Source: an uncultured Clostridia bacterium (GTDB lineage: Bacteria > Bacillota > Clostridia > Oscillospirales > Acutalibacteraceae). From it: DNA of 64,000 nucleotides. The stretch lies in the NCBI GenBank assembly GCA_905235625.1, contig CAJOLX010000006.1, forward strand, positions 39,003-103,002, written 5' to 3'. Below are positions 1-64,000 of this stretch, piece by piece. How positions within the stretch are numbered: position 1 is the first letter of the stretch; every line of letters starts with the position of its first letter. Both the position numbers and the translations under genes were made by a program. The notes beneath the pieces were generated by a model. That model had not been told where the DNA came from. It saw nothing but the letters and a program-made list of their open reading frames with translations, and searched no databases.

Positions 1-490
1 ACGCATAGTGCCCGGTATTTTTACAAGCAGGGTCGACACTCTCGGCGAATATTCCGTCACCACTTACGACGTAAGGCTTAAAAAGCCAAACAAGGAGCCC
101 GTTGTTGACGTTGCGGCAATGCACACCCTTGAGCATATAATCGCAACTTATCTGCGCAACGACCCCGATTGGAAAGACGAGGTCGTTTACTGGGGCCCCA
201 TGGGCTGCCTTACCGGTTTTTATCTCATATTGAAGGGCAGCCGCGCGCCTAAAGAAATTTACGGCTTGCTGCTCGGCGCGTTTAAATACGTTGAAGGCGC
301 CGAAGAGGTTCCGGGCGCATCTCCCGTTAACTGCGGCAACTATCTTATGCACAATCTTGAAATGGCGAAGTGGTACGCGAGAGAATTCGCCGATTATCTT
401 GCAGCGAACGCCGATAACGACGCGATTTTTGAATACCCCAAAACGGAACGCCTCGTCACAAACGAAGGTCAGAATTTCTTCGATTCTTAA
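1..490 (+). CDS. luxS: S-ribosylhomocysteine lyase (LuxS), 5' end truncated by the window edge
   Basis: HTLEH metal-binding motif, VVDVAAMHTLEHIIATYLRN, GPMGCLTGFYL and PVNCGNYLMH match LuxS. The frame stays open to the window start and the N-terminus is missing. Confidence 0.95.
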   Translation, partial: RIVPGIFTSRVDTLGEYSVTTYDVRLKKPNKEPVVDVAAMHTLEHIIATYLRNDPDWKDEVVYWGPMGCLTGFYLILKGSRAPKEIYGLLLGAFKYVEGAEEVPGASPVNCGNYLMHNLEMAKWYAREFADYLAANADNDAIFEYPKTERLVTNEGQNFFDS

Positions 491-539
491 TTAAGCTTAA
501 GAGCCGCAAAAAGCGTCTTTTAAAAAGGAGACCGGCTAT

Positions 540-884
540 ATGAATAATGAAATGCAGCAGTCAATCATTTACATTGGGCTCAACGATAAGGATACGGGAG
601 TTCAAAAATTTGACACCGAAAAATACGTTTCAATTCTTAACAACGTGTGCAAAAACTATAAGGTCGCTTTTTCGACCCATTGTATAAACGGCGGCTATTT
701 CCATGAAGACGGCAGATACACGCAGGAAACCACTCTGGCGCTCACGCTGCTCGGCTTGGATGAATCCGTCGTTATGGAAATAGCAACGGACCTGTGCGCA
801 TTTTTTCATCAGGAAAGCGTTATGGTGGCGTCTTCGCCGTGCAAGGTCCACTTTGTAAAAGAAAGTCTTGATGATAATTTTTGA
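540..884 (+). CDS. hypothetical protein, 114 aa (possibly DUF3574-like)
   Basis: ORF with RBS aaaaggag just upstream and same orientation as luxS; family match is only tentative. Confidence 0.6.
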   Translation: MNNEMQQSIIYIGLNDKDTGVQKFDTEKYVSILNNVCKNYKVAFSTHCINGGYFHEDGRYTQETTLALTLLGLDESVVMEIATDLCAFFHQESVMVASSPCKVHFVKESLDDNF

Positions 885-952
885 ACGGCGCTTTTGAGCT
901 TTGAGTAAAAAAAGAGGATGAAAATCCAAAGTTTCGGCGGTGAGATTAAAAG

Positions 953-3250
953 TTGAAAAAGAGTTTTAAAGATATATTGATAATTGCGGTTTCTTTATCG
1001 CTTGTCCTGTGCACCCTCGCCGCGTGCGGCGTTAGCTCGGGGCGTGAAATAAGCTCCATTGAGCAGCTTAACGACAGCTCTTACGTTATAGGTGTTCCGC
1101 TTGATACCAATGACAGTAAGCTGATTGCCGAGGAGTTTCCGAACGCTCAGATAAAACATTTTCCGAGCGACCTGAACGGTTACACCGCCCTCGGCGAAGG
1201 CAAAATTGACGCATTCGCGGGCGACAAGCTCGCCATGCAGATAGCTCTTAAAAACGGGCTTAAAGGAATTCGTCTGCTTGACGGCTCTCTCGGCAGCGTC
1301 CACGTTTGCGCGCCTGCCGTTTCTCCCGTCTCAAAAGTGCCCGATTTGCTCAACAAAATAAACGCTTTTCTTGACGAAATAGAGAGCTCGGGCGTTAAGG
1401 ACGAAATGATTGAGCGCCTGCTGATAAACGGCGAAGAGAAAATGGCGGACATTTCCCTGCCCGAGTCATCGGATATTCACCTTAGGGTGGGCACGACAGG
1501 CTGCATAACGCCCTACACCTATTACGTGGGCACGGAGCTTTGCGGCTACGATATTGAGCTCGCTAACCGCTTTGCCGCATGGCTCGGCGCAACGATTGAA
1601 TTTAAAGTTTATGATTATGACGGCATCGTTCCCGCGGCTCTCAGCGGAGACGTTGACTGCGTTTTTGCCAATCTTTACGTAACCCCCGAGAGGGAAGAAA
1701 TAATTGAGTTTTCCAACCCGACATATATCGGCGAGATAGGCGTTGCCGTGCAGGATAAAACCGCTGCGTCCGGAAATAAAAGCAATGAAAACGCGGGCAA
1801 AGGCGAAACTCCCAATGCGTATGATTTTAATAATTCCCGCATAGCGATTCTCACGGGCACGAATTTTTTAGATATTGTATCGAATGAATTGCCCGACGCT
1901 CAGCAGATTATTTTTAACACCGTTCCCGATATGGTGGAAGCGCTTGAATCGGGTAAGGTTGACGCAATAGCGCTCGATGAGCCCGTAGCGCGCAATATCG
2001 TAGCGGAGCGTGACGGCGTAAGGATTGCCGAGGGAACTTTGGACGATTTTTCGCTGGCTTATATCTTCAACAAAAGCGAAAAATATCAGGCGCTTTGTGA
2101 TGAGCTTTCGGAATATTTGCGCTCCATTAAAGAGGACGGAACTATCCAAAACCTGCAAAGCAAGTGGTTTGACTCCGTTACCGACAGGTCGATGATGTCG
2201 GTCGACATAAAATCTTTGCCGGACACGAACGGCACCCTTAAAATTGTGACGATAAGTTATCCTCCGTTTTCCATGTTTGAAGAGGGCGATTTCTTTGGCT
2301 ATGATATCGAGATTTTAGCGCTTTTTTGCAAGGAAAAAGGGTATAAACCCGAAATTACCGAAATAAACCAGGACGCAGTCATTTCTGCCATCCAAGCCGA
2401 AAAATTCGATCTCGGAGCCTGCTCGGCGGCAATAACCGAAGAAAGACAGGAACTGATAAATTTTTCGGAGCCCGGTTGTGACGCCGGCGTTGTGCTGCTT
2501 ATTGCCGGCGAAAAGAATACCGAAGGAATATCGTTCATTGAAAACGTAATATCGAGCTTTGAAAAAACGTTCATACGCGAAAACAGATATAAGCTGTTTT
2601 TGCAGGGAATATTGATGACGATTATCATCGCCTCTCTTTCCGCCCTTTTCGGCACTCTGCTCGGCTTTGTGATTTTTATGCTCTGCAGGCACGGAAACCG
2701 CGCTGCAAACGGCGTTGCGAAGGTGTTCGGCAGGCTTATGGAGGGTCTTCCCGTAGTCGTGCTTTTGATGATCCTTTATTACATCGTGTTTTCAAGAGTT
2801 GACATAAGCGGAGTGGCGGTGTCGGTCATTGCGTTCACAATGACTTTCGGCGCGGAGGTTTACGCCATGATTAACTCCGCCGTTGCTACCGTTGACATAG
2901 GTCAGACGGAAGCGGCTTATTCTCTCGGCTACACCGACAGAAAGGCGTTTTTCAGATTTATTCTGCCTCAGGCTCTGCCGCATTTTCTGCCCGCTTATCG
3001 CAGCAGCCTCGTAAGCCTTATCAAGGCGACAGCCGTTGTGGGCTACATCGCCGTTCAGGACCTTACGAAAATGGCGGATATAGTGAGAAGCAGAACTTAC
3101 GATGCGTTTTTCCCGCTCATCGCTGTGGCGATAATCTACTATATAATCGCTCGCCTTATGGTTTTCGCCGTTAACAAAATAACTCTCGGCATTGACCCCG
3201 AAAGGCGTAAAAAAGAGGACGTGCTGAAAGGAGTGGACACTCATGATTGA
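953..3250 (+). CDS. amino-acid ABC transporter, multi-lobe substrate-binding domains fused to permease
   Basis: Lipoprotein signal (LCTLAACG), SBP_bac_3 motifs (GYDIELANRFAAWLGATIEF, TPEREEIIEFSNP) and C-terminal HisM-type permease (YSLGYTDRKAFFRFILPQALPHFLPAYRSSLVSLIKATAVVGYIAVQDL). TTG start. Confidence 0.92.
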   Translation: MKKSFKDILIIAVSLSLVLCTLAACGVSSGREISSIEQLNDSSYVIGVPLDTNDSKLIAEEFPNAQIKHFPSDLNGYTALGEGKIDAFAGDKLAMQIALKNGLKGIRLLDGSLGSVHVCAPAVSPVSKVPDLLNKINAFLDEIESSGVKDEMIERLLINGEEKMADISLPESSDIHLRVGTTGCITPYTYYVGTELCGYDIELANRFAAWLGATIEFKVYDYDGIVPAALSGDVDCVFANLYVTPEREEIIEFSNPTYIGEIGVAVQDKTAASGNKSNENAGKGETPNAYDFNNSRIAILTGTNFLDIVSNELPDAQQIIFNTVPDMVEALESGKVDAIALDEPVARNIVAERDGVRIAEGTLDDFSLAYIFNKSEKYQALCDELSEYLRSIKEDGTIQNLQSKWFDSVTDRSMMSVDIKSLPDTNGTLKIVTISYPPFSMFEEGDFFGYDIEILALFCKEKGYKPEITEINQDAVISAIQAEKFDLGACSAAITEERQELINFSEPGCDAGVVLLIAGEKNTEGISFIENVISSFEKTFIRENRYKLFLQGILMTIIIASLSALFGTLLGFVIFMLCRHGNRAANGVAKVFGRLMEGLPVVVLLMILYYIVFSRVDISGVAVSVIAFTMTFGAEVYAMINSAVATVDIGQTEAAYSLGYTDRKAFFRFILPQALPHFLPAYRSSLVSLIKATAVVGYIAVQDLTKMADIVRSRTYDAFFPLIAVAIIYYIIARLMVFAVNKITLGIDPERRKKEDVLKGVDTHD

Positions 3251-4340
3251 GCTTATTCATCTTCGCAAAGAATACGAAAACGCAACTCCGCTTAAAGACG
3301 TTAACACCGTCATAAACGACGGTGACGTTATCTCGATAATCGGGCCCTCCGGCACCGGCAAATCGACCCTCATAAGATGCATTGAAATGCTTGAAAAACC
3401 CACGAGCGGCAAGATTTTGCTGAACGGCGAAGACATAACGGACCCGAAATACGACATCACCAAGGCGAGAAAGCGCATGGGCATGGTGTTTCAGTCCTTC
3501 AACCTTTTCGGCCACCTCACCGTTATTGAAAACATAATGACTCCGCAAATAGACATTCTCGGCAAAAGCAGGCAGGAGGCTTACGACAAAGGTGTTGAGC
3601 TGCTCAAGAGGGTAGGGCTGTCGGGCAGAGAGCTTCAATATCCCTCTCAGCTTTCGGGCGGTCAGAAGCAGAGGGTCGCGATAGCGAGAGCCCTCGCCAT
3701 GGACCCCGAGGTCATTCTCTTTGACGAGCCGACGAGCGCTCTCGACCCCACTATGGTGGGCGAGGTTCAGTCCGTAATAAAAGACCTTGCCGCAAGCGGC
3801 AAAACCATGATGATAGTCACTCACGAAATGAATTTCGCGAGAAAAGTCAGCAGCCGCGTTTTTTATATGGACGACGGCGGCATATACGAAGACGGCGCCC
3901 CCGAGCAGATTTTTGAAAATCCGCAAAAGGAGCTCACGAAAAGATTTATTCAAAGGCTCAAGATACTTGAATTCAAAATCGAAAGCCGTGATTTCGACTT
4001 CCTCAGCGCGGAAAGCGAAATCGAAAGATACTGCCTTGAAAATGACGTTCCTTCGCGCGTTAAATACCGCATAAGCCTTGTGTTTGAAGAATTGCTTCAG
4101 CAGCTTTTGATGCCCGTAATCGGCAAGACACAGGCGAACGTCAAGATAGAATACGCCCCCGCCAAAGAGGAAGCGGCGGTAACGGTGAGCTACGGCGGCG
4201 AAAAATTTGACCCTGCCGACGGCGACAACGAGCTTTCATACAGGGTGCTTAAAGCGACCACCGACGAGGTAAGCTTCGCTTACGACCCCGAAGCGGAATT
4301 TGCAAACACCGTTAAGGTGCTCATATCCGAGAGTAAATAA
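3243..4340 (+). CDS. polar amino-acid ABC transporter ATP-binding protein with C-terminal RsbW/GHKL-like domain
   Basis: Walker A GPSGTGKST, signature LSGGQKQRVAIARAL, Walker B VILFDEPTSALDP; additional ~125 aa C-terminal domain from about residue 240; overlaps the permease stop. Confidence 0.93.
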   Translation: MIELIHLRKEYENATPLKDVNTVINDGDVISIIGPSGTGKSTLIRCIEMLEKPTSGKILLNGEDITDPKYDITKARKRMGMVFQSFNLFGHLTVIENIMTPQIDILGKSRQEAYDKGVELLKRVGLSGRELQYPSQLSGGQKQRVAIARALAMDPEVILFDEPTSALDPTMVGEVQSVIKDLAASGKTMMIVTHEMNFARKVSSRVFYMDDGGIYEDGAPEQIFENPQKELTKRFIQRLKILEFKIESRDFDFLSAESEIERYCLENDVPSRVKYRISLVFEELLQQLLMPVIGKTQANVKIEYAPAKEEAAVTVSYGGEKFDPADGDNELSYRVLKATTDEVSFAYDPEAEFANTVKVLISESK

Positions 4341-4363
4341 AAGTTTGATTTTGAGAGAGGCTT

Positions 4364-5200
4364 ATGAAAACCGCACCTAAAATAATACTTTGCGCCGTTA
4401 TTGCGCTCGCGCTCTTTGCAGGCGTGTTCGCGGTCGTTCGTCATCACTCGGGCAATAAAACGCCCGAAGAAGCTAAAATGACCGAAGCTGCGGCAGAAGA
4501 AGCGAAAGCGACCGAAACGGCTGCAGAAGAAAGCAGCGAAACGCCTCGGACAAACGGAAATCGGGAGAGTGAGAGAATGCTCGAAGTAAATAACGTTCGC
4601 CTTTCCGTTAAGGAAGCGGGGAGCGGCAGGGATATGATACTCATTCACGGAAGAACTCTTTCAAAAGAGAGCATGGACCCTCTGTTTGACCGATACAAAA
4701 GCAGTTATCACGTGGTGAGCTATGACGTGAGAGGGCACGGCAAAACCGAGTCAAGCGGAGAATTTTCGCTCGACGATCTTGCCGACGATCTCAACGCGCT
4801 TATGGCGGCTTACGGCATGGAAAAGCCCGTTGTAATAGGTTTTTCCATGGGCTCATACATTGCCCTGAGAGCTGCCGAAAAATACCCCGGTTCTTTCTCC
4901 AAAGTGGTGCTCATAGGCACGCGCGGCGCAAGAACGTTTTCCTCGTGGACAACGAATGACGAGGTCGGCAGGGCGCTCGAAAGCTTTGACAATATGACCG
5001 ACGCTTATAAAGTGACGGAGCCCGTTTTGGTCCTTACCGGTGAACGTGATGTGATAAATCCCCCCGCGGAGGGAGAAAAGGTCGCAAACGCTCTGCCGAA
5101 CGCGGTTTATAAAATCGTGCCGCGCGCGGAGCATGAGGCTTATTCTTCAAATCCGACTTTCGTATTTAACGAACTCGATAACTTTCTTAACGATAATTAA
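4364..5200 (+). CDS. membrane-anchored alpha/beta hydrolase
   Basis: N-terminal TM, Glu/Ala/Thr-rich linker, GFSMGS nucleophile elbow, DVRGHGKTE. Confidence 0.85.
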   Translation: MKTAPKIILCAVIALALFAGVFAVVRHHSGNKTPEEAKMTEAAAEEAKATETAAEESSETPRTNGNRESERMLEVNNVRLSVKEAGSGRDMILIHGRTLSKESMDPLFDRYKSSYHVVSYDVRGHGKTESSGEFSLDDLADDLNALMAAYGMEKPVVIGFSMGSYIALRAAEKYPGSFSKVVLIGTRGARTFSSWTTNDEVGRALESFDNMTDAYKVTEPVLVLTGERDVINPPAEGEKVANALPNAVYKIVPRAEHEAYSSNPTFVFNELDNFLNDN

Positions 5201-5233
5201 AGCCCGGAAGGCTTTTTGACACGGGGTGAGGCT

Positions 5234-6571
5234 ATGATAGAGGGCTTTTCCGCCCGGGAGCTGGTCGAGGAAGAAATAAAGCAGAGAAGGCAGGAAGGCT
5301 GCGCCGTTTCGGATTATGATTTGACGGGGCTTTCCGACGAAGAGCTTGAAAAAATATATCTTGAGCTCTCGGCGCTTAAAGTCAAAGCTGATTTTCCTTT
5401 TTACGAGCCGAACGACCTTGACGAAATACTGAAAAATTCCGACGGGAGCTCATACAAAAAAGAGCCCGACAAAAAGGATTTGCACGATAAATTTTACGGC
5501 GCGTGGCTCGGCAGAATTATCGGCTGCATTATGGGCAAGCCCGTAGAGCGAAGCCCCTACGGAGGCGGCGACGAAAATTTTGCCGGCTGGGAATACGTTA
5601 AGCTTTGGCAGCAGGGCGCGTCGGATCCTTTTCCGCCCGACAACTACATATCCGGCAAATCGTCGGCGTCGGAAAAATATTCGCTTAAAGTCAACTGCCC
5701 CGACAGCCTCAAAGAAAACATACGCTTTGCCGAGAGCGACGACGATATAAGATACCTCGTGCTCGGCCTTCTGATAAACGAAAAATACGGCAATGATTTC
5801 ACGCCGAGTGACGTTGCGGGCATGTGGCAGAAATATCTGCCCCTCTCAATGTGCTTTACGGCGGAGAGGGCGGCGCTTATAAACAGCGTGACCTGCCCCG
5901 AAACCGACCCCGCAAAGCAGGTGGAATTTTGCCACGGCAACAGAAATCCTTACCGCGAGTGGATAGGCGCTCAGATAAGAGCGGACCACTACGGATACTA
6001 TAACGCGGGCGACCCTCTCGCCGCCGCGAAATCGGCTTATAACGACGCGATTTTTTCTCACGTTAAAAACGGCGTTTACGGCTCAATGTTTGTCGCCGCT
6101 CTCACCGCCGCGGCATTTACGGAAAAGGACGCGGAGAAGTGCATAGAAATCGCTTTGTCGGTCATTCCGAACACCTCAAGGCTTTACGCCGACGTTTTGT
6201 TCGCGGTGAAGGCGGCAAAGAGTTCTTCAAACGCCGAGGAGCTTTATTCTTCCCTTTGGAGCCGCTTCTCATCTCTTTCGCCCGTTCACACAAACAATAA
6301 CGCAGCGGTCTGCGCCGCGGCTCTCATAAAAGGCGGCGGAGATTTTGCAAAATCCGTGGGAATTGCCGTCGGAGCGGGCTGGGATACCGACTGCAACGGC
6401 GCAACGGTCGGCTCGGTTGCCGGCATAATCAGCGGCGCCGAAGGCATACCGGATTATCTTAAAAATCCGCTTGGCGATACGCTTTATTCTTCAATACCGG
6501 ATTTTCATCCCGCAAAGATTTCTCTCTGCGCCGAGAGAAGCGAGAAGCTGTATCTTTCGCGCAGTAAATAA
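5234..6571 (+). CDS. ADP-ribosylglycohydrolase family protein
   Basis: KFYGAWLGRIIGCIMGKPVE and GAGWDTDCNGATVGSVAGIISG motifs. ATG at 5234 preceded by ggggtgag; the ORF track starts at an upstream TTG (5216). Confidence 0.85.
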   Translation: MIEGFSARELVEEEIKQRRQEGCAVSDYDLTGLSDEELEKIYLELSALKVKADFPFYEPNDLDEILKNSDGSSYKKEPDKKDLHDKFYGAWLGRIIGCIMGKPVERSPYGGGDENFAGWEYVKLWQQGASDPFPPDNYISGKSSASEKYSLKVNCPDSLKENIRFAESDDDIRYLVLGLLINEKYGNDFTPSDVAGMWQKYLPLSMCFTAERAALINSVTCPETDPAKQVEFCHGNRNPYREWIGAQIRADHYGYYNAGDPLAAAKSAYNDAIFSHVKNGVYGSMFVAALTAAAFTEKDAEKCIEIALSVIPNTSRLYADVLFAVKAAKSSSNAEELYSSLWSRFSSLSPVHTNNNAAVCAAALIKGGGDFAKSVGIAVGAGWDTDCNGATVGSVAGIISGAEGIPDYLKNPLGDTLYSSIPDFHPAKISLCAERSEKLYLSRSK

Positions 6572-6666
6572 ACTTTTCACAAGCAATAATTCGCAAACGC
6601 ATTTTCGGGCGATATTATCGTTCTCGTCCGAAAAACAATAATCAAAATCGGAAATGGGGTTTTGCT

Positions 6667-8037
6667 ATGGTCATCGGCATGATCGGCGACATGTTTTCAA
6701 AAATGATAGGCACGCTGGCGGTGATACTTGTCGTTTCGGCGTTTATAGGCGGCAGCGACGTGATGTCAAAATTTACGGTGAATGAAAAGAAATGGAAAAT
6801 TATCATCATCACCGGTCTGCTCGGCGGAATATTCGGAATTTACGGCAATATTTCGGGCTTTGAGCTTAACGGCGCCGTCGTTTCCGTTCGCGATATAGGC
6901 CCGATGCTCGCGGGCTTTACCGCAGGGCCGATCAGCGGCTTGATTGCGGGCGCAGTTGCGGGAATTCACAGGCTTATGATGGGCGGCATCACCGCAAAGG
7001 CGTGCGTTGTGGCGACCTGCTGCATAGGCGTTATCTGCGGCGCGATTTCCATGAAATGGCGCAAAATCGTTTCAAAACCTTTGTTCGCTTTTTTGCTCAG
7101 CGCCGCTATGGAAGCTTTTCACCTGTGCGTTGTGCTGATAATGGTGAAGCCCTTTGAAACGGCTCTCGACATAGTCAAGGCGATAGCCGTTCCGTTCATT
7201 CTGACTAACGCCGCCGGCTTCGCGATGATGATTGCGATAATAACCTACACCGAAAAGCAGCGAGCTCTCACAAGCGAAAAAAGCCGCTTGCAGTCCGAGC
7301 TTGAAACGGCGAGCGTAATTCAGCACTCCCTGCTTCCGCTTATCACTGAAAATTATCCGGGGCGCGAAGGCCTCAGCGTCGGCGCGTCAATGGAAGCGGC
7401 AAAGGAAGTCGGCGGAGATTTTTATGACTTTTTCTTCGTTGATTCAAACCGCATAGCGTTCCTCATAGGCGACGTTTCGGGCAAAGGCATACCCGCCGCG
7501 ATGTTTATGGCTTCGTCAAAAATAACCCTTCAAAACTGCATAAGGGATATTCCGGAGCTTTCGGCGGCTGTCGCAACGGCAAACAACTCTCTCTGCGCGC
7601 GCAATGAAGCGGATATGTTCGTCACAATCTGGGTCGGCGTTCTCAACCTCACAAGCGGTGAGCTCAAGTTTGTGAGCGCCGGTCACAATCCTCCCGTTTT
7701 GCTCAGAAACGGCAATGCGGAGCTTATGAAATTCAAAAACGGCTTTGTGCTCGCGGGCATGCAGGGCGCGAAATACAGAGAAAACGTCATAACTCTCGAA
7801 AAGGGCGATACCCTCTGCCTTTATACCGACGGCGTGACGGAAGCGGAGGATAAAGAGCACAATCTTTTCGGCGAAGAAAGGCTCATAAAATGCTTTGAAA
7901 ACGGGAGCGGCAAAACTCCCGACGAGCTTATCGAAGGAGTTAAAAATTCGATTGACGATTTTATAAAAGGCAACAGCCAGTTTGACGATATGACGATGCT
8001 TTGCTTCAAATGGGGAGACGAAGCAAAAGCCGAGTAA
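6667..8037 (+). CDS. SpoIIE-family PP2C phosphatase with LytS-type 5TM N-terminal region
   Basis: N-terminal 5TM-5TMR_LYT-like region (DIGPMLAGFTAGPISGLIAGAVAGIHRLMMGG); C-terminal EVGGDFYDFF, GDVSGKGIPAAMFMA, SAGHNPP, YTDGVTEA, FDDMTMLCF. Confidence 0.92.
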   Translation: MVIGMIGDMFSKMIGTLAVILVVSAFIGGSDVMSKFTVNEKKWKIIIITGLLGGIFGIYGNISGFELNGAVVSVRDIGPMLAGFTAGPISGLIAGAVAGIHRLMMGGITAKACVVATCCIGVICGAISMKWRKIVSKPLFAFLLSAAMEAFHLCVVLIMVKPFETALDIVKAIAVPFILTNAAGFAMMIAIITYTEKQRALTSEKSRLQSELETASVIQHSLLPLITENYPGREGLSVGASMEAAKEVGGDFYDFFFVDSNRIAFLIGDVSGKGIPAAMFMASSKITLQNCIRDIPELSAAVATANNSLCARNEADMFVTIWVGVLNLTSGELKFVSAGHNPPVLLRNGNAELMKFKNGFVLAGMQGAKYRENVITLEKGDTLCLYTDGVTEAEDKEHNLFGEERLIKCFENGSGKTPDELIEGVKNSIDDFIKGNSQFDDMTMLCFKWGDEAKAE

Positions 8038-8079
8038 CGCTTAAACAAGCGTATCAACAAATAAAAGGGAAATAGAAAA

Positions 8080-8205
8080 TTGAAAAATTCAATAAAAGCA
8101 AAAAAAGCCGCAAAATCCGCGCTTTGGTTTTTTCCCGCGTATTTTGCGTTCATTGCGTTTTTCGCGCTTCCTTGCCGAAAAAGAGAATTTTTCATCAAAC
8201 CATAA
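8080..8205 (+). CDS. putative 41-aa hydrophobic small protein (TTG start)
   Basis: Manual translation MKNSIKAKKAAKSALWFFPAYFAFIAFFALPCRKREFFIKP with RBS-like aaaaggga upstream; not in the ORF track. Confidence 0.3.
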   Translation: MKNSIKAKKAAKSALWFFPAYFAFIAFFALPCRKREFFIKP

Positions 8206-8294
8206 GGCGTATCATAATTCCCATAAGGCACCTTCTTTGATTTTTTTCACAATATTGCGGCGCTTAATCTTAATTTTTAAGGAGATGAGCGGTT

Positions 8295-9356
8295 TTGGGC
8301 ATACTTAAAGCGTTTAAAGATTCTGTCGGCGGAGTCGCGGCAGACCAGTGGCTTGAGGTTTATTATTGCGACAGCCTGCCCGTAGGCACTTTGGCTTTAA
8401 GAGGCGTAAGGCAGGTCGGTCAAAACTCGGCAAACACAAAGGGCGACGAAAACGTTATCAGCGACGGCTCTGTAATAATCGTGAACGAAGGGCAGTGTGC
8501 CCTGGTTATTGAGCAGGGCAAAATAATCGCGGATTACAGGGAGCCCGGCGAAAACAAATTCCACAGCGACAAAACCTCGAGCGTCTTTTCAAAAGGCGGC
8601 ATAAAAGGAATGGCAAAGCAAACCTTTGACCGCTTCGGCTACGGCGGAGTCGTCGCCGTTCATCAGTTTGTGATGTATTTAAATCTGAAAGAGCAGCTCG
8701 GCAACGAATTTTATCTCAGCTGCCCCGTAAGACTTGTTGACAGATACGGAAATCTCGATTTTGACGCGACCGTTTCCGTTTCGGGAATGTTCTCTTTTAA
8801 AATCACCGACCCCGTCACTTTCTATAAAAATGTTTGCCGCGCTTCCACCGGCGCCGTTTACACCGCGTCCGTTATGCCTCAGCTTATGGAGGAGTTTAAA
8901 TCCGTTGCGATCAAAGGCATTTCGGAGCTTTGCGAATCGGGCGTTTCACCGACCGATATTTCAAAGAAAACGGAAGAATTAAGCGAGCTCATTAAAGCGC
9001 AGATGACCGAAAAATGGGCGGCACTCAGGGGCTTTTCGGCTCAGAGCGTTGCGATTTCTTCAATATCGGTTGCCGCCGAAGACCTCGGCGCGCTTCAGCT
9101 TGCCGAGCGCGTTAAAATGCTCACCGATCCTCAGATGGCGGCTGCGGCGCTCATATCCGCGCAGGCGGACGCAATGGTCGGCGCGGCGAATAATCCCGCC
9201 GGAGCGGCGGGCGCTTTCATAGGAGTTGCGGGCGCAGGGGCAGTAGGCGGCGCGTTCGCCGAAAGCGGCGCTTCAAATCCCAAATTGTGGGTTTGCAAAT
9301 GCGGCAAATACAATACCTCCGAATACTGTGAAAACTGCGGAGCAAAAAGGCTTTAA
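8295..9356 (+). CDS. SPFH-domain protein (virion-core/YdjL-like) with C-terminal zinc ribbon
   Basis: SPFH-like core (VPLVDRYGNLDFDATVSVSGMFSFKITDPVTFYKNV region), Gly/Ala linker, CKCGKYNTSEYCENCGAKRL; TTG start with aaggagatga RBS. Confidence 0.8.
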   Translation: MGILKAFKDSVGGVAADQWLEVYYCDSLPVGTLALRGVRQVGQNSANTKGDENVISDGSVIIVNEGQCALVIEQGKIIADYREPGENKFHSDKTSSVFSKGGIKGMAKQTFDRFGYGGVVAVHQFVMYLNLKEQLGNEFYLSCPVRLVDRYGNLDFDATVSVSGMFSFKITDPVTFYKNVCRASTGAVYTASVMPQLMEEFKSVAIKGISELCESGVSPTDISKKTEELSELIKAQMTEKWAALRGFSAQSVAISSISVAAEDLGALQLAERVKMLTDPQMAAAALISAQADAMVGAANNPAGAAGAFIGVAGAGAVGGAFAESGASNPKLWVCKCGKYNTSEYCENCGAKRL

Positions 9357-9401
9357 GAACAAATCGCTTTTACGTAATACAACCCGAAGAGGAGAGGTTA
9401 T

Positions 9402-10487
9402 ATGAAAAAATTCATTTCGCTTTTAATGTGTGTTGTGATGATTTTTGCCGTAACGGTTACGGCGTTTGCGGCAAATCCCGACGACGCGCAGGCGCTTGCG
9501 GCTCTGTTTAAAGACGGCGAGGGCCCCGAGGCAAACGGCGTGTCGATAGACTACGTTTACTATGAGCCCGAGGTCGCCGAGGGCGAAAAGCTGCCTGTCG
9601 TTATTTATTTTCACGGCATGAATCAGGGCGGCAGACCCCGCGCTCAGATTGCGAGAAACAATTTTTCGCTTTGGGCAAGCCCGGAGCTGCAGTCCCGCTT
9701 TACGGGCGGCGGAGCTTATCTTATAGCTCCGAGAAGCCACGAAGAAAATAACGAATACTGGCCCGATTATTTCGTGCCCGCCGTTAAGGCTTTGATAGAC
9801 GATTTCATTTCTTCTCACGCCGACACCGTTGATTTAAGCCGAATTTACGTGGGCGGATTTTCAATGGGCGGCAAAATGACTCTCAAGATGATTTCAAGCT
9901 ATCCTTCCTATTTTGCCGCGGCGTTTCCGATGTGCCCCGCTTATCCGCCCTCCGAGGAGCAGATAGCCGCCTTTGCCGATATGCCGGTGTGGCTGATGGT
10001 CAGCAGATTTGACATTATCGCGGGCTACTATACGTTTTCAAAGGATTTTTGGGAGACCCTCTGTGAAGTAACGACCGTGCCGACCGAATGCCGCCTCTCG
10101 CTTTTCGGCGTCGCCTGTTATCCGGACGGCAGAAAGGCAATGAGCAATCACCACGTCTGGTTTGCCGCTTCAAACGACCTTTTCACCTATGACGAGGGCA
10201 AATATCCCAATATGGTAACGACAAACGCTTTAAACGAAGAGATAACGCTCGAAAGCCCGAACGGACTCATTTCCTGGCTCTGCGAGCATACCTCAGATTA
10301 TGCCGGCGAAGAAATTGAAAGCACCGGGCTTCTCGAGAAATATCCCGAGCAAAACGGCTATTTTGTCGACAGCATAAAGAACGCGATCTTCCCCCTCGTT
10401 CTTGACGGAACGCTCTCGCTCTTTACCGAGGTCATACCTTCGTTTTTCTTCATCGCGGTAAGCACCGTGCGCAGCCTTTTCAAATAA
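9402..10487 (+). CDS. secreted alpha/beta hydrolase (esterase / PHB depolymerase-like)
   Basis: Signal peptide, VVIYFHGMNQGG, GGFSMGGKMTL nucleophile elbow. Confidence 0.8.
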   Translation: MKKFISLLMCVVMIFAVTVTAFAANPDDAQALAALFKDGEGPEANGVSIDYVYYEPEVAEGEKLPVVIYFHGMNQGGRPRAQIARNNFSLWASPELQSRFTGGGAYLIAPRSHEENNEYWPDYFVPAVKALIDDFISSHADTVDLSRIYVGGFSMGGKMTLKMISSYPSYFAAAFPMCPAYPPSEEQIAAFADMPVWLMVSRFDIIAGYYTFSKDFWETLCEVTTVPTECRLSLFGVACYPDGRKAMSNHHVWFAASNDLFTYDEGKYPNMVTTNALNEEITLESPNGLISWLCEHTSDYAGEEIESTGLLEKYPEQNGYFVDSIKNAIFPLVLDGTLSLFTEVIPSFFFIAVSTVRSLFK

Positions 10488-10501
10488 TAAGTATAAAATT
10501 A

Positions 10502-10531
10502 CAGGGCGCGGATTTTGATTTCCGCGCCCTG
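10502..10531. terminator. bidirectional Rho-independent terminator
   Basis: CAGGGCGCGGA-ttttgatt-TCCGCGCCCTG perfect stem between convergent genes. Confidence 0.85.
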
Positions 10532-10555
10532 CGTTTATTTTAAAATGTCGATATT

Positions 10556-12250
10556 CTATTTTTGCCTGACCTTCTTATTTTTGCCGTAGAATTTATTAAC
10601 GTCCAGCAGATTTTCGCTTTTGGCGACTATGAGCGAGCCGACCATATCGCCGGCAACGTTTGAAGCGGTTGAAAACATATTGATTATCGGCAAAATTCCG
10701 AGCACGATTCCGAGAGCCTCAATCGGTATGCCGAGCTGGCTGAGCACAACGCCCAGGGCGATCGATACGGCGCCCGGCGCTTCGGGCGAGCAGAACGAAA
10801 TGAGCACTATCGTAAAGATGAAAGAAACCAAAACGGAAGGCGGCATTTCCAATCCGTAAAGCCTTGCGAGAAACAGGCCGGAAACAGTCAGCACCAGGCA
10901 GTCGCCGTCCATATTGACAGTTGAGCCGAGAGGAATGGCGAAATTGCTGATTTTAGGCGAAATGCCGAGCTTCTGATTGCAGATTTTTATGTTGTTCGTC
11001 ATCGTAGCCGTGCTGGATGAAAGCAAAAACGAGGATATTATTCCTTCCGAAACGTTTTTGAAAAATCTGAGAGGATTGAGATGCGCTGCGATGAGAATAA
11101 GCAATGAGTAAACGAGCATAAGCGCAAGCAGAGAAGTCAAAAACGTCAATGCGTAAGCTGCCAGGGAGCTCAGCAGTTCTCTTTCGCTTGTGTAAACCAA
11201 AATTGCGCTCGAGCAGAAAGCGGCGAGGGGAATAAAGCGGGTAACGTAAGTGGCAACTGTGAGAAACAGCTTGTTGCACGCTTCAAAGAATTCGGACAAG
11301 AGCTTTGTGTATTTGCCTATCGCGCCCACCGCTATGCCGCAGAGAGCGGCGATAAAGATTATCTGCGCCGAGTTAGATTCGATTAAAGGCGTAATGAAAT
11401 TTGAGGGCACGATGTCTATAATCGTTTGAAGTATCGAAGCCTGCCCCGCGGTGCCGGCGATTATCTCTCCGCCCGCCGTTTTGGGGAGCGCATAACCGAA
11501 GTAGCCGGGCTTAAAAACACCCGCCGTTACGCCCAGAGACACCGCTATTATGGTAGTCGCGGCATAAAAGCACATGACCTTTACGGCAACCTTGCCGAGC
11601 TCCGCCAGTTCTTTAAGCTGCGAAACGCACGAAACGACTGAGAAGAAAACGACCGGAGCGATGATAATTTCAAGGGCGTTCATAAACATCGTTCTAATAG
11701 GGCTGAGCGCATAGCGGCTTATTCCGCTCGCAAGGGAAACGGGAAATACATTTCTCATCAGCGCTCCGAGAATAATGCCGAGAATGAGGGCGGCGACGCT
11801 GAAATATAGCATCGTTTTGCTTGCCTGCCCCACGAGTATGCGCGCGTAGTTTGAGTCGCCCTTATGGTTGAAGGTCAGCTTGTCTTCCTGAGATTTGAGC
11901 AGCAGGGAGCGTATTGCCTGCTGAGCTTCCTCATCCTCCATATCTGCCATGGCGGAAACGCCGCCTTCATAATCCATCGTCGGGTCAAATTCCGCGCCGT
12001 GAGCCGAAACGTTAATGCTCGTGTCGCCCGTAAAACGTTTTATCTGAATTTTAAGGTTGCTGCCTTCGCTTGCGTTTTTTATTATCAGATATATTATTTC
12101 TTCCGCCAGCATCTCGGTTCGGCGCATAAGCTTTCTGTTAACGCCGTGCGCGGTCAGTGAATTTTCAATGAAATCAAGAGCCTCGGTCAGCGCGTCGGGC
12201 GACGAGCAGCTGATGCTCGTTTTTTCATTTATGAAATACTTTTTTCCCAT
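10556..12250 (-). CDS. dicarboxylate/amino acid:cation symporter (DAACS) with N-terminal RsbW/GHKL-like domain
   Basis: C-terminal ~400 aa DAACS (FLLSSSTATMTNNIKICNQKLGISPKISNFAIPLGSTVNMDGDCL); N-terminal ~140 aa soluble domain. Confidence 0.9.
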   Translation of the reverse strand: MGKKYFINEKTSISCSSPDALTEALDFIENSLTAHGVNRKLMRRTEMLAEEIIYLIIKNASEGSNLKIQIKRFTGDTSINVSAHGAEFDPTMDYEGGVSAMADMEDEEAQQAIRSLLLKSQEDKLTFNHKGDSNYARILVGQASKTMLYFSVAALILGIILGALMRNVFPVSLASGISRYALSPIRTMFMNALEIIIAPVVFFSVVSCVSQLKELAELGKVAVKVMCFYAATTIIAVSLGVTAGVFKPGYFGYALPKTAGGEIIAGTAGQASILQTIIDIVPSNFITPLIESNSAQIIFIAALCGIAVGAIGKYTKLLSEFFEACNKLFLTVATYVTRFIPLAAFCSSAILVYTSERELLSSLAAYALTFLTSLLALMLVYSLLILIAAHLNPLRFFKNVSEGIISSFLLSSSTATMTNNIKICNQKLGISPKISNFAIPLGSTVNMDGDCLVLTVSGLFLARLYGLEMPPSVLVSFIFTIVLISFCSPEAPGAVSIALGVVLSQLGIPIEALGIVLGILPIINMFSTASNVAGDMVGSLIVAKSENLLDVNKFYGKNKKVRQK

Positions 12251-12464
12251 CCTGTTTCCTTCTTTTCGCAGGTTCTTAAAGACTCGGCGCCTTTCTGTTT
12301 TTTGTGATTATATCAAAACAAAATTCAAAAATCAATTATTTCGGCTTTTTTTACCTTTTCAGTTTAAAAAAATTGACTATATTGTCACTTTTTTATATTG
12401 AAAAAATCAGACTTTTAAGATAGGATATAACTGGATAAATAAATGGAAAAAGAAAAAGCGCCGC

Positions 12465-12548
12465 ATGATAAGAAACACCTTGCTCGTGCTGCTGCCCTGC
12501 ATAGCGGCAATAGCGGCGATTTGCGTTTCAAACTATCTTGCCCGCTGA
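12465..12548 (+). CDS. putative 27-aa membrane micropeptide upstream of feoAB
   Basis: Manual translation MIRNTLLVLLPCIAAIAAICVSNYLAR; no strong RBS visible. Confidence 0.25.
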   Translation: MIRNTLLVLLPCIAAIAAICVSNYLAR

Positions 12549-12628
12549 AGCATGATTTGAATTGTCAATAAATATATTCAATTAAGATATCGAGAGCGCG
12601 GGCCCGCAAAAATCGCGCAGAGGCTGAT

Positions 12629-14974
12629 ATGACTTTAAACGAACTTAAAATCGGAGAAAAAGGAATAGTCAAAACCGTTGGCGGCGACGGCTCATTGAGG
12701 CAGCATTTCCTCGATATGGGCATGATACCGGGCGCGTTTGTCACGGTTGTCAAATACGCTCCCATGGGCGACCCCATTGAGCTGCTTATTCACGGCTACA
12801 AGCTCACTCTTCGCGTTTCGGAGGCTGAAAAAATCGAGATAGAGCCCGTTTCTTCCGACGCCGAGGAAGAAGAGTATGAAAAGCAGAGCCGCAGCACTCC
12901 TCACCCCGGTCTCGGCGAGGGAGGAAAGTTTCACCCGAAGGGCAGCGGCGACCCTCTGCCCGACGGCACCGTTTTGACCTTCGCTCTTGTGGGCAATCAA
13001 AACTGCGGCAAAACCACTCTTTTCAATCAGCTCACCGGCTCAAATCAGCACGTCGGCAATTTCCCCGGCGTTACCGTTGACAGAAAAGACGGTCAGATAA
13101 AGGGTTACCCCGAAACTTCCGTTACCGACCTTCCGGGCATTTACTCAATGTCGCCCTACAGCAGCGAGGAGCTCGTTTCAAGAAATTTCGTGCTCGGCGA
13201 CAAGCCCAAGGGCATTATAAATATAGTTGACGCAACGAATATCGAGCGCAATCTTTATCTCACCATGCAGCTTCTCGAGATGAACGTACCAATGGTTATA
13301 GCGCTCAACATGATGGATGAGGTTACGGCGGACGGCGGCTCCGTTGACGTTAACGAAATGGAATCCATGCTCGGCGTGCCCGTCGTGCCGATTTCAGCCG
13401 CAAAGAACGAGGGCGTAAGAGAGCTTATCGACCACGCCGTGCACGTTGCGAAATACAGAGAGAAGCCTTTAAGGCAGGATTTTTGCGACGAAAACGATAA
13501 CGGCGGCGCGGTTCACCGCTGCCTGCACGCGATAAGCCACCTCATAGAAGACCATGCGGAAGCGGTCGGTCTGCCCGTGAGATTTGCGGCAAGCAAGCTC
13601 GTTGAGGGCGACGCTCAAATCGAGAAACAGCTTGAGCTCGACAGCAACGAAAAAGATATGATTGAGCACATCGTGCTTCAGATGGAAAAGGAAAGAGGGC
13701 TTGACCGCAGCGCCGCGATAGCGGATATGCGCTATGCGTTCATAAAGAAGGTCAGCGCAAAATCGGTCAAGAAGCCTCGGGAAAGCCGCGAGCGCGCGAG
13801 AAGCGAAAAGATAGATAAAATATTCACGGGCAAATATACGGCAATTCCTTCTTTCATAGTGATTATGGGCCTCGTTTTCTGGCTTACGTTCAGCGTTATC
13901 GGCGCTGGGCTTCAAAATCTGCTTGAAACGGGCATAGATAAAGTAACCGCCGTAACCGACGCGGCGCTGACTGCGGCAAACGTTAACGCGACCCTGCATG
14001 GCCTGATTATCGACGGCATTTTTGAGGGCGTAGGCAGCGTGCTCAGCTTTTTGCCGATAATCGTTACCCTGTTTTTCTTCCTTTCTCTGCTTGAAGACAG
14101 CGGATATATGGCGAGAATAGCTTTCGTTATGGATAAGCTGCTCAGAAGGATAGGCCTTTCGGGGCGAAGCATAGTGCCGATGCTCATCGGTTTCGGCTGC
14201 ACCGTGCCTGCCGTTATGTCCACAAGGACTCTGCCGAGCGAAAGAGACAGAAAAATGACTATTTTGCTCACGCCGTTCATGAGCTGCACGGCGAAGCTGC
14301 CGATTTACGCCTTTTTCGTTGACGCGTTTTTCTCAAAATACAAAGCGCTCATTATGATAGGCATTTATCTTCTGGGCATAATTATAGGCATACTCATCGC
14401 CCTTCTCTTTAAAGGAACTTTATTTAAGGGCGAGGCCGCTCCTTTCATCATGGAGCTGCCGAATTACCGCATGCCGGGGGCGAAAAACGTTGCGATGCTT
14501 CTGTGGGAAAAGGCGAAGGATTTTCTTCAAAGAGCGTTCAGCATAATTCTCATAGCTTCAATCGTTGTATGGATGCTTCAGAGCTTTGACTTCCACTTTA
14601 ATTCGGTTGCGGATTCAAAGGATTCCGCGCTTGCCGTGATAGCAGGTCTGCTCGTTCCCGTTCTTCGCCCGATAGGCCTCGGCGACTGGCGGATAGGCAC
14701 GTCGCTCATAACGGGATTTATGGCAAAGGAAAGCGTCGTTTCAACCCTCGAAGTGCTTTTCGGCGCGGCGGAGCTCAGCGCAGCGCTTTCTCCGCTTTCC
14801 GCGGCGTCGCTCCTCGTATTTTCACTGCTTTACACTCCCTGCGTTGCTGCGATTGCTTCAATCAAGAGGGAGCTCGGCGGAAAATACGCTTTCGGAGTCG
14901 TTATCTGGCAATGCGTTATTGCCTGGGCTGCGGCGTTTATCGTGAGAATGATAGGTTTGCTGATAGGAGCCTGA
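12629..14974 (+). CDS. feoB: FeoA-FeoB fusion ferrous iron transporter
   Basis: N-terminal FeoA SH3-like domain (LRQHFLDMGMIPGAFVTVVKYAPMGDPIELLIHGYKLTLR) then G1 GNQNCGKTTLFNQLTG, GNFPGVTVDRKDG, DLPGIYSMSPYS and the FeoB membrane domain. Confidence 0.96.
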   Translation: MTLNELKIGEKGIVKTVGGDGSLRQHFLDMGMIPGAFVTVVKYAPMGDPIELLIHGYKLTLRVSEAEKIEIEPVSSDAEEEEYEKQSRSTPHPGLGEGGKFHPKGSGDPLPDGTVLTFALVGNQNCGKTTLFNQLTGSNQHVGNFPGVTVDRKDGQIKGYPETSVTDLPGIYSMSPYSSEELVSRNFVLGDKPKGIINIVDATNIERNLYLTMQLLEMNVPMVIALNMMDEVTADGGSVDVNEMESMLGVPVVPISAAKNEGVRELIDHAVHVAKYREKPLRQDFCDENDNGGAVHRCLHAISHLIEDHAEAVGLPVRFAASKLVEGDAQIEKQLELDSNEKDMIEHIVLQMEKERGLDRSAAIADMRYAFIKKVSAKSVKKPRESRERARSEKIDKIFTGKYTAIPSFIVIMGLVFWLTFSVIGAGLQNLLETGIDKVTAVTDAALTAANVNATLHGLIIDGIFEGVGSVLSFLPIIVTLFFFLSLLEDSGYMARIAFVMDKLLRRIGLSGRSIVPMLIGFGCTVPAVMSTRTLPSERDRKMTILLTPFMSCTAKLPIYAFFVDAFFSKYKALIMIGIYLLGIIIGILIALLFKGTLFKGEAAPFIMELPNYRMPGAKNVAMLLWEKAKDFLQRAFSIILIASIVVWMLQSFDFHFNSVADSKDSALAVIAGLLVPVLRPIGLGDWRIGTSLITGFMAKESVVSTLEVLFGAAELSAALSPLSAASLLVFSLLYTPCVAAIASIKRELGGKYAFGVVIWQCVIAWAAAFIVRMIGLLIGA

Positions 14975-14977
14975 AAA

Positions 14978-15142
14978 ATGAACGGATGGGACATACTTAT
15001 CATCGTTTTGCTCGCTTTGGCGGTCACGGCGGCGATAATTTTCAGAATTAAAAAAAGGAGAAAGGGCGAGGGCTGCTGCGGCGACTGTTCGTCCTGCTGC
15101 TCCGATTGCCTGAGCAAAGGGCAAAGCAAAAAAGGTTCTTAA
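14978..15142 (+). CDS. FeoB-associated Cys-rich membrane protein (54 aa)
   Basis: Manual translation MNGWDILIIVLLALAVTAAIIFRIKKRRKGEGCCGDCSSCCSDCLSKGQSKKGS; TM plus Cys cluster directly after feoB; below the ORF-track cutoff. Confidence 0.85.
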   Translation: MNGWDILIIVLLALAVTAAIIFRIKKRRKGEGCCGDCSSCCSDCLSKGQSKKGS

Positions 15143-15149
15143 TATGTAG

Positions 15150-15181
15150 GCAGGGCGCGAATTTTGAAACTCGCGCCTTGC
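15150..15181 (+). terminator. Rho-independent terminator after feo operon
   Basis: GCAGGGCGCGA-N-TCGCGCCTTGC followed by tttttt. Confidence 0.85.
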
Positions 15182-15247
15182 TTTTTTACGCTCCGAATAT
15201 AGTTGTTTAATTTTTTGTTAACGAAATGTAAAATGTGGCAAAAGGGC

Positions 15248-15290
15248 TTGACAAAAGTAAGAACCTACGATATAATGCGTAAGAACCTAC
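15248..15290 (+). promoter_or_regulatory. sigma70-type promoter with two 12-bp direct repeats (putative MarR operator)
   Basis: TTGACA (15248-15253), 17 bp, TATAAT (15271-15276); GTAAGAACCTAC at 15257-15268 and 15279-15290. Confidence 0.8.
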
Positions 15291-15353
15291 CAATAACAGC
15301 CGATGAAAAATATCCCGAAAAAAATAAACAGCGCTTTGCGCGGGGAGGAAAAT

Positions 15354-15770
15354 ATGACTATTGATAAGGTTGCAATTCTGATAAAAAAGGCTGCTCTGCA
15401 GGCTGAAAAGCTGCAAACTCCCATTCTCGCAAGCTACGATCTTTCGGTGGCTCAGTATAAGTTTTTAAAATATCTTTACAATTCGCCGAAAGACACCGTG
15501 CGCGTGGTCGATTTGGAAATGCGTTATTCAATGACCCATCCGGCTGTTATTGACATCCTTAAGCTGCTTGAGAAAAAGGGCTACACGGAGAGAAAAGTCA
15601 ATCCCGAAGACGCGAGAAGCAAAATAGTTTCTTTAACGGAAAAAGCGTATTCTCAGCAAAAGGAGCTCGAGGATTTAGGCGATAAAATGGAAGAAAAGGT
15701 TACTGCCAACCTTAACGAAGAAGAAAAGGCCGAGCTTATCGCTCTTTTGCATAAGCTCACGGCAGATTGA
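15354..15770 (+). CDS. MarR family transcriptional regulator
   Basis: wHTH pattern VVDLEMRYSMTHPAVIDILKLLEKKGYTERKVNPEDARSKIVSLTEKA; ATG with ggggagg RBS. Confidence 0.88.
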   Translation: MTIDKVAILIKKAALQAEKLQTPILASYDLSVAQYKFLKYLYNSPKDTVRVVDLEMRYSMTHPAVIDILKLLEKKGYTERKVNPEDARSKIVSLTEKAYSQQKELEDLGDKMEEKVTANLNEEEKAELIALLHKLTAD

Positions 15771-15784
15771 CAGGAGGTAAGATT

Positions 15785-16090
15785 ATGTCTCTTTCCGACA
15801 AACAAAAGGACGATACAAGATTTGAGCTTAAAGAGAATTTAATAAAAAGCGGCGTTGATATTCCCACAATAGCCGCAGACCTCGGCACGAGCGAGGATTA
15901 TATCGAGCAGCTTCTTCGCCTCGAGTCCAAACGCCTTGAAGACACCTGGATTCTCAAAAACTACCTTATCGCAAAGGTTAAGGAGGCGGGCAAACAGCCC
16001 ACGCCGTTCACGGCTCTCGGCGGAGATTATCACGTGATTTGGTTTCTTAACGCCGGATATATAGACGGAAAAATAATAAAAGAAAAATAA
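15785..16090 (+). CDS. DUF2316 family protein
   Basis: MSLSDKQKDDTRFELKENLIKSGVDIPTIAADLGTSEDYIEQLLRL... resembles DUF2316. Confidence 0.7.
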   Translation: MSLSDKQKDDTRFELKENLIKSGVDIPTIAADLGTSEDYIEQLLRLESKRLEDTWILKNYLIAKVKEAGKQPTPFTALGGDYHVIWFLNAGYIDGKIIKEK

Positions 16091-16122
16091 GTATAATAAA
16101 AATAACAGCGGAGGGCTGCAAA

Positions 16123-16935
16123 ATGCAAAACGCCGGTTTTAAAGTTGACACAGAAAAATGCACGGGCTGCGGGCTCTGCCTCGACGTTTGCCCGGGAAAT
16201 ATGGTCGGCGGGAAGGTGCTGCGCCTTGAAGGCGGTCACCCCGTTATGGTCGATCAGACAAAATTCGGCTGGCAGGGCTGCTGGAGATGCCAGCACTGTC
16301 TCGCGATATGCCCCGTCGGAGCGGTTTCAGTTTTGGGAGAAAGCGCCGAAAGCGTGTCTCCGGCTCCGGATAAATCCATAAGCGAGGAGCTGCCGAAGCT
16401 CGTGAAATACCGCCGCACGTGCAGAGATTTCAAAAAAGAAGACGTTGACGGCAAAACGATAAATGCAATTCTCGACGCAGTTGCGGCAGTGCCCACCGGA
16501 GGCAACAATCAGCGGTTGGAGTTTACCGCCGTTTGCTCAAGGGACGCAATGCGCAAAATTTATGAAGCGGAGTTCGGCAAGTCAAGGCAAATGAGCCTTT
16601 TTGACGATTCGAGCGACGATTTGAGCGCGCTTCGGCTCTATGACGCCCCTCATCTTTTCATCGCTCACAAGGCGGTGGGCGACCGCTTTAAAGACGGCGA
16701 TCTGGTTGAAATAAATATGGCTACGGCTTATTTTGAGCTTTTGGCGAATTCTTTCGGGCTCGGCACGGTCGTTTCAACTTATTCAGCCGAGCTGCTTTCA
16801 AAAAACAAAGAGGTAATGGAGCTTCTTCACATCCCCGAAGACCACAGGTTTATGACCGTTGTCGGCTTCGGCCATCCCGAGTATAAATACGCTCGCGGAA
16901 TTTCAAAGAAGAGAAAAACTTACAAAATTTATTGA
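16123..16935 (+). CDS. 4Fe-4S binding / nitroreductase family protein
   Basis: CTGCGLCLDVCPGN and CWRCQHCLAICPVGA ferredoxin motifs; nitroreductase fold RRTCRDFKKEDVDGKTINAILDAVAAVPTGGNNQ. Confidence 0.9.
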   Translation: MQNAGFKVDTEKCTGCGLCLDVCPGNMVGGKVLRLEGGHPVMVDQTKFGWQGCWRCQHCLAICPVGAVSVLGESAESVSPAPDKSISEELPKLVKYRRTCRDFKKEDVDGKTINAILDAVAAVPTGGNNQRLEFTAVCSRDAMRKIYEAEFGKSRQMSLFDDSSDDLSALRLYDAPHLFIAHKAVGDRFKDGDLVEINMATAYFELLANSFGLGTVVSTYSAELLSKNKEVMELLHIPEDHRFMTVVGFGHPEYKYARGISKKRKTYKIY

Positions 16936-16954
16936 TAAAACAGGGGGCATTGCA

Positions 16955-17962
16955 GTGAAAATAATAACTCTCGAAGAGCATTACGCGGACCGCGCGATAA
17001 TGAACGCAAACAACGCCTTTAACGCCGAGCGCCCGCCCATGCCGCCCGAGCAGGAAAAAGCGATGCAGTTCCTAATGTCGCGAGCATTTCCCGGCGAAGA
17101 GCTGCTCGATTTTGACAAAAGGCTTGAGTTTATGGATGAAAACGGAATAGACGCGCAGGTGCTTTCTCTGACCTCTCCCGTTTCCGACCTCGTGCCCGCG
17201 GATGAAGCGGTGAAAATCTGCAAACAGGCGAACGATACAACGAAGAAACACATGGAAGAGCATCCCGGCAGGTTCGAGGGCTTTGCCACTCTGCCTATGG
17301 CGGACCCGCAGGCGGCGGCGAAGGAGCTTGAAAGATGCGTTAAAGAGCTCGGCTTTTGCGGCGCGCTGCTCGCCGGCAGATACAAGGGCAGGTTTTATAA
17401 CGAAAAAGAATTTTTGCCCATATTTGAAAAAGCGGCGGAGCTTGACGTTCCCGTTTATTTCCACCCCGCTTTCATCCCCATGCAGGTGCAGGACGCTTAC
17501 TATAAATCGGACGCTTATTCTTACGTAGTCGCTTCCGAATTTGCTTCCGCAGGCTACGGCTGGCACTCCGAGGTCGGCATTCAGGTGGTGCGCCTCATTC
17601 TTTCGGGCATTTTTGATAAGCTGCCCAATCTTAAATTCATATCGGGCCACTGGGGAGAAACTATTCCCGCTTTCCTTGAGCGAATGGACAGCATTCTCGA
17701 TAAAGGCATAACGGGGCTCAAAAAGAACGTTTCGGAATACTATAAAGAAAACGTTTATATCACCCCGAGCGGCATTTTGTCAAAGGATCAGCTTGAATAT
17801 ACGGTTAAGGTAATGGGCGCCGACCATGTGCTTTACGCGCTCGACTACCCTTACGTTGAAGTAAGCGACCCCAAAGGCTTTATCGAAAACAGCTCTCTAA
17901 CAGAAGAAGATAAAGAGCTCATCGCTCACGGCAACGCCGAAAGGCTGCTTCATTTAAGCTGA
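16955..17962 (+). CDS. amidohydrolase family protein (ACMSD-like metal-dependent hydrolase)
   Basis: MKIITLEEHYADR, VYFHPAFIP, KFISGHWGETIPAFLERMDSI, ALDYPYV; GTG start with agggggc RBS. Confidence 0.85.
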   Translation: MKIITLEEHYADRAIMNANNAFNAERPPMPPEQEKAMQFLMSRAFPGEELLDFDKRLEFMDENGIDAQVLSLTSPVSDLVPADEAVKICKQANDTTKKHMEEHPGRFEGFATLPMADPQAAAKELERCVKELGFCGALLAGRYKGRFYNEKEFLPIFEKAAELDVPVYFHPAFIPMQVQDAYYKSDAYSYVVASEFASAGYGWHSEVGIQVVRLILSGIFDKLPNLKFISGHWGETIPAFLERMDSILDKGITGLKKNVSEYYKENVYITPSGILSKDQLEYTVKVMGADHVLYALDYPYVEVSDPKGFIENSSLTEEDKELIAHGNAERLLHLS

Positions 17963-17979
17963 AAAAAGGAGAAAAACAG

Positions 17980-18849
17980 ATGAAAAACGTAATTATAACC
18001 GGAGGCAATTCGGGCCTCGGATTTGAAACGGCAAAGAAAATCGCCGCGAATAAAGATTATAAAATAATCCTTGCCTGCAGAAACGCCGAAAAAGGCGAGA
18101 GCGCAAAGCAAAAAATCATTGCCGAAACGGGCAACGAAAACGTTGAAAGCGTGAGCCTTGACGTTTCCTCGCTCGACTCCGTGCGCGCGTTCGCCGGGGA
18201 ATTCGCCGGCAGAGGCGAAAAAATCTACGCTCTCGTAAACAACGCGGGCATTTCCTCAATGGGTAATTCCGGCGTTACGAAGGACGGCTTTGACCTCGTT
18301 ATTGAAACGAATTATCTCGGCCATTTCCTTTTAACTCAGCTGCTTCTGCCTTATATCGAAGACGGCGGCAGGATTTACAGCGTTTCGTCCGATATGCACA
18401 ATCCCCCGAGAGGCGAGCTTGTCTGGACGGGCGCCGAAAACATTCTGCGCACGGGAGGGGAAAGCAGGCAGAATTATTCTTTCTCAAAGCTTTTCCTCAT
18501 TTACATGACTCACGTGCTTTCGCAAAAGCTTAAGGAAAGCGGCAAAAACATAACCGCAAATGCCTTTAACCCCGGTTTTATGGGCGACACAAACTTTATG
18601 AAAGCGGGCAAAATCAGCGGCGCTTTCGTAAAGCACGCAATGGCAGACAGATACGGAGACCTTGACAAATCCTCGAGCGCTCTCGCTCAGCTCGTAACGG
18701 GCGAAGAGTTTGCCGAAATCAGCGGCGAATATTTTGACCGCAGCGTAAACACCGCAAAGTCATCTCCGCTTTCATATAACGACGGCAACGCAAAAGAGCT
18801 TTGGGAAACGAGCTTAAAATGCGTAAATCTTGAAGAGCCGTCAATCTGA
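17980..18849 (+). CDS. SDR family NAD(P)-dependent oxidoreductase
   Basis: TGGNSGLGFETAKKIA, NNAGISSMG, YSFSKLFLIYMTHVLSQ (YxxxK-like). Confidence 0.9.
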   Translation: MKNVIITGGNSGLGFETAKKIAANKDYKIILACRNAEKGESAKQKIIAETGNENVESVSLDVSSLDSVRAFAGEFAGRGEKIYALVNNAGISSMGNSGVTKDGFDLVIETNYLGHFLLTQLLLPYIEDGGRIYSVSSDMHNPPRGELVWTGAENILRTGGESRQNYSFSKLFLIYMTHVLSQKLKESGKNITANAFNPGFMGDTNFMKAGKISGAFVKHAMADRYGDLDKSSSALAQLVTGEEFAEISGEYFDRSVNTAKSSPLSYNDGNAKELWETSLKCVNLEEPSI

Positions 18850-18892
18850 TTTAAAATCATCAACCGCCTTTTGAGGCAGAAAGGACATCGAA

Positions 18893-19969
18893 ATGAAAAG
18901 ACTTATATGCCTGTTTTCAATGATCCTCATGATCATAAACCTTTTGGCATGTTCATTCCGACCCGGCTCGGGCGGAGAAAATCCGAGCGTTCCTTATACG
19001 GACTATTCGGATACCGGCTCATCCGCAACAACTCAGCCTTATTCTTATGACGAAACGGAGCCCTCTTCGGGCGAACCTCAGACGGGCGACAGCAGCGAAA
19101 CCTCTTCGGTCGGCGGCTATCCTCAGGCGACCCCGGGCGTTGTGACAAGGGCTTTGAGCGTTTATACCGACTCTTACGGCAAAAAAGCCTACATACCCGC
19201 AAACTTCAAGGTTTCTTCAAAGCGCGGCGAGCAGACGATTAAAACCGGGCTTGTCGTTATCGGGCCGGACGAGAGCGAATACGTCTGGATTCCCACCGAC
19301 GAAACCGAGCTCAAAACGAGAGATTTCGGCAGCTATTTTTACTCGGGCGGCTCTCTTTCGGGCTACAGCGACGAAACCAATCTCAAAGAGTATAAAGACA
19401 TGGCGGCGAGCGTTGCGCGCTACGGCGGATTTTATATCGGCAGGTATGAAGCTTCAAAGGGCAGCAACGGTCTGCCTCTGAGCAAACGCGTTTCAAAAAC
19501 GGAATCCGGCAATATCTGGGTGCGCTTCTCTCCGCAGGACACCGTTACCGTTTGCCAAAATCTTTACCCCGGCAACAACACCGTTCAGGGCTTCTTCCCC
19601 TGGGGAGCAAACTGGGATACTATGCTCCAGTGGCTTATAGACACCGGCTGCAAAACGGCAAATCAGGTTTCTTCAGACAGCAGCTCGTGGGGCAACTATT
19701 CAAACGACACGTTTTCGCCCAATGCCGGCGGCAATTACACCGGTATCTGGGAAGAGGCTAATTCAAACAATATTTACGACCTCGCGGGCAACAACTGGGA
19801 GTGGACTCAGGAGCGGTACGGCACAAACTACGTTATGCGCGGCGGCGGATATAATCTCATGGGCGGCTCGTGCCCGGGCAACACTTATCCCGCGGCAATC
19901 AGAGACCCTCTGCCCGGCAACGATCATCATCCGAACGTTACGTTCCGCGCGGCGCTTTACGTCAAATAA
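18893..19969 (+). CDS. lipoprotein with SUMF1/FGE-like domain
   Basis: Lipobox LLACS; WIPTDETEL, GGFYIGRYEAS, IYDLAGNNWEWTQERYGTNYVMRGGGYN, FRAALYVK. Confidence 0.8.
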   Translation: MKRLICLFSMILMIINLLACSFRPGSGGENPSVPYTDYSDTGSSATTQPYSYDETEPSSGEPQTGDSSETSSVGGYPQATPGVVTRALSVYTDSYGKKAYIPANFKVSSKRGEQTIKTGLVVIGPDESEYVWIPTDETELKTRDFGSYFYSGGSLSGYSDETNLKEYKDMAASVARYGGFYIGRYEASKGSNGLPLSKRVSKTESGNIWVRFSPQDTVTVCQNLYPGNNTVQGFFPWGANWDTMLQWLIDTGCKTANQVSSDSSSWGNYSNDTFSPNAGGNYTGIWEEANSNNIYDLAGNNWEWTQERYGTNYVMRGGGYNLMGGSCPGNTYPAAIRDPLPGNDHHPNVTFRAALYVK

Positions 19970-20005
19970 TTTATAATCCGATTCGCTTTTTAAGGCGGGT
20001 CGTTA

Positions 20006-20039
20006 TCACAGGGCGCGGGTAAAAATCCGTGCCCTGTGA
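20006..20039 (+). terminator. Rho-independent terminator
   Basis: TCACAGGGCGCGG-N-CCGTGCCCTGTGA. Confidence 0.75.
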
Positions 20040-20074
20040 AAGCATAGCAAAAGAAATCGGGAGATAGATAAAAA

Positions 20075-21835
20075 ATGCTGAAACTTATCAAAAGATTTAA
20101 TTATCGGGATCTCATTTACGCTTTGGCCTGCGTTGTGTTTATCGTTGCGCAGGTTTGGCTCGAAATGACGATGCCCCAATACATGAATAAAATCACGGTG
20201 CTTATCGAAACACCGGGCAGCGAAATGGCGGACGTGTGGAAAGCGGGCGCGATGATGCTGCTCTGCTCTCTCGGCAGCGTTACGGCGTCGGTAATTACGG
20301 CGGTGATTTCCGCGCGTCTGGGCAGCAATCTCGGCTTTCAGCTGCGCGGCAGCCTCTTTACGAAGGTGCAGAGCTTTTCAATGGAGGAAATCGGCAACTT
20401 CTCAACCGCGAGCCTCATTACCCGCACCACTAACGATATTCAGCAGGTGCTGATGTTTCTTATTCTCGGCCTGCAGATGCTCATAAGAGCGCCCATAACG
20501 GCAGTGTGGGCGATATGCAAAATTTCGGGCCAGGAGTGGCAGTGGTCGCTCGCAACGGCGCTCAGTGTGCTGCTCATAGTCAGCGTGGTTTCCGTTTGCA
20601 TCGCTCTTACGCTGCCTAAAGCGAAGAGAATGCAAAAGCTCACCGACGACCTTAACCGCGTGACCCGTGAAAATCTTAACGGCCTTAAAGTTGTGAGAGC
20701 GTATAACGCCGAAAAGTATCAGGAAGGCAAGTTTGAGCAGGCAAACGAAGCTTTGAAGAGAACGATGCTTTTCCAGCAGAGAACCATGGCGTTTATGATG
20801 CCCTCCATGATGCTCGTGCAAAGCGGCCTCATGCTTTCCGTTTACTGGATAGGCGCGGCGCTGCTCGGCGGAGTGAATTCTCCCGAAGGCAGAATTGCTC
20901 TTTTCGGCAACATGATGGTTTTCAGCCAATACGGTCTTATGATAGTTATGTCGTTTATGATGCTCGTTATGCCTCTTATTATGCTGCCGAGAGCCTCGGT
21001 AGCGGCAAAGCGTATTAACGACGTGCTTGACACCGTGCCTTCAATCCGCGACGGAAAGAGCTCCGAAGGCAAAGAAGGCGTTGTCGGAGAAATAGAATTC
21101 AAAAACGTTTCGTTCCGCTACCCCGACGCGGAGGAGGATGTGCTTCACGACATCTCATTCACAGCTAAAAAGGGCGAAACGGTTGCGTTCATCGGCTCCA
21201 CGGGGTGCGGCAAGAGCACGGTCATAAACCTTGTGCCGCGTTTCTATGACGCCACCGAGGGCGACGTGCTCGTTGACGGCGTTAACGTTAAAGATTACGA
21301 CCGGCGCTCGCTGAGGAATAAAATCGCTTACGTTTCTCAAAACGCGATTCTGTTTTCGGGTACGGTCAAATCAAACATCGCTTACGGCGACAACGGCAGG
21401 GAAGCTCCTTCGGACGAAGACGTAGCCGACGCCGCCGAAACCGCTCAGGCAACGGAATTTATAGAGAGCCTGCCCGAAAAATACGACGATTACGTTGCGC
21501 AGGGCGGCGCCAATTTCTCGGGCGGTCAGAAGCAGAGAATTTCCATTGCGCGCGCGATTGCGAGAAAAGCAGAGATTTTGATTTTTGACGATTCTTTCTC
21601 GGCGCTCGACTACAAGACCGACCGCATTCTCAGAAAAACTCTCGATGAAAAATGCGGCGACACGACGAGGCTTATCGTCGCTCAGCGTATCGGCACCATC
21701 CGCAATGCGGACAGAATTATCGTTTTGGACGAAGGCCGCATAGCGGGCGACGGCACGCACGACGAATTGATGAAAAACTGCGAGGTCTATCAGCAGATAG
21801 CGCTCTCACAGCTTTCACAGGAGGAGCTGGCATAA
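20075..21835 (+). CDS. ABC exporter ATP-binding/permease subunit A (multidrug type)
   Basis: TM domain plus [43 protein letters not shown] (degenerate FDDSFSALD, typical heterodimer). Confidence 0.92.
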   Translation: MLKLIKRFNYRDLIYALACVVFIVAQVWLEMTMPQYMNKITVLIETPGSEMADVWKAGAMMLLCSLGSVTASVITAVISARLGSNLGFQLRGSLFTKVQSFSMEEIGNFSTASLITRTTNDIQQVLMFLILGLQMLIRAPITAVWAICKISGQEWQWSLATALSVLLIVSVVSVCIALTLPKAKRMQKLTDDLNRVTRENLNGLKVVRAYNAEKYQEGKFEQANEALKRTMLFQQRTMAFMMPSMMLVQSGLMLSVYWIGAALLGGVNSPEGRIALFGNMMVFSQYGLMIVMSFMMLVMPLIMLPRASVAAKRINDVLDTVPSIRDGKSSEGKEGVVGEIEFKNVSFRYPDAEEDVLHDISFTAKKGETVAFIGSTGCGKSTVINLVPRFYDATEGDVLVDGVNVKDYDRRSLRNKIAYVSQNAILFSGTVKSNIAYGDNGREAPSDEDVADAAETAQATEFIESLPEKYDDYVAQGGANFSGGQKQRISIARAIARKAEILIFDDSFSALDYKTDRILRKTLDEKCGDTTRLIVAQRIGTIRNADRIIVLDEGRIAGDGTHDELMKNCEVYQQIALSQLSQEELA

Positions 21836-23688
21836 TGGAAAGAAAAGAATATGAATTCGGTCAGGCTCAGCGCAGACCGGCTCACAGAGGGCCCGGAGGC
21901 CCCGGCGGAAGAATGGCAATGAGAGGCGAAAAGCCCAAAGACCTTATCGGCACCTGGAAAAAGCTGATTGCCTACTGCCGCAAATATATCTCTTTAATCA
22001 TCATCGCGATCATATGCGCGGTCGGCGGAACGGTGCTGACCCTTCTCGGCCCCGACAAGCTCTCAGACCTCACAAAATATATTCAGGACGGTTTGTTTAC
22101 CGGCTTCGTTGACCTTGACGGCGTGTTTAAGATAGGCATAACTCTCGTTTGCTTTTACGCCGCAAGCTGGATTCTTTCGGCGGTTCAGGGCTGGCTGATG
22201 GCTACGGTCACTCAAAAGGTTTCAAAAACCATGAGAAGCGAAATTTCGCAAAAAATCAACCGCCTTCCCATGTCGTATTATAATCGCACTTCAACGGGCG
22301 ACGTGCTGTCAAGAGTTACAAACGACGTTGATACGATAGGCCAGTCAATGAACCAGGGCATCGGCATGCTGATAACTCAGATAGTGCTGTTTGTCGGCAG
22401 CCTTGTGATGATGATCATCACAAACAGAATTCTTGCTTTAACGGCTGTTGCCTCAACGATAATCGGCTTTATCATCATGCTTGCGATAATGAGCCGTTCG
22501 CAGAAATATTTTGCTCAGCAGCAAAAAAATCTCGGCGCGCTAAACGGCCACGTTGAAGAAATTTACGCAGGTCACACCGTTGTGAAAGCGTATAACGGCG
22601 AAGACAGAGCGATAGAAGAATTTGACCGCCTCAACACAAACCTTCGCGACAGCGGCTTTAAAGCCATGGCGCTCTCGGGGCTTATGATGCCTCTTATGAC
22701 CTTTATCGGCAACCTCGCTTACGTTGCCGTCTGCATAGTCGGCGGCACTCTTGCCGTGAGCGGCAGAATAGGCATGGAGGTCATAGTGGCGTTCATGCTT
22801 TACGTGCGCTATTTCACTCAGCCTCTTTCGCAGATTTCGCAGGCGTTTCAGCAGCTTCAGTCCGCGGCGGCTGCGGGCGAGCGTGTGTTTGAGTTCCTTG
22901 AAGCCGATGAAATGGAAGACGAGAGCGAAAAGACTGCCCGTCTTGAAAACGTTAAGGGCTCCGTTGAATTCAGCCACGTAAAATTCGGCTATGAAGGCAC
23001 CGACGAAATTGTTATTCACGATTTCTCAGCCGAGGCGAAGCCCGGGCAGAAGATAGCGATAGTAGGGCCTACGGGCGCGGGCAAAACGACCATGGTCAAC
23101 CTGCTCATGCGCTTCCACGAGATTCAGGGCGGCGAAATTCGCATAGACGGCGTTTCCACAAAGGACGTAACGCGCGAAAACGTTCACGATCAGTTCTGCA
23201 TGGTGCTGCAGGATACATGGCTGTTTGAAGGCACAATTCGCGAAAATCTTGCGTATTCAACGCCCGACGTTTCCGACGAAAAAATCAAAGAAGCGTGCAA
23301 GGCGGTCGGCCTTCATCACTTCATAAAAACTCTACCCGACGGCTACGACACCGTGCTTACGGATCAGGTCAGCATGTCGCAGGGTCAGAAACAGCAGTTT
23401 ACCATTGCCCGCGCGATGATTGCCAACAAGCCCATGCTCATTCTCGACGAGGCGACAAGCTCCGTTGACACGAGAACCGAGCTTAAAATTCAAGACGCCA
23501 TGGATCAGCTCATGCACGGGCGCACCTCGTTCGTCATAGCTCACAGGCTCTCGACCATCAAAAACGCCGACCTTATTCTCGTTATGCGAGACGGCGACAT
23601 CGTTGAAAGCGGCAATCACGAAGAGCTGCTTGCGAAGGGCGGTTTCTACGCGGAGCTTTATAACAGCCAGTTTGAGCAGGCTTCGTAA
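21835..23688 (+). CDS. ABC exporter ATP-binding/permease subunit B
   Basis: GPTGAGKTTMVNLLMRF, MSQGQKQQFTIARAMIANKPMLILDEATSSVDTRTE; ATG overlaps the upstream TAA. Confidence 0.92.
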   Translation: MERKEYEFGQAQRRPAHRGPGGPGGRMAMRGEKPKDLIGTWKKLIAYCRKYISLIIIAIICAVGGTVLTLLGPDKLSDLTKYIQDGLFTGFVDLDGVFKIGITLVCFYAASWILSAVQGWLMATVTQKVSKTMRSEISQKINRLPMSYYNRTSTGDVLSRVTNDVDTIGQSMNQGIGMLITQIVLFVGSLVMMIITNRILALTAVASTIIGFIIMLAIMSRSQKYFAQQQKNLGALNGHVEEIYAGHTVVKAYNGEDRAIEEFDRLNTNLRDSGFKAMALSGLMMPLMTFIGNLAYVAVCIVGGTLAVSGRIGMEVIVAFMLYVRYFTQPLSQISQAFQQLQSAAAAGERVFEFLEADEMEDESEKTARLENVKGSVEFSHVKFGYEGTDEIVIHDFSAEAKPGQKIAIVGPTGAGKTTMVNLLMRFHEIQGGEIRIDGVSTKDVTRENVHDQFCMVLQDTWLFEGTIRENLAYSTPDVSDEKIKEACKAVGLHHFIKTLPDGYDTVLTDQVSMSQGQKQQFTIARAMIANKPMLILDEATSSVDTRTELKIQDAMDQLMHGRTSFVIAHRLSTIKNADLILVMRDGDIVESGNHEELLAKGGFYAELYNSQFEQAS

Positions 23689-23712
23689 AGCTTTCAACGG
23701 GAGGATTTTAAA

Positions 23713-23820
23713 ATGGAAAAGCTTATCACCGTTGAAGAGCATTACAGCTCGAGCGCAGTTAACGAAGAAAAAGAAAAAATCGCGCACGGCAAAGCCGAAA
23801 AGCTGCTGCGCATAAGTTAA
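23713..23820 (+). pseudogene. 35-aa remnant carrying both ends of an amidohydrolase paralogue of 16955..17962
   Basis: MEKLITVEEHYSSSAVNEEKEKIAHGKAEKLLRIS resembles the N-terminus MKIITLEEHYADRAI and C-terminus EEDKELIAHGNAERLLHLS of the 16955..17962 product. Confidence 0.75.
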
Positions 23821-23836
23821 AAAAGGAGAAACTATA

Positions 23837-24232
23837 ATGAGCAGATTACACGATTTTATTGACGAAGCGGGAATTTTCTTTCTCGCAACGGAAGACGGAA
23901 ATCAGCCGAAGATAAGGCCCCTCGGCGCTCACGTTGAAATGGGCGGCAAAGAGTATTTCACCGTCGGCGATTTTAAGCCCGTTTACCGCCAGATGGCGGA
24001 AAATCCGCTTGTGGAAATAGCCGCGTTCACATCGAGCGACAGAAAATGGCTCAGATACACCGGCAGAGCCGTGTTTGAAGACAACGACGAGGTGAGAGAA
24101 AAGATATTTGAAGCTCTGCCTCATCTGAGAGCGGCTTACAGCCCCGAAAGCGGCAGAAAGATGATGATTTTTACCCTCGAGGATTCCGTTGCGCGCATTA
24201 TAGATATGGCAGGGAACGAAGAAATCATCTGA
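23837..24232 (+). CDS. pyridoxamine 5'-phosphate oxidase family protein
   Basis: FLATEDGNQPKIRPLGAHVEMGGKEYFTVGDFKPVYRQMAENPLVEI split-barrel flavin-binding pattern. Confidence 0.85.
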   Translation: MSRLHDFIDEAGIFFLATEDGNQPKIRPLGAHVEMGGKEYFTVGDFKPVYRQMAENPLVEIAAFTSSDRKWLRYTGRAVFEDNDEVREKIFEALPHLRAAYSPESGRKMMIFTLEDSVARIIDMAGNEEII

Positions 24233-24272
24233 ACCGCTTGTGAGATAATTCATATTGCAAACAACGTATTAA

Positions 24273-24298
24273 AGCCTCGCCCGTCGGCGGGGCTTTTT
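24273..24298 (+). terminator. Rho-independent terminator
   Basis: gcctcgcccgtcggcggggc followed by ttttt. Confidence 0.7.
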
Positions 24299-24352
24299 GC
24301 TTGCTTATTTATTCGCAAAGCGGAATTTTTTTGAGAAATTTCAAAATGATTA

Positions 24353-24381
24353 TTGACACTTAATATCCATAGATATATAAT
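24353..24381 (+). promoter_or_regulatory. sigma70-type promoter upstream of Rrf2 gene with embedded inverted repeat
   Basis: TTGACA (24353-24358), 17 bp, TATAAT (24376-24381); ATATC-cata-GATAT at 24363-24376. Confidence 0.75.
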
Positions 24382-24426
24382 ATCCGCAAATAAGAAAGAC
24401 GAAATGAGAAAGGCGGTGAAACGGCA

Positions 24427-24891
24427 GTGGTGGTAAACAGATGCGTGGAGCAGGGTATTTACGTCGTTCTTCTTCTTTCGCTTGAAAAAGACCACAATCC
24501 TTTAAGAAGCACTGAGATCAGCGCCATTCTTTCCGTTTCCGATTCTTATCTCAAAAAGATTTTGCGCAAGCTCGTCGTTTCCGGCATTATAGCTTCAAAT
24601 CCGGGCAAAGACGGCGGATTTCAGCTTGCGCGCTCCATAGAGGAAATCACCGTTTATGACGTTTATTCGGCGCTCGAGGGCAAACAATGCGAGTTTAAAA
24701 CAACCGGCATAGGCGGCAGAATTTTCGTTCACGGCAAAGATTTCTCTAAGGGTGAGGAGAGAGTCGCTTCTCTTTTTGAGAGCGCAAACGACGCTTTTTG
24801 CGACAAGCTTCGCACTCTCACCATTTCCGAGCTCGCAACGAGAGAGCTTTTTCTTCACGGCACGGTCGATTTCAGAGCTCACATCAAGTAA
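24427..24891 (+). CDS. Rrf2 family transcriptional regulator
   Basis: LRSTEISAILSVSDSYLKKILRKLVVSGIIASNPGKDGGFQLARSIEEITVYDVYSALEG; GTG start. Confidence 0.85.
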   Translation: MVVNRCVEQGIYVVLLLSLEKDHNPLRSTEISAILSVSDSYLKKILRKLVVSGIIASNPGKDGGFQLARSIEEITVYDVYSALEGKQCEFKTTGIGGRIFVHGKDFSKGEERVASLFESANDAFCDKLRTLTISELATRELFLHGTVDFRAHIK

Positions 24892-25062
24892 TTGCCGATA
24901 AATCGGAAATATTGCAATGGAGCATTTCCGCGCAGCCTGCAAGCCGTGATTCAGAATGACCCGTTTGTTAAATAGCTCGGCGTAAAGTATCGGGTCATTC
25001 GCTGAAATTCTGAATTTGGGGAATTTACATAAATTAAAAAGATTAAAAACGGAGGAGAAACT

Positions 25063-25617
25063 ATGAAAACATTTGTTAAGGTTCTTTCGGTCATAATGGG
25101 CATTTTTATGATCGTATGCGGCATTTATTGCATTTGTCAGCCAAGCACCACGGCGCTTATGATGGGCTATGTGGTAGGTCTGTCAATGATATTTGACGCA
25201 GTTGCCGGCTTTGCCTTTTGGGCTCAGGAGAAAAAGGCAGGCCGCCCCGACGGCTGGCTGCTCACAAGCGCCGTAATCTCGGCTGTGCTCGGCTTCTTCC
25301 TTGTGAACAGCTCTGCTCTTCAGCTTGCCGTTGACGCATTTATCATTTATTACATTGCGGCATGGCTTCTGTGCCAAGGCATTCTCGCCGTTGTCAGAGC
25401 CTTAAAAATTCGCAGGCTCCACAAAAATCTGAATACCGTAAAGTTAGGCGCTCACTGGTACGTCCTGCTTTGCCTCGGAATCGTTGTCTGCGCATTCGGC
25501 ATACTTTGCTTCTTTAAGCCCATTATTATCGCTTCGACCATCGGCGTGTTCATCGGCATCGGCGTTATCAGCGCGGGAGCCGACATAATCACCATCGCCA
25601 CAATCAAAGAGGTTTGA
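25063..25617 (+). CDS. DUF308/HdeD-like membrane protein
   Basis: Repeated two-helix hydrophobic hairpins with GIFMIVCGIYCICQP style motifs. Confidence 0.7.
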   Translation: MKTFVKVLSVIMGIFMIVCGIYCICQPSTTALMMGYVVGLSMIFDAVAGFAFWAQEKKAGRPDGWLLTSAVISAVLGFFLVNSSALQLAVDAFIIYYIAAWLLCQGILAVVRALKIRRLHKNLNTVKLGAHWYVLLCLGIVVCAFGILCFFKPIIIASTIGVFIGIGVISAGADIITIATIKEV

Positions 25618-25654
25618 TTTAAACGGGCGTTTTAAAACGCTTAACGTTAAAAAG

Positions 25655-25696
25655 AGCGGGCTTTCATAAACCAAAATGCGGCTTATGAATCCCGCT
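25655..25696 (+). terminator. Rho-independent terminator
   Basis: AGCGGGctttcataa ... ttatgaatCCCGCTttttt. Confidence 0.7.
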
Positions 25697-25838
25697 TTTT
25701 GCCTTTAATGAGCCTTGCCCGCAGGGGCAAATTGCCGCTTTCTATTGATATTAACGCCGATTTGTGCGATAATGATAAACAGGAAATCTTTAAACGGAGT
25801 TTTAAGCCGAAACGCCGCGAAACAGAAAGGATTGTGTG

Positions 25839-27188
25839 ATGACTAAATCAAACGAATTTTTAAAAAAGCATGCGCTTCTCTGCAGGGAGAATGACAGCAT
25901 CGGCAAGCCTCTTTTTAACGAATACGGTGTTAAAAAAGGGCTTCGCGATGAAAAGGGAGAAGGAGTCCTCACCGGGCTCACAAACATCTCTTCCATTAAG
26001 GCGTTTGAGTTTGAGGAAGGCGAAAAAATACCGTGCGACGGCGAACTTTTATACAGAGGCTACGACGTTAAGGATATGATAAAGGCATCCGCCGGCAACC
26101 GTTTCGTTTTTGAAGAAGCGGCTTACCTGCTTTTGTTCGGCGCTCTGCCGACCGCGGATGAGCTTATGGATTTTAAAGAGGCTCTAAACGAGCTTATGCG
26201 TCTGCCGTCAAACTTCACGAGGGACGTTATAATGAAAGCGGCAAGCGGTGACGTAATGAACTCCATGACGAGGAGCATTCTTACTCTCGCTTCTTATGAC
26301 AGCTCCAAGGACGATTTGTCGATTGAAAACGTTTTAAGGCAGAGCATGGGCCTTATCAGCGTGTTTCCCATGCTTGCGGTTTACGCCTATCACGCTTACA
26401 ATCACTATGAGCGCGACGACAGCATGTATATTCACAGGCCCGACCCCGCTCTTTCGACCTCCGAGAATTTCCTTCGTATGCTGAGGCCCGATATGAAATA
26501 CAGCGAGCTCGAGGCCGAGGTGCTTGACATCTGCCTGCTGCTTCACATGGAGCACGGCGGCGGCAACAATTCCACCTTCACAACGAGGGTGGTCACCTCC
26601 GCGGGCACCGACACTTACTCTGCCATTGCGGCGGCGATGTCTTCGCTTAAGGGCAAAAAGCACGGCGGCGCAAACCTGCAGGTCATAAATATGATGGACG
26701 ATGTAAAGGCGCACGTGACCGATTATCACGATGAGGAAGAAATAAGCGCTTACCTTCGCAAGATACTCAGAAAAGAAGCTTATGACGGAAAAGGGCTCAT
26801 TTACGGAATGGGTCACGCCGTTTATTCTCTTTCCGACCCGAGAGAAAGAGTGCTCAAGGGCTTCGTTGAAATGCTCGCCGACGAAAAGGGAAGAGGCGAC
26901 GATATGGCGCTTTATAACAACATCGAAAAGGCAGCTCCCGTGCTGATAGCAGAGGAGCGCCACATTTACAAGGGCGTCAGCCCCAACGTTGATTTTTACA
27001 GCGGATTTATTTACGATATGCTCGATATACCCGGAGAGCTCTTTACGCCTCTTTTTGCCATTGCGAGAATAGTCGGCTGGAGCGCTCACAGGCTCGAGGA
27101 GCTTGTAACGACGGATAAGATTATCCGCCCCGCCTACAAATCTCTCGTCAGCAAAAACGAATATATTCCCATGGATGCGAGAAAATAA
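25839..27188 (+). CDS. citrate synthase family protein
   Basis: LLYRGYDVKDM, LLLHMEHGGGNNSTFTTRVVTSAGTDTYSAIAAAMSSLKGKKHGGAN, GMGHAVYSLSDPRERVLK. Confidence 0.93.
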   Translation: MTKSNEFLKKHALLCRENDSIGKPLFNEYGVKKGLRDEKGEGVLTGLTNISSIKAFEFEEGEKIPCDGELLYRGYDVKDMIKASAGNRFVFEEAAYLLLFGALPTADELMDFKEALNELMRLPSNFTRDVIMKAASGDVMNSMTRSILTLASYDSSKDDLSIENVLRQSMGLISVFPMLAVYAYHAYNHYERDDSMYIHRPDPALSTSENFLRMLRPDMKYSELEAEVLDICLLLHMEHGGGNNSTFTTRVVTSAGTDTYSAIAAAMSSLKGKKHGGANLQVINMMDDVKAHVTDYHDEEEISAYLRKILRKEAYDGKGLIYGMGHAVYSLSDPRERVLKGFVEMLADEKGRGDDMALYNNIEKAAPVLIAEERHIYKGVSPNVDFYSGFIYDMLDIPGELFTPLFAIARIVGWSAHRLEELVTTDKIIRPAYKSLVSKNEYIPMDARK

Positions 27189-27232
27189 CGGTATTTGAAA
27201 ACGCAGGGGATTCCTTCTTAAACCGAATTGAC

Positions 27233-27613
27233 ATGGGCAGAATTTTCGAAGCCATAGAGCGTTCCGATTATCTGCTTCTCTGTAACGTGCAGAAATGCAT
27301 GGAAGAAAGCGGCGGCGACAGAGCTTATCTCACCGAGATAGCAGAGCGCATGCGGCTTACCGTCGTTGAAACGTCCGGGGCGGTAAAAATCCTTGAAGAC
27401 AAGGGCTGCGTTTCCCGGAAAATGGATGAAAACAAAGAGCGCACCTACGTGATGCTCACCGGCAAAGCGAAAAATTCCATGGATGCTCAAAACCGTAAAA
27501 TGGAAAACGCTTATCGCAAAATAACCCGGGAAATATCCGACGAAGACCTTCGCCTCACCGTCGGCACGCTCAAAAAGATACGCGAAATAATAAAAGAAAC
27601 CGAAACCGACTGA
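27233..27613 (+). CDS. winged-helix (MarR-like) regulator
   Basis: LTEIAERMRLTVVETSGAVKILEDKGCVSRKMDENKERTYVMLTGKA. Confidence 0.7.
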   Translation: MGRIFEAIERSDYLLLCNVQKCMEESGGDRAYLTEIAERMRLTVVETSGAVKILEDKGCVSRKMDENKERTYVMLTGKAKNSMDAQNRKMENAYRKITREISDEDLRLTVGTLKKIREIIKETETD

Positions 27614-27662
27614 TAAAAGCCCTTTCGGTAAGATGAAGTTTTCGGACTTCGGAGGGATAATT

Positions 27663-28076
27663 ATGTGGTTTATATTGGCGCTCGGTTCGGCGGTATTCGC
27701 CGCTCTCACCTCAATACTCGCAAAGGTGGGTATCGAAGGCGTAGGCTCAAACCTTGCCACAGCCATACGCACTATGGTGGTGCTCGTTATGGCGTGGGGC
27801 ATGGTGTTTATTACCAATCAGCAAAGCGGAATTAAAGGCATAAGCAAGGAAAGCTGGATTTTTCTTATCCTTTCCGGGCTCGCTACGGGCGCGTCCTGGC
27901 TTTGCTACTATAAGGCGCTGCAGATAGGCGACGTTTCAAAGGTCGTGCCCATTGATAAGCTGTCCGTCGTGATAACGCTCGTTTTGGCGTTCGCTTTTCT
28001 TCACGAAAAATTCACGGCAAAATCGCTTATCGGATGCGCTCTGATAGGCGCGGGCACGGTGCTTATGGTGCTGTAA
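27663..28076 (+). CDS. EamA-domain (small DMT) transporter
   Basis: Single EamA unit: ALGSAVFAALTSILAKVGIEGVGSNLATAIRT ... PIDKLSVVITLVLAFAFLHEKFTAKSLIGCALIGAGT. Confidence 0.85.
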   Translation: MWFILALGSAVFAALTSILAKVGIEGVGSNLATAIRTMVVLVMAWGMVFITNQQSGIKGISKESWIFLILSGLATGASWLCYYKALQIGDVSKVVPIDKLSVVITLVLAFAFLHEKFTAKSLIGCALIGAGTVLMVL

Positions 28077-28156
28077 AATTAACCGGTCGTTCTTTTGGAG
28101 GCAGCCGGTCTCATTCTGAGTATATTAAAATCAAATCGGAAACGGGAGGAGTAATA

Positions 28157-29992
28157 ATGAAGAAACATTTAAAAAGAGCGCTGACTCTGGCGCTCTGCGC
28201 GCTTATGCTCGCGCCGTTTTCTTTCACGGCTTTTGCGGCAGAGGCGAAAAGGACGAGCTGTTCCGACGACTGTGAATTTTACCCGACCATTATCGTGCCG
28301 GGTCTCGGTCAGTCAAGCGTTTGCGTAACCGATGACGACGGAAACTTTGTGCTCGATAAAGACGGAAACAAAATCTCCGCCTTCCCCGCCTACATTCAGA
28401 TTGACAAAATCGTAAAGAGAATTCTTCCCTCTGCTCTCGCAACTCTCGCTCTTCAAAAGGACGTGGGCTTTTCGGATGCGTTTGCCGACGTTATTGACGA
28501 CTGCTTCGGCATAAACTCAAGCGACCTTGAGGCTCAGAATACGGGCAACGTAATCACCGAAAAGTTCCCTTATTCCTACGAGGAATGCAGCGAATACGAG
28601 AGAAGCATAATCAACAGCCACATTCCCTTTGATATTTACCCCACCGACCTTCCGAAGGACCACTTATATTATTTCTCATACAATTCCTTCGGCAATCACA
28701 TCGACCTCGTGGACGAGCTTTATGATTACGTTCAGCTTGTAAAGGCGCAGACGGGCCATGACAAAATCAACATCGTGCCCATCAGCCAGGGCGGCGGCAT
28801 TTTTGCTGGACTTTTGGAATATCATCCCGACGTTGCAAATGATTTTCACAAGGTGATTTGCATCGTTCCCGCGCTCAACGGCTCAAGAATAATAGGCGAC
28901 GTTTTTAACGGCCGCATAAAATTCCTTGACGCCGATTATCTCTATAACGGCTTCCTCGAGGAGCTCCGCCTGCTCGACGAATACACGGCAAGGCTTATTG
29001 AGATACTCGTGCGCATTCTGCCCGATGAGGTTATCATGGCTTCGCTTGAAAAGGGCGTTGACCACCTCGTTGAAAACGTGATGATAAGAAGCACGAGCAT
29101 GTGGTCGCTTTGCCCTGCTGAGGATTATCCGGGCGCTGCCGAAAAATATCTTTCTTCGCCCGAAATGGCGGATATAAAAGCTCAGACCGACAAATACTAT
29201 CACGCTCAGCTTAACGCGCGCGACAACGTGCAGAAGCTTGTTGATATGGGCGTGCAGGTGTTTAACGTTGCGGAATACAACTTCCCGATAATCAACGTCG
29301 GCGATAACTGGAACACCGAAAACGGAGATTATATCATACAGCTTGACTCCACCTCAATGGGCGCTTATTCCGCAAACTGCGGCGAAACTCTGCCCGACGA
29401 TTACGTTCAGAAGAACACCCACTGCTCCAATCCCGGGCACAACCACATTTCTCCCGACAGAGTCGTTGACGCTTCCGCAGGCCTTCTGCCCGATACTACC
29501 TTCTATTTTGAGGGTCAGAGGCACGACCTTACTCAGCATAACGACGTCATATTGAAAATCGCAATGCGGCTTATCGCTGACGATGACATCAAGGACGTTT
29601 ATTCTTCACCCGAATTCCCGCAGTTCCTTTCCGGCAGAAACGTTAAAAATCTGCTTGAGCTTATCGACACAGCCGAAAGCCTTGACGGAGCGTTCATTCT
29701 GCCCGCAAGGCGCAGAGCAATTGACGACGCCGTTAAAAACGCAAAAGAGATTATGAACGACAATCTCGCGACCGGTGATCGGATGAAAGAGAGCGAGCAG
29801 GCTCTCGCGAAAGCTCTCGCCGCGGTAGGCAAAGCGGAAGTTGAAAAAGAAAAAAATCCCGCCCTTCTCAGAAGAATCAGCGAGTATCTTTATGATAATT
29901 TCGGCACGAACGGTTACTCCGAAATGCCGGCTGTTATTCTTAAGAAAATAGGCGGAAATATAACGGATTTCTTCAAATCAATTTTCGCGTAA
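28157..29992 (+). CDS. secreted alpha/beta hydrolase-like protein
   Basis: Signal peptide; PTIIVPGLGQSSV; KINIVPISQGGGIFAGLLEY nucleophile-elbow-like; ATG at 28157 with gggagg RBS. Confidence 0.75.
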   Translation: MKKHLKRALTLALCALMLAPFSFTAFAAEAKRTSCSDDCEFYPTIIVPGLGQSSVCVTDDDGNFVLDKDGNKISAFPAYIQIDKIVKRILPSALATLALQKDVGFSDAFADVIDDCFGINSSDLEAQNTGNVITEKFPYSYEECSEYERSIINSHIPFDIYPTDLPKDHLYYFSYNSFGNHIDLVDELYDYVQLVKAQTGHDKINIVPISQGGGIFAGLLEYHPDVANDFHKVICIVPALNGSRIIGDVFNGRIKFLDADYLYNGFLEELRLLDEYTARLIEILVRILPDEVIMASLEKGVDHLVENVMIRSTSMWSLCPAEDYPGAAEKYLSSPEMADIKAQTDKYYHAQLNARDNVQKLVDMGVQVFNVAEYNFPIINVGDNWNTENGDYIIQLDSTSMGAYSANCGETLPDDYVQKNTHCSNPGHNHISPDRVVDASAGLLPDTTFYFEGQRHDLTQHNDVILKIAMRLIADDDIKDVYSSPEFPQFLSGRNVKNLLELIDTAESLDGAFILPARRRAIDDAVKNAKEIMNDNLATGDRMKESEQALAKALAAVGKAEVEKEKNPALLRRISEYLYDNFGTNGYSEMPAVILKKIGGNITDFFKSIFA

Positions 29993-30006
29993 AACTCAAT
30001 AAAAAC

Positions 30007-30046
30007 GGGGCTGTCATCGGCGCTTTTCGGCGTTTGTGACAGCCCC
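30007..30046. terminator. bidirectional terminator between convergent genes
   Basis: GGGGCTGTCA ... TGACAGCCCC with flanking A and T runs. Confidence 0.85.
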
Positions 30047-30064
30047 TGTTTTTTACTTTTAATT

Positions 30065-31165
30065 TTATGCCTTGTCAAACACTTCGGAGCACTGCTTTAA
30101 GTATTCCGTTACCTCGAGGTGCTGAGGGCAGGCGTTTTCGCACTGACCGCAGCCGATGCAGTCGCACGCTCTCGAAGAAGCGGTGACGGCGGCTTCATAG
30201 TCGGCGGCGCCCTCTTCCGTTTTGCCGAAAATGAGCTGTTTGTTCCTCGCGGCAAACACGGCGGGGATGGGTATCTGCTTTGGGCAGCCCTTCGCGCAGT
30301 ATCCGCAGGCGGTGCAGGGGATTGATTTCACTGCGTTAAAAGCCTGCCTTGCTTTGAGAATTGTTTCTTCTTCGCTTTTTGAAAGGCCTTTAAAATCCTT
30401 CATAACGTTAAGGTTATCCTGCATCTGCTCAATGTTTGACATGCCCGAAAGCACGGAGCGAACGCCGTCAAGCGAAGCGGCAAAGCGCAGCGCCCACGAG
30501 GCGTAAGAAGCGTCGGGCTCGGCGGCTTTTAAAATGTCTTTGACCTCCTGCGGCGGGTCGGCAAGGCTGCCGCCCTTGACAGGCTCCATTATCACTATTT
30601 CTTTGCCGTGCTTTCTCGCGACCTCGTAATTTTCTCTTGACCTTACTTTTTCGCTCTCCCAGTCGCAGTAGTTAATCTGAAGCTGAACGAAATCAACGTC
30701 GGGATGCTCCGTTAAGAGCTTATCGAGCAATTCGGGGCCTCCGTGAAATGAAAAACCGTAGTTTTTGATTTTACCCTTTTTCTGCTCTTCTTTAACGAAT
30801 TCCCAAAGGTCAAATTTATCATATCTGCCGTAATTTTTTTCCATAAGGCTGTGCAGCAGATAATAATCAAAATATTCCGCTTTTGTCTTTTTAAGGCTCG
30901 TGTCAAGCTGAGAACGCGCCATTTTTTCGGTAAGAGCTATGGATGCGTTCAGCTTTGTCGCGAGGGTATAGGTCTCTCTTTTGTGCCTTGAGCAGAGCGC
31001 CTTGCACGCGGCGTCTTCCGAGCCGGGGTAGATGTAAGCGGTGTCAAAATAAGTGCCGCCCGCCTCGATAAACATATCCGCCATTTTGCTCGTTTGCTCA
31101 ATATCGATTGAAAGCGCCTTTTTCGGCAGACGCATGAGCCCGAATCCAAGCTTCATATTTATCAC
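30065..31165 (-). CDS. aldo/keto reductase with C-terminal 4Fe-4S domain
   Basis: GFGLMRLP, TYFDTAYIYPGSE, CTACGYCAKGCPKQIPIP, CIGCGQCENACPQHLEV. Confidence 0.93.
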   Translation of the reverse strand: MINMKLGFGLMRLPKKALSIDIEQTSKMADMFIEAGGTYFDTAYIYPGSEDAACKALCSRHKRETYTLATKLNASIALTEKMARSQLDTSLKKTKAEYFDYYLLHSLMEKNYGRYDKFDLWEFVKEEQKKGKIKNYGFSFHGGPELLDKLLTEHPDVDFVQLQINYCDWESEKVRSRENYEVARKHGKEIVIMEPVKGGSLADPPQEVKDILKAAEPDASYASWALRFAASLDGVRSVLSGMSNIEQMQDNLNVMKDFKGLSKSEEETILKARQAFNAVKSIPCTACGYCAKGCPKQIPIPAVFAARNKQLIFGKTEEGAADYEAAVTASSRACDCIGCGQCENACPQHLEVTEYLKQCSEVFDKA

Positions 31166-31166
31166 C

Positions 31167-31751
31167 TCAGGGCCTGTTGATCAGAATTTTTCTCGCAAAG
31201 CTTACGCAGTAATCCGCCATTTTTTCGGGCGGCTCCGCCATGCCGTTTTTGCACCACTCGATTATAACTTTTTTGAGCGCTATTTCAACGGCTACAACGT
31301 CGTAATAATCATAAGCGCCGTAAGTGTTGATTTTTTTGTCAACGTAAGTTTTGCCGCACAAAATCTCGTAGCTTATCAGCTTTGAATTTAAAAGAACGTC
31401 GCAATACTTTTTGTTTTCTTTGAGAAAAGTGAACAAATCAAACAGCGAAGCTCTGCTTTTGTCTTCGTCCGCTTTATCGTCAAAAAATTCATCGACCAAT
31501 TTAACGATGAGATTGTCGAGCTCTTTTACAACGTCCGTTTTGCTCTTGAAATTTCTGTAAAAAGCGGTGCGGGAAACTCCGGCTCTGTCAACGATTTCGG
31601 TAACCGTGATTTTTTCAAAAGGCTTTTCGGCGGCAAGAAGCACCAAAGCGCCGAGAATGCTGTTGCGGGTGATCTGCCTTGACTTTTCATTTGACAGCTT
31701 AAGCAGCTCGTCTTTGCTGAGCTTCCTTAACTTTTCGTCCATCGGTATCAT
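31167..31751 (-). CDS. TetR/AcrR family transcriptional regulator
   Basis: ITVTEIVDRAGVSRTAFYRNFKSKTDVV. Confidence 0.9.
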   Translation of the reverse strand: MIPMDEKLRKLSKDELLKLSNEKSRQITRNSILGALVLLAAEKPFEKITVTEIVDRAGVSRTAFYRNFKSKTDVVKELDNLIVKLVDEFFDDKADEDKSRASLFDLFTFLKENKKYCDVLLNSKLISYEILCGKTYVDKKINTYGAYDYYDVVAVEIALKKVIIEWCKNGMAEPPEKMADYCVSFARKILINRP

Positions 31752-31810
31752 CCTCTTAAAAGATATGCCTTGTTACGGGCATAAGGTGTCGGAGATTTGT
31801 ATAAACTGAC

Positions 31811-32659
31811 TTACAAGAGCGCGAGCGCAAGTATGCCGAGCATTGAGAGCAAAACGGATATGATTTCTTTTTTGCCGGGCTTTTTTTGAGTGAAAAAGCT
31901 GTAAACCGTTGAAAGAATCATAACTCCGCCCGTAGCGAACGGATACTGCGCCGAGGCGGGCAAAACCCTGAGAGAAATGAGCAAAAGCAGATTGCCCACG
32001 GCGCACATTACACCGTAACCGCCCATATAAACGAGCCCCTTGCCTTTGACAATGCCGATTTTCTCTTTCGGAAAAATCATCAGAACGAGGCACAGTATCA
32101 CTATGAACGCTTCAATCAGCACGGAATATCCCGCGTCGCTCGTTTTGTTAAAATCGGCGGCGCTGAAAAACTTGTTGATAACGCCGTAAAGACCGTTTGT
32201 TATGAAAACTCCCGCATAGTAGCCGGCGGCGCCCTTTTTGCTGCCCTTTTCAATAGTGAAAACGAGCGAAACGGCAACAAGCGCAAGGCAGATGATTTTG
32301 CCCGCGGTCAGCTCTTCGTCAAAAAAGATAATTCCCGCGGCAAACGGCATGACCATGCCGCCGAGCATGCTGAAAACGGAATACTTTGAAAGATTCGTTT
32401 TGTCGAGAGCGCGCAGCGAAAAGACGTTGAAGAATATCACGTCAACCGCCGCGACGAAAGCGACAACGGCTGTGAAAGCCGTTATTTCAAAGTGAAATTT
32501 GTTTATTATGAGCAGCGCCGCGAATCCCGCGAAATGCGAGCCTGCGGCAAATTTCAAAACAGCGTCCGTGCCCGAGCCGTACTTTTCGCGGTATTTGTCG
32601 CTGAAAACGAACACCAGGCTGAAAAGCAGGGCGGAAATGCTTATAACTCCGTAATACAT
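31811..32659 (-). CDS. EamA/DMT family transporter
   Basis: Multiple TM with DMT-like architecture. Confidence 0.75.
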   Translation of the reverse strand: MYYGVISISALLFSLVFVFSDKYREKYGSGTDAVLKFAAGSHFAGFAALLIINKFHFEITAFTAVVAFVAAVDVIFFNVFSLRALDKTNLSKYSVFSMLGGMVMPFAAGIIFFDEELTAGKIICLALVAVSLVFTIEKGSKKGAAGYYAGVFITNGLYGVINKFFSAADFNKTSDAGYSVLIEAFIVILCLVLMIFPKEKIGIVKGKGLVYMGGYGVMCAVGNLLLLISLRVLPASAQYPFATGGVMILSTVYSFFTQKKPGKKEIISVLLSMLGILALALL

Positions 32660-32671
32660 AATGGCTTTAAG

Positions 32672-33397
32672 TTATTTTGCGGGGTCAAATGAAGGAATGA
32701 CCTGCAGCTTGAAGAGATTGTTCTTATGCAGAGTGTCAATTCTTTCTTTGGTCTTTTCGTCGTCGATTTCACCCGTGCGGATGTATCTGTCAAGCACGGC
32801 GTATGTAAAGCCGAGGTTATCCTCGTCCGTTTTGCCGCTCAGACCGTCCGAGGGAGTTTTGTCTATGAGAGAGGCGGGCAGACCGAGAAGCCTGCCGATT
32901 TCTTTCACTTCATGCACGGTAAGATTCGCGAGCGGGCTGAAATCACCTGCGCTGTCGCCGTATCTCGTTGAGTAGCCGACCCAGTCTTCCGACATATTGC
33001 AGGTGTTTGCCACTCTGCCGTTATTGCTCTGAGACACAGCGTAAAGCACCGACATTCTTATTCTCGGCGGCAGATTTATTCTGCTCTGTTCGCTCAGCTC
33101 AAACGGAATTGCGTTTTTAACGCCGTTTACAGCCTCGGCGATGTTTACGACGCAGTGCTTTATGCCGAGTGTGTCAACGAGCAGGTGAGCGCAGTCAATG
33201 TCGCTTTGCTCGCCGTTAGGCATAAGAACGCCTATCACTCTGTCTTTGCCGAGCGCCTCAACGCAGAGAGCGGCGGTAACGGAGCTGTCTTTGCCGCCGG
33301 AAATGCCCACAACGGCGTTACAGCCCTTTCCGTTTTCTTCAAAGAAGTTTCTTATCCATTCAACGCAGGCGTCCTTAACGTTTTTTGCATCAAACAT
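32672..33397 (-). CDS. nadE: ammonia-dependent NAD(+) synthetase
   Basis: VVGISGGKDSSVTAALCVEALG PP-loop, NTCNMSEDWVGYSTRYGDSAGDFSPLANLTVHEV. Confidence 0.93.
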   Translation of the reverse strand: MFDAKNVKDACVEWIRNFFEENGKGCNAVVGISGGKDSSVTAALCVEALGKDRVIGVLMPNGEQSDIDCAHLLVDTLGIKHCVVNIAEAVNGVKNAIPFELSEQSRINLPPRIRMSVLYAVSQSNNGRVANTCNMSEDWVGYSTRYGDSAGDFSPLANLTVHEVKEIGRLLGLPASLIDKTPSDGLSGKTDEDNLGFTYAVLDRYIRTGEIDDEKTKERIDTLHKNNLFKLQVIPSFDPAK

Positions 33398-33398
33398 T

Positions 33399-34427
33399 TT
33401 ATTTCACCTTGATTATGACGTCGCCGCAGGTGGGCTTTAATCCGTCAATGAATTTTTGCACGGCGGCTGCGGAGGGCATTGCCTCGGAGCAGCTGTGTGC
33501 CGATACGAGCATGGAAGCGGAAGCGGTTGCGAATTCAAGAGCCTCGGCTACTTCCTTGCCCTGAAGAAGAGAATAAATGAACGCGCTCGCGTATCCGTCG
33601 CCGCCGCCGAAGCCCTTGAGGAGCTTCACGGGGAACGTGTTCACTTTGTAAGCGCTGCCGTCGTCAAGATAGGCGTAGGAGCCTTCCTTGCCGTGCTTTA
33701 TGATAACGATTTTGTTGCCGTAGGAGAACCAGCGGGCGGCGGATTCCTCGTCGTTCGCGCAGGCGCCGTCGATTTTTTCGGTGAGGTCAAATTCTTCTCT
33801 CGAGCCGATAACGATGTCGCTGTTTTTGGCGGCGATTGAATAATAAATCGAAATCTCGTCAAAATTCTTCCAGGTATAGCTTCTGTAATCTATGTCGAAG
33901 ATGACCTTCACTCCGTTTTTCTTCGCAAGGAAAAGAGTTTTGAGAGCCGCTTCTCTCGAAGGAGAGGCGCAAAGAGCCGTGCCGGAAATAACTACGGCTT
34001 TGGCGCTCTTTACGTATTCCTCGTCAACGTCGTCAACGTTTACCATAAGGTCGGCAACGCCGTCGCGATACATGAGAATGCTGCTCTGAGTGGGGGAAAG
34101 TATCTCGGTGAAGGTAAGGCCGAGGTTTTCTCCGTTTTCACATCTGAAAATGTGAGAAGTGTCTATGCCTTCTTTTTTGAAATAGTCAGTTACGTAATCG
34201 CCGAACTGATCGTCCGAAACTCTCGCTATAAAGCCGCATTTCGCGCCTAGTCTCGCGAGGCCGACGGCTATGTTAGCGGGGGAGCCGCCCACGTATTTGT
34301 TGAAGTTGCTGCTTTCGCTCAGCGGCATATTCATATCCGTGGGATTAAAGTCGATGGCGACTCTGCCAATGGGGATAATGTCCAGAGGTTTGCTTTGGTC
34401 AAATTCGATATAGCTCATTTTTGTCAC
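33399..34427 (-). CDS. iolC: 5-dehydro-2-deoxygluconokinase (PfkB family)
   Basis: IGRVAIDFNPTDMNMPLSESSNFNKYVGGSPANIAVGLARLG; YRDGVADLMVNVDDVDEEYVKSAKAVVISGTALCASPSREA. Confidence 0.85.
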   Translation of the reverse strand: MTKMSYIEFDQSKPLDIIPIGRVAIDFNPTDMNMPLSESSNFNKYVGGSPANIAVGLARLGAKCGFIARVSDDQFGDYVTDYFKKEGIDTSHIFRCENGENLGLTFTEILSPTQSSILMYRDGVADLMVNVDDVDEEYVKSAKAVVISGTALCASPSREAALKTLFLAKKNGVKVIFDIDYRSYTWKNFDEISIYYSIAAKNSDIVIGSREEFDLTEKIDGACANDEESAARWFSYGNKIVIIKHGKEGSYAYLDDGSAYKVNTFPVKLLKGFGGGDGYASAFIYSLLQGKEVAEALEFATASASMLVSAHSCSEAMPSAAAVQKFIDGLKPTCGDVIIKVK

Positions 34428-34442
34428 CTTTCTTTAAGTTTC

Positions 34443-35288
34443 TTATGCTTTTCCGGCGCAGCCGAATATTTCTATATGCTTCATCGCGTTTTTATACGCT
34501 CCGTCCACCTCTGCCTGCTGCAAATCGTAATATCCGTTTATCGCAGAGGCGGAGTAGGCGTTTCTGACAGACGCTTCAACGCTGTCAAAGGTCGCCGTGG
34601 CGATATTTATTTTGTGAATGCCCAGAGAAATGCACTTTCTGAAGTCGTCGGGCAAAATTCCCGTGCCGCCGTGAAGCACGAGCGGAGCGTCAACGAGCTT
34701 TGCCGTTTGCTCGAGAATGTCAAATCTCAGCTTCGGAGCCTGTTTGTAGTTGCCGTGAGCGTTGCCTATAGCGACCGCGAGAGCGTCAACGCCCGTTATT
34801 TCGGCAAATTCCTTTGCCTGAGTGGGTGAAGTGCAGTTGATCGCTATGTTTTCGCTGCCGTCTTCGCTGCCGCCGACGCAACCGATTTCTCCTTCGCAGT
34901 CGGCGCCGAAGCTCTTTGCGAGAGCGTTGATTTTTGAAGTGGTTTCGGCGTTTTCTTCAAACGGCAGATGCGAGCCGTCAAACATAACGCTTGTGAAACC
35001 GAGCTCGAGAGCGAGCTTGATTTTTTCTTCCGTTTTGCCGTGGTCAAAGTGAACCGCGACGGGCACGGAGCAGTTTTTCGCGGCTGCTGCCATGAGAGGC
35101 CCGATAACCTCAAGAGGGGACTGCTTGAGTCTTACCTCGGCTATCTGCAAAATAGCGGGGCTCTTCGTTTCTTCCGCCGCCTTGAGCACGCCGAGCACCA
35201 TTTCCATATTGGCCACGCTGAAGGAGCCTACGGCATATCCTTCCGCCTGAGCTTTTTTGAGCAGAGGGCTCATTTTAGTCAGCGCCAT
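34443..35288 (-). CDS. class II fructose-bisphosphate aldolase family (IolJ-like possible)
   Basis: AEGYAVGSFSVANMEM, VAVHFDHGKTEEKIKLALELGFTSVMFDGSHLPFEEN, LVLHGGTGI. Confidence 0.9.
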   Translation of the reverse strand: MALTKMSPLLKKAQAEGYAVGSFSVANMEMVLGVLKAAEETKSPAILQIAEVRLKQSPLEVIGPLMAAAAKNCSVPVAVHFDHGKTEEKIKLALELGFTSVMFDGSHLPFEENAETTSKINALAKSFGADCEGEIGCVGGSEDGSENIAINCTSPTQAKEFAEITGVDALAVAIGNAHGNYKQAPKLRFDILEQTAKLVDAPLVLHGGTGILPDDFRKCISLGIHKINIATATFDSVEASVRNAYSASAINGYYDLQQAEVDGAYKNAMKHIEIFGCAGKA

Positions 35289-36438
35289 TTGACTTCACCT
35301 CATTTTTATCGCTGTAATATATTGCTGTGCATATAAGGCTCGTGAGCGGCAGGGTGAGCAGCATGCCCAAGCTGCCGGCGAGAGCCTGAAGAAGCTCAAA
35401 AACTATGATTTCTCTGTTGATTACCTGCTGAAGATTCGCGTTGTAGGATATGAGCAAAAGCACGCACGTGAGGTTGCTGCCGATATAGGCGAGCACAAGC
35501 GTGTTTGCCATGGTGCCCATCATATCTCCGCCTATTCTGAGGCCCGAGCGCATAAGCTCCGGCTTTGTAATATGCGGCGATTTTTCTTTTACCTCCCAAA
35601 GAGATGAAGAGATGCTCATCGCAACGTCCATCACCGCACCGAGAGCGCCGACGATTATCATCGCAAACATAATGCCCTTCATATCTATCGGGTCGTTCGG
35701 ATAAAGCCTGTAAAGATAAATGGATTCTTCCTCGAGCAGGCCCGTGAGATTTAAGAATTTATCGGTTAGATAAGTTATTATTCCCGCGCACGCAACTCCG
35801 CTCAGACAACCGAGCAGGGCGCAGGCGGATTTTTTGCCGAATCCGCTCACCAAAGCGAGCGTAACGGCGGTTATGAACACACAGATGAGTATGCTCCACA
35901 AATAGATGTTTTTATTGTTAAGAATTGCGGGCACGAGCACGCAGAAAACAGCAAGGCAGGTTATTCCGAGCGAAACTATCGTTTTAAAGCCCTGCGCTTT
36001 TGAAAACAGCATAACGAGCAGGCAGAAAATCGCGCCGAGAATCGCTATCGGAGCAATTCTGAAATAATCGCCGAAATAGTAAACCGTTTCGCCTTCTTCG
36101 CTTATGCCCTCAACGAGTATGGTGTCGTTCTGCTCCACCTGACGGGGGCTGAAAGCGTAGGTTCTGTCAATTTCCTGCATAACGTCAATAGTTTTGCCGC
36201 GCAGCCTGCCCGAGAGCGCCTGAGCCTTGAAATAAACCATGCTGTATCCGGCGTCGCCCGTAACGTTTGAGCTTTCAACGTTTGTAATCCTTATCACTTT
36301 CGCCCTTATCGTTTCGCCCGAGGGGTCGCCCTTGAAAACGCCTTCGCTGCCGACCGCGGCTCGGTAGCCGACAAGGATGATGATGACAGAAAGTATTACC
36401 GTAACGATTTGACCTATCGTGTTTTTGCCGTTATTCAT
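35275..36438 (-). CDS. YibE/F-like family membrane protein
   Basis: N-terminal extracellular domain plus multiple TMs; GALGAVMDVAMSISSSLWEVKEKSPHITKPELMRSGLRIGGDMMGTMANTLVLAYIG. Confidence 0.85.
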   Translation of the reverse strand: MNNGKNTIGQIVTVILSVIIILVGYRAAVGSEGVFKGDPSGETIRAKVIRITNVESSNVTGDAGYSMVYFKAQALSGRLRGKTIDVMQEIDRTYAFSPRQVEQNDTILVEGISEEGETVYYFGDYFRIAPIAILGAIFCLLVMLFSKAQGFKTIVSLGITCLAVFCVLVPAILNNKNIYLWSILICVFITAVTLALVSGFGKKSACALLGCLSGVACAGIITYLTDKFLNLTGLLEEESIYLYRLYPNDPIDMKGIMFAMIIVGALGAVMDVAMSISSSLWEVKEKSPHITKPELMRSGLRIGGDMMGTMANTLVLAYIGSNLTCVLLLISYNANLQQVINREIIVFELLQALAGSLGMLLTLPLTSLICTAIYYSDKNEVKSNGAD

Positions 36439-36441
36439 TTA

Positions 36442-37632
36442 TCAGTCTCCGAACATAAGCAGCAGGAAGCCGGCGGCGATTGCGGAGCCGATAACTCCGG
36501 CAACGTTCGGGCCCATTGCGTGCATAAGAAGGAAGTTTGAAGAATTGTATTTTCTGCCCTCTGTTTGAGAAACTCTCGCTGCCATAGGCACGGCGGAAAC
36601 GCCCGCGGAGCCAATGAGGGGGTTTACTTTTCCGCCCGTCACAAGGTAGAGCAGCTTGCCCAGAAGCAATCCGCCCGCGGTTGAAAAAGCAAACGCCACA
36701 AGGCCGAGAGCCACTATCGCGAGGGTTGTCGGCTGAAGGAACTTATCGCCCGCGGCGGTAGCTCCGACGGTGGTGCCGAGCATAATGGTGACGATGTTGC
36801 AAAGTGAATTCTGAGCCGTGTCGCTCAGCCTGTCGGTAACTCCGCATTCTTTAAACAGATTGCCGAGCATCAAAAATCCTATGAGCGGAGCGGCGTCGGG
36901 CAGAAGAAGCGAAACTATGACGAAAACGGCGATGGGGAAAATGATTTTTTCCGTTTTTGTCACTTCTCGGAGCTGCTTCATTTCGACCTTGCGCTCTTTT
37001 TCGGTGGTCAGCGCCTTCATAATCGGGGGCTGAATGAGCGGAATGAGAGCCATGTAAGAATAAGCGGCGAGAGCTATGGGGCCGAGCAAATCCGGCGCAA
37101 GCTTTGAGGCGACAAGTATTGCCGTCGGGCCGTCCGCGCCGCCGATTATCGCTATCGAAGCGGCGTCACTGGGAGTAAAGCCTATCCAGGGGATTTTGCC
37201 CAGAGCTATAGCTATAACGAAAGCAACGTAAATGCCGAGCTGAGCCGCGGCGCCGAGCAAAAGGCTGATGGGGTTTGCGAGCAGAGGCCCGAAATCGGTC
37301 ATGGCGCCTATGCCCATAAATATAAGACACGGGAAAATTGAGCTCTTGACTCCGGCGTAAATGAGCATGAGCACGCCGTCATTGTACCAGTGAGCTCCCT
37401 CAACGGCCTGTTCGGGATAAATGAGCCCGGCGGGGTCAGCCATAAGCCCCGTTTCGGGCATATTGGCAAGCAGCATTCCGAACGCTATGGGCACGAGCAA
37501 AAGGGGCTCGAATTTTTTTGCTATCGCAAGATAGAGGAACACAAAGGAAACGAGTATCATCACCGCGTTTTGCCACGACAGAGAGGCAAAGCCGGACGAC
37601 ACCAATATTCCCTTTAAAACGTCAATTATCAT
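36442..37632 (-). CDS. oadB: Na+-translocating decarboxylase beta subunit
   Basis: [81 protein letters not shown]. Confidence 0.95.
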
Positions 37633-37645
37633 TGAAAATTCCTCC

Positions 37646-38032
37646 TCAGCTTATAACGGCGAGGAGCGCGCCTGAATCGACAGTATCGCCCTTTTTAACG
37701 AGAATCTGTCTCACGGTGCCGCCGCAGGGAGCGGGTATCTCGTTTTCCATTTTCATCGCTTCAAGGATTATAAGCACGTCGCCTGCCGATACCGCGTCGC
37801 CTTCCTTAACGCAAACGTCAAGGACTGTGCCGGGCATGGGAGCGGGCACTCTTGAGCCCTGCGCCGCGGCGGGAGCCGGAGCGGGGGCTGCGGGAGCGGC
37901 GGCAGGAGCCGGAGCCGGAGCGGCGGGCGCTGCCGGAGCTTGGGGGGTATCATAAGTAGAGGTTATGACAGCCTCGGTTTCATCAACTTCAACTTCGTAG
38001 TTTTTTCCGTTTAAAGTAACAACGTATTTCAT
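37646..38032 (-). CDS. biotin carrier protein of oxaloacetate decarboxylase
   Basis: C-terminal EAMKMENEI biotinylation motif after an Ala/Pro-rich linker. Confidence 0.93.
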
Positions 38033-38424
38033 TTCTGTTTCTCCTGCATCAGCCTGATAGATTTGAAGCTCAGCCTGTTGAGCGGTATTCCGCTCTCGTT
38101 GCTCACTATTGCCATTATTACCGCCGCCGTGGGCTCGTCAACGTTTTCAAGCTCGAGAGAGCCCTCGCTCCTGCCGTCGGGCAGGGGAACTCCCGCGGGC
38201 TTTGCGGCGGGCGCGGCGCTCTGAACGGGAGGGATGAAAAACTCCTCTTCGGGCTGATTTTTCTTTCTGCCCGTAAATAATCTAACCGCTTTTGACAAAA
38301 GCTGAATTACGAGAGTGAGCAGAGCAAGCTCAAGCAAAACGACCGCAATACCGGTCACTGCGACAAGCAGCGCCTGCGGCACGGACATCGGCGCCGTAGG
38401 GTCGATAATATAAAGAAGTCTCAT
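38029..38424 (-). CDS. OadG-like gamma subunit
   Basis: Single N-terminal TM (LLVAVTGIAVVLLELALLTLVIQLLSKAV), located between oadA and the carrier. Confidence 0.8.
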   Translation of the reverse strand: MRLLYIIDPTAPMSVPQALLVAVTGIAVVLLELALLTLVIQLLSKAVRLFTGRKKNQPEEEFFIPPVQSAAPAAKPAGVPLPDGRSEGSLELENVDEPTAAVIMAIVSNESGIPLNRLSFKSIRLMQEKQK

Positions 38425-38435
38425 ACCAAATTACC

Positions 38436-39818
38436 TCAGTCAATTTTTGAAATGCGATAAGAGAACGTGTTTTTCTTTCTCTCTTCGCGCTTTTTGAAAA
38501 ATTCGGTCGCCTGAGTCGGGAAAGCAATATAGGAAAGAACGTCTTCGTCGCTTGAAGCGATGCCTTCAAGCTCTTTGCGCGCCTTTTCAACGCCCGGCTC
38601 GAGAGTGTCGGCAAATCTGCAGGTGTAAGGCTCGTCGTCGCCGAGAATGAGCTTTTTGATATCCGGATTTATTTCACCGGGCGCTCTGCCGTATTCGCCT
38701 CTCACATAGTTCTTAATTTCGCTCGATATGTTTTTGTATCTTTCGCCGGCGAGCACGTTTGAAGCCGCCTGAACGCCCACCATCTGGCTCAGAGGAGTAA
38801 CGAGGGGAGGATAGCCCATATCCTTGTGAACCCTCTCCGTTTCTTTAAGCACGTCGTCGAGCTTATCGAGAGCGTTCTGCGCCTCGAGCTGAGCCATGAG
38901 GTTTGAAAGCATACCGCCGGGAATCTGATAGTTTATAATGTCCGCCTGAACGCTGAGAACGAGCGGATTGAGAGTGCCGTCTTCCAAAACTTCTTTTCTG
39001 TATTTTTTGAAGTGGTCGTTTATTTTTTTGCAGGCGGCGCGGTCAACGCCCGTTTCATAGCCGAACTGCTCGAGAGTGTAAATCATCGTTTCGGTCGCGG
39101 GCTGCGAAGTGCCTCCCGCAAAGGAGGAAACGGCGGTGTCGATTATGTCCGCTCCCGCTTCGACGCACTTCAAAAGAGTCATAAAGCCGAGGCCGGCGGT
39201 GGAATGAGTGTGAACGGCGACGGGGATTTTAACGCTTTCCTTTATCGCCTTGACAAGCTCATAGCCCTCTTTGGGGCTCATTATGCCCGCCATATCCTTA
39301 ATGCAAAGAGTCTGAACGCCGAGGCTCTCTATCTGCTTTGCGAGCTTAACGAAGGATTCGAGATTGTGAATGGGGCTTATCGTGTAGCAAATCGTGCCGG
39401 AGGCAGTAGCTCCGCATTTGAGCGTTTCGTCAACGGCAACTTCTATGTTTCTTACATCGTTGAGAGCGTCGAAAATTCTGATTATATCTATGCCGTTTTC
39501 AACGCTTTTTCTTACGAAGAGCCTCACCACGTCGTCGGGATAATGCTTGTAGCCGAGAAGGTTTTGACCTCTCAGCAGCATCTGAAGCTTGGTGTTGGGG
39601 CATGCGGCTTTGATTTTGCGAAGCCTTTCCCACGGGTCTTCGTCAAGGTATCTGAGGCAGGAGTCAAACGTTGCTCCGCCCCAGCACTCGAGAGAATAAT
39701 ATCCCGCCTTGTCCATTTTGCCGAGTATCGGCTCGATTTCGGAAAAAGGCATTCTTGTGGCTATGAGGGACTGATTGGCGTCTCTCAAAACCGTTTCCGT
39801 TATGCTGATTTTAGACAT
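38436..39818 (-). CDS. oadA: oxaloacetate decarboxylase alpha subunit (carboxyltransferase)
   Basis: ITETVLRDANQSLIATRMPFSEIEPILGKMDKAGYYSLECWGGATFDSCLRYLDEDPWERLR; VHTHSTAGLGFMTLLKCVEAGADIIDTA. Confidence 0.96.
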   Translation of the reverse strand: MSKISITETVLRDANQSLIATRMPFSEIEPILGKMDKAGYYSLECWGGATFDSCLRYLDEDPWERLRKIKAACPNTKLQMLLRGQNLLGYKHYPDDVVRLFVRKSVENGIDIIRIFDALNDVRNIEVAVDETLKCGATASGTICYTISPIHNLESFVKLAKQIESLGVQTLCIKDMAGIMSPKEGYELVKAIKESVKIPVAVHTHSTAGLGFMTLLKCVEAGADIIDTAVSSFAGGTSQPATETMIYTLEQFGYETGVDRAACKKINDHFKKYRKEVLEDGTLNPLVLSVQADIINYQIPGGMLSNLMAQLEAQNALDKLDDVLKETERVHKDMGYPPLVTPLSQMVGVQAASNVLAGERYKNISSEIKNYVRGEYGRAPGEINPDIKKLILGDDEPYTCRFADTLEPGVEKARKELEGIASSDEDVLSYIAFPTQATEFFKKREERKKNTFSYRISKID

Positions 39819-39847
39819 TTTTACTTCCTCGATTGATTATCTGTTTA

Positions 39848-41227
39848 TCAGAAATTGATTAAATTCGCTATGTAGCTTTCGAGCTCGCTTATCGCGATTC
39901 TTTCCTGCTGCATGGTGTCTCTGTCTCTTACGGTCACGCATCCGTCCTCGGGCGACTCAAAGTCGTAGGTGATGCAAACGGGCGTGCCGATTTCATCCTC
40001 TCTGCGGTAGCGCTTGCCGATTGAGCCGGTTTCGTCAAAGTCCACCATAAACTTCTTTTGAAGCTGCTCGTAAACCTCGAGAGCGCCGTCGCTGAGCTTC
40101 TTTGAAAGGGGAAGCACCGCGGCTTTGTAGGGAGCTATGGCGGGGTTTAAGTGAAGCACTGTTCTAACGTCGTTTTTCTCCTCGTCGATAACTTCCTCGT
40201 CGTAGGCCTCGCAGAGCAGAGCAAGCACGGTTCTGTCAAGCCCGTAGGTGGATTCTATGATGTAGGGGATGAACTTCTCGTTGGTTTCGGGGTCAAGGTA
40301 TTCGAGATTTTTGCCGCTGTATTCCTGATGCCTCGTGAGGTCGAAATCGGTTCTGTTGTGAGTGCCGTTGATTTCGCCCCAGCCGAACGGGAAGAGGAAC
40401 TCTATGTCGCACGCCGCTTTTGCGTAGTGCGCGAGCTTTTCGTGGTCGTGAAATCTCAGATGCTCCGCGTCAATGCCGAGGTCTTCGTAATATTTAAGAC
40501 CGTACTGCTTAAAATATTCGTAAAGCTCCGAGTCGGTGCCTTCCTTGCAGAAGGTCTGAAACTCCATCTGCTCAAATTCTATCGTTCTGAAGGTGAAGTT
40601 GCCGGGAGTTATCTCGTTTCTGAACGCTTTACCTATCTGGCCTATGCTGAAAGGCAGCTTCGCGCGCATCGAGCGCTGAACGTTCTGATAGTTTACGTAT
40701 TCGCCCTGAGCGTTTTCGGGGCGCAGATAAATGACGCTCTTTGAGTCGTTGGTAACGCCGCGGAAAGTCTGGAACATAAGATTGAATTCTCTTATTTCGG
40801 TGAAATTGTGCTTGCCGCAGTTGGGGCAGGGTATAGAGTGAGCCTTGATGTATTCAAACATCTCCTGCTTCGTCATGCCGTCCGCGTGAGCGTCGGGGTC
40901 AAAATCGTCAATGAGATTGTCGGCTCTGTGGCGCATTTTGCACTCTTTGCAGTCAAGCAGAGGGTCCGAAAAGCTCGCAACGTGACCGCTCGCCTCCCAC
41001 ACTCTCGGGTGCATGAGAATGTCGGCGTCAACCTCGTAGCTGTTTTTTCTTTCCTGAATAAATCTTTTTCTCCAGGTGTCCTTAACGTTGTTTTTGAGCC
41101 TTGAGCCGAGAGGGCCGTAATCCCATGTATTTGCAAGGCCGCCGTATATGTCGCTGCCCGCGAAAATAAAGCCTCTGTTTTTGCAAAGGGCCACGATTTT
41201 TTCCATTGATTTTTCTTCGTTGTTCAT
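39848..41227 (-). CDS. glyS: glycyl-tRNA synthetase (dimeric class II type)
   Basis: [62 protein letters not shown]. Confidence 0.96.
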
Positions 41228-41266
41228 AAAAGACCAATCTCCCGCATTTTAAATTTATTTCTAAAA

Positions 41267-41295
41267 ATTTTACATTATTAATGCGGTTTTGTCAA
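41267..41295 (-). promoter_or_regulatory. sigma70-type promoter for glyS and downstream genes
   Basis: minus strand TTGACA, 17 bp, TAAAAT. Confidence 0.7.
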
Positions 41296-41400
41296 TGGAA
41301 AAACGTCGTTAAACCGGATAATTCGGCTAATTTGTCACAAACGTAAAAATTAGGCTTGAAAAGACGCGTTTTTATGTTAATATATTAAGTGGTGTTTGTT

Positions 41401-42513
41401 ATGAATGAATGCAGAGCTTTTATGAAAACCATCGGCTCGCTGCTCATAACCGGCTATATGGGAAGCGACGGATATACTCCGCAGACCTCGCGCGGCGAAT
41501 ATCTGCGCATCCTGCCTCACAGAAAGGAAAACGTAAGCTCCTTTCACGCCGGCAAAAAGAGCGGCCTGCATTATTCATACTCTCCGGAGCGTTTCCGGGA
41601 GCTTTCTTACGTTTTGCAAAAGGAGCCGGGCAGGGATTTCACCGTGCTCGACCTTGCCGACCTTCATTTTTCCGATTACGGCTACAGGGTGCTTTTTTCG
41701 CTTGAAACCGAAAGCGTCGCGAGAATGCTCGTTTCTTACGCGAAGCCCGACCTCATAATTCTCTCGGGCGATATGATATGCTCCGACTGCTCTTATTTTT
41801 CGCTCAGAAGAATTGCCGACCTTATGGATTCCTTCGGCATTCCGTGGGCTCCGTTCCCCGGCAATCACGACCGTGAGGGCAACTGCGACACGGAGTTTAT
41901 CTGCGACACGCTCTCTTCTTCAAAGCTTTGCCTTCTGAGAGGCTGTGACGCCGACACGGGAGAGGTGAGCGGCAGCATATTCATAAAGGAAGGCGGCAAA
42001 ACGGTGGAAGCGCTTGTTTTGCTTGACAGCTACAAGGGCAGGTTCGGCGCTTCTCAGCAGGCTCTGCTCGAAAAGATTTCACTCGAGGCGGCAAAGGACG
42101 GCGCCGAGGTTTCCGTTTGGGCGCACGAGCCCATACCTGATTTTCAATACGCTTACGACAGATCGTTTTCAGGCGGCAGGGCTTTGCCCGGCGAAGGAGC
42201 TTTCGGCGAAAAGCACGAGGAGATCTGCTGCGAAAGAGACGGCGGCGGCAGCCCCGTTGACAGGGGATTTTTTGAAAAAGCGGCGTCTCTCGGCAACGTT
42301 AAGCACTTTTTTGCCTCTCACGACCATAACAACGATTTTTCCGTTACAAGCGGAGGAATGAGAATGACTTATTGCCTCAAGGCGGGGCATTGCTCGGGCT
42401 TTTACAAAGGCTTTAACGGCGCGAGCGTAATCAAAATCGGGAGCAGCGGCATAAGAAGCATTGAGCACAGAGCCGTTCGCTTTCCCGGCACAAAAACACT
42501 TGAAATATGGTGA
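41401..42513 (+). CDS. metallophosphoesterase
   Basis: VLDLADLHFSDYG, LIILSGDMICSD, PFPGNHDREG; ATG at 41401 (ORF track begins at 41389). Confidence 0.88.
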   Translation: MNECRAFMKTIGSLLITGYMGSDGYTPQTSRGEYLRILPHRKENVSSFHAGKKSGLHYSYSPERFRELSYVLQKEPGRDFTVLDLADLHFSDYGYRVLFSLETESVARMLVSYAKPDLIILSGDMICSDCSYFSLRRIADLMDSFGIPWAPFPGNHDREGNCDTEFICDTLSSSKLCLLRGCDADTGEVSGSIFIKEGGKTVEALVLLDSYKGRFGASQQALLEKISLEAAKDGAEVSVWAHEPIPDFQYAYDRSFSGGRALPGEGAFGEKHEEICCERDGGGSPVDRGFFEKAASLGNVKHFFASHDHNNDFSVTSGGMRMTYCLKAGHCSGFYKGFNGASVIKIGSSGIRSIEHRAVRFPGTKTLEIW

Positions 42514-42517
42514 ACCG

Positions 42518-43960
42518 ATGATGAAAAAATTAACGGCGGTTTTCCTTGCCGCTGTGTCGCTTTTGCTGTGCCTCACATCGTGCCGCAGCGTTACGCCGAG
42601 CGTTGTGGTGGGCGAAAAGAGCACGCAAAGCGACGATTACGTGCCTTTGGGCCCGGGCGTCGGCAGGGAAATGCTTAAAGCGTCTTACTGGATAAAGGAC
42701 GGATACGGCGAAGAGATTTTCACCCGCGAGCAAATTGAAGCCTTCAACGTTGACAACGGCAAGCTGATAGGCTCAAAGTCCTCGGGCAGCTTCACTCTGC
42801 AAAGCATTAAAGATACCATTGACGGCGTGACCGTCAGGGAAATATTGGACTCCATAACCTTCCCCGACGATTACGACGAGCTGTTCATAAACGGCGCAAT
42901 GGTCGGCGGCGAATACCGCGAAAATCTCAAAGCGAATATCAACCGCTCCGCTGTGCCCGAAAAGGTAAACGTGAAATTTGCTTTTTCCGTTGCGAGAGAC
43001 ACGCTGCGCATGTTCCCGACGGCGGATTACGCCAACAATGAGATTGACGACCTTTTCTACGATTCGTTTACAATGAGCGACCTTATGCCGTTCACGCCGC
43101 TTGCTCTGCTTCACGAGAGCGCGGACGGGCTCTGGTATTTCGCGGCGTCTTACGTTTGCTGCGGCTGGGTCGCGAAAGAGCAGGTTGCCGTTTGCCCGTC
43201 AAGAAGCGACTGGCTTAAAAGGCAGTCTCCTGAGGAATTTCTCGTGGTCACGGGCGGCGAAATACGCCTGCCGACGGACCCTTACTGCCCTCAGCTTTCC
43301 GATATGATAGTGCCTATGGGCACGAAGCTGCCGATTGTGAGCGCGAAGGACGCTCCCGACAGCATTGACAGAAGATACGCTTACGGCTGCTACGTTGCGA
43401 AGCTGCCGATAAGGCTTTCGGACGGCAGCATATCCGACGCTTATTCGCTCATTCCGTGCGGATTTGACGTTAACGTCGGTTATTTGCCGGCGACGAGGGC
43501 AAACATAATCAACCAGGCGTTTAAGCTTCAGGGCAATATTTACGGCTGGGCAGGCGATTTTTATTCAAACGACTGCTCGGGCATCATAAGAGAAATTTTC
43601 CTCTGCTTCGGCATGCAGTTTCCGAGAGTCGGCAGCCAGCAGATGAACGTTTACGATTTGCCCAAAAAAGATATTTCGTCCTATAAAGACAAGCAGAAGC
43701 TTGATTACATAACGTCTTTGCCGGCAGGCTCCCTGCTGTATTTTTCCGGCCACGTAATGATTTATCTCGGCACCGACGCCGAGGGCGAGCCCTACGCTTT
43801 GAGCAGCGTGGGCAGCATTTCCACCGTTGACAGCGAGCCGGACGCCGTTATGCAGGTTAACACGGTGCTCGTGTCGAGCATTCTGAGAACGGCGAGAAAA
43901 ACGGGAGCGTCATGGCTTGAAAGCATTTCGTCGGCGCTCGAAATGAAGCCGGAAAAATGA
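42518..43960 (+). CDS. NlpC/P60-type lipoprotein with SH3-like region
   Basis: Lipobox LCLTSC; YGWAGDFYSNDCSGIIREIFLCFG (catalytic Cys context), YFSGHVMIYLG (catalytic His). Confidence 0.85.
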   Translation: MMKKLTAVFLAAVSLLLCLTSCRSVTPSVVVGEKSTQSDDYVPLGPGVGREMLKASYWIKDGYGEEIFTREQIEAFNVDNGKLIGSKSSGSFTLQSIKDTIDGVTVREILDSITFPDDYDELFINGAMVGGEYRENLKANINRSAVPEKVNVKFAFSVARDTLRMFPTADYANNEIDDLFYDSFTMSDLMPFTPLALLHESADGLWYFAASYVCCGWVAKEQVAVCPSRSDWLKRQSPEEFLVVTGGEIRLPTDPYCPQLSDMIVPMGTKLPIVSAKDAPDSIDRRYAYGCYVAKLPIRLSDGSISDAYSLIPCGFDVNVGYLPATRANIINQAFKLQGNIYGWAGDFYSNDCSGIIREIFLCFGMQFPRVGSQQMNVYDLPKKDISSYKDKQKLDYITSLPAGSLLYFSGHVMIYLGTDAEGEPYALSSVGSISTVDSEPDAVMQVNTVLVSSILRTARKTGASWLESISSALEMKPEK

Positions 43961-45774
43961 AAGAAGAAAGGAAAAAACACATGAAAAAAGAAATTGTTCT
44001 TAAGCCGCATTTCGTAAGAAAAAGCACTCATTACGCTTTGGAGGACTCAAACGTGCCGAAGGAGCTTTATTCGGTCATAAACGAAAAGCCGGAGCTTGAA
44101 GATTTTCCGGCGCCTCTGCCGTCAAAAAAATCCGACTACACCTGCAGCGTAAAGGTCGGAAACGTTCTTTGGCTCGGAGCCGAAACGGGGCTCACGAGAT
44201 ATGACCCCGACGCGGAGTATTCGTTTGACAAGGTGCTTTATTTTTCAGCCGACAGAGATTTGAAGGATAACAAGGTGTCGGCAATTCTGCCCGACGGCGA
44301 CGGCGTGTGGGTCAAAACCGAAACCGCAGTCACGCACATCGAGCTTCCCGTTTATTCGGCAAAAGAGGTGAGCGACATTCTGCTTGCCGAAACGCTCAAA
44401 TACGTGCAAAGGCACAGCATGGTCAGCCACAAATATCTCGCGAGGCCCGGCGAGCACGATTCAATTCTGCCCTACGGCTCCTGCGACAATGACGGCGGCT
44501 TTACCTCGCAGTTCTGCCTTGCCGAAATTTACAGATATTCCGTGCTTAAAAAGGAAAAGGGCGCCGACGACCCCGAAACTCTCGAGGCGCTTAAGGTTGC
44601 GAAAAGAGCGCTTGACGCCAGCGTGCTGCTCATGTACATTCACGGTAGAGGCAACGGCTTCGTTTCGAGAACCTATTCGACCGCCGACGAGCCTCTTCCC
44701 GATGACGGATTGTTTTTCAGAAGGCAGGGCAACAAAGCCGTAGCCCTTGACACGTCGGAATCGAGAGAGCGCGGCATAGTGGGCCTTGAGGTTGACTGCT
44801 CCGCCCCCGTGCCCGACAGGCTCAAATATCTTTATGAAGAAGACGGCTACACGCTCGACGATATTTATTTTAAGTGCGACACGTCGAGCGACGAAATAAC
44901 CCTTCAAGTTTTAAATCTCCTTTTTGCTCACAAGGAGCTCGGCTGCGACGACCCGGAGCTTGACGAGTTCATAAAAGTTACGACCGAAAACATAGTTTCT
45001 CACATAATCGACAACGGCTTCACTCTCGTTGATTATTCCGGCGAGCCCACAACGTGGGCAAGGTGGGACGAGCCTTATTTCAACAGCGAGGACGGCTGGG
45101 TTGACGCCGCGCTCAATTCCGCGGAGCTGCTGTTTTACCTAAAAGCCGTTATGGAGATAACGGGCGAAACGGGCAGGTGGAAAGAAACCTACGACCGCCT
45201 CGTTTACGAGAGAGGATACGCCGACCTGCCTCTTGAGCACGACAACAGGCTTTATCAGATAAGCCTTCACGACGGCATGGACCCCGCCGAAGAAATAATG
45301 TACGGCGACCACTGGCTCGCGACCGCTTCTCTTTTCGGGCTTTGCTACCTTGAAAAGGACGAGGAGCTGCTCGGCAAATACCGCAGGGCATTCGGCACGT
45401 GGAGAGGCTCTATTGAGAGAGAGCACGACGCCGCGCTCGATTTCCTTTATCTCGTTGCCTGCCCCGGCGAAGAGGTTGACGAAGAAAGAGTTAAAGAATG
45501 GTTTATGCGCGCCAATATCAGCCGCCTTGCCGCGGGCGTTTCGCTCATAGGCCGCCACGATATTCCCGTGAAAACTCTTCGCTGCGGCTACAAAGAAACC
45601 TCCACCCTTTTGCCGCAGGACGAAAAATTCATTTCAAAATACGACCGCAATCCTTTGCAATATAAAAACGTTGACTCCGGCGGACTTATGTGCGTTGAAA
45701 GCTGCTACGTTTACACGCTTTCTTATTGGATGGGCAGATATTTCGGATTTATCAGGGAAGGAGAATACGAATAA
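43957..45774 (+). CDS. unassigned protein: propeller-blade-like N-terminus plus helical barrel-like domain
   Basis: NVLWLGAETGLTRYDPDAEYSFDKVLYFSADRDLKDNKVSAILPDGDGVWVKTETAVTHIEL resembles Reg_prop blades; ATGA overlap upstream and TAATG overlap with GH38. Alternative ATG at 43981. Confidence 0.8.
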   Translation: MKEERKKHMKKEIVLKPHFVRKSTHYALEDSNVPKELYSVINEKPELEDFPAPLPSKKSDYTCSVKVGNVLWLGAETGLTRYDPDAEYSFDKVLYFSADRDLKDNKVSAILPDGDGVWVKTETAVTHIELPVYSAKEVSDILLAETLKYVQRHSMVSHKYLARPGEHDSILPYGSCDNDGGFTSQFCLAEIYRYSVLKKEKGADDPETLEALKVAKRALDASVLLMYIHGRGNGFVSRTYSTADEPLPDDGLFFRRQGNKAVALDTSESRERGIVGLEVDCSAPVPDRLKYLYEEDGYTLDDIYFKCDTSSDEITLQVLNLLFAHKELGCDDPELDEFIKVTTENIVSHIIDNGFTLVDYSGEPTTWARWDEPYFNSEDGWVDAALNSAELLFYLKAVMEITGETGRWKETYDRLVYERGYADLPLEHDNRLYQISLHDGMDPAEEIMYGDHWLATASLFGLCYLEKDEELLGKYRRAFGTWRGSIEREHDAALDFLYLVACPGEEVDEERVKEWFMRANISRLAAGVSLIGRHDIPVKTLRCGYKETSTLLPQDEKFISKYDRNPLQYKNVDSGGLMCVESCYVYTLSYWMGRYFGFIREGEYE

Positions 45775-48227
45775 TGAAAAACAATATTCATCTTATCGGC
45801 AACGCTCATCTTGACCCTACCTGGCTCTGGAGATGGCAGGAGGGCTGCGGAGAAGTGCTCCAGACCTTCCGCTCCGCGGTTGACAGACTTAAAGAATACG
45901 ACGATTTTGTATTCACCTGCTCGTCCGCCTGCTATTACAAGTGGGTCGAAGATATTGACCCCGAGCTTTTTGCCGAAATTACCGAGCTCGTAAAGAGCGG
46001 CAGGTGGGTGCCCGTAAACGGCTGGTGGGTTCAGCCGGACTGCAATATGCCCTCTGCCGAGAGCTTCGCAAGGCAGGCGCTCTACAGCCAGCTCTATTAT
46101 AAGGAAAAATTCGGCAGGATATGCGAAACGGGCTACAACGTGGATTCATTCGGCCACAATGCAATGATGCCCAAATTCCTTGTAAACTCCGGCATGCGCT
46201 GCTACGTTATGATGAGGCCGGACGCGGGTGAAAATCCCGATATGCCCGAAGGCCTGTTCTGGTGGGAATCCGCCGACGACTCAAAAGTGCTTACTTACAG
46301 AATCCCCACAGGCTACGGCGAGAGCGGCAAAAACGCTATAGGAAACGCTTATAAAAAGCTCAACAATATGGCTGAGGAAAGCGGCCACGGCATGATGCTC
46401 TTTTACGGCGTGGGCAACCACGGCGGCGGCCCCACCAAGGGAGATATAGAGTATCTCGCCTCGCTTAAAGCGGAAGGCTATGACAATATCAAATTTTCAT
46501 CGCCCGACGAATTTTTCAAAGAGCAGTTTTCCATGCCGCTTGTAATTCCCGTTTGGAAAACCGAGCTTCAGCACCATGCGAGCGGATGCTATTCGGCAAC
46601 CTCGTTTATCAAAAAGCAAAACAGAAAAACCGAAAACGAGCTTGCGAACGCCGAAAAATGGGCTTCTCTTTCGGCTGCGCTTTTCGGCTCCGACAGCGGC
46701 AGGGAAGATTTCAAAAAAGCCTGGCTCAAGCTCTGCTACAATCAGTTTCACGACATCCTTTGCGGCTGCTCGATAATGGAATCTTATGAAGACTCCGCCG
46801 CTCAGCTCGGCTACGCTCAGACCATTGCTCAGGATAAGCAAAACGAAGCTCTGCTCAGAATTGCGGGCAAGGTCGACACCTGGCTTGACGGCGTTTCCGA
46901 CGCGGTTTCATGCAATGAGCGCCACCATTGCCGCAACCTTAAATATCCGAGACCCGTTATCGTTTTCAATCCGCTTTCAAAAGAGGTTGAAACCACGGTC
47001 AGAACTTATCATCCGAGCTCGAGAGTGACAGATTTTGAGGGTAATGACGTTCTTTTCGGCAACGTTCGTTCTTCACGCTCAAACGACAGCCACGCCGACA
47101 CCGTGTTTAAGGTTAAGCTGCCTGCGTTCGGCTACGCTCTCTATTGGCTTTGGCACGAGGATTCAAACGCAGCGCCCGAAAATAATCGCAGCCCCGTTAA
47201 AGCGGGCGAAGACACGCTCGAAAACGACAAGCTCATTGCTAAATTTGATTTGACCACCGGCGCTCTCGTTTCGCTCGTTACAAAGAGCGACGGCAAAGAG
47301 CATATCGCCTCTCCCTCGCTCGTGCCTCTGCTTATCGACAATTCAAAGCCCGACACCTGGGCTCACGGCATTTTTAAATTTCACGACGTTTTGGGCGAAA
47401 TGAAGCTCGATGAAATAAAGCTCGCCGAGAAAAACGACGTTCGCGCCGTGATGAGAGTGAGATATTCCTACGGCAAGTCCTATATTTCCGAGGATTACGT
47501 GCTTGACGCAGGCTCGGAAGTGATAAGAAGCAAGGTCAGAGCGCTCTGGCAGGAGCCTCTTACTATGGTCAAAATTCCCGTGACCGTTACGGGTGAAAAT
47601 CCCGAAGCGACTTATGAGATCCCCGGCGGCTTCATTAAGAGAAAGTGCGAAGGTTACGAAGACCCGGCTCTCACCTGGGGCGACGTTACCGCAGGCGGGC
47701 TCGGCGTTTCGCTCATAAGCGACGCTAAATACAGCTACGACTGCATCGGCAGCACGCTGAGGCTCACGGTCATAAGAAATTCCATTTTTGCCGACCATTT
47801 TTCAGACAGACCCGAGGCGGATTTCTCCTATTGCGACGAAGGGCTTCAAAGGTTTGAATATGAGGTTTATCCTCATGCGGGCAAAGCGGAGAAGAGCGGC
47901 GTTCAAAAATACGCCGATATGCTGAATAACAAGCCGGTCGCAGTGCCCGCAGGCTATCACAAGGGCTCTCTTCCCGCCGTTAAGAGCTACGTTTCCGTTG
48001 AGAGAGAAAACGTGAGCCTTCTTTCCTTTAAAACCTGCGAAGACGGTAGCGGAGATTATATTATCAGGCTGCAGGAAACCGCGGGAACGGAGAGCAAAAC
48101 GGCGGTTGTATTCAATCTCATTAACGCGGGCTTTTACGCCGACTTTGAGCCGCTTGAAATAAAGACGTTCAGAATAGACAGCGAAGGCGTCGTTACCGAA
48201 ACCGATTTCCTCGAAGGAGTTAACTGA
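45774..48227 (+). CDS. glycoside hydrolase family 38 alpha-mannosidase
   Basis: IHLIGNAHLDPTWLWRWQEG, GRWVPVNGWWVQPDCNMPSAESFARQALYSQLYY, YNVDSFGHNAMMPKFL, CYNQFHDILCGCSI. Confidence 0.95.
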   Translation: MKNNIHLIGNAHLDPTWLWRWQEGCGEVLQTFRSAVDRLKEYDDFVFTCSSACYYKWVEDIDPELFAEITELVKSGRWVPVNGWWVQPDCNMPSAESFARQALYSQLYYKEKFGRICETGYNVDSFGHNAMMPKFLVNSGMRCYVMMRPDAGENPDMPEGLFWWESADDSKVLTYRIPTGYGESGKNAIGNAYKKLNNMAEESGHGMMLFYGVGNHGGGPTKGDIEYLASLKAEGYDNIKFSSPDEFFKEQFSMPLVIPVWKTELQHHASGCYSATSFIKKQNRKTENELANAEKWASLSAALFGSDSGREDFKKAWLKLCYNQFHDILCGCSIMESYEDSAAQLGYAQTIAQDKQNEALLRIAGKVDTWLDGVSDAVSCNERHHCRNLKYPRPVIVFNPLSKEVETTVRTYHPSSRVTDFEGNDVLFGNVRSSRSNDSHADTVFKVKLPAFGYALYWLWHEDSNAAPENNRSPVKAGEDTLENDKLIAKFDLTTGALVSLVTKSDGKEHIASPSLVPLLIDNSKPDTWAHGIFKFHDVLGEMKLDEIKLAEKNDVRAVMRVRYSYGKSYISEDYVLDAGSEVIRSKVRALWQEPLTMVKIPVTVTGENPEATYEIPGGFIKRKCEGYEDPALTWGDVTAGGLGVSLISDAKYSYDCIGSTLRLTVIRNSIFADHFSDRPEADFSYCDEGLQRFEYEVYPHAGKAEKSGVQKYADMLNNKPVAVPAGYHKGSLPAVKSYVSVERENVSLLSFKTCEDGSGDYIIRLQETAGTESKTAVVFNLINAGFYADFEPLEIKTFRIDSEGVVTETDFLEGVN

Positions 48228-48268
48228 ACACAGCTTTCGGATTTTGAAGCAAAAAGATTTTGATAAAA

Positions 48269-48297
48269 GCGGGGCGCGAGTTAAATTCACGCCCTGC
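48269..48297 (+). terminator. Rho-independent terminator
   Basis: GCGGGGCG-N-CGCCCTGC followed by ttttt. Confidence 0.8.
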
Positions 48298-48353
48298 TTT
48301 TTGCCTCGTTTAAAATTCAGCTCAATAAATATCGGATAAACTTAAATTTTAGA

Positions 48354-48382
48354 TTGACCTTTTCAAATCTTTGTGGTAAAAT
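48354..48382 (+). promoter_or_regulatory. promoter of tRNA-Val
   Basis: TTGACC, 17 bp, TAAAAT. Confidence 0.7.
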
Positions 48383-48394
48383 CCTATATCGTAC

Positions 48395-48471
48395 GGAGGC
48401 GTAGCTCAGCTGGTCAGAGTGCCTGCTTCACACGCAGGAGGTCCACGGTTCGAGCCCGTGCGTCTCCACCA
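48395..48471 (+). tRNA. tRNA-Val(CAC)
   Basis: GGAGGCG/CGTCTCC acceptor, anticodon arm CCTGC-TTCACAC-GCAGG, T arm GGTTCGAGCCC, encoded CCA. Confidence 0.95.
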
Positions 48472-48472
48472 C

Positions 48473-48503
48473 ACCGCTCCGCTGCAGAACGGAGCGGTTT
48501 TTC
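48473..48503 (+). terminator. terminator after tRNA-Val
   Basis: accgctccgctgcagaacggagcggttttt. Confidence 0.8.
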
Positions 48504-48625
48504 CTTGCGGGGTGAAATCGTTTTGCCCTATCGCAAAAGATTTCATTCGTTTGCGGCTTTAAGCAGGGAGTAATTTTACACTGCGCAAAACGCAGTATTA
48601 TTCTGTCCGAGAGGGGATTATCATT

Positions 48626-49369
48626 ATGTTTGCAAGTATTACCGCTATGTTTGACCGCGCGGTGGCTTTTATTTTGTCGCTGCTCGTTTTTATCTTTCCT
48701 ATTAAGCCCGTTAACGAGCCGTTAAACGGCAAGGGCAACATCACCGTTACCGCTCATTCCGGCTGCATGGGTCTTCCCGACAATTCCATAGAGGCTATGG
48801 AAAAGGGCATTGAAGCAGGCGCTCAGATAGTTGAATTTGACCTTAACTACACCGCCGACGGCGAGCCCGTGCTCAATCACGACACCCCCGAAAATCCCGA
48901 CGGTTACGTCACTCTCGCTCAGGCGTTTGAGTTCCTCAGCGAGCACAAGGATATAAGAGCCAACGTTGACGTTAAGAGCACCGCTTATCTTGAAAAGCTT
49001 GAGCCGCTTGCCGAGGAATACGGCGTAACGGAGCAGCTCTTCTTTACGGGCCTTAACGAAGATGATATCCCCGTTGCAAAAGAGAAGGCGCCCAACGTTC
49101 CTTATTATCTTAATACGGGAGTAGAAATGGATACCGACCTTGAAGCGCTCGCAAAAAAGGCGGCGGAGCTCGGCGCGATAGGCCTTAACTTAAACTGGAA
49201 AGACTGCACGATCAAGCTCGTTAAGGTTTGCCACAGCCTTGGCCTCGAGGTTTCTGTTTGGACTGTTAACGAAGAGAGAGGCGCTAAAGAAATGGCGCTT
49301 ATCGGCGTTGACAACATCACCTCCCGCAATCCCGATATGGTTTGCGAGGCCATAGCAGGCTTAAAATAA
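48626..49369 (+). CDS. glycerophosphodiester phosphodiesterase family protein
   Basis: TVTAHSGCMGLPDNSIEAMEKGIEAGAQIVEFDLNYTADGEPVLNHD; TVNEERGAKEMALIGVDNITSRNPD. Confidence 0.9.
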   Translation: MFASITAMFDRAVAFILSLLVFIFPIKPVNEPLNGKGNITVTAHSGCMGLPDNSIEAMEKGIEAGAQIVEFDLNYTADGEPVLNHDTPENPDGYVTLAQAFEFLSEHKDIRANVDVKSTAYLEKLEPLAEEYGVTEQLFFTGLNEDDIPVAKEKAPNVPYYLNTGVEMDTDLEALAKKAAELGAIGLNLNWKDCTIKLVKVCHSLGLEVSVWTVNEERGAKEMALIGVDNITSRNPDMVCEAIAGLK

Positions 49370-49388
49370 AATGCCGTAACAAATCAAG

Positions 49389-49417
49389 CGGAGCGCGAAA
49401 ATCAAATTCGCGCTCTG
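49389..49417 (+). terminator. Rho-independent terminator
   Basis: GGAGCGCGAA-N-TTCGCGCTCT followed by ttttttt. Confidence 0.8.
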
Positions 49418-49525
49418 TTTTTTTGCTTTTGCGCAAGAAAAATTACGGCGTTTTATTGCATTATATGAATAAACTATGGTATGATTTTATAAAAAATTCC
49501 TGCTTTGTTTAGGGGAGGTATTGCC

Positions 49526-51496
49526 GTGAACGAAAAATATCCGAATCTCTTGTCACCGTCCAAAATAGGCAATGTTGAGCTTCGCAACAAAACCGTTATG
49601 GCGGCTATGGGAATGAGCCAGAGCGACAACGGCTTTGTAAACCGCGCCGTATTAAACCATTATTCCGAAAGAGCCAAAGGCGGAGTGGGCGCAGTCATAG
49701 TTGAGGTGACCTGCGTTGACACCCCTCTCGGGCTTAACACCGACGGAATGCTCATTATCGACGACGACAAATATATCCCCGGCATGACTGAGCTCGCCTC
49801 TGTCATTCACGAGGGCGGAGCAAAAGCGTTTTTGCAGATTTCACACACCGGCAGAGGCGCAAGAAGGTCTATTATAGGGGATCAGCCTGTCGGGCCGAGC
49901 GCAGTAGCGATGCCTTATTCCTACATGATGGGCCTTGCAAACGAAACGCCGCGCGCGCTGACCGTGCCCGAAATAAAAGAGATTGAAGAAAAATATGCTC
50001 AGGCGGCGCTCAGAGCCAAAAAAGCGGGCTTTGACGGCGTTGAAATCCACTCTGTGGGTTACTATCTCGGCGAGCAGTTTCTTTCAAAAACGGCAAATAT
50101 AAGAACGGATGAATACGGCGGAAGCAGAAAAAACCGCATCCGCTTTCATCTTAATATAATAAAAAGAATACGCGAGCTTTGCGGCGAGGATTTCGCCGTC
50201 ATAGTGAAGCTCCCCGTTATTGAGCTTGGCAAAGACGGCGGCATTTCTCTCATTGACGGCGTTTATTACTGCAAAAAGCTGCAGGATGCGGGAGCCGACG
50301 CTCTCGAAATTTTAGCCGGCATTTGGTCGAGCGAGGCGGGCAAAAATCAAAAGCCCGAATCCGCTTATGCCGACTGTATGGCGGTCGCTTTAAGTCAGCT
50401 CATGAAGATAGGCCTCAAGTTAACGGGAGGCAAAAAAGCCGTTCTCATCGGCGGCGGCAGAGCTCAAAATCCCGTTGCCGCGGAAAAGGCGCTCTCGTCC
50501 GGCAAATGCGACCTCATTTTCATCGGTCACGGCCTGCTCGTTCAGCCCGACCTTGTAAACCTTATTGACGAGGGCAGAGAAGACGAAATTCGCCCCTGCA
50601 TCGGCTGCGGCCACTGCATAGACCACCAGCTGCAGCACGGAGGCAGAGCGATTTGCTCGGGCAACGCCGTGCTTGCGAGAGGCGATAACGATTACACCGT
50701 AAAGCCTGCCGAAAGCAAAAAGCACGTTGTTGTTATCGGCGCGGGCGTTGCGGGAGTTGAAGCGGCGAGAATAGCGGCTATGAGAGGCCATAACGTTGAC
50801 CTTTATGAAAAATCAAACGAGGTGGGCGGCCAGATGAATCTTGCCTGCAAGCCTCCGTTTAAACAGCATCTCGGGCTTATGAAGCCTTATCTTGAAAGGC
50901 AGCTCGAGCTTAAGGGAGTAAACGTTCACCTCGGCTCGGAGCTTACGAAAAAGGATATTCTCGATATGAACCCCGACGCCGTCGTGTGCGCAACGGGCAG
51001 TCAGCCGGCAATGCTTAAAATAGAAGGCTCCGAGAGAGCCGTCAGCGCGAGAGACATTCTTTCGGGCGCTCAGAGCGGCAAAAACGTTGTCGTTATAGGC
51101 GGCGGCTCAACGGGCTGTGAAACCGCGGAGTTCCTCGCGAAGCAGGGCAAAAAAGTCAGCATAATCGAGATGACACCCAATCTTGCCGCAAACACCGGCC
51201 AGACCGCAAAGACCATTCTCATGGGCCACCTTAAAGGCCTCGGCGTGAAAATGCTCACCGAATGCGCCGTGGGCAAGATAACGGAGAGCGAAGTCGTTTA
51301 CAAAACGAAGAGCGGCGAAACGCAAAGTGTTAAGGCGGACACCGTGGTGCTTGCCGTCGGCGACAGACCGGACAGAAGCCTTTACGATGCTCTTAAAGAC
51401 GAGGTTAAAGAAATTTACAACGTGGGCGACTCAAACGGAGGCGGAATAATTCCCAACGCCGTTTACGAGGGCTACGTTGCAGGCAATCTTATCTGA
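49526..51496 (+). CDS. NADH:flavin oxidoreductase / FAD-dependent oxidoreductase (OYE-like, 2,4-dienoyl-CoA reductase / BaiCD-type architecture)
   Basis: IGNVELRNKTVMAAMG, FLQISHTGRGA, Cys cluster CIGCGHCIDHQLQHGGRAIC, GxGxxG VVIGAGVAGVEAARIA; GTG start with ggggagg RBS. Confidence 0.92.
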   Translation: MNEKYPNLLSPSKIGNVELRNKTVMAAMGMSQSDNGFVNRAVLNHYSERAKGGVGAVIVEVTCVDTPLGLNTDGMLIIDDDKYIPGMTELASVIHEGGAKAFLQISHTGRGARRSIIGDQPVGPSAVAMPYSYMMGLANETPRALTVPEIKEIEEKYAQAALRAKKAGFDGVEIHSVGYYLGEQFLSKTANIRTDEYGGSRKNRIRFHLNIIKRIRELCGEDFAVIVKLPVIELGKDGGISLIDGVYYCKKLQDAGADALEILAGIWSSEAGKNQKPESAYADCMAVALSQLMKIGLKLTGGKKAVLIGGGRAQNPVAAEKALSSGKCDLIFIGHGLLVQPDLVNLIDEGREDEIRPCIGCGHCIDHQLQHGGRAICSGNAVLARGDNDYTVKPAESKKHVVVIGAGVAGVEAARIAAMRGHNVDLYEKSNEVGGQMNLACKPPFKQHLGLMKPYLERQLELKGVNVHLGSELTKKDILDMNPDAVVCATGSQPAMLKIEGSERAVSARDILSGAQSGKNVVVIGGGSTGCETAEFLAKQGKKVSIIEMTPNLAANTGQTAKTILMGHLKGLGVKMLTECAVGKITESEVVYKTKSGETQSVKADTVVLAVGDRPDRSLYDALKDEVKEIYNVGDSNGGGIIPNAVYEGYVAGNLI

Positions 51497-51516
51497 TTTT
51501 ATTCAGAGGTGCTTTT

Positions 51517-54120
51517 ATGAAAAAGAAGATTTTGAAATCCGTTTCCATAGCGCTCGTTATTTCTTTGCTCATGAGCGTTTCGGCTTTTGCCACAAGCGGC
51601 AGAGTTGACCCCGGCATAATTTCGGAAACGGGAAAAACAGCCGAAAAAATCGAAAGCGAAGGAATCGTTCTTTTAAAGAACGAAGACGATTTTCTTCCGC
51701 TCGAAAACAAAAAGGTCAATATTTTCGGCGCGGGCTCCGTTTGCCCGTTTTTCGGCGGCGCGGGCTCCGGCGCGATCACCACCGACGACCCCGTAACGCT
51801 TTACGAGGCGTTTGAGGAAAGCGGCATTGAATATAACGCCGAGCTCAGAGCTCTCTATGAGAAGCACTGCCTTTCAAACGAGCTGCCCAAAACCGACAAC
51901 ACCGTAATAAACAATCTTCTCAACGTGATGCTCGCGAAGAACACGCTCGAGGAGATGAAGCCGAAATATTTAACGAACGAAGTGATTAAAAACGCCGTCG
52001 ATTTTTCCGACACGGCAATTATCGTGATCAGCCGCACGAGCGCGGAGGGCTCCGACCATTCCGCCAAAACCCTGAGCCTTTCGGACGATGAAAAAACGAT
52101 GGTCGAAAAGGTCGCCTCGGCTTTTGAAAACGTCGTTGTGCTTTTCAATATCGGCAATATAATGGAAATGGGCTGGCTCGACGAGTATGACAGCATCAAG
52201 GCGGCGGCGATTATCTGGATTCCGGGCGAATTCGGTATGTCCGCCGTGCCCGAGGTGATAACGGGCAAAGTCAATCCCTCCGGCAGGCTCACCGATACCG
52301 TTGCATACAGCGTTTATGACCATCCCTCGAGCGAATGCTTCGGCAGCCACGAATACGCAGGCGGCAAAAATTTCGTTGAATATTACGAGGGCATTTACGT
52401 AGGCTACAGATATTTTGAAACCTTTGCGAAAGATAAGGTTCAATATCCTTTCGGTTACGGGCTTTCATACACGGAATTTTCAAAAGAAGTGACAGCGACC
52501 GATTTCAATTCCGAGAATATTTCCGTTTCCGTAAGAGTTAAAAACGTCGGAAACAGAGCGGGCAAAGAAACCGTTCAGCTCTATTACGGCGCGCCTTACA
52601 CCGACGGCGGCATTGAAAAAAGCGCGATTTGCCTCGGCTCCTTTGCCAAAACGAAGCTGCTTGAGCCGGGCGAAAGCGAAACGCTGAAGATTTCGTTTAA
52701 AACGGACGATATGGCGTCTTACGATTACAAAACGAACGAGGCGTGGGTGCTCGAAAAGGGCGTTTATAAAATTTACGCCGCCGACAACGTGAGAGAGCAC
52801 TTTGCCGAATACGAATATACCGTGCCTCAGACCAAAATAATCAAAAACGACCCCGTCACCGGAGCCGAAATCAAAAATCTTTTTGAAGACGTTTACAGCG
52901 GATATACGATTTTGTCAAGGGAAGACCCCGAAGGCACATATCCCTCTTTGCGTTCGCTTAATAAAGACGACTATCTTATTGACGTTGACAAGCTCCCCGA
53001 GCCCGTGAAGGAAGGGGAGAAGCCGAAAATCGGCGTTAAATACGACAAAACGATCACTCTTCAAGACGTTGCGCAGGACGAATCGCTTTGGGACGCTTTT
53101 CTCGACCAGCTCACGCTCGACGAAATGACGATGCTCGTTATTGACGGCGGCTATGAAACTCACGGCGTTGAGCGGCTCGGCATTCCGCACACGATGGATA
53201 ACGACGGCCCGTCAAGCGTAAAGGGCAGAAACGGGCTCGTCTATAAAGACAGCGGCACCGCTTACCCCTGCGCCACCGCGATCGCCTGCACATGGAACAC
53301 CTCGCTCGCTTATGAAATGGGAGAGGGAGCGGGCAAAGAAGCGGCGGATATGGGCACGGATATCTGGTACGCCCCGGGAGCCAACATTCACCGAAACCCC
53401 ATGGGCGGCAGAAACTTTGAGTATTTTTCCGAAGACCCCGTTATATCGGGAATTATGGCGAGTGAAATAATAAAGGGAGCAAGCTCCGAGGGGCTCGTCA
53501 CCACCATGAAGCATTTTGCTTTAAACGACCAGGAGTCACACAGAAACGGGCTTTTCACCTGGTGCGACGAGCAGGCGATGCGCGAAATTTATTTAAAAGC
53601 GTTTGAAATTCCCGTAAAGCAGGCAAATCCCAAGGGGATAATGTCCGCTTACAATCGCCTGGGCATAAAGTGGTGCGGCTCAAGCTCCGCCCTGCTTAAA
53701 GACCTTCTCAGAAAGGAATGGGGCTTTGAAGGCTTCGTCGTTTCGGATTATTCCTCGAATTTCACCGGCAGCGGATATATGAGCCCCGTGCTTGCGGTTT
53801 ATAACGGCAACGACACCATTCTCACCGGCGTTTGGTCGCTCCAGGCTCTGCAGCATAAAGCGGCGGTTAAGTCCGCTTACGCGAGAGACCCGATAGGATT
53901 CGGCAGCGCTCTGCGCGAGGCGTGCAAAAATCTCTGCATTGCGAAAATGTCAACAAAGGCGTTCACAATGCCCGAGAAAACTTACGATTCCTCTCTCATC
54001 GGCTCGCTCGAAACCTTTGACGAATGGAATTTTGAATTTCCCTATTCATTCTCATTCCTGAGATTTGCGCTCAATAACTTCACAAACGTGATTATTTACG
54101 CTTTCAGATTTATTCTTTAA
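51517..54120 (+). CDS. GH3 family glycoside hydrolase with permuted domain order, signal peptide and C-terminal hydrophobic helix
   Basis: GH3_C-like and FnIII-like regions precede the GH3_N region (DNDGPSSVKG, YAPGANIHRNPMGGRNFEYFSEDP, MKHFALNDQESHR, FEGFVVSDY). Confidence 0.92.
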   Translation: MKKKILKSVSIALVISLLMSVSAFATSGRVDPGIISETGKTAEKIESEGIVLLKNEDDFLPLENKKVNIFGAGSVCPFFGGAGSGAITTDDPVTLYEAFEESGIEYNAELRALYEKHCLSNELPKTDNTVINNLLNVMLAKNTLEEMKPKYLTNEVIKNAVDFSDTAIIVISRTSAEGSDHSAKTLSLSDDEKTMVEKVASAFENVVVLFNIGNIMEMGWLDEYDSIKAAAIIWIPGEFGMSAVPEVITGKVNPSGRLTDTVAYSVYDHPSSECFGSHEYAGGKNFVEYYEGIYVGYRYFETFAKDKVQYPFGYGLSYTEFSKEVTATDFNSENISVSVRVKNVGNRAGKETVQLYYGAPYTDGGIEKSAICLGSFAKTKLLEPGESETLKISFKTDDMASYDYKTNEAWVLEKGVYKIYAADNVREHFAEYEYTVPQTKIIKNDPVTGAEIKNLFEDVYSGYTILSREDPEGTYPSLRSLNKDDYLIDVDKLPEPVKEGEKPKIGVKYDKTITLQDVAQDESLWDAFLDQLTLDEMTMLVIDGGYETHGVERLGIPHTMDNDGPSSVKGRNGLVYKDSGTAYPCATAIACTWNTSLAYEMGEGAGKEAADMGTDIWYAPGANIHRNPMGGRNFEYFSEDPVISGIMASEIIKGASSEGLVTTMKHFALNDQESHRNGLFTWCDEQAMREIYLKAFEIPVKQANPKGIMSAYNRLGIKWCGSSSALLKDLLRKEWGFEGFVVSDYSSNFTGSGYMSPVLAVYNGNDTILTGVWSLQALQHKAAVKSAYARDPIGFGSALREACKNLCIAKMSTKAFTMPEKTYDSSLIGSLETFDEWNFEFPYSFSFLRFALNNFTNVIIYAFRFIL

Positions 54121-54121
54121 T

Positions 54122-54203
54122 GAATTTCCCCGCGGGGAAATTCAATTCACGGAGCGAAGCGAGAAATCATGGCGACAGCCAATTCATGACGGCATCGCCG
54201 TCA
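54122..54203. repeat. array of short palindromic hairpins separated by AATTCA
   Basis: GAATTTCCCCGCGGGGAAATTC, tggcgacagcca, TGACGGCATCGCCGTCA. Confidence 0.7.
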
Positions 54204-54261
54204 ATTCATTCCGAATTAAATCAGTTTAGTACCAGCAAGGGCTTTCGTATTAAGATGAAGA

Positions 54262-54318
54262 CGCCATTTTCTCCGTCCGTAGACAGTGCTGTTGCACGGC
54301 AAGGACGGAAAAATGGCG
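54262..54318. repeat. long inverted repeat / structured element
   Basis: CGCCATTTTCTCCGTCC ... GGACGGAAAAATGGCG. Confidence 0.65.
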
Positions 54319-54369
54319 AAAAGCAAAAAAATATAAATTAGTGAGCATATAGATTTCGGAGAACAGAAA

Positions 54370-54403
54370 AGCAAGGTGCGAGGTATAATTTTCGCACCTT
54401 GCT
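54370..54403. terminator. Rho-independent terminator
   Basis: AGCAAGGTGCGA-ggtataatt-TCGCACCTTGCT. Confidence 0.8.
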
Positions 54404-54464
54404 GTTTTTATCAATAAAATTTTTTGCTTTGCTCTTCGCTTAATACGGAAGTCCCAATTACGCC

Positions 54465-55553
54465 TCACTCACTGTATCTGTGATGTATGGGATCATATTC
54501 TCCGTCTTCATTTATTTCAAATAACGTATATCCCTGCAGCCAGTCTTTTTCCGGATAGCCGAATTTGCTCTCGGTCGTATAAGCGCCGTAGCCCGAGCTT
54601 TGAAGATAGCTGAGGTAAATTCCTTCATATTCGAGGGCGAAATCGTTGACGTGGTCGTGCCCGAAAAACACCTTGTCCGTTGAGCCTTTTTCGATTATCG
54701 CGTCAAACATACCGGAGTCAAAGCCCGACGCGCAAACGTTTTCGAGCTTAACGCCGTAAAGGAATTCTTCGCTTTCTGCCGCCGTTTTCATCTGCGGCAG
54801 GGGAATATGCATAATTACCGTTGAAGGCTTTTTGCCGTATTCGCCGCCGATTTTGTCGATAACGCTTCGATACCATTCAACCTGCGAGGTTTTCACGCCG
54901 TCGTAAGGCGTTTCGTTCGGGTCTATGCCGTATTCGGCTTTAAGCTCTTCGCTCATATCCGAGCCCGTGTCCATCATAACAAACGTGTGGCGCAGGGAGT
55001 CGTCCGCGTTAAGCACGTTCACATAGTAGTTGCCGTTGCCCCATACGCCCTCGGCGCCTTTTTTCATAAGGCAGTGCGGGTAGGAGGAAAAGATTTCGGT
55101 CATTTCCTCTCTCGATACGGAGCCGGTCGTGTCGCCCTCGTGATTGCCGAGCACGGGAGCCCAGTAAACTCCGAGCTGCTCAAAAATTTCAGCTAACTGA
55201 CGGGTGCGCTTTTTGTTGAATATTGACGTAACGTTGTCGCCGCCGAGTATCACAAGGTCGGGCTTTTTATCTATTATCGCGTTTGTAAAATTGCCGAGAG
55301 TCACGTTTGAGGTTTTGTTTTTGCCGTTAAGGTGCATATCCGTGAAAGAGATCACCTTAAAGTCGCGGCTTGAGGCGAGCTTCAGAGTTACTCCGTCTTC
55401 CTCTTCGGCGACAAGCTCGATTTCGCTGCCGATTTCCGGCAGGCTCTTTATGTTGTAGCTGAGAGGATGCGGCAGGAGCGCCGCCGTTACGCAGCCGCCG
55501 ATTATGATAACGGAAAGAAGAACGCAGAGAATGATTTTCACTGATTTTTTCAT
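54465..55553 (-). CDS. membrane-anchored metallophosphoesterase
   Basis: VISFTDMHLNGKN, LVILGGDNVTS, APVLGNHEGD, VFFGHDHVND. Confidence 0.9.
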   Translation of the reverse strand: MKKSVKIILCVLLSVIIIGGCVTAALLPHPLSYNIKSLPEIGSEIELVAEEEDGVTLKLASSRDFKVISFTDMHLNGKNKTSNVTLGNFTNAIIDKKPDLVILGGDNVTSIFNKKRTRQLAEIFEQLGVYWAPVLGNHEGDTTGSVSREEMTEIFSSYPHCLMKKGAEGVWGNGNYYVNVLNADDSLRHTFVMMDTGSDMSEELKAEYGIDPNETPYDGVKTSQVEWYRSVIDKIGGEYGKKPSTVIMHIPLPQMKTAAESEEFLYGVKLENVCASGFDSGMFDAIIEKGSTDKVFFGHDHVNDFALEYEGIYLSYLQSSGYGAYTTESKFGYPEKDWLQGYTLFEINEDGEYDPIHHRYSE

Positions 55554-55556
55554 ATT

Positions 55557-57545
55557 TTAACCTCCCGCTGACAATTCGTTTATTTCGTTTATATACGGCT
55601 TTGCGCTCTCAAGGCATGGGATGAGCTTATCGGATTCGGCGCCCTCGAGGCGAAAAACGGGAATTGAGCCGAGCGGAACCTTTAAGGTTACGATTTCGCG
55701 CGGGCCTTCAATTTTTTCGCCCGTGAATATCTGAATCCAGCGCCCTTTGGGCAGATAAACGCTCCTGTGATTTTTTCTTTTAATAACGGGAGCGACGAGC
55801 AGACCGCAGCCGAGCATATATTCGTCGTGCGTTCTCATGCAGCGCCTGTCTTCGCAGTCATAAAGGAACAGATGGCGCATGAGCGGCATGCCCGTTTCGC
55901 ACGCAACCTTTGCCTGCTCGGTGAGATAGGGACGAAGACTTTCGTGAAGAAGAGAATAGGCGCGGTAGAGCGCTTTCGTTTTGTCGTCAAAATCATAAGG
56001 GCGCTTAACTCTGCCGTGAGTCTGAATTGTCGGCGAAAAGGCGGTGAATTCAAGGCCTCTTATAAAAACTTTGTCTTCATGCCGCCTGTCGTAAGCGCTG
56101 AAGGACGGCTGATAGCCCGCCATATCCCACGTGACGAACGGCACGCCCGAGAGACCGAGCGAGAGAGCGCCGTTTATGACCGGGCGGAAGAAAAAGAATT
56201 CTCTTCTCTGATCGCCTTCCCATACAAACGGGTATCTCTGCGCTCCTATGCCGCCTCCGCGCGAAAGATTGAGCCCGCCGTCCGGGCGTTCGCTGAAGTG
56301 CTTTAGCTGCATGACATTATAAAGAGTAGGGTACCAGTGATGAGCCGCCATCGGGTCTCTTCCGTCGGCAAACTTTAAGTCGGGCCTGTCGGGAAACTGC
56401 TCGCAAAAGTCTATCTTCGCGCCGTCAACGCCTAAGTTTCTCACAAGCTCGTCCCAGAATTCATACCATTTTTCGCGGCTGCGTTCGCTCGTAACGTCAA
56501 CGCAGCGCATCTTTTTGCGGCTGCTGTTGTCAAGCTTGTTGTAAGACATAGTTTCGCCGAGATACGTTCCCTCGGAGGACGAAACGGCGTATGAATCGTC
56601 AAGCCCGAAAAGCTCCTCGCTGTTTGCGGGGAACCTGCCGCAGGGCTCGTAAACCATCACGTGCTTGCCCATTGAGTGCATTTTTTCGCTTATCTCTTTG
56701 AGCTCGGCGCGCCTTTCCGTTTTAAATGCCCTGAAGCCCTCAAGAATGACCGCTTCAAACGGGAATCCGTTTTCGTTCATGGCGTCTGCCATTGCGAAAA
56801 CTCCCTCTTTCGTTTCAAACTCCGGATGATAGCGGCAAACGAGAGTGCCGAAAGCCCATTCGGGCGGCATCGGAGCAAAGCCCGTCAGCGAAGAATAGTT
56901 TTTGAGTATTTCGCCGGGCGTGTCCGCCGAAAAGACATATAAATCGACAGGCGCGTAATATTGAGTTATCTTTATTTCGTTTTTTGAAGAGCGGCACGTG
57001 TCAAATTCCGAGCGCTCGTAGCGGTTCATAAACACGGCGCTGCAGTTTGACGAGAGCAAAAACGGTATGGGAATGTAGCTGTTGCCCTTTGTGCGGCACC
57101 AGCGGTCTATGGCGTAAATTTTAACGCTTTTGCCTCTTCGCTCAACGCTGTCAAAGCGTTCTCCCGTGCCGTAAAAATGCTCGCCGCGGTCCGCTTTAAG
57201 AGTGACTGCGGATTTGCCGCCCTCCGTTTTTACGCTCGTTATCCGCCTTTTAAGCGCGCCGTGACAGTTATAGAATGAAACGGTCTTTCCGTCGAATTCC
57301 GCGCGGCTGCCGTCGGCGGATACAGCCGAAAATCCGCTTTCGGTTTCTTCATATTTTACGGGCAGAATACCGCCCGGCTCTTCTTCGCCGAGGTCGCGGG
57401 CAAGCGTTTGAGCGGCGCCGTCGTTTTTGAGAGAATTGCCTTTAGCCGAGCGCAGGCGCCATACTCCGGGCATAACGGAATTGAGCAGCATTTCTTCGCC
57501 GCAGAAACGGAAGAAAACGTCGGCTTTATCAGCTTTCGCTTCCAT
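55557..57545 (-). CDS. glycoside hydrolase family 31 protein
   Basis: FYGTGERFDSVERRGK, GVDGAKIDFCEQFPDRPDLKF, FVWEGDQRREF, FVTWDMAGYQP. Confidence 0.9.
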   Translation of the reverse strand: MEAKADKADVFFRFCGEEMLLNSVMPGVWRLRSAKGNSLKNDGAAQTLARDLGEEEPGGILPVKYEETESGFSAVSADGSRAEFDGKTVSFYNCHGALKRRITSVKTEGGKSAVTLKADRGEHFYGTGERFDSVERRGKSVKIYAIDRWCRTKGNSYIPIPFLLSSNCSAVFMNRYERSEFDTCRSSKNEIKITQYYAPVDLYVFSADTPGEILKNYSSLTGFAPMPPEWAFGTLVCRYHPEFETKEGVFAMADAMNENGFPFEAVILEGFRAFKTERRAELKEISEKMHSMGKHVMVYEPCGRFPANSEELFGLDDSYAVSSSEGTYLGETMSYNKLDNSSRKKMRCVDVTSERSREKWYEFWDELVRNLGVDGAKIDFCEQFPDRPDLKFADGRDPMAAHHWYPTLYNVMQLKHFSERPDGGLNLSRGGGIGAQRYPFVWEGDQRREFFFFRPVINGALSLGLSGVPFVTWDMAGYQPSFSAYDRRHEDKVFIRGLEFTAFSPTIQTHGRVKRPYDFDDKTKALYRAYSLLHESLRPYLTEQAKVACETGMPLMRHLFLYDCEDRRCMRTHDEYMLGCGLLVAPVIKRKNHRSVYLPKGRWIQIFTGEKIEGPREIVTLKVPLGSIPVFRLEGAESDKLIPCLESAKPYINEINELSAGG

Positions 57546-59055
57546 TTGTCAGTTCCTCCCCGATGAGCTCGAGCTCTGCTCTTTTCTTTCTCATGTCGAG
57601 CAGCTCGGCGTAAATCTCGTCTTTTCTCTTGCCGTGGTAATTGTCAAGCAAAAACGTAAGCGCGGGCAGAAGATTGCCTATGAGGCCGCAAAGAGAAGCC
57701 GCGCGGTAAATGCCGGTGATGGTGGAGGCGCTTTGCACGGGCTTTGAGCCTTTGAGCTCGTTCGATTGGTATTTTATGAGCGAAAACAGGCCGTTATAAA
57801 GGTTCGTTTTAAGCAGAGAATTGAATTTGCCCACTATATTTTGAGTGGCGCTGAGCAGGCCGTCACTGTGAATTGGCAAGCCGTATCGCTTTTCGGAATA
57901 CCACTCCATATAGTCGGTAGAATCTGCGGTGATGATGTTTCTCGCCGCTCCCTGCGCTGCGTTCGGCATGCCTGCAAGGGCGATGCAGCTGCCGATAATT
58001 ATCTTTTTGCGCCTTATGGAGTCAACGCTGAAATTAACGTTAAACAGCGAAAGTATCGCATAGAAAAACGCGGTGTATGAATATCCTCCCGCCATTATCG
58101 TCCTCGCGGAGAAGGTGCGCCCGAGGAAAGGAACTGCCATAAGCCCCGCGTAAGACAGCGCTCCGCTCACGCCGCCCACGATAGTTTGCATTTCGTAGGC
58201 GTCAAGAGTGTCGTCATAAAGATAGGGCAAAAGCTTATAGGTTATCTGCCTTATGGTTTCAAAAACGGTCGCAAGCTGAAGCACGACGAACGGGCGGTTA
58301 TGCAGTATCGCGGCAAGATTGCGGCGGTCAAAGCGGACCTTTTCTACGGGCTCGTCGGCTTTTTCATTCCCCTGATAAAACGCCGCTCTCTCGGCGATTG
58401 TTAAGTAAGGAGCGTACATTACCGCAACGCCGATAATGCAAAAGACGAGCGCGATAAAGAAATAAGTCCATTTTTGCCTTTCGGCGTCGTCCGTCATGCC
58501 CACAAATATCGGTATGATTCCGCCGGGCGCCATTGAGCCGAGAGTGGAGGCGATGGATTCAAAGGTAAAAAACTTCTTTCTGTCTGCCGGATTGGTAACC
58601 ATCTTGAGACCGAGGGCTTTGAGCGCAATGTCATAGAAGGTGTCAACGACTGAAAATACGACGCTCAGAAACAAAGTCCATATAAAATTGTAAAGAGCGT
58701 TGCCCGTCGGCACAACAAACAGCAGCATTGACGAAATCGCAAACGGCAGGGGAGTGATTAAAAGCGCCGTTCTCAGGTGGCTGCGCTTGCCTTTGGCGGG
58801 TATGTCGTAAAGAGCGCCCGCAACAGGCGGCACGAAAAAGCCGAGCACTGTGCTGATATTGCCCTTTATGACCATCATCCTGTTGCCGATGCCCATGAAG
58901 TTGCGTTCGAATTTGTCCGAAAAAGTGTCGGTGCTGTCTTGCCCCATGGCGTTTCCGAATACACCTCCGGCATAACCGAGCTGTTCCTTTATGGAAACGG
59001 ACTCGTTGTCAAGGTAGGTGCGCCTCAAGGCAACAAGCTTGTTTTTAGCTGACAT
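57529..59055 (-). CDS. MFS / GPH-type (glycoside-pentoside-hexuronide) transporter
   Basis: KEQLGYAGGVFGNAMGQDS, VVDTFYDIALKALGLKMVTNPADRKKFFTFESIASTLGS; overlaps the GH31 start. Confidence 0.8.
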   Translation of the reverse strand: MSAKNKLVALRRTYLDNESVSIKEQLGYAGGVFGNAMGQDSTDTFSDKFERNFMGIGNRMMVIKGNISTVLGFFVPPVAGALYDIPAKGKRSHLRTALLITPLPFAISSMLLFVVPTGNALYNFIWTLFLSVVFSVVDTFYDIALKALGLKMVTNPADRKKFFTFESIASTLGSMAPGGIIPIFVGMTDDAERQKWTYFFIALVFCIIGVAVMYAPYLTIAERAAFYQGNEKADEPVEKVRFDRRNLAAILHNRPFVVLQLATVFETIRQITYKLLPYLYDDTLDAYEMQTIVGGVSGALSYAGLMAVPFLGRTFSARTIMAGGYSYTAFFYAILSLFNVNFSVDSIRRKKIIIGSCIALAGMPNAAQGAARNIITADSTDYMEWYSEKRYGLPIHSDGLLSATQNIVGKFNSLLKTNLYNGLFSLIKYQSNELKGSKPVQSASTITGIYRAASLCGLIGNLLPALTFLLDNYHGKRKDEIYAELLDMRKKRAELELIGEELTNGSES

Positions 59056-59231
59056 TTTATCTTATCCTTTCATTTCAACGCTCCGAGGATTGCGGCTTTC
59101 GAAGCGCCGAATCAAGATATGCCGGGACAAATTAACTATATCAAAAGCGGTAAAAAATGTAAAGGTAAAAAAACAATAAAGATTTTGGTCAAAAACACCA
59201 TTTTCAGCGAAAAGAAGAGCAAAAATAAAGC

Positions 59232-59260
59232 TTGATTTTTTTGCGGCGCTGTAATATAAT
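59232..59260 (+). promoter_or_regulatory. promoter of tRNA-Pro
   Basis: TTGATT, 17 bp, TATAAT. Confidence 0.7.
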
Positions 59261-59303
59261 GACATAGGCTTTCGGCGTATGCCGTAAGCCGGTGAATAAA
59301 ATT

Positions 59304-59379
59304 CGGGGTGTAGCGCAGATGGTAGCGCGCTTGGTTCGGGACCAAGAGGCCGTGGGTTCAAATCCCGCCACTCCGACCA
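59304..59379 (+). tRNA. tRNA-Pro(CGG)
   Basis: CGGGGTG/CACTCCG acceptor, anticodon arm CTTGG-TTCGGGA-CCAAG, T arm GTGGGTTCAAATCCCGC, encoded CCA. Confidence 0.95.
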
Positions 59380-59385
59380 AGAAAA

Positions 59386-59415
59386 AACCGACACTTAATG
59401 TGTCGGCTTTTTCTT
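59386..59415 (+). terminator. terminator after tRNA-Pro
   Basis: aaaaCCGACAC-ttaat-GTGTCGGctttttc. Confidence 0.8.
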
Positions 59416-59427
59416 TACCCGAAATAC

Positions 59428-59449
59428 GGATTTGACACCCACGGCCTCT
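59428..59449 (-). repeat. inverted copy of tRNA-Pro 3' half fragment
   Basis: Reverse complement AGAGGCCGTGGGTGTCAAATCC vs tRNA AGAGGCCGTGGGTTCAAATCC (59345-59365). Confidence 0.75.
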
Positions 59450-59548
59450 GACAAATACGGGGTCCCCGAAAAGTCGCAGACTTTTTGGGGAAAGGAGGAG
59501 CAGCGGAGCGAGTGAGTTTTCGCGCGGACAAGCTTTTGATAGGCGCGG

Positions 59549-59809
59549 AAACGAGCGATACGAAGCTTGCGACGACCCGCCACTCCGACCAGAAAAATCC
59601 GTCCGAGAGGACGGATTTTTCAGTTATATTCGCCTGCGGCGAGTTATATTGCGCTGCAGTTATTCGGCTTTACGCCGAGTGATATTGCGCTGCGCGCAGT
59701 TTACGGCGGATATAATATCGCTTTTCGCGTCAGCGAAAAATATCGCGTTTGCCGAAAGGCAAACATATCGCATCGAGTGAAAGCGAGATATATCACTTTT
59801 TTTGCGCGT
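59549..59809 (+). repeat. hairpin-array repeat, copy 1 (about 261 bp)
   Basis: Starts aaacgagcgatacgaagcttgcgacgac, contains CCCGCCACTCCGACCA (tRNA-Pro 3' end) and about 7 short stem-loops. Confidence 0.85.
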
Positions 59810-60067
59810 AAACGAGCGATACGAAGCTTGCGACGACGCGGTTCAAATCCCGCCACTCCGACCGGAAAAATCCGTCCTCTCGGACGGATTTTTCAGCTAT
59901 ATTCGCCTATGGCGAGTTATATTGCGCTGCAGTTATATTCGGCTTTACGCCGAGTGATATTGCGCTGCGCGCAGTTTACGGCGGATATAATATCGCTTTT
60001 CGCGTCAGCGGAAAATATCACGTTTGCCGCAAGGCAAACATATCACATCGAGTGAAAGCGAGATATA
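59810..60067 (+). repeat. hairpin-array repeat, copy 2
   Basis: Same order as copy 1; contains GGTTCAAATCCCGCCACTCCGACC, 24 bp identical to tRNA-Pro 59355-59378. Confidence 0.85.
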
Positions 60068-60133
60068 GGGCAACGTGTTATAAGCCGACAAGACTGATGC
60101 CGGGTAAGGATTCTTTTTCTATATCAACGGCAG

Positions 60134-60376
60134 TTAAAGTATATGTCTTTTGTATTCTTCTGAAGAAACGGAAACAAAGTGATAACCGCTTTCATCAACA
60201 ACTTTTTTAAGCGTGTCGTCGCTGATTCTGTTATCTTTCAGAAAAGTCGCTTCTCCTCGTTTTCTTGACGCTTTGACCTTTTTGGCGTCCGGAAATGCCC
60301 TGCGTATCGCATCGCATATGTGCGCCTCGCACATACCGCACATCATTCCGTCGATTTTTACTGTGATCTTATTCAT
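60134..60376 (-). CDS. heavy-metal-associated (HMA) domain protein
   Basis: MNKITVKIDGMMCGMCEAHICDAIRRAFPDAKKVKASRKRGEATFL: GMMCGMC metal-binding motif. Confidence 0.85.
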   Translation of the reverse strand: MNKITVKIDGMMCGMCEAHICDAIRRAFPDAKKVKASRKRGEATFLKDNRISDDTLKKVVDESGYHFVSVSSEEYKRHIL

Positions 60377-60425
60377 AAAAACCTCTCATTCCGTGTTTTT
60401 GAGCGCTTCGACCATGTCTATTTTT

Positions 60426-62723
60426 TTATTCTTCCGCGCTACCATCCAGCCGACGAGCAGCGAGCAGCGAAACGCCGAAAGTCAGCAGGATCGAAACCGA
60501 GTAGGTCAGCGGTCCGAGCATCAGCTTCATTTCGTATTCGCCCGCGAGCGCGGTAAGCATCCAATAGAGCGTCCCAAGTCCGGCAGGCAGACCGAGGATC
60601 ACGCCGATCACCGTCAGCCAAACGTTCTGCAAGATCAGCAGTTGACCGATCTTTTTGCTGCGGAAGCCGAGCACCTTGAGCGTAGCAAGCTCGCGGGAGC
60701 GCTCGACGTAGCTCATCACGCCGAGGTTGTAGAGCACTACAATCGCGAGAATCACGGCGGCGACGACGAGGATGAGCACCATTGAATCCATTATCTCTAC
60801 AAAGCTTGCAAAGCTGTCCATAAGCTGCCGTTTGTCCTGTTTGCCGGAGATCAGCTCCGACGACGGGATCTCGCTTGAATCCCTGTTCGTATAAACGGCG
60901 GAAACACTGTATCCGATCCCGAGCCCGTCGGCGCATTTGTCGGTCATCGTGACGCTCTCTGTCATGATCGAGCGGTTATAGCCGATGACTTTGACGCGAT
61001 ACGTCTCCTCGCCGCCGTATGGCGAGAACTCGATGTATTCGCCGATCTTCGCGCGATCTGCAAGACGCAGGCAGAGGTAAACGCCGTCGTCGCACAGGTC
61101 GATCTTTTTATTATCTTCATCGATGACGCTGAATCTGCCTTTTTCGTTGTGGACGATATCGAGCGTCGCGGTGTAGCCGTCGATGCTGATGCCCGAATAA
61201 CTCTCCCAATCTCCGTCAAGGTCTTCGATCAACTGCTTTGCGCTCTCCCAGTCGGTATTCTCGACGATATTGACCTTCGTTGTGTAGTGTGAAACGCCGT
61301 TGTCGAGCAGGTCGAGAAAACCCGCCATCGTGTCGCGCATACCGAGCCCGCCGACCATCAGCACCATACAGCCTGCGATCCCGACGAGCGTCATGGCGAA
61401 GCGGCTCTTGTGGCGCATCAGATCGCGCAGGTTCCACTTTGTCGCAAAGCTCATTTTTCCGAAAAACGGGAGCTTTTCGAGGAGCGATTTCTTCATCTGC
61501 TTCGGCGTATAGGGACGGAGCGCGTCAGCCGCCGTGCCGCGAAGCTGTGCACGGACGGAAAGAAAACTGATCAGAGCAAGCAGCAGTACCGTGCCTGCCA
61601 TGACCGGGTAACAGAATGCGGGTGTCGCCGCCGACCAATCGGGCATATCAAAATACGTGCCCATCATACCGTTTTCGCTCATGACCAGCTTGCAGACAAA
61701 ATAACCGAGTACCGCGCCAAGCGCCGTGCCAACGATACCGATGAACAGTCCGTAGAACGAATAATGGAGAAGGATCGTCCGGTTTTTGAAACCAAGCGCT
61801 TTCAGCACACCGATCTGCGTTTTTTCTTTCGTGGCGATGCGGTGCATCGTCGTCACCATCGTCAGGATCGCAATGGCGAGAAAAAGCACGGGCAGAATGG
61901 AGCCCATCGCCTTGCCCTCGGTCGCCTCGCCCATCGCTTCTTTATACACGGCGTGATCGTCCTTCGATACGACCATCAGAGTTTTCCCGAGCTTTTCTTT
62001 CACAGCTTCTTCCAGTTTGGATTTTTCGAGTTCCGACCGCAGATTGATCTGCGGGAACGCACGGTCGGTCGCTTCCGTCAGCATCTCGTCCGTCAACATC
62101 GCTTCCGCCTGTTCTTTTGCCGTATCAGCCGGTAAGCCCGCCTTTTGCAGCTCGTCGGTCACGGTATTCAGCGCCTTTTCGCGGATGATCGCGCCAAGCT
62201 TCGCGGGAGATATGTATGCGTAGCCGAACATATTGAAGTCCGGCATGATCTGGTTGCTGTCGGCGAGACAGATCATATGCTCGCCGGCTTTGATGAGCCC
62301 GACGACACGGCATTCGATATCCAGTCCCTGAAATTCAAGTGTCAGCGTATCGCCGATCTCAATATGATTGAGTTTTGCAAATTTGTCGGACAGCCAGATA
62401 CCGTCGCCGTTTTCATCATATCCGTCGCCGCTCATCAGCGTAAAGGTCGAAACGGTGTAATTCTCTGAAACGTCGAGCGCGAGAGCCTTTTTGCTGTCTC
62501 CCTTTATTTCAAGATTGACCGAAAGATACCGCGTCGCCGCGTCCACGCCGTCTATCGAGGCGATCTTTTCGAGATCGTCTTTTGTAAAGCCGCTTTCCGA
62601 ATACAGTCGATAATCGGCGTATTTCGTTTCTTCAAAGAACTTGCCGACGTCGTATTCAATGGTCTTCCATTCCATATTGAAGCCGAGGAAGATGCCGATC
62701 CCGAGCGTCATCATAATGATCAT
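60426..62723 (-). CDS. FtsX-like ABC permease, N-terminus possibly frameshifted
   Basis: Two FtsX cores (GILPVLFLAIAILTMVTTMHRIATKEKTQIGVLKALGFKNRTIL; VLYNLGVMSYVERSRELATLKVLGFRSKKIGQLLILQN). Confidence 0.92.
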   Translation of the reverse strand: MIIMMTLGIGIFLGFNMEWKTIEYDVGKFFEETKYADYRLYSESGFTKDDLEKIASIDGVDAATRYLSVNLEIKGDSKKALALDVSENYTVSTFTLMSGDGYDENGDGIWLSDKFAKLNHIEIGDTLTLEFQGLDIECRVVGLIKAGEHMICLADSNQIMPDFNMFGYAYISPAKLGAIIREKALNTVTDELQKAGLPADTAKEQAEAMLTDEMLTEATDRAFPQINLRSELEKSKLEEAVKEKLGKTLMVVSKDDHAVYKEAMGEATEGKAMGSILPVLFLAIAILTMVTTMHRIATKEKTQIGVLKALGFKNRTILLHYSFYGLFIGIVGTALGAVLGYFVCKLVMSENGMMGTYFDMPDWSAATPAFCYPVMAGTVLLLALISFLSVRAQLRGTAADALRPYTPKQMKKSLLEKLPFFGKMSFATKWNLRDLMRHKSRFAMTLVGIAGCMVLMVGGLGMRDTMAGFLDLLDNGVSHYTTKVNIVENTDWESAKQLIEDLDGDWESYSGISIDGYTATLDIVHNEKGRFSVIDEDNKKIDLCDDGVYLCLRLADRAKIGEYIEFSPYGGEETYRVKVIGYNRSIMTESVTMTDKCADGLGIGYSVSAVYTNRDSSEIPSSELISGKQDKRQLMDSFASFVEIMDSMVLILVVAAVILAIVVLYNLGVMSYVERSRELATLKVLGFRSKKIGQLLILQNVWLTVIGVILGLPAGLGTLYWMLTALAGEYEMKLMLGPLTYSVSILLTFGVSLLAARRLDGSAEE

Positions 62724-62765
62724 CGAAAGGAACTGTGCTTTGTAGCTCCAAGCGGTGCGGCAGCA

Positions 62766-63467
62766 TCACCACTCCACCTCGTCAGCGGAAAGCGGATTTT
62801 CCTGCTCGATGACCTCGCGGATCTTTCCGTTCTTGACGCGGATCACAACGTCCGCCATTTTTGCGATATTCTGATTGTGCGTCACGATGACTATGGTCTT
62901 GCCGTAGTTCTTCGCCATATCAAGCAACAGTTTGAGCACCATAACGCCGGTTTCGGAATCAAGAGCGCCCGTCGGCTCGTCGCATAACAGTATTTTCGGG
63001 TTTTTGCACAGCGCGCGGGCGATCGAAATACGCTGCTGTTCGCCGCCCGACAACTCCGACGGAAAGTTGTTCAGATGGTCAAGAAGTCCGACCTTGCCGA
63101 TCATATCTTTGGCGCCGAGCGCGTTTTTTGAGATTTCGGAAACCAGCTTGACGTTCTCATAGACCGTCAGCGTCGGGATAAGGTTGTAAAACTGGAACAC
63201 AAAACCGACCGTCGACGCACGGTAGTCGGCGAGTTCGTTATCGGTCAGCTTTGAAATATCCGCTCCTGCGACGGTGATAGTCCCTTCGCTCGGGCTGTCG
63301 AGTCCGCCGAGCAGATTGAGGAGCGTGCTCTTGCCCGCGCCGGACGGGCCGAGGATCACCACAAATTTTCCCTCGTCAAGCGTAAAGCTGACGTGATCCA
63401 GCGCACGCAGCTCGTGATCGCCGCTTGTATAGATCCTTGAAACGTTATCAAATTGAACGATAGACAT
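62766..63467 (-). CDS. ABC transporter ATP-binding protein (MacB/LolD type)
   Basis: [57 protein letters not shown]. Confidence 0.95.
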
Positions 63468-63593
63468 ACTGTACCTCCATTGTATTATCCAAATTGAAAT
63501 ATTCCTGCTTTGTGTTAGAGGTAGCTAACCGGCTATCAAAATATACGCCCACCAAAGCAGTCTATCGGATAAACCCGAATCACTTTGTGATGG

Positions 63594-63627
63594 GCGAAAA
63601 CAGCCTGTTAGCGAAAACAGCCTGTTA
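63594..63627. repeat. 17-bp perfect tandem duplication
   Basis: GCGAAAACAGCCTGTTA x2. Confidence 0.9.
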
Positions 63628-63669
63628 GCCTTAGCTAACTATTATAGCAAATCAGAATCCTTTTTTCAA
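63625..63669 (-). promoter_or_regulatory. promoter for ABC/FtsX operon with DtxR-like operator box
   Basis: minus strand TTGAAA (63664-63669), 17 bp, TATAAT (63641-63646); TTAGCCTTAGCTAAC at 63625-63639 and related box TTAGAGGTAGCTAAC at 63515-63529. Confidence 0.6.
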
Positions 63670-63695
63670 GTCCTTCGGCCAGGTATTTGGCCAAA

Positions 63696-63842
63696 ATGCA
63701 GCTATTCTTGCGGGAAATACGGTATCTATCTACTCAGTTCTATCACTCTATGATATGCCCCGAAGATCCGTACTATACTCCGCTAAAGGATGAGCGGATA
63801 TTAAACGGTATTGCAAACCGGAAAGCTGAAAAAGCTGAGTAA
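63696..63842 (+). CDS. short ORF, 48 aa, possible gene remnant
   Basis: MQLFLREIRYLSTQFYHSMICPEDPYYTPLKDERILNGIANRKAEKAE, manual translation. Confidence 0.3.
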   Translation: MQLFLREIRYLSTQFYHSMICPEDPYYTPLKDERILNGIANRKAEKAE

Positions 63843-63845
63843 TGA

Positions 63846-63883
63846 AATCGCCGATGGCTGTAAATAGTCATCGGCGATAATCT
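63846..63883. terminator. terminator-like hairpin
   Basis: ATCGCCGATG-N-CATCGGCGAT followed by aatctttt. Confidence 0.7.
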
Positions 63884-63886
63884 TTT

Positions 63887-64000
63887 CTATATCATTTGAA
63901 AGTGCTTCAGCGCTGCCTCAATGGCCTTTACTTTTTCTTCCGTACAGCCTGGCTGCCGTGAATCCGGTGATTTCGGTTTATTATAATTCTCACGCTCTAT
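63887..64000 (-). CDS. C-terminal part of a CDS entering from the right edge
   Basis: Open minus-strand frame ...IERENYNKPKSPDSRQPGCTEEKVKAIEAALKHFQMI* to the window end. Confidence 0.5.
   Translation of the reverse strand: MERENYNKPKSPDSRQPGCTEEKVKAIEAALKHFQMI

Follow-up and report, generated by a model that had tools for sequence, protein, structure and literature searches.

Two arrays of small hairpins stand in tandem directly 3' of a tRNA-Pro(CGG) gene (59304-59379) in a stretch of 64,000 nucleotides from an uncultured Clostridia bacterium, referred to here as the window. There is no evident protein gene separating the tRNA from the hairpin units, and neither unit contains an ORF. The question raised by this locus is what kind of sequence the units represent, and how such sequences come to lie behind a tRNA gene. 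Comparison with related genomes suggests that they are probably ORF-less members of a family of IVP-type elements that target the 3' ends of stable-RNA genes. The location, boundaries, gene linkage, inverted spacers, and covariation of these arrays were observed directly, and we infer that the element is mobile.

Organization of the tRNA-Pro(CGG) locus

A preliminary description of this DNA had noted two tandem copies with the same stems. A repeat search of the window recovered both, as a 132-nt pair (59661-59792 and 59936-60067, 97%) and an 88-nt pair (59576-59663 and 59849-59936, 91%), with a unit-to-unit spacing of 273 to 275 nt, and every stem named earlier is present in both units. The start had been placed at 59549, too early by about 40 nt, which belong to a different module; unit 1 proper starts at 59592. 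Features of the locus, with the basis for each in parentheses, are as follows.

59304-59379, plus strand: tRNA-Pro(CGG), with the modules stacked behind it (ARAGORN; Rfam RF00005, 67.9 bits)
59380-59415, plus strand: terminator-like hairpin of the first module, AAGAAAAAACCGACAC-TTAA-TGTGTCGGCTTTTTCTT (sequence)
59428-59449, minus strand: imperfect inverted copy of the T-loop, 5' T-stem, and variable region of tRNA-Pro (inverted repeat pair)
59459-59575, plus strand: element A, a second repeat family (GGGGTCCCCG...GCTTGCGACGAC), the last ~37 nt of which occur again at 59804-59840 (repeats)
59576-59591, plus strand: the final 16 nt of tRNA-Pro repeated (CCCGCCACTCCGACCA), immediately ahead of unit 1 (repeats)
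59592-59621, plus strand: unit 1's own terminator-like hairpin, GAAAAATCCGTCC-GAGA-GGACGGATTTTTC (sequence, inverted repeat)
59621-59698, plus strand: left half of unit 1, Gut-1-like, four small hairpins with spacers GTTATATT/GTGATATT (Rfam RF01706 at 59621-59690, 39.2 bits; alignment)
59630-59642, 59650-59658, 59664-59678, and 59686-59698, plus strand: the left-half hairpins of unit 1
59705-59716, plus strand: centre of unit 1, GGCGGATATAAT, complementary to the array start TTATATTCGCC as a long-range stem (fold; conserved in the alignment)
59717-59796, plus strand: right half of unit 1, three hairpins with GNRA-like loops (sequence, alignment, covariation)
59722-59739, 59747-59764, and 59772-59789, plus strand: the right-half hairpins of unit 1
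59804-59840, plus strand: 3' end module of element A, GCGCGTAAACGAGCGATACGAAGCTTGCGACGACGCG (direct repeat; many further copies in the genome)
59840-59864, plus strand: copy of the last 25 nt of tRNA-Pro, directly before unit 2 (sequence comparison)
59865-59894, plus strand: unit 2 hairpin, GAAAAATCCGTCC-TCTC-GGACGGATTTTTC, the exact reverse complement of the unit 1 hairpin (inverted repeat)
59894-60067, plus strand: unit 2 array, the same seven hairpins, ending early within the last spacer (Rfam RF01706 at 59894-59965, 45 bits, E 7e-7)

The copy of tRNA-Pro before unit 2 starts at tRNA position 52, in the T-stem, and has G for A as its last base. Both tRNA 3'-end copies at this locus belong to element A, not to the array. 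Inverted tRNA copies like the one at 59428-59449 also lie behind tRNA-Arg, tRNA-Met, and tRNA-Val. Within unit 1, the right-half spacers (ATATCGC/ATATCAC) are the reverse complement of the left spacers, and counterparts of the first hairpin in other genomes start at the CCA of other RNA genes.

Differences between the two units fall at 7 of 27 loop positions, 1 of 107 stem positions, and 5 of 65 spacer positions (loop versus stem, Fisher p = 4.7e-5), which agrees with the earlier statement that changes are mostly in loops. Four of the loop changes trace to one inversion: over 30 nt, unit 2 opens with the exact reverse complement of the hairpin that opens unit 1. For the same reason, what had been described as an inverted GAGA/TCTC loop is indeed an inversion, but one of the whole hairpin and not of the loop. 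The sole stem change, GCGAAAA to GCGGAAA, keeps a T-G wobble, and both units folded more stably than dinucleotide shuffles by a wide margin, with z scores of −7.3 for unit 1 and −7.35 for unit 2. An assembly artifact at the duplication was rejected, because the copies differ and the same tandem design recurs at a tRNA-Ala gene on another contig (L002).

The left half of each array resembles Gut-1 RNA

Gut-1 was found in metagenomes and judged by its discoverers to be a likely noncoding RNA (PMC2864571); Rfam classes it as an sRNA. Against the covariance model for this family (RF01706), for which 50 bits is the membership cutoff, the window copies scored 45 and 39.2 bits, both just under the cutoff, and were therefore filed as Gut-1-like, while sister copies in the same genome scored over it at 50.7 to 53.7 bits. 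Among 60 relatives, sampled as one genome per species and mostly MAGs, RF01706 was detected in 44, spanning many families of the order and reaching about 50 copies per genome, with copies over the cutoff in 38.

The arrays share with Gut-1 the three left-half hairpins and spacers of the G(T)GAAAT type, and the match runs over the full model (positions 1 to 77). However, the Rfam model covers the left part only. The full feature extends beyond it with a fourth hairpin, the long-range stem, a right half with inverted spacers, and its own terminator-like hairpin, and in relatives with a gene of the PF05635 family. The link to a tRNA-3'-end element carrying a PF05635 gene likely gives this orphan RNA an identity.

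Arrays are mirror-symmetric and their stems covary

The consensus from the alignment is a terminator-like hairpin, four spacer-hairpin repeats, a centre, and three further spacer-hairpin repeats in which the spacer is reverse complemented, with the centre complementary to the array start (TTATATTCGCC / GGCGAATATAA). At least six spacer dialects were found (GTTATAT, GTGATAT, GTGAAAT, GTGATG, GTGAAG, and GCTAAA), and in these the left and right halves stay complementary. A strict test for inverted spacers was passed by 22 of 39 arrays, compared to 0.5% of shuffles. Loop polarity also switches at the array centre: 87 of 115 left loops are TNC, TYNC, or TRNC and none is GNA or GNRA, while 76 of 141 right loops are GNA, GNRA, or GNYA. 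The GNRA-like loops of the preliminary description are thus a property of the right half, since same-strand loops in the left half are TNC/TYNC, the complement of GNA/GNRA. UNCG tetraloops were considered for the left half and rejected, as the stem register gives TNC triloops. Because loops flip with the halves and spacers are inverted, the array structure is mirror-symmetric.

Across 34 arrays from many genomes, right-half stems have on average 5.4 to 6.6 perfect pairs, compared to 2.5 to 3.5 when 3' halves are swapped between arrays, and each right-half stem position is represented by 12 to 16 different arm sequences. Both sides of these stems therefore change together, which supports, well beyond this locus, the earlier proposal of selection on, or generation by, hairpin structure.

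Strongly covarying stems and a folding z score of about −7.3 also favor the reading that Gut-1 is a functional noncoding RNA, either a trailer or an independent small RNA, under RNA-level selection and placed beside tRNAs by co-transcription or processing. The sRNA listing in Rfam and the discoverers' verdict of a likely noncoding RNA (PMC2864571) point the same way. Three features make such an RNA an unlikely explanation: the array starts right after a strong terminator-like hairpin, the loop preference is mirror-symmetric across the centre and not strand-specific, and copies range from 0 to about 50 per genome, many of them truncated, a pattern more typical of a repeat element than of a housekeeping RNA. 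Mirror symmetry is predicted by a DNA site read from both strands, and not obviously by RNA-level selection on one strand. We only infer such a DNA site, because the position of the array relative to the ORF promoter is mixed, with promoter-like sequence separating array and ORF in some copies and the array abutting the ribosome-binding site in others. A general placement of the array outside the transcribed region was not upheld, since promoter-like sequence occurs between array and ORF in only some copies.

Arrays behind tRNA and tmRNA genes have a sharp edge at the CCA

A genome-wide search for the array, as the preliminary description had advised, returned 42 DNA matches in the window's genome. 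Array copies in this genome lie behind tRNA-Pro(CGG), Pro(GGG), Ala, Arg(CCG), Arg(TCT), Met, Leu(TAG), and Gly(GCC). At the tRNA-Ala gene the tandem design comes with copies of that tRNA's own 3' end, which marks the tRNA copies as local. Of 92 array loci in three related genomes, 18 were located within 150 nt on the 3' side of a tRNA, compared to ~0.3 expected, and none of the 92 was on the 5' side. The distance from tRNA to array was 37 to 48 nt at 17 of these 18 loci and 65 nt at the other; the remaining 74 loci were not beside a recognized tRNA. An exact-pattern scan of named genomes yielded 82 array sites in gut and rumen Clostridia/Oscillospiraceae MAGs. Of these sites, 21 come after a gene for a tRNA or tmRNA, and at 17 more a loose test placed CCA ahead of the hairpin, many being visible tRNA 3' ends.

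Pairs of arrays from different genomes, behind tmRNA, Leu, Trp, and Ser genes, have 90 to 100% of the hairpin and 80 to 87% of the array in common, compared to 48 to 64% of the 25 nt before CCA and 12 to 38% further upstream. The first hairpin is therefore part of the element, and the 5' edge of the element is the CCA. tRNA-Gln(CTG) and its array in two MAGs match at 95.6% over 321 bp, with unrelated flanks. In an empty-site comparison, sequence downstream of the orthologous tRNA-Pro(CGG) in relatives was unrelated to that in the window. A pairwise search for filled and empty pairs among 80 named loci found only one orthologous pair, both members of which were filled. A second array type, with TGATGT/ACATCA spacers, occurs at another locus in the window's genome (L009), behind tRNA-Gln(TTG) and beside an array with GTTATATT spacers.

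Full-length relatives carry a PF05635 gene

The genes linked to arrays were assessed with 30 PF05635 (TIGR02436) loci from relatives, 29 of which had visible upstream sequence. An array stands directly upstream of 15 of these 29 genes, in several spacer dialects, and seven of the 15 loci start right behind a tRNA gene; about half of the PF05635 genes examined are without such a hairpin array. Among the 82 pattern-found arrays, eight have the PF05635 ORF 140 to 240 nt downstream on the same strand, and ORFs behind arrays in relatives score 44 to 68 bits against PF05635 (Pfam cutoff, 33.8). Non-allelic copies are homologous from the array up to the stop codon and no further. Gut-1 and a PF05635 gene were both present in 34 of 60 genomes, both absent in 10, and present singly in 16 (Fisher p = 0.006, phylogeny ignored). 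No PF05635 match was found in the window's genome, either in the window or elsewhere, and the window copies are ORF-less, so the gene is either unneeded to keep arrays or has been lost. A search of the open-access literature found no paper linking Gut-1, PF05635, and tRNA genes.

Individual loci vary in layout. One looks like a fusion within an array spacer with loss of the ORF (L196), another has right-half hairpins on both sides of the ORF (L195), and a third, in reverse orientation behind tRNA-Gln, has two different array-PF05635 elements in tandem with different spacer dialects (L167). PF05635 genes without a hairpin array include those at L093, L098, L104, L106, L113, L116, L241, L250, and L262. 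Such genes are often preceded by tandem short words (AATGCGGAATGCGG, TAATTCATAATGCATAATT, GGAGTCAGGAGACAGGAG, and AACTAGTAACTAG), which are perhaps other dialects of the same design.

Passive repeats would offer a simpler origin, in which old tRNA-flanking sequence was amplified by homologous recombination or gene conversion without dedicated mobility. The tandem units and tRNA 3'-end copies at tRNA-Pro and tRNA-Ala are consistent with this, as are the apparent spacer fusion lacking the ORF at L196 and the PF05635-free genome of the window. Such an origin is improbable, however, given that hairpin and array recur from genome to genome behind different RNA genes, sharply bounded at CCA, that the same array is found within unrelated flanks, and that many arrays lie away from tRNAs.

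The units could also be scars of tRNA-targeting integrative elements, with the tRNA 3' fragments as attL and attR, crossover by a tyrosine recombinase in the T-arm, and the arrays as cargo or deletion remnants. Such scars would suit the tRNA 3' copies, most of which start at precisely the same distance, 25 nt, from the 3' end (behind Pro, Ala, Arg, Val, and Leu tRNAs in three genomes). Yet neither an integrase nor any other island gene turned up between the copies, each copy is specific to its adjacent tRNA though the intervening sequence is the same, and no tRNA copy was found 3' of the array elements that have an ORF, making integrative scars quite unlikely.

The preliminary description was sound on hairpin structure and overlooked the tRNA, the tRNA 3'-end copies, Gut-1, and PF05635; the partner it proposed to look for was a REP-type transposase or reverse transcriptase. 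REPINs have inverted hairpin units with spacer motifs, and ORF-less copies are typical of them. The arrays resemble REP, BIME, and REPIN sequences in these respects and as non-autonomous intergenic units present many times per genome, but palindromic repeats moved by a Y1 (RAYT/IS200-type) transposase or a reverse transcriptase are a very unlikely explanation, since Y1_Tnp (PF01797) has no match in the window's genome (G000) or in G039, G047, G051, G055, and G059, the last five being array-rich and free of RVT_1 as well, yet having 3 to 7 PF05635 genes each. Array units are also much longer and tied to tRNA 3' ends. With both enzymes missing from these array-rich genomes, neither was retained as a general mobilizer. 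RVT_1 occurs in only 25 of the 60 genomes, and the single reverse transcriptase of the window's genome is on contig C9, on which no array was found. The arrays therefore lack the linked reverse transcriptase gene that would mark a group II intron or a diversity-generating retroelement. Avd proteins of diversity-generating retroelements, which belong to the same four-helix-bundle superfamily as PF05635, represent a different setting, as no reverse transcriptase lies beside the arrays and array-rich genomes lack RVT_1. PF05635 is mentioned in a review of diversity-generating retroelements (PMC10053308).

Relationship to rRNA intervening sequences

The S23/IVP protein is a homopentamer of four-helix bundles, and mobility of the rRNA intervening sequences has long been suspected (PMC4990558). 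Like the rRNA intervening sequences of Coxiella and Leptospira (PMC4990558), the array elements have the PF05635 family in their full-length relatives, carry hairpin-rich inverted repeats, and lie in or at stable-RNA genes. Unlike them, array elements lie behind a tRNA or tmRNA 3' end with their own terminator and not inside an rRNA helix, and their inverted repeats, broken up into an array of hairpins, all lie 5' of the ORF. None of the fetched flanks of the 30 PF05635 loci of the order contained LSU or SSU rRNA, and the array element does not have the classical position of an intervening sequence inside a 16S or 23S rRNA helix. Judged by the gene content of its full-length relatives, the array element would belong with the rRNA intervening sequences; judged by its own sequence, it would be called Gut-1-like.

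In other lineages of the phylum, PF05635 genes were found inside 23S rRNA as classical intervening sequences (L249, L255, and L256) and inside the RNase P RNA gene (L261 and L264). In L264 the feature is at 1247-2021 on the minus strand. The insertion amounts to an rnpB intervening sequence with a PF05635 gene and is spanned by an RF00010 match of 294 bits. The 23S rRNA insertion in L249 has terminal inverted repeats of short repeated words of the GGAGGTTAGA type, and the PF05635 gene in L261 is bounded by inverted repeats of short repeated words. After 23S rRNA and RNase P RNA, the 3' ends of tRNA and tmRNA genes appear to be a third habitat of this class. A broader proposal can be made tentatively, in which PF05635 genes would define a wide class of mobile elements colonizing 23S rRNA, RNase P RNA, and tRNA/tmRNA 3' ends, each with an inverted short-repeat array in its own dialect that the protein reads. 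Gut-1 "RNA" might then be that array, as hairpin-forming DNA and not an RNA gene.

A model for spread at tRNA 3' ends

On the reading of the window units as ORF-less members of an IVP-type family, the full element, as found in relatives, consists of its own terminator-like hairpin right after CCA, the inverted hairpin array with Rfam Gut-1 as its left half, and the PF05635 gene, at whose stop codon the shared sequence ends. Landing behind CCA with its own terminator would leave the tRNA functional, and such tolerance can be likened to that of rRNA intervening sequences, which are tolerated because RNase III cuts them out. The element may spread at tRNA 3' ends, either inserting or being copied there. 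Recognition would fall to the array, probably in the form of hairpin-forming DNA, since each half puts a GNA/GNRA loop on the symmetry-making strand, and the array could be bound by the PF05635 four-helix-bundle protein. ORF-less copies may have arisen by deletion and then spread in trans or by recombination.

Gut-1 has stood as an orphan ever since it was discovered (PMC2864571), and what the IVP (S23) protein does, and how it relates to mobility, has been a question from the first description of intervening sequences onward (PMC4990558). Finding the array and PF05635 side by side, with sharp edges at tRNA and tmRNA CCA, joins these two old puzzles. Two predictions follow: the PF05635 protein should bind the array, and presence of the array should vary between strains at the same tRNA gene. 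The case is also a caution that what is taken for a covarying "structured RNA" may act at the level of DNA.

Element A

The second repeat family at the locus, element A (...GAAACGAGCGATACGAAGCTTGCGACGACG), occupies 59418-59591 and 59804-59864 in the window and also occurs at L002, L005, L006, L015, L016, L064, and L066. It is often preceded by an inverted copy of the tRNA variable loop and T-arm. Copies are fused to a copied stretch of the adjoining tRNA that begins at T-stem position 52, exactly 25 nt before the 3' end. In three genomes these fusions involve Pro, Ala, Arg, Val, and Leu tRNAs. Element A is also found away from tRNAs and looks like a separate tRNA-targeting module.
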